Shown here: one piece after another, positions 1-25,660 of the stretch
Position numbering within the stretch: the first letter of the stretch is position 1
Layout of the letters: the number at the start of each line of letters is the position of its first letter
Assembly: GCA_011042755.1 (NCBI GenBank)
Contig: DRBY01000117.1
Span: 1 to 25,660 of the forward strand
DNA length: 25,660 nucleotides
From: Thermoproteota archaeon
GTDB taxonomy: Archaea; Thermoproteota; Korarchaeia; Korarchaeales; Korarchaeaceae
Direction: 5' to 3'
Notes under the pieces: generated by a model
The model's input: the letters and a program-made list of their open reading frames with translations, nothing else
Told to the model about the DNA's origin: nothing
Databases searched by the model: none
Position numbers and translations under genes: made by a program

Positions 1-422
1 CTGTAGGGTAGGCCGGGCTTGAGACCTTGGTCGTATATGTAGCACTCATAGTACTTTATTCTGGCCTCCCAAACGCGGTATCCGGCCTCCTGCAGAAGAT
101 CCCTTAGCCCTCCTCCTCGCTCCCCTCCGATGGCCAGCGGATCCTTAGCCTCGACCTTGGTCAGCTTTACTGGTTTGAACCTAAGGGCATCCCACTTCTC
201 GACGGTAGATACGCCGGCTATCCGAGCGGCCAGCTTCCCCGCTATCTTACCGACTTCTTCTGGAGGAGCGTCTGTGAGGAGGTAGGGTCTATGCCCGTAA
301 GGGTCTGGGATGTGGAAGATCTCTCCCTTCTCGGGATCGTAAAGCTTGATCACAGCCCTTCTCTCGCTACCATCATAATACACGGAGAGGAGGTAGCCTA
401 TTCTCTCTCCTCGGCCTTCCAA
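1..422 (-). CDS. polB1: Family-B DNA polymerase PolB1, N-terminal part (runs off the left edge)
   Basis: The minus strand from 422 to 1 is open for about 140 codons and reads like the N-terminal domain of the crenarchaeal replicative polymerase PolB1: a YYDG segment, then DPYGHRPYLLTD, a KLTKVEAKDPLAI stretch, and KYYECYIYDQGLKPGLPY near the edge. These match the YDG, TGHKPYFL and IKYFNNYMYDIGLIPGMPY blocks I recall from Sulfolobus PolB1. The exonuclease and polymerase domains lie outside the window. No ATG exists in frame. The TTG at 422 is chosen because it follows a GAGAGGG Shine-Dalgarno-like stretch, lies about 50 bp downstream of a TATA box (471-480), and precedes the first conserved block. 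The frame stays open upstream through the TATA box, so the exact start is uncertain. It diverges from the gene at 519. Family assignment is firm; the start is not. Confidence 0.88.
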   Translation of the reverse strand, partial: MEGRGERIGYLLSVYYDGSERRAVIKLYDPEKGEIFHIPDPYGHRPYLLTDAPPEEVGKIAGKLAARIAGVSTVEKWDALRFKPVKLTKVEAKDPLAIGGERGGGLRDLLQEAGYRVWEARIKYYECYIYDQGLKPGLPY

Positions 423-470
423 CCCGGGACGCCCTCTCGTGAATCCCCAGTCGATAGGAGGCGAACCATG

Positions 471-480
471 ATTTAAATAA
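471..480. promoter_or_regulatory. TATA box shared by polB1 (minus) and the 519 gene (plus)
   Basis: ATTTAAATAA is a nearly palindromic archaeal TATA element in the 96-bp gap between divergent starts. On the minus strand it predicts a transcript start near 448, ahead of the TTG at 422. On the plus strand it predicts a start near 500, ahead of the GAGGAGGT ribosome-binding site (507-514) and the GTG at 519. Whether it works in both directions is inferred from position only. Confidence 0.6.
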
Positions 481-518
481 CCTCTAGGGGAAGCCGAGGG
501 ATCGACGAGGAGGTCCGA

Positions 519-1547
519 GTGAAGATGATTGATCGCCGGATTATAACGCTCATACTAACCACGTTGCTAACATTCTCAGCGGGTTGCGCGTCAGCTATCC
601 CTCCAATAGGCTCGCCTACTCCGTTTCGCGACGAGTCGGTTATTCTTGTGGAGATAAATTCAGACATGAGCGCCAACTTAACTGGCGTAATCCACAGACC
701 ATTCTCTCCGATAGACTTCAGCTACTACACTAGGAGGGCGGTCCCGCTTGCCATGGGACTCAGGTATGAAGGCTTCATCGAGTTGAAGAGAGTCGGCGAC
801 TCTCTCGAGGGAACCTACAGGCTCTACGTAACCCCCAACCTTCTCGAAGGCGCGGATAAAGATCTAGCCATGAAGTTGTGGAACTCGCTCCAAAGGCTTG
901 GCTCGCCATACCTCGCTCTTCAGGGATTGATGAAGGTACTATTCGGAGAGGGCTTCTTATTCATACCTAGGCCGACCGTGAGGACCGACATCGCGGTGAA
1001 TTTTACAGACCCCTTCACAGGAGAGTCTCTGATAGGCAGGGGTCTCAGCGTCGAGGCGCCTGTTAGAAGCGAGACTCCATTCTTTGAAGAGTACAGAGTG
1101 CACTTCGTCTTGCAGTCCCCCCCTCCGCCGATCAGCCCAGACTGGGTGGGAGACCTCTTCTATGAGATCGAAGCTAAAACGACCCCATTCTCAGAGCCTT
1201 ACCCAGTAAGCAAGGAGGAGGGAGTTCTGAAGGTGATCCTAGATCCGATAACCACCGCGCTTCCGAAGGGAGCGCCCTACACATTGTGCGTCAAGGAGAG
1301 GCTGCCTGAGTACGAGGTGTCGAGTGGAACGCCAGTGCCAGTTAAAATCCACAGAGATGAGGCTATCTGGGAACTCAGCGGTCTTGAGAAGCCGGAGGGG
1401 TTGGCGCTCGAACTCGTCAAGGTTGAGAGCGGCGGTCTCGTGATGGTGGGCGCCCTGTCCATATGGACCGCGCTGGTGCCGCCTGCGATCTCTGCCAGCA
1501 TTCTCGCGTACTCCTTAATCCGCAAGAAGAGGGGGCGCGGGGTATAG
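519..1547 (+). CDS. Putative secreted, C-terminally anchored protein of unknown function
   Basis: 342 residues that I do not recognise. Residues 1-26 form a signal peptide: positive start (KMIDRR), a hydrophobic run (IITLILTTLLTFSAG) and a small-residue end. SAGC at 20-23 is a weak lipobox-like match, so a lipid anchor is an outside possibility. The middle 280 residues are mixed alpha/beta with many short proline-rich loops and no repeat or catalytic motif that I can see. Near the C-terminus there is one membrane helix (roughly 305-332) followed by a positive tail, RKKRGRG. The predicted topology is an extracellular domain held by one C-terminal anchor. GTG start chosen because GAGGAGGT ends 4 nt upstream; the ATG two codons later is the alternative. 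It ends 67 bp before the uL22 gene, which has its own TATA box, so it is probably a separate transcript. Confidence 0.7.
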   Translation: MKMIDRRIITLILTTLLTFSAGCASAIPPIGSPTPFRDESVILVEINSDMSANLTGVIHRPFSPIDFSYYTRRAVPLAMGLRYEGFIELKRVGDSLEGTYRLYVTPNLLEGADKDLAMKLWNSLQRLGSPYLALQGLMKVLFGEGFLFIPRPTVRTDIAVNFTDPFTGESLIGRGLSVEAPVRSETPFFEEYRVHFVLQSPPPPISPDWVGDLFYEIEAKTTPFSEPYPVSKEEGVLKVILDPITTALPKGAPYTLCVKERLPEYEVSSGTPVPVKIHRDEAIWELSGLEKPEGLALELVKVESGGLVMVGALSIWTALVPPAISASILAYSLIRKKRGRGV

Positions 1548-1562
1548 AAAACCACTGGGCAG

Positions 1563-1572
1563 GTTTAAATAA
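1563..1572 (+). promoter_or_regulatory. TATA box of the uL22-uS17 operon
   Basis: GTTTAAATAA lies 43-52 bp before the GTG of the uL22 gene and just after the stop codon of the preceding gene. It predicts a transcript start near 1595, leaving a leader of about 20 nt with a GGGGTGG Shine-Dalgarno-like site at 1601-1607. It implies that the ribosomal cluster starts here with uL22. Confidence 0.6.
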
Positions 1573-1614
1573 CCACACCCCTCTTTCTCGGCGAAAAGTC
1601 GGGGTGGTAGGCCG

Positions 1615-2082
1615 GTGCCAAACTTCGGATACTCGTATGCTCAAGAGCTCAAGGAAAACCAGGTTAAAGCATCCGCTAGAGATCTCAGAGTCTCGTTCAA
1701 GGAGATGGTAGAGCTGGTGAGAGAACTCAGAGGCAGGTCGCTAGAGGACGCGCGAAAGATCCTCGAAGACGTGGTCTCAATGAGGAAGCCCATCCCCTTC
1801 AAGCGATACTGTGGGGGAGTTGGGCACAGGAAACAGCTGGAGGGCTGGAAGGCGGGAAGGTACCCTGTAAAAGCGGCCAAGCTCGTGATGAAGCTTCTCA
1901 AGAGCGCGGAAGCCAACGCTGAGCAGAAGGGTCTGGACGTGGATAGGCTGTTCATAAGGCACATAGCGGCTCAGAAGGGGCCGAAGCTGAGGAGGTTCTT
2001 CCCCAGGGCTTTTGGCCGGGCTACTCCAAAGATCGAGCAGCTGGTCCACGTGGAGGTCATATTGGAGGAGAGGGGTGAGTGA
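1615..2082 (+). CDS. rpl22: 50S ribosomal protein uL22 (L22)
   Basis: 155 residues, the usual size for archaeal uL22. It is a large-subunit protein whose beta-hairpin lines the peptide exit tunnel. The sequence begins FGYSY and carries the archaeal VSFKEMVELVRELRG helix, the KPIPFKRY/GVGHRKQ stretch, the KLLKSAEANAEQKGLD helix, and the hairpin block RFFPRAFGRATP near the C-terminus. GTG start chosen because it gives the expected archaeal N-terminus and sits behind GGGGTGG. It is the first gene of a five-gene set with uS3, uL29, Rpp29 and uS17; the genes that usually precede it in archaea (uL3, uL4, uL23, uL2, uS19) are absent here. Confidence 0.96.
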   Translation: MPNFGYSYAQELKENQVKASARDLRVSFKEMVELVRELRGRSLEDARKILEDVVSMRKPIPFKRYCGGVGHRKQLEGWKAGRYPVKAAKLVMKLLKSAEANAEQKGLDVDRLFIRHIAAQKGPKLRRFFPRAFGRATPKIEQLVHVEVILEERGE

Positions 2083-2085
2083 AGC

Positions 2086-2886
2086 GTGAGCGCAAAGGCG
2101 AGTCCAACGTACAAGAAGATTATCGAGGAGGGCCTTATTAGGGCGAGGGTGTTTGAGTTCCTCCAGGGAGAGCTAGACAGGGCTGGCTTCCATGGCGCCA
2201 AGGTTGTGTCTACGCCCGTCAGAGATGTAATCACACTCTACGTTGAGAGGCCTGGGCTCGTGATAGGTAGGGGAGGCAGAATCGCAAAGAGATTGACTGA
2301 GATCCTAAAGAGGGAGTTCGGGTTCCAGAACCCCTACCTGAGGGTAGAGAAGGTCGAGCAGCCGTTCTTGAGCGCCAGCATTGTGGCTAACTTCATTGCT
2401 AGGAGGATAATGAGGGGGGAGCGTCACAAGAGGGCTGCCTTCGCTGCTCTAAGGCGCGTTATGGCGTCAGGAGCAAAGGGCGTGGAGATAAGGATAGCCG
2501 GAAAGTTCACGGGGCAGAGGGCCAGAGAGGAGCGTTTCAGGGCGGGGGTCATGTACCGCTGTGGGGAGGACCCGATGAGCTACGTTGACTATGCCGTAAG
2601 ACACGTGATGCTCCCTCAGGGGATGCTCGGAATTCGCGTGAGGATAGTGAGGCCGATCGAGGCTACAGCCCTCCCAGATCAAGTGATAGTATTGCCTGAG
2701 AAGGTTGAAGAGGTTCTGGCAGAGTTCTCCGGGAGGGAGGCCGAGGTCGCTCAGGAGGTACCGCCTGAACTCTTAGAAGAGAGCGAGAGTGAAGATGAAT
2801 CCGAGGAGAAGGAGGTAAAGGAGGTGGAGGGAGATGCCGGTGAGGAATGCGAGTCTGGAGGAACTGAGGAAGATGTCAAAGGATGA
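2086..2886 (+). CDS. rps3: 30S ribosomal protein uS3 (S3)
   Basis: 266 residues. uS3 forms part of the mRNA entry site of the small subunit. A type-2 KH domain is seen in the N-terminal third, with the loop VIGRGGRI near residues 58-65, followed by the RGERHKRAAFAALRR helix and the C-terminal domain (GVEIRIAGKFTGQRARE, then GMLGIRVRIVRP). After about residue 215 there is a long acidic tail rich in Glu, Asp and Ser, which makes the protein somewhat longer than many archaeal uS3. GTG start is 3 nt after the uL22 stop. The last 53 nt overlap the uL29 gene, and the codons of the acidic tail also provide the purine-rich ribosome-binding site of uL29. Translational coupling is likely. Confidence 0.96.
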   Translation: MSAKASPTYKKIIEEGLIRARVFEFLQGELDRAGFHGAKVVSTPVRDVITLYVERPGLVIGRGGRIAKRLTEILKREFGFQNPYLRVEKVEQPFLSASIVANFIARRIMRGERHKRAAFAALRRVMASGAKGVEIRIAGKFTGQRAREERFRAGVMYRCGEDPMSYVDYAVRHVMLPQGMLGIRVRIVRPIEATALPDQVIVLPEKVEEVLAEFSGREAEVAQEVPPELLEESESEDESEEKEVKEVEGDAGEECESGGTEEDVKG

Positions 2887-3046
2887 GCTCCAGGAGAAGC
2901 TAAGGCAGCTTAGGCGGGAGTACTTCGATTTGCGTTCGAAGCTCTCCGCAGGCGCTCCTCCAGAGCAGGTCCACCGGTTTAAGATGGTCAGAAGAGAGAT
3001 AGCCAGGGTACTAACAGTGATGAGGGAGAGGGGGTACATAGCTTGA
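2834..3046 (+). CDS. rpl29: 50S ribosomal protein uL29 (L29)
   Basis: 70 residues, a normal length. It is a small helical hairpin protein of the large subunit near the exit tunnel. The pattern LEELRKMSKDELQEKLRQLR followed by EYFDLR and a second helix IARVLTVMRERG is typical. ATG at 2834 is chosen because GGAGGTGGAGGG lies directly upstream; this places the first 53 nt inside the uS3 reading frame. A GTG at 2843 would shorten it by three residues and still overlap. Its stop codon TGA is shared with the TTG start of the next gene. Confidence 0.93.
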   Translation: MPVRNASLEELRKMSKDELQEKLRQLRREYFDLRSKLSAGAPPEQVHRFKMVRREIARVLTVMRERGYIA

Positions 3047-3345
3047 GCAATGAGGCGTCAGTGGTGCGCCGAGGGCCCGCGATTAAGCCTTCAGATCTCT
3101 TATACCATGAGCTGATTGGCCTTGAGGTATCGATCGTTAGCGCGCCGGACCCAGATCAGGTGGGTCTGCGCGGAGTAGTTTTAGATGAGACTCACGGGCT
3201 GTTGATTATCGAGACCCAGGGGGGTACCAAGAAGATTCCTAAGAGCGGCAGGATATTCGAGTTCATCCTCCCCTCTGGGGTTAAAGTCGAGGTGCTCGGC
3301 GACAAGCTTGTGGGAAGGCCGGAGGAGAGGGTGAAGAGAGTATGA
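3043..3345 (+). CDS. rnp1: RNase P protein component 1 (Rpp29/POP4 family)
   Basis: 100 residues. Rpp29 is a protein subunit of archaeal RNase P, which removes 5' leaders from pre-tRNA; it works as a pair with Rpp21. The protein is the expected Sm-like beta-barrel: HELIGLEVSIV, then GVVLDETHGLLIIETQGG, KKIPKSGRIFEFILPSG, and GDKLVGRPEER at the end. This succession is diagnostic of the family. Start is TTG at 3043, overlapping the uL29 stop by 4 nt (TTGA), and its own stop overlaps the uS17 ATG by 4 nt. Placement between uL29 and uS17 is the common archaeal order, although an SUI1-type gene often found here is missing. Confidence 0.92.
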   Translation: MSNEASVVRRGPAIKPSDLLYHELIGLEVSIVSAPDPDQVGLRGVVLDETHGLLIIETQGGTKKIPKSGRIFEFILPSGVKVEVLGDKLVGRPEERVKRV

Positions 3346-3701
3346 GCAGGAGGCGTACCCTGCCTGACTACATGATATCCGACGTGATCCCGCCCCAGAA
3401 GGAGTGCGATGATGACAAGTGCCCTTGGCACGGCACAATCTCCGTCAGAGGGAAGACGCTAGTCGGCGAGGTAGTTTCCACGAGGATGCAGAGGACGGTC
3501 ACCGTGCTGATTAGGTACCTTCACTACGTCCCCAAGTTCAAGAGGTACGAGCGTAGGAGGAGCAAGATACACGCGCACCTCCCGCCGTGCATTGAGGTAA
3601 AAGAGGGTGATATCGTCAAGATAGCTGAGACCAGAAGGTTAGCTAAGACTGTGAGCCACGTAGTCCTCGGAGTCGTTAAGGGGAAGCAGCCTCAAGCCTG
3701 A
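3342..3701 (+). CDS. rps17: 30S ribosomal protein uS17 (S17)
   Basis: 119 residues. It is an OB-fold protein that binds 16S rRNA early in assembly. Archaeal features are visible: CDDDKCPWHG at residues 25-34, then KTLVGEVVSTRMQRTVTV, the basic loop FKRYERRRSKIHAHLPP, and GDIVKIAETRRLAKTVSHVV. ATG overlaps the Rpp29 stop by 4 nt (ATGA). It is the last gene of the cluster: seven bases later the convergent gcvT ends, so the usual followers (uL14, uL24, eS4, uL5) are elsewhere in the genome. Confidence 0.96.
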   Translation: MSRRRTLPDYMISDVIPPQKECDDDKCPWHGTISVRGKTLVGEVVSTRMQRTVTVLIRYLHYVPKFKRYERRRSKIHAHLPPCIEVKEGDIVKIAETRRLAKTVSHVVLGVVKGKQPQA

Positions 3702-3708
3702 ACTCTCT

Positions 3709-4806
3709 TCATCGCTTTCTTCTCCACCCATACTTTGTGGTGTCGTAGAAGGGCATTTTGACGACCTCAACCGGAATCTCTCCAAGCCCCTTGGCCGTTA
3801 GCTTAGTTCCCGGCGACGCCAAGTCGCTTTTCAGGTATCCCATCGCCACGCCGACCCCGACCGTCGGGCTGAATGTGCCGCTGGTAACTCTCCCGACGGT
3901 CTCTCCTTCGGCTAATAAGAGGTCTCCATGTCTGGGGGCTCTCCTCGAGGAGCTCTTGAGCCCTACCCTTACCTCCCTTGGGCCCTCCTCAACCCTAGAC
4001 GCCACGGCATCCTTTCCGATGAAATCTTTGCTTAGATCCACGGCAAACATAAGATCAGCTTCTACCGGCGTAGTCTCTTCGTCCATGTCTTGACCATAGA
4101 GTGGCAGGCCTGCCTCGAGTCTCAGAATGTCTCGGGCGCCTAAACCGCAAGGAGCAACTCCCTTGTCAACGAGGCTCCTCAAGAATCGCTCAGCAACTCC
4201 CACGTCCCAGAATATGATCTCGTAACCATCCTCTCCGGTGTACCCGGTTCGACTTACCAGCGCCTGACTGCCCTCTACGTCCACAAGGGTGTTCCTAAAC
4301 TTCTTGATCTTGATCTCTCTTCCAAGGATCTCGTGGACTACCTGCCTGGCCTGTGGGCCTTGGACAGCCAGCATAGCCGTGCTGAAAGTCTCATCTTTAA
4401 TTTCTACATCCATCTGACGCCTTGCCGCCATCTCCTCGAACCAGGCTAGTATCTTCTCGCGGCTAGCCGCGTTAACCACTACCATGTACTCCTCCGCGCC
4501 TACCCTGAAGGCCATATCGTCGTCTTTGATGCCGCCCTCGTAGTTCAGCGTGAGCGTGTACCTGCTCCGCCCTATCTCAACGTCAACCTGATTCGTGGTC
4601 ACGGTATTCAGGAAGCGAGTAGCGTCTTTCCCAGTTATGCTTAGCCTTCCCATGTGAGATACATCAAAGACGCCTGCTGCATTCCTTACAGCCAAAGTCT
4701 CTTTTAACGCGCTTGTAAATTTGAGGGGCATGTTCCAGCCTGCAAATACCGTAAAGTCTGCTCCATAGTCCCTATGAATATCTACAAGAGGGCTCTCGAA
4801 GGGCAT
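3709..4806 (-). CDS. gcvT: Aminomethyltransferase, glycine cleavage system T protein
   Basis: 365 residues, the normal GcvT length. It transfers the methylene group from the aminomethyl-lipoyl arm of protein H to tetrahydrofolate or tetrahydromethanopterin and releases ammonia. Family blocks run in order: SPLVDIHRDYGADFTVFAGW near the start, AGVFDVSHMGRLSITG at about 44-59, GGIKDDDMAFRV at about 90-101 (the folate-site Asp region), SRTGYTGEDGYE, LRLEAGLPLYGQDMDEETTP, and FIGKDAV. The other subunits (GcvH, GcvPA/PB, lipoate ligase) are not in the window. The ATG at 4806 lies about 27 bp from the centre of a TATA core, so the transcript is probably leaderless. It converges on uS17 with a 7-bp gap. 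Confidence 0.95.
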   Translation of the reverse strand: MPFESPLVDIHRDYGADFTVFAGWNMPLKFTSALKETLAVRNAAGVFDVSHMGRLSITGKDATRFLNTVTTNQVDVEIGRSRYTLTLNYEGGIKDDDMAFRVGAEEYMVVVNAASREKILAWFEEMAARRQMDVEIKDETFSTAMLAVQGPQARQVVHEILGREIKIKKFRNTLVDVEGSQALVSRTGYTGEDGYEIIFWDVGVAERFLRSLVDKGVAPCGLGARDILRLEAGLPLYGQDMDEETTPVEADLMFAVDLSKDFIGKDAVASRVEEGPREVRVGLKSSSRRAPRHGDLLLAEGETVGRVTSGTFSPTVGVGVAMGYLKSDLASPGTKLTAKGLGEIPVEVVKMPFYDTTKYGWRRKR

Positions 4807-4827
4807 CTAGCTAGCCCTCAAAGTGAA

Positions 4828-4837
4828 ATCTTAAACC
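4828..4837. promoter_or_regulatory. Single TATA core between gcvT and the glcD-like gene
   Basis: ATCTTAAACC (GGTTTAAGAT on the minus strand) is the only AT-rich core in the 50-bp gap between divergent starts. Its centre is about 27 bp from the gcvT ATG at 4806 and about 24 bp from the GTG at 4857. Both genes could be transcribed from one core with no leader. This is positional inference. Confidence 0.55.
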
Positions 4838-4856
4838 ATTTTGATGCGGACTCTGC

Positions 4857-6209
4857 GTGGAGTGCAGAATGCCTGGAGAACTAAGCAAGGTTCTGACCGC
4901 CATATTTGGAGAGGAGAATGTACTTACAGACGAGATAAGCCTTGCTTCCTACTCATTTGACGCATCAAATGTTAGGGGGACGCCCGACGCTGTTGTCAGG
5001 CCGACCTCTGAGGAGGAAGTCGAGGAGCTGCTGACATCCGCGACCGAACACAATTACCCTGTAACCCCCAGAGGGGCCGGTACCTCCTTGGTTGGGGGTC
5101 CGGTTCCAACTCAGGGCGGGGTGGTTCTAGACCTCCTGAGATTGAACGAGATATACGAGATCGACGAAGAGGCCGGTTGGGCCGAGGTGGGGCCAGGGGT
5201 TCGAGTAAGCGAGTTGGAGTCAAAGATAGGCGGGGAGTTCTACTTCCCGATAAATCCAGACGGCCTCGGGGGCTCTACGATTGGGGGCCTCGCGTCAGAA
5301 GACGCTGCGTCAAGCCTCTCTGCCGCTTATGGGACCATAAGAAATCATGTGGTAGGGATAAAGGCCGTTACTCCTACCGGCAAGTGGCTTGATCTCAGAG
5401 GATTCCAAGGGGGAGGCCCAAGGTTCTTACTAGATGCCATTCTAGGGTCTGAGGGCACGTTAGCGGTCATCACGAGGCTTACGGTGAGGCTTAGACGAAG
5501 ACCCCAGTACGCCCTGACCTACAAGGTCGAGCTGATAGACTCCCTCGACGCCCTGAGTCTCTACGACGAATTGCTCTCTAGGGGCGTTGAGCCGGCTGCT
5601 CTAGACGTTGTGCACAGGGACGTCATGGAGCTGGTGGGAGAAGGAGCCAGGGATGTGGGCGCCAGGGCTCTGGTGACGTTGATAGGATCGCCAGACTGCG
5701 TGGGTATCCAAGCTAAGAGGCTTGAACAGGCTCTAGAAGAGATCAAACCTCTATCCTTTGAGGTAATTGAGGAGATCAGTCCTGGTGGAAGGGCTCTCGT
5801 CATTCAAGCCCTGAGGCAGTCTAAGTTCCCCGCGATATTCGTCAGCGCCGCTCTCCCCACTCCTCAGTTGAGGGATAGTCTCCCGGAGGTGGAGAGAGTC
5901 GCGTCACGCTACAGAATCAGAACTCTTACAGTCACGTCAGTACCACTTGGCTGGGTTCTGGTTGGATTTGCGTATAATCCGCTCGACGAGAAGCAGGTCG
6001 ATAGAGCAAACGCGGCCGCCATGAGCACGGCAGAACTGTTTTCGAAAGCTGGCGGTGTGCTGGGCTATGGTACAGGTATAGGGGCTTCTATGGCTCTGCC
6101 CTTCTCCAAGCAGAGGCCAGAGGCTTCTGCTGCATTCGCAGAAATCAAGCGAGCTTTTGATCCGGCTTGGATACTTAATCCTGGGAAGATTGTACCCATG
6201 AGAGGGTGA
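4857..6209 (+). CDS. FAD-linked 2-hydroxyacid dehydrogenase (glycolate/D-lactate, GlcD-like)
   Basis: 450 residues, matching the FAD-binding PCMH (vanillyl-alcohol oxidase) family that includes glycolate oxidase GlcD and D-lactate dehydrogenase. FAD-binding blocks: VVRPTSEEEV at 47-56, PRGAGTSLVGGPVPTQGG at 71-88, GWAEVGPGVRVSELE, then DGLGGSTIGGLASEDA, and GSEGTLAVITRLTVRLRR near 198. The C-terminal cap domain ends with the family hallmark FDPAWILNPGKIVP. It oxidises a 2-hydroxyacid to a 2-oxoacid and would pass electrons to the Fe-S protein encoded 6 bp downstream. Substrate cannot be read from the sequence. Start is GTG at 4857 if leaderless; the ATG at 4869 is the alternative and loses only four residues. 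Confidence 0.9.
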   Translation: MECRMPGELSKVLTAIFGEENVLTDEISLASYSFDASNVRGTPDAVVRPTSEEEVEELLTSATEHNYPVTPRGAGTSLVGGPVPTQGGVVLDLLRLNEIYEIDEEAGWAEVGPGVRVSELESKIGGEFYFPINPDGLGGSTIGGLASEDAASSLSAAYGTIRNHVVGIKAVTPTGKWLDLRGFQGGGPRFLLDAILGSEGTLAVITRLTVRLRRRPQYALTYKVELIDSLDALSLYDELLSRGVEPAALDVVHRDVMELVGEGARDVGARALVTLIGSPDCVGIQAKRLEQALEEIKPLSFEVIEEISPGGRALVIQALRQSKFPAIFVSAALPTPQLRDSLPEVERVASRYRIRTLTVTSVPLGWVLVGFAYNPLDEKQVDRANAAAMSTAELFSKAGGVLGYGTGIGASMALPFSKQRPEASAAFAEIKRAFDPAWILNPGKIVPMRG

Positions 6210-6215
6210 AATTCG

Positions 6216-7316
6216 ATGTCATACGAGGAGAAGCCACAACCGCTGTTTTCAGAAAAGCTCACGAGGTTGCTTGAGACGTGCCTCAGGTGCGGCGAGTGCA
6301 ACAGATTTTGTCCAGTATACAGAGTATTTGAACTAAATGAGGCCTACTCACCCAGAGGATGGGTGAATTTGGCGTCCCAGATGAACCGGCGTCAGCTGCA
6401 AGTTTTCATTGACCTCATCGAGCACATGTATGGCTCCGTGCTCTGCGGCCTCTGCGATCGCCCGTGTCCCTATGGAGTCCACCCATCGGAGCTAATACTG
6501 CTCACGCGGAAGGAGCTCATAGACTTGGGATACGTTCCCCCACTCAACGTTGCGGCCCTACCCAGAAAAATACGAACAATCTTGTCTCTCTTCGAGCCTG
6601 CCGCGGCCGAGGGGAGCTGGCTTCCTCCATCGGCAGGAGACTCTCCGGAAGTTAGCGAGACGATGATGTTCGTTGGTAGGTGGGCGCTAAACGCTCCAGA
6701 ATCTGCTGTAGCTGCTGTCGAACTCGCCATCAGGTTCCCCAGGGCAGTCCCAATACGAGATATGAGGTTCTCGTGTGGAGAGATACTCAGGCTAGCAGGG
6801 TACTTCGATGAAGCCAGAGAGGAGCTAGACATGTTTGCAGAGTGGCTAAGCGATAGAGGCGTGCGCAGGGTATTAACTGCCTGCCCTGAAGCGGCGGAAA
6901 ACCTTGCGAGCAAGGGTATAGAGGCAAAAATGCTGCTGGAAGATCTCTTAGAGTATACCGAGGGATTCCTCTTAGACAAGCTTGCAGATAAGATAGTCGT
7001 GCTTGTAAGGGACTGCTGGAATGAAAACGCCAACTCGGCGGCCAGAGACCTCCTAGCCAGAGCGGGAGCCAGTGTGAGAAGCGCGGAGTTTTGTGCCTCG
7101 TGCGGTTACGGGGTAACATACAACGCGCGCCCAGACATCATCAGAAGGCTCGGCGTTAGTCTCCTAAGGGAGGCCGAATCCAACGGTGCAAGCTACCTAG
7201 CCTTCGTTCATCCACTCGCCTACGCTGCGGTGAAGTATGCCACCCAAGGTGTGAAGAGCAAAGTTAAGCTCGTTGACGTGTTCCAACTCTTGCTCCAATC
7301 AACGCGGAGGGTCTGA
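6216..7316 (+). CDS. Fe-S oxidoreductase subunit (GlcF/GlpC/HdrD-like)
   Basis: 366 residues. The N-terminal ferredoxin-like domain has a complete first cluster motif, C22-x2-C25-x2-C28-x3-C32-P, and a second group C77-x2-C80-x3-C84-P in which the usual first cysteine is replaced (Ser74). The C-terminal half resembles the cysteine-rich repeats of heterodisulfide reductase-like proteins but is sparse: FSCGE, TACPEA, RDCWNE and FCASCGYG, with no full CX31-39CCGX35-36CXXC motif. It probably accepts electrons from the flavoprotein encoded 6 bp upstream and delivers them to a quinone or another carrier. No membrane helix is obvious. ATG follows GAGGGTGA, so translation is coupled. Its 3' end overlaps the convergent nucleotide-sugar dehydrogenase gene by 53 nt. 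Confidence 0.87.
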   Translation: MSYEEKPQPLFSEKLTRLLETCLRCGECNRFCPVYRVFELNEAYSPRGWVNLASQMNRRQLQVFIDLIEHMYGSVLCGLCDRPCPYGVHPSELILLTRKELIDLGYVPPLNVAALPRKIRTILSLFEPAAAEGSWLPPSAGDSPEVSETMMFVGRWALNAPESAVAAVELAIRFPRAVPIRDMRFSCGEILRLAGYFDEAREELDMFAEWLSDRGVRRVLTACPEAAENLASKGIEAKMLLEDLLEYTEGFLLDKLADKIVVLVRDCWNENANSAARDLLARAGASVRSAEFCASCGYGVTYNARPDIIRRLGVSLLREAESNGASYLAFVHPLAYAAVKYATQGVKSKVKLVDVFQLLLQSTRRV

Positions 7317-8670
7317 GTGAGGGCTCTCCGATGCCGGAGTATACAAACCCAGCCTTTTCAACGATTTCTCTTCTAAACACAAGCCTTCCATCATAGAGCA
7401 GCACGGGACCGTCTTGAGCACAATACTCCCTCAATGATGTTAGACTCAGCTCGTAGAACTCTGGGTGGTCGGTGGCTAGCACCACACAGCAAGCCCCCTT
7501 CGCAGCCTCGTAAGGGTCGTTCGTCATTTCAGCCCCGAAGGACTCCCTGCAGCGTGGGTCGTAAGCCCTAACCTCGACTCCCCCAGAGAGGAGCAGTCTT
7601 ATGAGCTGACCTGCCGGGCTTCCTCTCGCGTCTGAGACACCCCCTTTGTACGCCGTGCCCAGCACTGCTACTACGGCCTGAGACCTACTTCGCTCAGTTG
7701 ATTCTATGAAATCCAATATCTCTCGTGCGGCAAGCTCTGGCATTGATTCATTTATCCCCCTGGCCCTAAGGATGAGTTCTGGGACATATCCTCGTTCCAT
7801 AGACGCGTTTGCTAAGAACAGCGGATCCTTAGTTAGGCAACTTCCCCCCACACCTATCCCTGGCCTAAGTATAGCTACTCTCGGGTGCATATTTGCGATC
7901 TCTATCACTCGCCTCGCGCTAACACCTAATGCGGAGCAGATGCGCGCGATCTCGTTGGCTAACGCTATATTTACGTCTCTGTAGGTATTCTCGACGAGCT
8001 TAACTACCTCAGCGGTCAGAGCGTCTGTTACGGTTATCTTCCCTTCGCTGAATGAAGCGTAGAGTTCCTGGGCCAGCCTGCCGGACTCCTCATCTACCCC
8101 GCCAATGACCCTATGGGCATGAGTGAGTTCTTCTATGAGCTTGCCTGGCATTGCCCTCTCGGGACAGTGCGCTACGAATATTTTGGCCCAGCTCAGCTTG
8201 GCTAATTCTCTAGCCACGAGCCCAGCAGTGGTTCCAGGAGGTACCGTGCTTTCCACCACGACTAAGCAGTCTCTATCTACGGAGGCTTTGACCAGCTCTA
8301 GGGCCGATCTAAGGTACGAGAGATCGGGTTCTCCACCATTAATTCTGGGCGTTGGAACGGCTATTACGTATACATCGGACCCTCTGATCTCAGAAGCGTT
8401 GCTCGTTGGGGAGTACTCACCTGACCTCTTTGCAGCCATTAACAAGTCGTCTAAACCGGTTTCACCAGAAAATGGAGTAAGGCCGGCCTTCAACCTCTGA
8501 ACGAGCTGGCTGTTAATGTCGTAACCAACGACTCGAAAGCCAGCTTTAGCTAAGAGAAGGCTGAGCGGAAAGCCTATGTACCCCTGCCCCAGCACGGCAA
8601 CGCGTGCTTCTCTCTTATTGATCACTTTCAGCAGTCTAGCGAAGGAAGACGCAGTCCTTGAGTCGGTCAT
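7264..8670 (-). CDS. Nucleotide-sugar dehydrogenase (UDP-ManNAc/UDP-glucose dehydrogenase family)
   Basis: 468 residues. The enzyme oxidises the C6 hydroxyl of a UDP-sugar to a carboxylate in two NAD-dependent steps, supplying uronic acids for surface glycans or N-glycosylation. Visible: Rossmann motif VAVLGQGYIG (G28, G30, G33) with D51 for NAD; PTPRINGGEPDLSY near 106-119; ESTVPPGTT at 140-148; AHCPERAMPGKLIEEL at 167-182, closer to the UDP-N-acetylmannosamine (WecC) branch than to UDP-glucose dehydrogenases; K224 and N228; and catalytic Cys278 in GVGGSCLTKDP. The N-terminus carries about 20 extra residues. A likely TATA (GTTATTAC on the minus strand, 8699-8706) lies about 32 bp before the ATG. 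No other sugar-pathway gene is adjacent. Substrate not certain. Confidence 0.9.
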   Translation of the reverse strand: MTDSRTASSFARLLKVINKREARVAVLGQGYIGFPLSLLLAKAGFRVVGYDINSQLVQRLKAGLTPFSGETGLDDLLMAAKRSGEYSPTSNASEIRGSDVYVIAVPTPRINGGEPDLSYLRSALELVKASVDRDCLVVVESTVPPGTTAGLVARELAKLSWAKIFVAHCPERAMPGKLIEELTHAHRVIGGVDEESGRLAQELYASFSEGKITVTDALTAEVVKLVENTYRDVNIALANEIARICSALGVSARRVIEIANMHPRVAILRPGIGVGGSCLTKDPLFLANASMERGYVPELILRARGINESMPELAAREILDFIESTERSRSQAVVAVLGTAYKGGVSDARGSPAGQLIRLLLSGGVEVRAYDPRCRESFGAEMTNDPYEAAKGACCVVLATDHPEFYELSLTSLREYCAQDGPVLLYDGRLVFRREIVEKAGFVYSGIGEPSLRPSALIGARVGTRQRA

Positions 8671-8698
8671 CGTCGACGATGCTAGCTGCCTGCCGCGA

Positions 8699-8706
8699 GT
8701 AATAAC
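8699..8706 (-). promoter_or_regulatory. Possible TATA box of the nucleotide-sugar dehydrogenase gene
   Basis: GTTATTAC on the minus strand, centred about 32 bp upstream of the ATG at 8670, in the 94-bp gap after the eS17 gene. A T-rich run CCTTTTCT (minus strand, 8725-8732) just before it may end the trpS-eS17 transcript. Weak match. Confidence 0.35.
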
Positions 8707-8764
8707 TGTGCTATGCGAAACGGTAGAAAAGGAAGCAATCGTGGCAGATAGGGAGCCCAGTACA

Positions 8765-8968
8765 TCAGACTAGCGTTCCCTGAAGCTCTCTGACCTTAAG
8801 CCTCGTGATGTAGCCTGCAATCCTGTTCCTGTAGACCTTCGACCTAACTATCGCGATCCTCTGCAGCATCCTCTTGTTGTGCTCGAAATCAGTGGTCCAC
8901 AGCTCTGGATACTCCTTAACTAACTTGTAGGCTATCCTCTTTATTGCTCTCTCTCTTACGGTTCCCAT
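8765..8968 (-). CDS. rps17e: 30S ribosomal protein eS17 (S17e)
   Basis: 67 residues, typical of archaeal eS17. This small-subunit protein is shared with eukaryotes and absent from bacteria. The family signature is clear: MGTVRERAIKRIAYKLV, then TTDFEHNKRML and the very conserved RSKVYRNRIAGYITRL. ATG start lies 6 bp after the TrpRS stop, with GTGAGG as ribosome-binding site, so it is co-transcribed with trpS. Confidence 0.95.
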   Translation of the reverse strand: MGTVRERAIKRIAYKLVKEYPELWTTDFEHNKRMLQRIAIVRSKVYRNRIAGYITRLKVRELQGTLV

Positions 8969-8974
8969 AATTCC

Positions 8975-10132
8975 TCACGCTCCGCCACTGCTCGCGGTAT
9001 ATAAAGGTTGGCGGTTCCAAGCCCTCTCTACGATCTGTCTGGCGGTTGGAAGAACCTCTATCCTCCTCCTCTCGTGCTCCTTCATCTCCTCTATGAGATC
9101 TTCAAGGATTTGCATCTTGCACTCTCCGCAGAGCCTCTCGCCGGCGACGCACTCCCTGTAGATCTTCTCCAGCTCCTCGTCTTTATCTGCATACAGGTGG
9201 AACTTGGCTATCTCGTACACAACGCACTTCCATGGCTCTCCACCAAGCTCTCTCTGGAGTTGAGCGGTCTCTCGACCACCGGTGAAGGCATTTAGGATCT
9301 TCTTCCTGACGAGGCTCTCGTCGTCTCTTAGGCTTATGTAGCTCATCGGATCCCTCTTCGACATCTTCTTGTCGCCGAGCAGGCTCCTTATTATCAGGTG
9401 GTACGTGGATGCGGGCTCTACGAATCCCCACTTAGGCTTCAACTTACTTGCAACATCTCTCGTGAGCCTCAGGTGAGGGTCTTGGTCTATTCCCACGGGG
9501 ACTAGGGTTGGCTTGGGTCCACCAAGGTCTGGGTGCTGGGGAAGTAGAATGTCGCCTATCTGGACTAAGGCCGAGAGGTATAGGCCCATGTGCCTCTCGC
9601 CGTAGACGGCCCTCATCGTTGCCAGCGTTATGCCTCTGGCGGCCAGCGCCGCCAGCTCGTGAACCCTAATCTCCTTGCTCTGGAAGTAGATGTAAGCCCT
9701 CTCTAGGTCTAATCCAGCAGCGAGGAGATCCGATACGTTGCTAATCGCGATCTTCTTGCTTTCCTCAAAGCTGATTCCATTGTCCTCCCATGCCTCTATG
9801 TCTGCTATTGAGAATACCGCTATGGCCTGTGGAGACTTTCTCTGGAAGTACACGAACTCCTTCACTGTCTGGAAAGTTCCCATGTGATAATCGCCCGTCG
9901 GCTTTATCCCCGTGAGAACTGCGTACTCTCTCCCCGACCTTATGGCATCGATAATGACGTCAAGATCTCTGTGGGCAAATATGATCCGTCTGCGAAAGAA
10001 GGGAGCATCCTGGAAGAACTCTACCTGCTCTTTGGTTGGTCCAGATAGCCCAAACTGCTCCATAACACGCCTGTAGTCCTTTACGATATCGCTAGACCAG
10101 GGATCCAGCCGATTTCCTTCCAGTCGTACCAC
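8975..10132 (-). CDS. trpS: Tryptophanyl-tRNA synthetase
   Basis: Class I synthetase that charges tRNA-Trp, of the archaeal/eukaryotic kind. Numbered from the longer ATG form (start 10183, 402 aa), the HIGH-type motif is GDYHMGT (97-103), followed by the FSIADIEAWEDN block and KMSKR at 273-277. The longer reading adds 17 N-terminal residues with no family look. I chose the GTG at 10132 (385 aa) because a palindromic TATA, GTTTAAAAC (10157-10165), sits about 29 bp upstream of it, as expected for a leaderless gene, and would otherwise lie inside the coding sequence. The conserved part begins soon after with RLDPWSSDIVKDY. The eS17 gene follows 6 bp downstream. Function is firm; the start is perhaps 60:40 in favour of the GTG. 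Confidence 0.94.
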   Translation of the reverse strand: MVRLEGNRLDPWSSDIVKDYRRVMEQFGLSGPTKEQVEFFQDAPFFRRRIIFAHRDLDVIIDAIRSGREYAVLTGIKPTGDYHMGTFQTVKEFVYFQRKSPQAIAVFSIADIEAWEDNGISFEESKKIAISNVSDLLAAGLDLERAYIYFQSKEIRVHELAALAARGITLATMRAVYGERHMGLYLSALVQIGDILLPQHPDLGGPKPTLVPVGIDQDPHLRLTRDVASKLKPKWGFVEPASTYHLIIRSLLGDKKMSKRDPMSYISLRDDESLVRKKILNAFTGGRETAQLQRELGGEPWKCVVYEIAKFHLYADKDEELEKIYRECVAGERLCGECKMQILEDLIEEMKEHERRRIEVLPTARQIVERAWNRQPLYTASSGGA

Positions 10133-10156
10133 CCTTCTCGGCCACACACTTGGCGA

Positions 10157-10165
10157 GTTTAAAAC
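10157..10165. promoter_or_regulatory. Palindromic TATA box between trpS and the prenyl synthase gene
   Basis: GTTTAAAAC, centred at 10161, lies about 29 bp from the GTG at 10132 (minus) and about 41 bp from the ATG at 10202 (plus). The plus-strand gene would have a leader of about 15 nt, the minus-strand gene none. It is the only strong TATA match between the two divergent genes. Confidence 0.55.
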
Positions 10166-10201
10166 TGGTTTTGTTAGACCCATTGCGAGACGGTGTAGCT
10201 A

Positions 10202-11275
10202 ATGAGCGGGGCGCTAGGGAAGTTTATCGAAATCCATCGCCCGCCAATTGAGGAGGAGATCGCGAGATTCTTGGAGGACGTAATCGAGGAAGCCCCCAGC
10301 GCCAGGGTTCGCGAGTACTACGAGAATCTGAGGGAGTACCTGCTGAGGGGTGGGAAGAGGCTAAGACCTATCTCCATGATAGCTACCTACGAGGGATTCG
10401 GCGGGCAGGTCGACGCCAAGATCTACAGGGCTTCGATATCAGTGGAATTACTCCACGCGTCGTCGCTCATTCACGATGACATCATGGATGAGAGTCCAAC
10501 TAGGAGGGGAGGGCCGGCATTTCATGTTCTAGGCGAGGAGTGGTTCTCCCACCTAGACGTGAGCAGGGTGCCTCACAACGTTGGCATTTCCGTGGGCATC
10601 CTCGGCGGCGATAGTCTGCTCGGTCTCGGCTTGGAGGCCTTGTACTCTGCTGGATTTGCGTCAGATCGCGCCGATCTAGCGGCCGCGGAGTACGTCAAGG
10701 CCTACAGAAGGCTCATAGAAGGCCAGTTGATGGACATTTACCTGAGCTGCAAGGAGGAGCTGCCGACCGAGGATGAGGTCCTACAGATGCTCTCGCTAAA
10801 GACGGGGGCGCTATTTGCAGCCTCCCTAAAAATGGGTGCAATGCTTGCCGAAGCACCAGCAAGCGCCGTGGCCGCTCTAGAGAGCTATGGCCTGAAGGTA
10901 GGCGTGGCCTTCCAGATAAGAGACGACATACTCGGGCTATTTGGAGACCCAAAGATCACAGGAAAGCCGGCAGACTCCGACGTTAAAGAGGGTAAGCGCA
11001 CCCTCCTGATCATCAAGGCCTTAGGCACGTGCTCAGGGGAGGCTAGGAGGAAGGCCCTATCTATACTCGGGAACCCCAACGCCTCTGACGAGGATGTCGA
11101 GTTCGTCAGAGAACTCGTGAGAGACACAGGTTCCCTAGACTACGCGGAGAGCAAAGCAATAGAGCTAATAAATGACGCCAAGAGAGCGCTAAAGGAGCTG
11201 GAGGGTATTGCTAGGAGCGAGCTCATAGAGCTACTCGACGAGCTGGCGGAGGCTTTGGTCTTCAGGAATCGTTAA
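10202..11275 (+). CDS. Polyprenyl diphosphate synthase (GGPP synthase family, possibly longer-chain)
   Basis: 357 residues, all-helical trans-prenyltransferase that condenses isopentenyl diphosphate onto allylic diphosphates. In archaea this feeds ether-lipid or quinone synthesis. Motifs: GGKRLRP at 50-56, first aspartate-rich motif HDDIMDE at 91-97 (D92, D93, D96), LIEGQLMDI at 171-179, KTGALFAAS at 200-208, and second motif IRDDILGLFGD at 239-249. The residue five positions before the first motif, which limits chain length in short-chain enzymes and is usually Phe or Tyr in GGPP synthases, is Ser87 here, with Ser88 and Ala86 beside it. That suggests a product longer than C20, but this is inference. 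ATG start at 10202. The TAA stop lies inside a possible TATA box for the downstream RNA. Confidence 0.9.
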   Translation: MSGALGKFIEIHRPPIEEEIARFLEDVIEEAPSARVREYYENLREYLLRGGKRLRPISMIATYEGFGGQVDAKIYRASISVELLHASSLIHDDIMDESPTRRGGPAFHVLGEEWFSHLDVSRVPHNVGISVGILGGDSLLGLGLEALYSAGFASDRADLAAAEYVKAYRRLIEGQLMDIYLSCKEELPTEDEVLQMLSLKTGALFAASLKMGAMLAEAPASAVAALESYGLKVGVAFQIRDDILGLFGDPKITGKPADSDVKEGKRTLLIIKALGTCSGEARRKALSILGNPNASDEDVEFVRELVRDTGSLDYAESKAIELINDAKRALKELEGIARSELIELLDELAEALVFRNR

Positions 11276-11278
11276 ATC
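11271..11278 (+). promoter_or_regulatory. Possible TATA box for the RNA upstream of dnaG
   Basis: GTTAAATC contains the stop codon of the prenyl synthase gene and is centred about 26 bp before the first base (11301) of a 9-bp closing stem, as expected if that base is the transcript start. A second AT-rich element, TGATTTTATT at 11291-11300, could serve instead with a start near 11322. Confidence 0.4.
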
Positions 11279-11300
11279 TGGGGTTTACCGTGATTTTATT

Positions 11301-11380
11301 GCGCCTGCCACTGCATGACCCCGGGCGAGGGAGGACGGCGTGGGCCGACCTTTGAGCCCGCGGGATTAGTTGGCAGGCGC
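11301..11380 (+). ncRNA. Structured RNA with a canonical K-turn (H/ACA-like guide RNA candidate)
   Basis: An 80-nt hairpin can be folded by hand. A 9-bp closing stem (GCGCCTGCC 11301-11309 with GGCAGGCGC 11372-11380) is followed by an asymmetric internal loop (9 nt left, 310-318; 7 nt right, 365-371). Next is an 8-bp upper stem (CCCCGGGC 319-326 with 356-364, one bulged C at 361), and then a textbook K-turn: GA at 327-328 opposite UUU bulge 351-353 and GA 354-355, with GG/CC beyond. It is capped by a CGGC/GCCG stem with a GUGG loop. Lower stem, pocket, upper stem and K-turn is the plan of archaeal H/ACA pseudouridine guides bound by L7Ae. The weak point is the 3' side: the expected ACA box 16 nt below the pocket reads TCAACC. 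RNA structure is confident; the H/ACA label is tentative. Confidence 0.55.
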
Positions 11381-11421
11381 TCAACCTCACGACGATGTTG
11401 AGTTGTTTGAATCGATTTGTT

Positions 11422-11466
11422 TCTCGAGGTAAGTCAGGCTGCGCGTTAGCGGGCTTACCTCAGAGG
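11422..11466 (+). other. Long hairpin immediately upstream of dnaG
   Basis: GAGGTAAG (11426-11433) pairs perfectly with CTTACCTC (11454-11461). The stem extends by TCTC (11422-11425) with GAGG (11463-11466) past one bulged A, giving about 12 bp, with a short inner CGC/GCG stem and GUUA loop. It ends 6-11 nt before the dnaG start region (GAGGTGATG, 11472-11480). It could fold in the dnaG leader and affect translation, or stabilise the 3' end of the upstream RNA. No role is shown. Confidence 0.5.
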
Positions 11467-11474
11467 GTTTAGAG

Positions 11475-12752
11475 GTGATGTTAAGCTTGAGGAATTCGCC
11501 AGGTTGGGAGGCTAAGTCTCACAACAGGAATAGGGATGCTGAGCACCACCCGAAGTACCTGATTCACTTGGATATAGTTGTCAACGGCCATGTAGATGAC
11601 AGCGACGTCATAGGGGCCCTCTTTGGACAGCTAGAGGGGTTGATAGGACCGGAACTGGAACTGAGAGAACTTCAGAGAACTGGAAAGATAGGGAGAATTC
11701 AAGTGCACCTCAGGAACGAGGGAGGAAAGACCAGGGGACTTATTCAGGTAGGCTGCAGCCTCGACAAGGCTCGGACTGCCATCATAGCCGCCGCCATGGA
11801 GAGCGTCGATAGGGTCGGCCCCTACACGGCGAAGGTAAAGCTTCGAAAGATAACCGACCAGAGAGAAGAGAAGAGGAGGTTTATAGCCAAGAGAGCGGTC
11901 GAGATCTTGAGAGAATGGCGAAGCCAGGCGGCCGAGTCCTCTAGGGACTTGCTGGATAAGATCCTGAGGGAAGCGTCTCGGGAGGAGGTGATCCTCTACG
12001 GCCCAGAGAAGCTGCCGGCTGGCCCCGGAGTCGACGAGTCAGAAGAACTCATCGTGGTCGAGGGGAGGGCCGACGTTGTAAACATGCTTCGATACGGGTG
12101 GACAAACGTCATCTCAGTTGGAGGCGCCGTAGAGAGGGTGCCTGACACAGTCATAAAACTGATATCGCAGAAGGAAGCCATTGCATTCGTCGACGGTGAC
12201 AGAGGCGGAGAGATGGTCCTAAGGGCCCTGCTAGAACAAACCGATGTCGACTACGTGGCCAGGGCGCCTCCCGGGAAGGGAGTGCAGGATCTAACCGCGA
12301 AGGAGATAAGGAAAGCTCTCGAATCTGCTGTTTCAGCAGAAGAAGAGAGGCAGAGGATGGGTATAAAGAAGGTCGCGGTGGGAGCGCGGCAAGCAGTTCC
12401 TGCCCTCGGTGAGACGCTTGAGTCAGCAGTGACTCGTCATGCGAGATCAGAGGTTCAGGGGTGGGAGCAGAGGATCCCTGCTAATCTCCGCGAGTGGCTC
12501 AAGGAAGCCATATCCTCTGGAAAGGCCATCCTATTGTCTGAGGACCTCACCAAAGTCAAAGAAGTGAGGGTGCCCGATCTGTATGACGAATTGAGTTCCA
12601 CGCAGGGGGCCAAGTACCTGGTTTACGACGGTAACGTTACGCAGAGAATAGTAGACAAGGCTCACCTCGCGGGGATCAAGGTCATCGTTGGCAGGCGGAC
12701 TTACGACCTGAGCAGGATACCGGTAGGCGTCAAGGTATTCACGCTAGAGTAA
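11475..12752 (+). CDS. dnaG: Archaeal DnaG primase-like protein (exosome-associated)
   Basis: 425 residues. Archaeal DnaG has a bacterial-primase TOPRIM core and is known as a stable subunit of the archaeal exosome, with primase activity reported in Sulfolobus. The N-terminal domain starts at residue 27 (KYLIHLDIVVNGHVDDSDVI), then GALFGQLEGLIG at 47-58 and LRELQRTGKIGRIQV. The TOPRIM domain has the catalytic Glu196 in VVEGRAD and Asp240/Asp242 in FVDGDRGG, with APPGKGVQDLTAKEI afterwards. The first 26 residues (hydrophilic, His/Asn-rich) are extra compared with the family, which normally starts near KYLIH. GTG 11475 and ATG 11478 compete; GAGGTG is the ribosome-binding site, favouring the ATG. 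The Pelota gene follows after 18-27 bp. Confidence 0.95.
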   Translation: MMLSLRNSPGWEAKSHNRNRDAEHHPKYLIHLDIVVNGHVDDSDVIGALFGQLEGLIGPELELRELQRTGKIGRIQVHLRNEGGKTRGLIQVGCSLDKARTAIIAAAMESVDRVGPYTAKVKLRKITDQREEKRRFIAKRAVEILREWRSQAAESSRDLLDKILREASREEVILYGPEKLPAGPGVDESEELIVVEGRADVVNMLRYGWTNVISVGGAVERVPDTVIKLISQKEAIAFVDGDRGGEMVLRALLEQTDVDYVARAPPGKGVQDLTAKEIRKALESAVSAEEERQRMGIKKVAVGARQAVPALGETLESAVTRHARSEVQGWEQRIPANLREWLKEAISSGKAILLSEDLTKVKEVRVPDLYDELSSTQGAKYLVYDGNVTQRIVDKAHLAGIKVIVGRRTYDLSRIPVGVKVFTLE

Positions 12753-12779
12753 TTTTACTGAGGAACAACTGTGGTGGCT

Positions 12780-13865
12780 ATGCGCATTATAAAAAAAGAT
12801 TTGAAAAAGGGAATTCTGGCTGTAAAGTTAGATGGGCCTGAAGACCTCTACTGGCTCTCTTTTGCGATTAAGCCGGGAGATCTGGTCACTGCAAGAACTA
12901 CTCGTCGATTTAAGCCAGAGGGCCAGCAGAGGCCAGACAGCGGAGAGCGCGTTCCTGTGACATTGACGCTGGAAGTCGAGAAGGTGGAGGTAGACTCAAC
13001 CGGCGGGTCGATGAGGATCTTAGGAGTGGTTCGCCGGGCGCCCGAATGGCTCGGCATTCAGGGCAAGCACCACTCCATAGAGGTCGCTCCAGGTTCTCAG
13101 CTAACCATCTCCAAAGAACATTGGGACGATGTGGCACTCGAGGTCATAGAGAGAGCAGAGCAGTCAACTCTGTCGCCAAAGGTTCTTGTGATAGCACTCG
13201 ATGACAGAGAAGCTACCATCGCCACCATAAGCAGATTCAAAGTAACGCCAGAAGTATCTTTGAGAGCGTCTAGGAGGGCTGACGCGCGATCAAGACGCGC
13301 GGATAGCATCATAAGCAAGGAGTTCTTCAGTGAGCTCTCAGAGATAATCAACAGGCTAGTTGAGAGACACTCCCCTGAGGCTGTCGTCGTCGCCGGGCCA
13401 GGATTCTTCAAGGAAGAGTTCGCTAAACACCTTACTGAACACTTCCCAGAGATTGCGTCGAAGATCAGGGTGGTTGACGCATCCTCCGCCACCCTTAGCG
13501 GTGTGTACGAAGTGTTAAAGCGGGGTGAGGTTGATAGAGTTGCCAGAGAACTCTCTGTATCAACCGACGCAAAATTGATCGAAAAGTTCCTAGCAGACCT
13601 ATCTAAGGGGTCACGGCTCGTAGCATACGGGGCGGACCACGTGAGAACTGCACTATCCTACGGGGCCGTGGAGACCATCCTCATCTCAAGTCACATGGTA
13701 TTCGATCAGCGCAAGAGGGATCTCTCTAAGGAGCTTCTGGAGCTGTGCAAGAAGACTAGGGCAGAATTCCGCATTGTCGACTCTGAGACTGAGCCAGGGC
13801 AGGTTCTCGATTCGCTAGGAGGAGTTGTGGCATTCTTGAGATTCCCAGTAGAGGAGCAGTCATGA
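12780..13865 (+). CDS. pelA: aPelota, mRNA surveillance / ribosome rescue factor
   Basis: About 361 residues, the usual aPelota length. Pelota occupies the A site of stalled ribosomes and, with aEF1-alpha and ABCE1 in archaea, splits them. It resembles release factor aRF1 but lacks GGQ. The order seen is: N-terminal Sm-like domain (IIKKDLKKGILAVKL, then RRAPEWLGIQGKHHSIEV), central domain (VVVAGPGFFKEEFAKHL, VDASSATLSGVYEVLKRG), and C-terminal L7Ae-like domain (LVAYGADHVRTALSYGAVETILISS). ATG at 12780 is chosen because MRIIKKDLKKG matches the family start; GTGs at 12771 and 12774 are in frame behind GAGG. It lies downstream of dnaG and probably in its operon, and overlaps the convergent small membrane gene by 6 nt. 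Confidence 0.94.
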   Translation: MRIIKKDLKKGILAVKLDGPEDLYWLSFAIKPGDLVTARTTRRFKPEGQQRPDSGERVPVTLTLEVEKVEVDSTGGSMRILGVVRRAPEWLGIQGKHHSIEVAPGSQLTISKEHWDDVALEVIERAEQSTLSPKVLVIALDDREATIATISRFKVTPEVSLRASRRADARSRRADSIISKEFFSELSEIINRLVERHSPEAVVVAGPGFFKEEFAKHLTEHFPEIASKIRVVDASSATLSGVYEVLKRGEVDRVARELSVSTDAKLIEKFLADLSKGSRLVAYGADHVRTALSYGAVETILISSHMVFDQRKRDLSKELLELCKKTRAEFRIVDSETEPGQVLDSLGGVVAFLRFPVEEQS

Positions 13866-14162
13866 CAGCAGTTCTAGGATGAAGTAGAGGATTACTCCAG
13901 ATGTGATTAGCTTTCTACCCTTGTAGGAGAAGATATCTGAGGCCCAGAGCACCACACCGACCGCTATGAGGGTTCCTGAGAGTATTCTTCCTATGTCTAA
14001 CGCTACCTCCTTTATGAATTCCAAAATATCGACTAGCTCGTCAACAATCTTCTGAAAAACTCCATCCTCACGGCTGATAGGGTTCCCGCTGACAGGAATA
14101 CACGAAGCGGCCACAATAAGCCACATCAGGCAAGCAACAACGATGGCTCTTAGCAAACTCAT
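13860..14162 (-). CDS. Small membrane protein, TrbC/VirB2 or CedA1 pilin-like topology
   Basis: 100 residues; I do not recognise the sequence directly. Numbering from the TTG at 14165: a signal peptide-like stretch LLRAIVVACLMWLIVAAS ending in PVSG at about residue 27; an amphipathic acidic helix (35-55); a first membrane helix (about 57-78, GRILSGTLIAVGVVLWASDIF); a short positive loop YKGRK; and a second membrane helix to the end (LITSGVILYFILELL). Signal peptide, about 70-residue mature chain, two helices and a small basic turn are the plan of TrbC/VirB2 conjugative pilins and of archaeal DNA-import pilins CedA1/TedC. No secretion ATPase or CedA/CedB gene is in view. ATG 14162 preferred over TTG 14165. 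It follows the nucleotidyltransferase gene by 41 bp. Confidence 0.6.
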   Translation of the reverse strand: MSLLRAIVVACLMWLIVAASCIPVSGNPISREDGVFQKIVDELVDILEFIKEVALDIGRILSGTLIAVGVVLWASDIFSYKGRKLITSGVILYFILELLS

Positions 14163-14203
14163 CAATCATTCTCTTCTGACGCATTAGATGAGGCTAGCAG
14201 ATG

Positions 14204-14905
14204 CTAAAACATTCCTCTCAACTTCTTCCTAAGGCCCTTCTTCACGCGCGCCAATCTTACGAGCGCCTCCTCAATGCTCTCGCTGACATCAAGTCTGTAA
14301 TGCACGTACAGACCGCTTTTTCCGCGAACCCTCCTTTCTGTGAGTACTCTGACTCTCTCCAGGACTGTGCCGAGGGAAATGCCTAGGAGCTTGGCGACGA
14401 CTTCTTCTCGACCCCTGACTGAGACTTCTTCATGTCCCCACTCCCTCGGGAGTATTAGCTTCAGCTCCTTGTTCACGCCGGGAGTGCGCTTTCCTTCAAG
14501 AACTCCGCTGAGGTCTAAACACCCGCCAAATCTGTAGAACTCTTCCTCCCTTTCTCCCAACGGTACGAGAGGGAATGATACAGTCAGCCTCTTTCCCAAA
14601 TGGATGTAGGCCTTCACCGCGCTTAAAGGCGTGGCTTGGGCTATCTCCCTAGCTAAAGGATCCCCAAATCTCTCCTTGAGCACCATCTCTATGGCGGAGG
14701 GCGGGAGCCTCGGCCTCAGTATTACGATGTCGACATCGCTTCTCGCGTCTACATCACCCCTAGCCACGCTGCCGTAAAGAAGTGAGACTTGACCCGCGCG
14801 ATCTAGGCACTCCATGATCTCGGCCGCGCTTCGCCTTAATTGGGCGAGCAGTCTCCAATGATGATCGTCGTATTTGACAACGCGATCAGGTTTTAGACCC
14901 CACAC
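14204..14905 (-). CDS. Predicted nucleotidyltransferase (COG2413-like)
   Basis: 233 residues. The N-terminal third holds the minimal nucleotidyltransferase (Pol beta) signature LLYGSVARGDVDARSDVDIVIL: Gly45-Ser46, then S56-D57-x-D59. The third catalytic acid is not obvious. The C-terminal part (about 165-233) has a helix-turn-helix-like stretch, GREEVVAKLLGISLGTVLERV, and ends in a basic helix, KKGLRKKLRG. The mix of catalytic fold and winged-helix-like tail resembles archaeal COG2413 proteins, whose substrate is unknown to me. GTG at 14905 lies about 27 bp from a TTTAAG element on the minus strand (14931-14936), consistent with a leaderless start. Fused substrate-binding domains of known tRNA nucleotidyltransferases are missing. 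Confidence 0.8.
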   Translation of the reverse strand: MWGLKPDRVVKYDDHHWRLLAQLRRSAAEIMECLDRAGQVSLLYGSVARGDVDARSDVDIVILRPRLPPSAIEMVLKERFGDPLAREIAQATPLSAVKAYIHLGKRLTVSFPLVPLGEREEEFYRFGGCLDLSGVLEGKRTPGVNKELKLILPREWGHEEVSVRGREEVVAKLLGISLGTVLERVRVLTERRVRGKSGLYVHYRLDVSESIEEALVRLARVKKGLRKKLRGMF

Positions 14906-14936
14906 CAGGGCGCACCACGCAGGATGGCCTTAAAGG
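14889..14936. promoter_or_regulatory. Overlapping divergent promoters of the nucleotidyltransferase and TtuA-like genes
   Basis: Only 18 bp separate the two start codons (14905 minus GTG, 14924 plus ATG). A TATA-like GTTTTAGA at 14890-14897 is 27-34 bp before the plus ATG and lies in codons 3-6 of the minus gene. CTTTAAGG (minus strand, 14928-14936) is about 27 bp before the minus GTG and lies in codons 2-5 of the plus gene. Each promoter core therefore sits in the other gene. Inferred from position. Confidence 0.45.
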
Positions 14937-15589
14937 AAGGGGGAGAGCAGAATATCTGCACAGTCTGCGGAGCCAGAGAAGCGGTATATCACAGGAGGTA
15001 CTCTGGAGAGAGCTTGTGTGAGGCCTGCCTAAGGAAATCATTGGAGTACAAGGCGAGGCGAACCATAGGCAGGAATAACCTCCTGAACCGGGACACGAAG
15101 GCGGTCATTCTGGTGAGAAACACAACGTTAGATAGCGCAGCTCTAGACCTCTTCTTGAAGATCGAGGAGGAATTCCCAGAGGTCAAGCTGGCCCTAGTTA
15201 CTGTAACCTCCGAGGGGGTCGATTACTGGCGTTCTGCTCTGAAGCACACGATCGAACTCGCCAGGTCTAGGGGCTATGAGGCTGTCGTATCGCTCGCCAC
15301 ACTAGAGGAGATTGACGCGATCAACCTACTGTGGCTGGCTCGGAGAGGGAGCTGCCTAGTGATCAGAGGGAGGCTGGCTTACCCCCCACCCCCCGAGGGC
15401 GTCGATGTGGTTTTCCCCTTCTACGAGGTTCTCGGTTCGGAGCTTCTAGCCTCCCAAGGGTTACGGTGGGAGCCCTCCAACAGCCTGCTCAGGTTCATCG
15501 AGTCGCTGGAGGAGGAATTCCCGGGATCCACGTACAACATGCTCAGGGCGATTGAGAGGCTGGCCTCACTTGAAAGGTCAATCATTTAA
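14924..15589 (+). CDS. Zinc-finger protein related to TtuA/Ncs6 with a degenerate PP-loop
   Basis: 221 residues. The N-terminus has the zinc site of TtuA/Ncs6-type tRNA 2-thiolation enzymes: C12-x2-C15 followed by AVYHRRYSGESLC32-x2-C35, then LEYKARRTI. Where these enzymes carry the ATP-binding PP-loop SGGxDS, this protein has NTTLDS (66-71): the two glycines are lost and only Asp-Ser remains. The next part, LDLFLKIEEEFPEVKLALVTV and YEAVVSLATLEEIDAINLLWLARRG, keeps the alpha/beta rhythm of the fold, but no catalytic cysteine pair is seen, and the protein is shorter (221 versus about 310 residues). It is probably not a sulfurtransferase; a tRNA-binding or regulatory role is a guess. ATG start behind a TATA-like element at 14890. 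ProRS follows 50 bp downstream with its own possible TATA. Confidence 0.75.
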   Translation: MALKEGGEQNICTVCGAREAVYHRRYSGESLCEACLRKSLEYKARRTIGRNNLLNRDTKAVILVRNTTLDSAALDLFLKIEEEFPEVKLALVTVTSEGVDYWRSALKHTIELARSRGYEAVVSLATLEEIDAINLLWLARRGSCLVIRGRLAYPPPPEGVDVVFPFYEVLGSELLASQGLRWEPSNSLLRFIESLEEEFPGSTYNMLRAIERLASLERSII

Positions 15590-15591
15590 TT
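15584..15591 (+). promoter_or_regulatory. Possible TATA box of proS
   Basis: ATTTAATT overlaps the TAA stop of the preceding gene (15587-15589) and is centred about 52 bp before the proS ATG, predicting a leader of about 25 nt that contains GAGGGGATGGGTGG. The match is fair; read-through from the upstream gene is equally possible. Confidence 0.35.
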
Positions 15592-15639
15592 GGTGGGCTG
15601 AGGCTCGGCCACGATCTGGGGCGAGGGGATGGGTGGCCA

Positions 15640-17085
15640 ATGTCGGAGAGGGAGGCATTCGAGCTAACGCCGAAGGAAGGAGACTTCGCCAAGTGGTTCG
15701 ACGAGGTTTTATTCAAGTCGGAGATTCTAGACGAGCGGTATCCAGTCAAGGGCATGTACGTCTGGCTTCCCTACGGCTATCAGATAATGGAGGCCGTTAT
15801 GAGCATAATGGAGCGACTGCTAAGGCAGACTGGGCATAAGAGGGTCTACTTCCCTGGCGTAGTCCCAAAGAGCGTTCTGAGCAGGGAGTTTGAGTTCATC
15901 AAGGGATTCCAAGATTCGGTCTACTGGATCACAGAGCTGGGAACAAAGCCTTCTCCAGAACCGCTTGCACTGCGTCCCACCAGCGAGGCGATAATGTACG
16001 AGGTACTCTCAAAGTGGATCCAGAGCTACGCAGACCTTCCCCTCAAGATATACCAGATCGTCCCGGTGTACAGGTTTGAGACCAAGGCTACGCGTCCTCT
16101 CATTCGAGTGAGGGAGATCGCGTTCTTCAAGGAGGCTCACACGTTTCACGCAACTCTCGAGGAGGCAGCAGAGCAGGTGAAGGAAGGGGTGGAGATCTAC
16201 AAGAAGTTCTACGACGAGCTGCTCGTACCTTATCTCGTCGTAAAGACGCTGCCTTGGGACACGTTCCCTGGAGCAAAGTACAACATAGACCTGATAACGG
16301 TCATGCCCGACGGTAAGGCCCTAGAGCTCGGAAGCGTGATAAACTTTGGAGATCTCTTCGCTAAAACGTACGATCTGACGTACATGGATGAGAACGGGCA
16401 GAAGAGGTATGTTAACACATGCTCGTACGGGATCTCTGAGAGGAGCTTGGCCGCGATCATTGCGATACACGGAGACAACAAGGGCCTCAAGCTGCCTCCT
16501 AAGATAGCCCCGGTGCAGGTTGTTGTCATACCAATTCCGAAGGTGGGTGAGAAGGAATCGGTACTGAGGAAGGCGCGAGAGGTCTATGAGCGGTTGAAGG
16601 AGGCCGGGATACGGGTCAAGCTCGACGACTCAGAAGAGAGACCCGGCTATAAGTACTACAAGTGGGACATGAAGGGCGTCCCTCTGAAGGTAGACATTGG
16701 ATCCCAGGAAGTGCAGGGCGGCTACGTCTCAGTTGCTCGCAGGGATCGAGTCGAGAGAACGAAGATCCCAGACGAGCGACTTATAGAGGGCATAATGGAG
16801 GAGCTCTCGAAGTATGAACAGGCGCTCCGCGAGCAGGCAAACGAGTACCTCGCTAGCAGGGTAGCACGCGTGAAGACCTTTGATGAGATAAGGCAGGCAA
16901 TCCAAGAGGGGAAGATAGCGGGATTTGGGTGGTGCGGACGAGAGGAGTGTGCTCACACGATGGAAGAAGAGATAGGCTATGGAATCCTAGGTTACGAGGA
17001 GAACATTCTCTCCGGCAATGAGGAGACCTGCATTGTCTGCGGAGAGCCAGCTCCCCACGTGGCATGGATTGGTCGGAGTTACTAA
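15640..17085 (+). CDS. proS: Prolyl-tRNA synthetase (archaeal/eukaryotic type)
   Basis: 481 residues, the length of the short archaeal-type class II ProRS without the bacterial editing insertion. It charges tRNA-Pro. Seen: KEGDFAKWFDEVL at the start; the motif 1 region GMYVWLPYGYQIMEAV; LALRPTSEAIMY; motif 2 VYRFETKATRPLIRVREI and the AFFKEAHTFHAT block; motif 3-type FGDLFAKTYDLTYMD and CSYGISERSLAAII; the anticodon-binding domain PVQVVVIPIPK; and a C-terminal zinc-binding part with CGREEC and CIVCG, ending in a conserved aromatic residue (GRSY). ATG follows GATGGGTGG. The eS26 gene is next, 64 bp downstream, with its own TATA box. Confidence 0.97.
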   Translation: MSEREAFELTPKEGDFAKWFDEVLFKSEILDERYPVKGMYVWLPYGYQIMEAVMSIMERLLRQTGHKRVYFPGVVPKSVLSREFEFIKGFQDSVYWITELGTKPSPEPLALRPTSEAIMYEVLSKWIQSYADLPLKIYQIVPVYRFETKATRPLIRVREIAFFKEAHTFHATLEEAAEQVKEGVEIYKKFYDELLVPYLVVKTLPWDTFPGAKYNIDLITVMPDGKALELGSVINFGDLFAKTYDLTYMDENGQKRYVNTCSYGISERSLAAIIAIHGDNKGLKLPPKIAPVQVVVIPIPKVGEKESVLRKAREVYERLKEAGIRVKLDDSEERPGYKYYKWDMKGVPLKVDIGSQEVQGGYVSVARRDRVERTKIPDERLIEGIMEELSKYEQALREQANEYLASRVARVKTFDEIRQAIQEGKIAGFGWCGREECAHTMEEEIGYGILGYEENILSGNEETCIVCGEPAPHVAWIGRSY

Positions 17086-17104
17086 GTTCCCCACTCCATC
17101 GACC

Positions 17105-17111
17105 TTTTATA
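17105..17111 (+). promoter_or_regulatory. TATA box of the eS26 gene
   Basis: TTTTATA is centred about 42 bp before the ATG at 17150. It predicts a start near 17134 and a short leader containing GGAAGGGG (17134-17141). It also shows that the longer open frame extending back to 17018 is not the real coding region. Confidence 0.55.
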
Positions 17112-17149
17112 GGGGCCCCTCGGAGCATAACGTGGAAGGGGAATACATC

Positions 17150-17488
17150 ATGCCCAAGAAGAGAAAGAGCAGGGGAAGGAAGCTGTCGGATTCAGGTCAT
17201 GAGAAGCCCGTACAGTGTGTTGCATGCGGCAGACTGGTTCCCGCTGACAAGGCCGTGCGGATAACCAGGTGGGTCTCTCCAATCGGAGGTCCGCTGGCTA
17301 GGGAGCTTGAGAAACAAGGGGCCTATATCTCCAAGAGGCTGGAGACTCGGTATTACTGCATCAGCTGCGCCGTACACAGAGGTATCGTCAGGCCAAGGCC
17401 GGAAGAGGAGAGGAAGATAAGAAAGCCCCTACAGGCGAGGAGAACTAAGCAGACCGGGAAGCTGCCGCTTAAGTTCCTTAAGCTGTGA
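17150..17488 (+). CDS. rps26e: 30S ribosomal protein eS26 (S26e)
   Basis: 112 residues. eS26 sits at the mRNA exit channel of the small subunit; among archaea it is known from Thermoproteota and relatives, not from most Euryarchaeota, which supports the lineage call. It starts with a basic stretch MPKKRKSRGRK and has the zinc-binding cysteines CVACG and CISC around ADKAVRITRWV and ETRYYCISCAVHRGIVRPR. The ATG at 17150 is chosen because the family begins here and a TATA box and ribosome-binding site precede it. The frame is open further upstream (to 17018) only by chance overlap with proS. It ends 3 bp from the convergent DNA polymerase gene. Confidence 0.95.
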   Translation: MPKKRKSRGRKLSDSGHEKPVQCVACGRLVPADKAVRITRWVSPIGGPLARELEKQGAYISKRLETRYYCISCAVHRGIVRPRPEEERKIRKPLQARRTKQTGKLPLKFLKL

Positions 17489-17491
17489 CGG

Positions 17492-19720
17492 TCAGAAGAA
17501 CTCCTCTAGCCCCCTCCTTCCCTCACTTATTCCAACGCCCTTTAGGGCCTGGAGCGTTCTCTCTACAACCTGATCGAACATCTTGAGGTAATAGTTCAGA
17601 TCACAATCATCTACGTCAAAGAACTCAGCTGGTCTCGCTCTCTCGTTGACGCTTCCCTCGCCCTTAACGATGAGTATCCTGAGTACTTGACCCCGATGAA
17701 TTTCTATACCTTTATTCTCCTCTAACCACTTTCCTGCTACGAAGCCTTTCGTTTTTCTCTCAAACTCCTCAAGCTTCTTCCCTAAAGTTTCTATGATTAT
17801 TAGGTCCTCCTTCTCAACTCTCCCCTGTTGGAGCGTCCTTCGCACCTCTTGCAGCTTCTTCTCGATCTCAACTAGCGGCTTACCTTCGAGAGCCATCCTA
17901 ACTGCGGTCTCCTGAGCCCTCTTTATGATCGGTGGATAGTCTCTCCTTATGAACTCGAATCCCTTAGCTATGAGTCTCCCCCCCACCAGATGGGCATACT
18001 TCTTCTTGGTCAGGTAGAGCCCTCTCTCTGCAACATATTGGAGTTCAATCGTGAGTGGGACCTGCTGATTGAGCCACTCTGTTAGAGCTTCATAATCCTC
18101 TGGCTTGCCCCCCAAGATCTGAACGCCATCTGTGTCAACGTACACAGCTTGGAAACCTCTCTTCTCAATCAGTTCAATGACCTCCTTGATGTAACGTCTC
18201 CCGAGTGCTGCCGTGAGTTCAGCGGCACCCACATTACGGAGAGAGGCGCCTTCCCACCCCATGTAACCGTACATCGCGTTAGTTACCACCTTGATGGCCT
18301 TCTGAATGGCATCTAGCCGTCTGTACTCAGGGCTGTCGGGCTGAACTTCCTTCATTTGCCTCTTAACCTCGGCCCTCTTCCTGAGGAGTTCTTCTGCCAA
18401 GGTGGAGAACAGCCCCCTCCTGTCCTTGCAGACTTTCTTGGTTATTCCCTCAGCGGAAACTTCCGCCGTCTCACAGGAGCCCTCTCTCGGCTCAACGGTC
18501 TCCGGGCTGATGTTGTGGAGAATCATTATGGAGGGGTACATGCTCTTGAAGTCGAGGTACCCTATCTTTTCGTAGAGCCCAGGGGCCTTGAGCCAGACGT
18601 ATCCGCCTGGAAACTTCCCGCCTCCTTTGCTAGGCGGTGGGAATATCCACCCCTGGGCCTTGCCGTGGATAAGTGCGAGGGATTCGACCAGCCCTCCGAC
18701 TGGAGTTCTAGTAACCTCGTATAGGTGCCTCCATGTTAGCTTCGCGAGTTCCGCCTGGTGGGGGAGCAACTTCTCCGCCAGAGTCCTTATCACGCCTACC
18801 TTCTTTCGAAGATATGTCAAAAGCGCATCTCTAGAGTTCTTCCACTTCTCTGCAATCCTGAACTTGGGCACGGGCCTAGGGCGATCGATCCCCAATTCGT
18901 CAGCTAGCTCATACCAAGATTTAGTCGGAAGTTGTGGGAAGTCCCTCCACGCCAGAGAGAATAGGTCCACATTCGCTCGACCGACTATCCTCTGCTCAAC
19001 TAAGATAATACCTCTGAAGAATCTTCCCGTCTCTTGGATCTCTGAGCCATCCCTCCCCAGAGCGAGCCTAACCCCCAGTAGGCTCGCTCTGGAGATCATG
19101 TGCTGAAATTCGTCCGCATCTTGTCCGAAGCTCACTATAACGTCGGGATCTACTCTCTTCACCAGCTCGACGAATTGCCTGAGAACCTCAGCGTCATCTT
19201 CAGACGATATTACTTCTGGCTCTTCATCGCCCAGCGTATACCCTATCGCCAGAACTGGACTCTTTCCTCGAATCGGGAAGCCATCTTCACTGTATATTAG
19301 ACCTGAGAAGTAGAGGATAGACAGGTCTTCTAGAGACCCCTCCCCCACGACGGTAACGCTGTTGTCAGATGCTTTGACTACTGAGAAGGGCGCCAGACGT
19401 TCCTCTAGGAGATACTGATGCCAGGGAGGGACGTCGTATTCCCAGGCCTCAGGAACGAGTTTGGCGAGCTGTCTCCGGTCATCTTCGTCCCGAGCCACGA
19501 CCTTTAGGAATTCCCGTGGAGACCAAGGATCTAGCCCTGTGACCTTCTCTACCTTCGCGGCCCTAGCTTGGAGCTTAGCCTCGATCTTTCGGTCCACTCG
19601 ATCAGCTGGGACGTAGAAGTATGGATTGAACCGAACCTTTATCTCAGCGCCTCCGCTCAGCCACAGGCTCAGACCATCAGCTCTCTCGTCGATATGAAAG
19701 AAGATCTTCTCACTCGCCAT
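17492..19720 (-). CDS. Family-B DNA polymerase with inactivated 3'-5' exonuclease (PolB3-like)
   Basis: 742 residues, close to other archaeal PolB. Polymerase motifs are intact: motif A YLDFKSMYPSIM (D390), motif B KVVTNAMYGY (K477, N481, Y484), motif C VYVDTDGV (D529, D531) and the KKKY block. The exonuclease domain is recognisable but lacks catalytic acids: Exo I, usually FDIE, reads FSGL (138-141); Exo II, usually YNGDNFD, reads FGQDADE (198-204); Exo III keeps Asp298 but not its Tyr. So it should synthesise DNA without proofreading. Intact polymerase residues argue against the inactive PolB2 group, and the weakly conserved first 140 residues make PolB3 only the likeliest class. Own promoter: TATA-like AATTAAAC on the minus strand near 19754-19762, 34 bp before the ATG. 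Confidence 0.9.
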   Translation of the reverse strand: MASEKIFFHIDERADGLSLWLSGGAEIKVRFNPYFYVPADRVDRKIEAKLQARAAKVEKVTGLDPWSPREFLKVVARDEDDRRQLAKLVPEAWEYDVPPWHQYLLEERLAPFSVVKASDNSVTVVGEGSLEDLSILYFSGLIYSEDGFPIRGKSPVLAIGYTLGDEEPEVISSEDDAEVLRQFVELVKRVDPDVIVSFGQDADEFQHMISRASLLGVRLALGRDGSEIQETGRFFRGIILVEQRIVGRANVDLFSLAWRDFPQLPTKSWYELADELGIDRPRPVPKFRIAEKWKNSRDALLTYLRKKVGVIRTLAEKLLPHQAELAKLTWRHLYEVTRTPVGGLVESLALIHGKAQGWIFPPPSKGGGKFPGGYVWLKAPGLYEKIGYLDFKSMYPSIMILHNISPETVEPREGSCETAEVSAEGITKKVCKDRRGLFSTLAEELLRKRAEVKRQMKEVQPDSPEYRRLDAIQKAIKVVTNAMYGYMGWEGASLRNVGAAELTAALGRRYIKEVIELIEKRGFQAVYVDTDGVQILGGKPEDYEALTEWLNQQVPLTIELQYVAERGLYLTKKKYAHLVGGRLIAKGFEFIRRDYPPIIKRAQETAVRMALEGKPLVEIEKKLQEVRRTLQQGRVEKEDLIIIETLGKKLEEFERKTKGFVAGKWLEENKGIEIHRGQVLRILIVKGEGSVNERARPAEFFDVDDCDLNYYLKMFDQVVERTLQALKGVGISEGRRGLEEFF

Positions 19721-19753
19721 AGCCGCGCCTACTATTCGTTCTGTATAGCTTCA

Positions 19754-19762
19754 GGTTTAATT
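19754..19762 (-). promoter_or_regulatory. Possible TATA box of the second polB gene
   Basis: AATTAAACC on the minus strand lies in the 56-bp gap between the aminotransferase stop (19777) and the polymerase ATG (19720). Spacing predicts a leader of about 10 nt, so the polymerase need not depend on the upstream aminotransferase transcript. Confidence 0.45.
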
Positions 19763-19776
19763 CTGCTGCTGGGCTG

Positions 19777-21015
19777 CTAACCAGCCCGCAGGCTGGCTAC
19801 GTACTGACTCATCCTCCGTAGGCCCTCGCGTATTTTCTCCGGATCCTCTACGGCGGGGGCGAAGGATAACCTAACCCACCCCTCTGCTCCGAAGTCCACG
19901 CCTGGCGCTAGCGCAACCTGCCACTCGTTCAAGAGACCCTGAACGAACTTCCTAGAACTCCTCTCTACTTCTTCTACATTGAAGAACACGTAGAATCCAC
20001 CCAAGGGCCTGAGCACCTTTAACCCCTCTATCTCGGAGAGCAGATCGGCCGTCATGCTGGCTACCTTCCCGTACATCTCAGGGGTCTCCTCTAGCATGTA
20101 CTTCCTCAGCCACTCGCCGATTCCAGGCCGTCTCATCATTCTAACAAACGCCCTCTGCGGTATTCGTGTTGGAGCCAACGTCCTAGCCTGCTGAACGGTT
20201 TCTACGGCCCTGACGAGTTCTGGATCGCAGTAGAGGTAGGCCATCCTCCAGCCCGGAGCCCTGAGTTCCTTTGACATAGATGCGAGCCATATCTCGTTCT
20301 CTCTTCTCGGGCGAGAGTAGTATCTTGGCATTCCGTGATAGTGGAACATCCTGTAGGCGACGTCAATGAGGACCCACACGCCCTTCTCTTCTGCTACGTC
20401 AGATATCGCCTCTAGAGTGTCGTCATCAAATACCTGACCGTCAGGGTTTCCTGGAGTGACTAGTATGATCATTCTGGTATTTGGACCGATGAGTTCTTGT
20501 AGCTCCCCAACGTTTGGCTCAAAGCGACCTCCCTTCAGGATGTCCCACCACTTTATCTTGACCCCCATGAGGGTTTCAACTAGGAGCTGTCTCTGGTAGT
20601 TCAGGTAGCATGGTCTGGTCACTATGACCTCAGAACCTCTATCCAAGGTGGCGAGGAAGAGACCTCCAGCCAGATCGGTACTTCCCAAGCCAGAGAGGAG
20701 TTCCTCAGGAGAGACCTTCCTACCGAAGAGCAGCCGCTCATACTCTGCTACGGCGTCCAGAAACTCAGGATCGCCCTTGGTGGGGGGGTACCTCGCGCTG
20801 AGCCTAATCTCTTTCTCTTCATCCACGATCTCGCTTAGTGCTTCGATCAAGGGCCTGGGGGGAGGGTCTTGAGGCCATCCTCCCCCGAGGTACACGAGAG
20901 GCCTCGGGTACTTCTCTGGATTCCTCTCATAGTCTGCGACAAGACTCATTATCTCTCGAATCGAGCTAGGGTTCTCTACAGCGTACCGAGCCGTCTCAGA
21001 GATCTTGGCTCTCAT
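19777..21015 (-). CDS. PLP-dependent aminotransferase, class I/II
   Basis: 412 residues, fold-type I aminotransferase. Visible landmarks: YLGGGWPQDPPP near the start, ARYPPTKGDPEFLDAVAEY, GLGSTDLAGGLFLATLDRGSEV (cofactor phosphate region), VTPGNPDGQVF (the NPxG Asn that contacts PLP), VWVLIDVAYRMFHY (Asp and Tyr), SMSKELRAPGWRMAYLYC with the Schiff-base lysine in SMSKE, and the C-terminal arginine region GWVRLSFAPA for the substrate carboxylate. This looks like the aspartate/aromatic aminotransferase group; specificity cannot be given. ATG at 21015 lies about 35 bp from a TATA-like CTTTTAAC on the minus strand (21046-21053), which also serves as a T-rich end for the 5S gene. No biosynthetic neighbours. 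Confidence 0.88.
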   Translation of the reverse strand: MRAKISETARYAVENPSSIREIMSLVADYERNPEKYPRPLVYLGGGWPQDPPPRPLIEALSEIVDEEKEIRLSARYPPTKGDPEFLDAVAEYERLLFGRKVSPEELLSGLGSTDLAGGLFLATLDRGSEVIVTRPCYLNYQRQLLVETLMGVKIKWWDILKGGRFEPNVGELQELIGPNTRMIILVTPGNPDGQVFDDDTLEAISDVAEEKGVWVLIDVAYRMFHYHGMPRYYSRPRRENEIWLASMSKELRAPGWRMAYLYCDPELVRAVETVQQARTLAPTRIPQRAFVRMMRRPGIGEWLRKYMLEETPEMYGKVASMTADLLSEIEGLKVLRPLGGFYVFFNVEEVERSSRKFVQGLLNEWQVALAPGVDFGAEGWVRLSFAPAVEDPEKIREGLRRMSQYVASLRAG

Positions 21016-21086
21016 AAGGCAGACCCAAGACTCGGCTCCTCTTTTTGTTAAAAGTTAGTCGCATTCAGACAGACCCACAATTAGAG

Positions 21087-21215
21087 GGGGGCTTAGCAGC
21101 TCCTGCGTTTCCCGGGCCCTTGCGGAGCCCAGTACTCCACAGGACGTGGCCGGGCTTAACTTCCGGGTTCGGAATGAGTCCGGGTGTGTCCCCGGCCACT
21201 ATGGCCGCTCGCCCC
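21087..21215 (-). rRNA. rrf: 5S ribosomal RNA
   Basis: The minus strand reads as an archaeal 5S rRNA: after GGGGC come GGCCATAGTGGCCGGGGACA, CACCCGGACTCATTCCGAAC, CCGGAAGTTAAGCCCGGCCA, CGTCCTGTGGAGTACTGGGC and AACGCAGGAGCTGCTAAGCC. The conserved loop (CCGAACCCGGAAGTTAAGCC) is unmistakable. Terminal helix I pairs GGGGC (21215-21211) with GCCCC (21091-21087); ends are accurate to a few bases. Length is about 129 nt. It stands alone, without 16S or 23S, as is common in Thermoproteota. A TATA element centred at 21241 is 26 bp upstream, the expected spacing. Confidence 0.96.
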
Positions 21216-21235
21216 GTTCGTGCACTTTCGTCCTG

Positions 21236-21245
21236 AATTTTAAAT
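21236..21245. promoter_or_regulatory. TATA box shared by 5S rRNA (minus) and ileS (plus)
   Basis: AATTTTAAAT is the only TATA-like element in the 69-bp gap. On the minus strand it is about 26 bp from the 5S 5' end. On the plus strand it predicts a start near 21267, leaving an 18-nt leader with GGGAGGAAGAG before the ileS GTG at 21285. One core probably serves both genes. Confidence 0.65.
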
Positions 21246-21284
21246 CTTCCGAGCAGCTGTGGCGAGTCTGGCAGGGAGGAAGAG

Positions 21285-24272
21285 GTGTCAAATTTGACCA
21301 AGGTAAGAGAACTCAGCAGAAACTACGATCCTAAGCAGGTAGAAGAGAGAGTGCTGAAGTTCTGGGAGGAAAAAGACATATACTCAACTCTCAGAGAGTC
21401 TCTGCGCGGGAGACCTAAGTTCTACTTCCTAGATGGCCCGCCCTACCCATCCTCAGGCGAGCCCCACCCTGGAACGGTCTGGAACAAAGTGCTGAAGGAC
21501 GTCTTCATCAGGTTTGCTAGGGCCAGCGGGTATGACGTAGTCGATCGAGCTGGCTGGGACTGCCACGGTCTCCCCATTGAGGTCAAGACCGAGCAGATGC
21601 TCGGGTTCAAGACGAAGAGGGATGTGGAAGCGTACGGGATAGCGAACTTCGTGGCCAGGTGCAAGAAGTTCGCCGAGGAGAACATAGCCAAGATGACTGA
21701 GCACTTCAAGAACTTTGGAGCGTCCCTCGACTGGGCTGACGCCTACCGCACGATGGACGATTACTACATCGAGAGCGCCTGGTGGGGAATAAAGAAGATC
21801 TGGGAGCAGGGGAGGCTCAGAAGGGGACTACAGGTCGTTCACTGGTGCCCTCGGTGCGAGACCGTACTTGCGGACTATGAGGTAAGCGAGTACAAGGACC
21901 TGAGAGATCCCTCCATATACGTGAAGTTTCCGCTTAAGGAGAGACCAGGAGAGAGCCTCCTGATATGGACGACCACGCCCTGGACGCTACCTGCAAACGT
22001 CGCCGTGATGGTGCACCCAGACGAGACCTACGTGAATGTGAAAGTGGGGTCGGACCTGCTCATACTGATGGAAGCCAGACTTGAGGCCGTAGCGTCGGAG
22101 CTGGGCTGGGAGGACTATGAGATCGTGGATAGGTTCCTCGGATCGAAGCTCGAAGGCTTAGCTTACGAGCACCCGCTAAAGGAGCTGGTGCCAGTCCTTA
22201 AGGGTCTAGAGAGAGGTCACGTGGTGGTGCTGAGTTCTAAGTACGTCTCTAGGGAGGAGGGAACTGGCTGCGTGCACGCAGCGCCGGGTCACGGTCAAGA
22301 GGACTATGAGGAGGTCCACCTGCACTACGGACTTCCGGTGCTGTCTCCAGTGGACGATTCAGGCAGGTTTACGGAGGAGGCAGGCCCTTACGCTGGGATA
22401 CCCGTTAGAGATGCTAATTCCAAGATAATTTCAGACTTAGAAGAGCTGAGAGCCCTGGCGGGAGCTGGCTACATAGTCCACAGGTACCCCGTCTGCTGGA
22501 GGTGCAAGACACCCCTGATAATTCGAGCGACGGAGCAGTGGTTCATACAGCTCTCTGATCTCAAGGAAAGGTTCCTGAGCGAGATGGAGAGAGTGAAGTG
22601 GACGCCAGGCTGGGCCGAGACCAGGTTTAGGAACTGGCTGGAAGAGCTTAGAGATTGGGTCATAAGCAGGCAGAGGTTCTGGGGGACTCCGCTCCCAATA
22701 TGGATTTGTGAGAAGTGCGGTTGGACGACTGTGGTGGGCTCTCTCGACGAGCTGGAAGAGCTTTCTGGTACTAGACCCCCCGACCTCCACAGGCCGTGGG
22801 TTGACAAGGTCACCTTCACATGCCCCAAATGCGGGGGAACCGTCAGGAGAGTGCCCGATGTAATTGATGTCTGGTATGACTCGGGCATATCGTTCTTCGC
22901 GAGCTTAGGCTACCCCAAGAAGAAGGATGAGTTCAAGAGGCTGTTCCCTGCAGACTTCATAACTGAGGGGCACGATCAGACCCGAGGCTGGTTCTTCTCT
23001 CTCCTAAGGATGGGTGTGCTTTTGTTCGACAAAGCGCCGTATAGGTCGGTTCTGGTGCACGGATTCATGCTGGATGAGAAGGGCAGAGAGATGCACAAGT
23101 CCTTGGGAAACTTTGAGCCTCCTGACAAAATTGTGGCCGAGGTTGGCAGAGACGCCTTCCGACTATTCGTAATGACACGGACGCCTTGGAGCGACATAAG
23201 ATTCGTCTGGAAAGATCTGAGGAACGCGGTTAAGACGCTGAACGTGATATGGAACATCTACTCCTTCGCGTCTACGTACCTCGCTGGCGTGGACATAGAA
23301 GAGTCCCTCGTCGATAGGGAGTTCGATAGACTCCCTCCAGAGGATCGGTGGATTCTCTCTAGGGCGGCATCTACCCGAGAGAAGTTCGTTGAAGCAATGT
23401 CCGAAAACTCGCCCCACGAGGCGCTGTCCGCATTGCTCGAATTCTACGTGGAGGACCTGAGCCACCTCTACATACACGCTGTGAGGAAGGTCCTGAGGAG
23501 AGAGGGGAAGGAAAAGAAGCTCAAGGGCGCGGTCTTACTCACAGCGCTAAAGTATGCCCTGCCGCTGCTCGGCATATTTACGCCGTTCATTGCTGAGGAG
23601 ATATATCAAGCGTCTCTCCGGCAGCAAGGAGACCCAGAGAGCGTTCACATGCTGCCGTTGCCCCCACCGAAGCCAGAGTGGATATCTCTTGAGTTAGAGT
23701 CGGGCATGAACTACGTGAGAGAAGTCATCAAGGCTGGGCTTCAGGCCAGGGCATCGGCGGGGGTCAAGAGGAGAGCGCCTCTGAGATCTGTCGTGATCGT
23801 TACCGAGGATAGCAGCCTCAGGAAGGCTGCGACAATATTTGAGGGCGTGATAAAGACAGAACTCAACGTGCGCGAGGTCGTGCTATCCGGCGCTCCGCCA
23901 GAGGGCGAATGGTCTAGGACTGACATCTCTGTAGGATCGGTCTTTATGCCAACTGAACTCGGGCCTGAAGAGAGGCTCGAGTGGATAGCGAGGGAAATCT
24001 TGAGGAGAATTCAACAGACTAGGAAGGAGATGGGTCTCACGGTCGGCCGCGAGTTAGTGGAGGTCTACCTTTGGACAGAAGAAGATGAGGTAAGGAATGC
24101 AGTGTCTAGCTACGAGGAAGACATAGCAGAGGAGAGCGGGACTGTCGCGTTGAAGTTCATATCGAGTCCCGACGAAGCGCCGGCCGAGGCTCACGGCAAG
24201 CTCTGGGACATAGAGGGCATGAAGGCCGGCATATGGGTGGTGAAGGTTGAGGGTCGGGGGTTGGGTCAGTGA
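21285..24272 (+). CDS. ileS: Isoleucyl-tRNA synthetase
   Basis: 995 residues, a complete class I IleRS. It charges tRNA-Ile and edits valine. HIGH-type motif is GEPHPGT at 58-64 (archaeal HxGT form), preceded by FLDGPPYPSSG; then WDCHGLPIE; the editing domain with LIWTTTPWTLPANVAV and EGTGCVHAAPGHGQEDYE; CWRCKTPLIIRATEQWF; zinc knuckles CEKCG and CPKCG; DVWYDSGISFFASLGYP; HDQTRGWFFSLLRMG; and a KMSKS motif in the form MHKSLGN at 603-609. The C-terminal third is the anticodon-binding domain (FVEAMSENSPHEALSALLEF). GTG is chosen because of a strong GGGAGGAAGAG 1-2 nt upstream of it. The aspS start overlaps its last 26 nt. Confidence 0.97.
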   Translation: MSNLTKVRELSRNYDPKQVEERVLKFWEEKDIYSTLRESLRGRPKFYFLDGPPYPSSGEPHPGTVWNKVLKDVFIRFARASGYDVVDRAGWDCHGLPIEVKTEQMLGFKTKRDVEAYGIANFVARCKKFAEENIAKMTEHFKNFGASLDWADAYRTMDDYYIESAWWGIKKIWEQGRLRRGLQVVHWCPRCETVLADYEVSEYKDLRDPSIYVKFPLKERPGESLLIWTTTPWTLPANVAVMVHPDETYVNVKVGSDLLILMEARLEAVASELGWEDYEIVDRFLGSKLEGLAYEHPLKELVPVLKGLERGHVVVLSSKYVSREEGTGCVHAAPGHGQEDYEEVHLHYGLPVLSPVDDSGRFTEEAGPYAGIPVRDANSKIISDLEELRALAGAGYIVHRYPVCWRCKTPLIIRATEQWFIQLSDLKERFLSEMERVKWTPGWAETRFRNWLEELRDWVISRQRFWGTPLPIWICEKCGWTTVVGSLDELEELSGTRPPDLHRPWVDKVTFTCPKCGGTVRRVPDVIDVWYDSGISFFASLGYPKKKDEFKRLFPADFITEGHDQTRGWFFSLLRMGVLLFDKAPYRSVLVHGFMLDEKGREMHKSLGNFEPPDKIVAEVGRDAFRLFVMTRTPWSDIRFVWKDLRNAVKTLNVIWNIYSFASTYLAGVDIEESLVDREFDRLPPEDRWILSRAASTREKFVEAMSENSPHEALSALLEFYVEDLSHLYIHAVRKVLRREGKEKKLKGAVLLTALKYALPLLGIFTPFIAEEIYQASLRQQGDPESVHMLPLPPPKPEWISLELESGMNYVREVIKAGLQARASAGVKRRAPLRSVVIVTEDSSLRKAATIFEGVIKTELNVREVVLSGAPPEGEWSRTDISVGSVFMPTELGPEERLEWIAREILRRIQQTRKEMGLTVGRELVEVYLWTEEDEVRNAVSSYEEDIAEESGTVALKFISSPDEAPAEAHGKLWDIEGMKAGIWVVKVEGRGLGQ

Positions 24273-25509
24273 GGTCAGGAACATAGGAAAACACCTGAGG
24301 TTCATCGTGCTCAGGTCTTGGGATAAGAAGGTTCAGTTAACGCTCAAGAGGGGGGTTGTCCCGGACGAACTGTTCACAATAACCGAGGATCTATCTCAAG
24401 AGAGCGTTATTGAAGCCTACGGGGAGCCTGTGGAGCAGAAGCTGGCTAAGGCTGTTGATATAGAGATAATCCCCGAGAGGATCGTGGTACATAGCAAAGC
24501 GGACCTCAAGCTCCCACTTGATCCGAATTGGAAGGTACCGGCCCTTCTACCAACAAGGCTTGATAATAGACCTCTAGATCTCAGGAGACCAGAAATGCAG
24601 GCTATATTCAAGATAACAGCCTCCCTGATCAGGGGGATGACCGACTGGCTCGATGAGAACGGGTTTCTCAGGGTCTTCACTCCATGTATAATTGGTGGGG
24701 CAAGTGAGAGCGGGGCGGAGGTATTCAGGGTCAACTACTTTGGAAGAGAGGCCTTCTTGCGTCAGGATCCCCAGCTACATAGGCAGCTCACAATAATAGG
24801 GGGCTTTGAGAAAATCTACGACCTGGGAACCAATTGGAGAGCAGAACCGAGCCACACGACCAGGCACATAACGGAGTTTAGATCTTTGGCGGTTGAGATG
24901 GCATTCATATCCGACGAGACCGATGTCATGCGGGTAGAAGAGCAGGTCGTCGTCTCCGGAATAAAGAGAGTCCTCGAGGAGAGGTCCAAGGAGCTGGAGC
25001 TACTGAATGTCGATCTAGAGGTCCCTAAGACGCCCTTCCCAGAGCTCAGGTTCCCCAAGATCTACGACATCCTAGCTGAGTTTGGTAAGGAGATCCCGTA
25101 TGGCAGCGACTACGATACAGAGTCAGAGGAGTTGCTGTGGCGCTACGTGAAGGAAGAGTACGGCTCCGACTTCTTCTTCGTCAACAGATTTCCCTTCGAG
25201 GCAAAGCCCTTCTACGTAATGAAGGCAGAGCCTCCGTGGGCTAGAAGCGTAGATCTACTCTACAAGGGATTGGAACTCAGCTCTGGGGGACAGAGAGAAC
25301 ACAGATACGAGGTTCTCGTCGCTCAGATCATAGAGAAGGGGATGCGCCCAGAATCGATGGAGTGGTTCACCAAGTTCTTCAAGTACGGCGCTCCTCCACA
25401 CGGAGGCTTTGCGATAGGGATAGAACGTCTAGTGAAGCAGATGCTCGGGTTAAAGAACATCAGAGAGGCCGCCCTGTTCCCAAGGGACCCTGACAGGGTT
25501 CTCCCGTAA
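24247..25509 (+). CDS. aspS: Aspartyl-tRNA synthetase (archaeal type)
   Basis: 420 residues, class II synthetase of the archaeal AspRS/AsnRS subclass. An N-terminal OB-fold anticodon-binding domain (GGWVSEVRNIGKHLRFIVLR) is followed by LPLDPNW, the flipping-loop region FTPCIIGGASESGAEVF, FLRQDPQLHRQLTIIGGFEKIYDLG, motif 2 NWRAEPSHTTRHITEF, and motif 3 GGFAIGIERLVKQMLGLKNIREAALFPRDP. No GatCAB-type or AsnRS gene is nearby, so whether it also charges tRNA-Asn cannot be judged. An in-frame stop (24241-24243) forces the start to TTG 24247, giving an N-terminus some 15 residues shorter than AspRS sequences I know, which usually have a short strand before GWV. It overlaps ileS by 26 nt, so translation is probably coupled. 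Confidence 0.94.
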   Translation: MRVGGWVSEVRNIGKHLRFIVLRSWDKKVQLTLKRGVVPDELFTITEDLSQESVIEAYGEPVEQKLAKAVDIEIIPERIVVHSKADLKLPLDPNWKVPALLPTRLDNRPLDLRRPEMQAIFKITASLIRGMTDWLDENGFLRVFTPCIIGGASESGAEVFRVNYFGREAFLRQDPQLHRQLTIIGGFEKIYDLGTNWRAEPSHTTRHITEFRSLAVEMAFISDETDVMRVEEQVVVSGIKRVLEERSKELELLNVDLEVPKTPFPELRFPKIYDILAEFGKEIPYGSDYDTESEELLWRYVKEEYGSDFFFVNRFPFEAKPFYVMKAEPPWARSVDLLYKGLELSSGGQREHRYEVLVAQIIEKGMRPESMEWFTKFFKYGAPPHGGFAIGIERLVKQMLGLKNIREAALFPRDPDRVLP

Positions 25510-25520
25510 AAACTCGTCTC

Positions 25521-25530
25521 CTCGTTTTTA
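25521..25530 (+). terminator. T-rich transcription stop after aspS
   Basis: CTCGTTTTTA begins 11 bp past the aspS stop. A run of five T without a stem is the usual archaeal intrinsic stop. It would end the ileS-aspS transcript. Confidence 0.4.
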
Positions 25531-25660
25531 GATCGCTACTTCCCGTCCAATGGTTCTGTCCCTGAAGACGTCCAGCACCATCCCTTCTACTCTAACGTGA
25601 TCTGTACTCTTGGCTTCCTAAACGGCCGCCTGAAGCTTGCTCTCTCGTTCAGCCTATATC
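25528..25660 (-). pseudogene. Possible decayed or misread end of a minus-strand gene
   Basis: The frame ending with TAA at 25530-25528 has the codon style of real genes here (purine first base, mixed Glu/Asp/Lys/Val). It reads AERESKLQAAV, stop, EAKSTDHVRVEGM, VLDVFRDRTIGREVAI. Two in-frame TAG codons (25656-25654 and 25620-25618) interrupt it. Another minus frame is open from the edge to a TAG at 25589-25587 but gives an Arg-rich peptide (RASFRRPFRKPR) more like a shadow. The 5' part is beyond the window, so a real gene end, a pseudogene and a sequencing error cannot be separated. I assign no function. Confidence 0.25.

What the first reader, a model, noticed from the sequence alone, without database searches (positions are those of the whole stretch)
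11301..11380. Undescribed K-turn RNA between a prenyl synthase gene and dnaG
A hand fold gives a 9-bp closing stem, an asymmetric pocket, an 8-bp upper stem with one bulged base, and a canonical K-turn (GA on one strand; UUU bulge then GA on the other) topped by a tetraloop stem. This is the architecture of an L7Ae-bound archaeal H/ACA guide. A TATA-like GTTAAATC overlapping the upstream stop codon is 26 bp from the first stem base. The expected ACA box is not clean (TCAACC), so it may be a variant guide, an mRNA-leader K-turn used for L7Ae control of dnaG, or a new RNA.
Basis: partly seen in the sequence, partly recalled or inferred. Interest (0 to 1): 0.72.

Follow-up and report, generated by a model that had tools for sequence, protein, structure and literature searches.

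The report
H/ACA-type RNA leading archaeal dnaG
An 80-base folded RNA built like an archaeal pseudouridine-guide RNA sits directly in front of the dnaG gene in nearly all sampled genomes of one korarchaeal class, but its guide pocket fits no conserved ribosomal RNA site found here, so what it modifies or controls is an open, testable question.

Summary
The element is real. Window 11301-11380 folds as drawn (z -5.99). A covariance model finds it in 25 of 26 genomes of the class and 25 of 29 of the phylum; the class's one miss has no DnaG match. Compensatory changes occur at 14 of 24 pairs on a structure-free alignment of 20 copies and 17 of 24 on a model-fitted one of 26. The kink turn is supported by an invariant U-GA (26 of 26) and a covarying C-stem. 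ACA follows the lower stem in 24 of 26; UCA only in the window and L057. It meets the tested structural features of archaeal H/ACA RNAs. It precedes dnaG on the same strand in 26 of 26, with a TATA-like box 26-33 nt before the stem in 24 of 26 and no T5 run before dnaG.

Oddities: a near-invariant cap, and a pocket whose best conserved 16S/23S match is below the average of relabelled guides. Best reading: an H/ACA RNA of unknown target that is also the dnaG leader. Protein binding, guide activity and dnaG control are untested.

The parts
11271..11278 (+). TATA-like box GTTAAATC, overlapping the stop codon of the prenyl synthase gene
   Evidence: Sequence; best TATA-like 8-mer starts -26 to -33 from the stem in 24 of 26 copies (hand-made weights, no shuffle control)
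11301..11309 (+). Lower stem, 5' strand
   Evidence: 7 of 9 pairs with a compensatory change, 99.1% of cells paired; 5 of 9 on the structure-free alignment
11310..11318 (+). 5' arm of the internal loop (pocket); UGA-proximal bases conserved, the two bases before AUGA free
   Evidence: Column conservation
11319..11326 (+). Upper (GA) stem, 5' strand
   Evidence: 7 of 9 model pairs with a compensatory change
11327..11330 (+). Kink turn, short strand (GA) and C-stem (GG)
   Evidence: A invariant in 26 of 26; C-stem pair G-C 12, A-U 9, G-U 4 of 25 distinct rows
11331..11348 (+). Apical cap: GAGGA, short stem, GUGG loop, A
   Evidence: Nearly invariant in 26 copies; matches with fewer than 2 mismatches occur only at this locus in 29 genomes
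11349..11355 (+). C-stem (CC) and kink-turn long strand: bulge UUU, then GA
   Evidence: Bulge bases 1 and 2 vary, base 3 is U and GA is invariant in 26 of 26
11356..11364 (+). Upper (GA) stem, 3' strand, C11361 bulged
11365..11371 (+). 3' arm of the pocket (AUUAGUU)
   Evidence: AYUAGU conserved in most copies; shortened in L060 and L062
11372..11380 (+). Lower stem, 3' strand
11381..11383 (+). Box position: UCA here, ACA in 24 of 26 copies
11475..12752 (+). dnaG (archaeal DnaG, exosome subunit), directly downstream
   Evidence: NCBIfam NF003108, 415.9 bits, cut-off 300; downstream of the RNA on the same strand in 26 of 26 copies

Best explanation
It is an H/ACA-class RNA of korarchaeal archaea. 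It appears to be transcribed from its own TATA promoter, starting about at the base of its lower stem and running on into dnaG. L7Ae should bind the kink turn and Cbf5 the pocket and ACA box, so that an H/ACA ribonucleoprotein forms on, or is cut from, the dnaG leader. Its pocket most likely directs pseudouridylation of an RNA other than a conserved site of 16S or 23S rRNA, and the unbroken link with dnaG, whose product is an RNA-binding exosome subunit, suggests that assembly or processing of the particle also affects dnaG output. Shown: structure, covariation, strand, box, promoter-like box position, linkage, absence of a conserved rRNA match in my scan. Inferred: protein binding, transcript ends, guide activity, effect on dnaG.
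For: Compensatory changes at 14 of 24 pairs (structure-free alignment, 20 copies) and 17 of 24 (model-fitted, 26 copies), against 1-4 and 2-8 for slid structures. Kink-turn signature and C-stem covariation. ACA at a fixed place in 24 of 26. Spacing of 16 nt from pocket to box and 8 pairs plus 2 GA layers, within published ranges. Cbf5 above the curated cut-off in 27 of 29 genomes. Upstream of dnaG on the same strand in 26 of 26 although the gene before it differs. No T5 run between box and dnaG in 26 copies. No conserved rRNA site above relabelled guides.
Against: No target was found at all, and the rRNA scan had no known guide as positive control. Only 4 bases of the 5' arm next to the stem are conserved, short for a guide. 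No transcript data. L064 has a weaker fold (z -2.32, 4 of 200 shuffles as good). The window itself has UCA instead of ACA.
Confidence: 0.5

Rival explanations
1. A cis-acting dnaG leader that keeps the H/ACA shape but guides nothing: L7Ae with or without Cbf5, or DnaG and the exosome, bind it and adjust dnaG translation or mRNA stability.
For: Constant place in front of dnaG in 26 of 26; near-invariant cap; no rRNA target; DnaG binds RNA in other archaea (abstract of PMC4227792); L7Ae controls its own mRNA through a leader kink turn (abstract of PMC6298567; passages of PMC5539422).
Against: The ACA box at fixed spacing and the pocket would not be needed for L7Ae binding alone. The fold is very stable by prediction, unlike the L7Ae leader, which is unfolded without protein (abstract). 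The ribosome-site-like GGAGG lies outside the fold in the Korarchaeum-type copies.
Confidence: 0.27
2. An ordinary H/ACA guide for rRNA or tRNA whose target my scan missed, for example because of bulged pairing, another register, or a site not conserved as U.
For: All structural features are those of ordinary guides; most known targets of such guides are in rRNA.
Against: Best conserved columns score 14.05 (LSU) and 14.5 (SSU), against a mean of 15.2 and 15.5 for the best of 40 relabelled guide sets and 19.25 for a match to the arm cores alone. tRNA genes of G005: best 15.25. The free bases in the 5' arm are unlike a guide to a conserved site.
Confidence: 0.15
3. A separate class of structured RNA that only looks like H/ACA, with the cap and stem-proximal loop bases as the working part.
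For: The cap and stem-proximal pocket bases are the most conserved unpaired parts besides the box; no Rfam family reaches its cut-off.
Against: Kink turn, pocket, stem lengths and ACA box at the right place would be a large coincidence.
Confidence: 0.07

Closest known systems
Archaeal single-hairpin H/ACA sRNAs (Pyrococcus, Archaeoglobus; Pyrobaculum sR201/sR202)
   Same: One hairpin, lower stem, pocket, GA stem of about 10 layers, kink turn, ACA box 14-16 nt from the pocket (compared with PMC4652768 sections 3 and 16, and PMC7991803 section 4)
   Different: Near-invariant cap above the kink turn; fixed in front of dnaG; no conserved rRNA target found; only the stem-proximal pocket bases conserved
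Pyrobac-1 RNA, Rfam RF01722 (Pyrobaculum)
   Same: Weak alignment over the upper hairpin and kink turn
   Different: 14.6 bits against a cut-off of 40, E 4.3; that model has no lower stem; pocket letters differ
L7Ae-bound kink turn in the l7ae mRNA leader (PMC5539422, PMC6298567)
   Same: A kink turn in the leader of an mRNA for an RNA-related protein
   Different: Those leaders are unfolded without protein and hide the ribosome site when bound (abstract); this is a stable full H/ACA fold upstream of the site, by prediction

Membership tests
Archaeal H/ACA RNA | Hairpin with lower stem, internal loop and upper stem | tested here: met
   Compensatory changes in lower and upper stems
Archaeal H/ACA RNA | Kink turn or K-loop above the pocket | tested here: met
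   U-GA and partner A in 26 of 26, variable bulge bases 1-2, C-stem covariation
Archaeal H/ACA RNA | ANA box directly 3' of the lower stem | tested here: met
   ACA in 24 of 26 copies; UCA in the window and L057, so not met in the window's own letters
Archaeal H/ACA RNA | 14-16 nt from pocket to box | tested here: met
   16 nt in the window (7 + 9); range
Archaeal H/ACA RNA | Complementary target with a uridine in the middle | tested here: inconclusive
   No conserved 16S/23S site above relabelled guides, none convincing in G005 tRNAs or the window 5S; SRP RNA, RNase P RNA and most mRNAs not scanned
Archaeal H/ACA RNA | Host has Cbf5 | tested here: met
   27 of 29 genomes above the cut-off; G006 only a weak match (29.1 bits) and G024 a fragment (59.1 bits). 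The window's own genome is not held
Archaeal H/ACA RNA | Binds L7Ae, Cbf5, Nop10, Gar1 and makes pseudouridine | not testable with these tools
   Needs biochemistry
Pyrobac-1 (RF01722) | Reaches the family's gathering score of 40 | tested here: not met
   14.6 bits
L7Ae-type autoregulatory leader kink turn | Unfolded without L7Ae; ribosome site covered on binding | tested here: inconclusive
   Predicted very stable fold, box to start region outside the fold; prediction only, no probing

The most novel reading that the evidence does not exclude
The dnaG leader is itself a working H/ACA particle site: Cbf5 and L7Ae assemble on the nascent dnaG mRNA, and the invariant cap is bound by DnaG or the exosome, so that the pseudouridine machine and the exosome subunit control each other. 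This would be an H/ACA element used as a cis-acting sensor, with any guide role secondary.
Probability: 0.15. Interest if true: 0.82.

Novelty: new variant of a known kind. Interest (0 to 1): 0.56.

Why it matters
This RNA is held in front of dnaG through a whole class of korarchaeal genomes, with an unusually invariant cap and no conserved rRNA target found. If borne out, it gives a concrete case for asking whether archaeal H/ACA particles have non-ribosomal targets or double as mRNA leaders, and it links the pseudouridine machine with the gene for an exosome subunit.

Tried and rejected
Rfam: in the window only the 5S reaches a cut-off. Pyrobac-1 is weak. The 8 relatives given to one search gave a tRNA in L064 and two weak matches away from this RNA.

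Targets: one search read 9 of its 11 rRNA loci on the wrong strand, because genome-search loci are not turned to the match; superseded. The best 23S site (9 on both arms in 6 of 6 genomes) needs the two arms in different registers and was dropped. The final rRNA scan used 11 LSU and 9 SSU loci; L033 and L035 (partial SSU of G007 and G001) and the small pieces L036-L039 were left out, and one of the 9 (L034) is partial. rRNA loci carry flanks up to 1500 nt, so non-rRNA columns were scanned too. The null is 40 relabelled guide sets (relabelling changes base make-up); no positive control. The tRNA scan used only G005 and had no null.

A score of 24.75 in a flank of locus L097, on the antisense strand of an ORF, is chance: 22 of 25 shuffled guides reach it in the same 189,086 bases. 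A recurring pairing about 170-300 nt upstream of the RNA lies antisense to what I read by eye as a ribosomal protein gene (name recalled, no call); ARAGORN found no tRNA in the 10 loci given to it. Rejected. Other hits fall at different places in different loci.

Complementarity of the cap to G005 rRNA: none of 8 nt or more. A second kink turn inside the cap was considered; columns 42-44 and 53-55 do not decide it. The second blastn hit in G020 (L022) matches query positions 27-63 only and was left out of the alignment. L065 is the antisense match of the L042 copy. The three genomes outside the class have dnaG; their loci give no model match below E 0.44, filters off, and I saw no such hairpin in the 200-nt folds.

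Full report
What is there. On this one sequence the minimum-energy fold pairs GGAGG with CCUUU in the kink region. Relatives favour the kink turn.

Host and relatives. No genome is held for the window. DnaG led to two contigs at 83% identity titled Thermoproteota archaeon; the same spacer there carries the RNA almost unchanged: 4 of 88 columns differ among the three, while the flanks have diverged. Where sources name the closest DnaG relatives, the names are Korarchaeota, Korarchaeum, Methanodesulfokora or Thermoproteota archaeon (most rows have no name). Genome G005 has a contig of 1,590,757 bases, the length of the contig behind the protein named Candidatus Korarchaeum cryptofilum. So the host is korarchaeal, by inference. 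blastn found the RNA in 19 of 25 genomes of the order. A covariance model built on 20 copies found it in 25 of 26 genomes of the class and 25 of 29 of the phylum. The one miss in the class, G021, gives no DnaG match either. The other three genomes have dnaG but no such RNA.

Structure. On the MAFFT alignment of 20 copies (19 distinct), 94.6% of 446 cells pair and 14 of 24 pairs have a compensatory change, against 1-4 for slid structures. On 26 copies (25 distinct) fitted to the model the figures are 95.9% of 585 cells and 17 of 24 pairs, against 2-8; this second alignment leans towards the structure. RNAalifold on its own gives the same lower stem and most of the upper stem but, like the single fold, prefers columns 39-40 with 55-56 for the C-stem; there the variable pair shows only G-C and G-U, while the kink-turn register gives G-C, A-U and G-U, so I prefer the kink turn. 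Outside one cap pair, G-U cells number 26 and A-C cells 1, marking the + strand. Five single folds of copies gave z of -5.55, -6.66, -5.80, -4.78 and, for the most distant copy L064, only -2.32.

Kink turn. Bulge positions 1 and 2 vary; the third is U and GA follows in 26 of 26. On the other strand the A is invariant and the base before it is U in 18, G in 7, A in 1. The two-pair C-stem is G-C, then G-C 12, A-U 9, G-U 4 of 25 distinct rows. This fits the description of the archaeal H/ACA kink turn in PMC7991803 (section 4, first part read), save that the second tandem pair is A-U rather than A-G in most copies.

Box and spacing. ACA follows the lower stem in 24 of 26 copies, UCA in the window and L057. 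Pocket to box is 16 nt in the window; published values are 14-16. The window's GA stem has 8 pairs plus two GA pairs, equal to the 10 layers of the solved particles (PMC4652768, section 3 read). Cbf5 scores above the curated cut-off in 27 of 29 genomes; G006 has only a weak match and G024 a fragment.

Place. In the window and all 25 distinct loci the RNA lies upstream of dnaG on the same strand. Of my query proteins, the one matched before it is prenyl synthase on the same strand in 8 (window included), prenyl synthase divergent in 1, UDP-sugar dehydrogenase divergent in 14, and none in 3 (two of these three are cut short by the contig). The DnaG-aligned start lies 7-63 nt after the box in 23 of 26, and 91, 123 and 124 nt after it in the window, L056 and L057. 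The best TATA-like 8-mer starts -26 to -33 from the stem in 24 of 26 and near -45 in L063 and L064. The weights are mine, from memory of the archaeal box; no shuffle control was run, and many copies share a conserved upstream stretch, so they are not independent. The box would put the transcript start about at the stem base. No run of five T lies between box and DnaG-aligned start in 26 copies. RNA and dnaG therefore look like one transcript; no transcript data exist here.

What is unusual. The cap (GAGGA, a short stem, GUGG) is nearly invariant. Allowing 2 mismatches, it occurs in 24 of 29 genomes at this locus; the five further hits all have 2 mismatches, and the reversed control pattern gives 3. 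In the pocket only AUGA beside the stem on the 5' side and AYUAGU on the 3' side are largely held; the bases beyond AUGA are free.

Target. I scored each genome's own guide on its own rRNA, with U-N in the centre and one mismatch allowed per arm, over conserved-U columns of 11 LSU and 9 SSU loci. The best columns score 14.05 and 14.5; the best of each of 40 relabelled guide sets averages 15.2 and 15.5; a match to the conserved arm cores alone would score 19.25. So no conserved rRNA site fits at this sensitivity. The 45 tRNA matches of G005 (30 loci plus 14 stretches for the other 15) give at best 15.25, the window 5S 11.25. A better-scoring flank site in L097 is chance. SRP RNA, RNase P RNA and mRNAs were not scanned beyond these loci.

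How it most likely works. The structural features I could test are those of H/ACA RNAs, so I take it as an H/ACA-class RNA that recruits L7Ae and Cbf5. As transcription seems to start at its base and run into dnaG, the particle would form on the dnaG mRNA or be cut from it. DnaG is an RNA-binding exosome subunit (abstract of PMC4227792), so a link between RNA modification and RNA turnover is plausible, but inferred. Which RNA it modifies, if any, is unknown.

Comparison. L7Ae leader kink turns are unfolded without protein and hide the ribosome site when bound (abstract of PMC6298567; passages of PMC5539422); this RNA is predicted to be stably folded. It is not a Pyrobac-1 member by score (PMC2864571, passages). 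The paper on atypical Pyrobaculum guides is not held and is known to me here through PMC4652768 (sections 3 and 16 and passages) and PMC7991803. Paper searches listed no report of this RNA; they cover only the held open-access library.

Noticed in passing
11426-11433 and 11454-11461: Inverted repeat GAGGTAAG/CTTACCTC, a second possible hairpin between the RNA and dnaG. It is not apparent in L056 and L057.
   Followed up: no
L040-L055, about 4-25 nt before the RNA stem: In the Korarchaeum-type copies a near-palindrome (form CGRCAAGTGWCG) lies between the TATA-like box and the RNA start, with a conserved CGAAGAGATTATATT before it; possibly an operator.
   Followed up: no
G001, G002, G025, G027, G028, G029 and others: Some Cbf5 matches are read across one or two stop codons, and some other genomes give two neighbouring pieces; an intron, as known for some crenarchaeal cbf5 genes (PMC2738675, search listing), or an assembly error could explain it.
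   Followed up: no
21091-21212, - strand: 5S rRNA gene (83.6 bits) between an aminotransferase gene and an isoleucyl-type tRNA synthetase gene.
   Followed up: no
L064:32-144, - strand: A tRNA match over 113 bases, perhaps with an intron, upstream of the RNA in G026.
   Followed up: no
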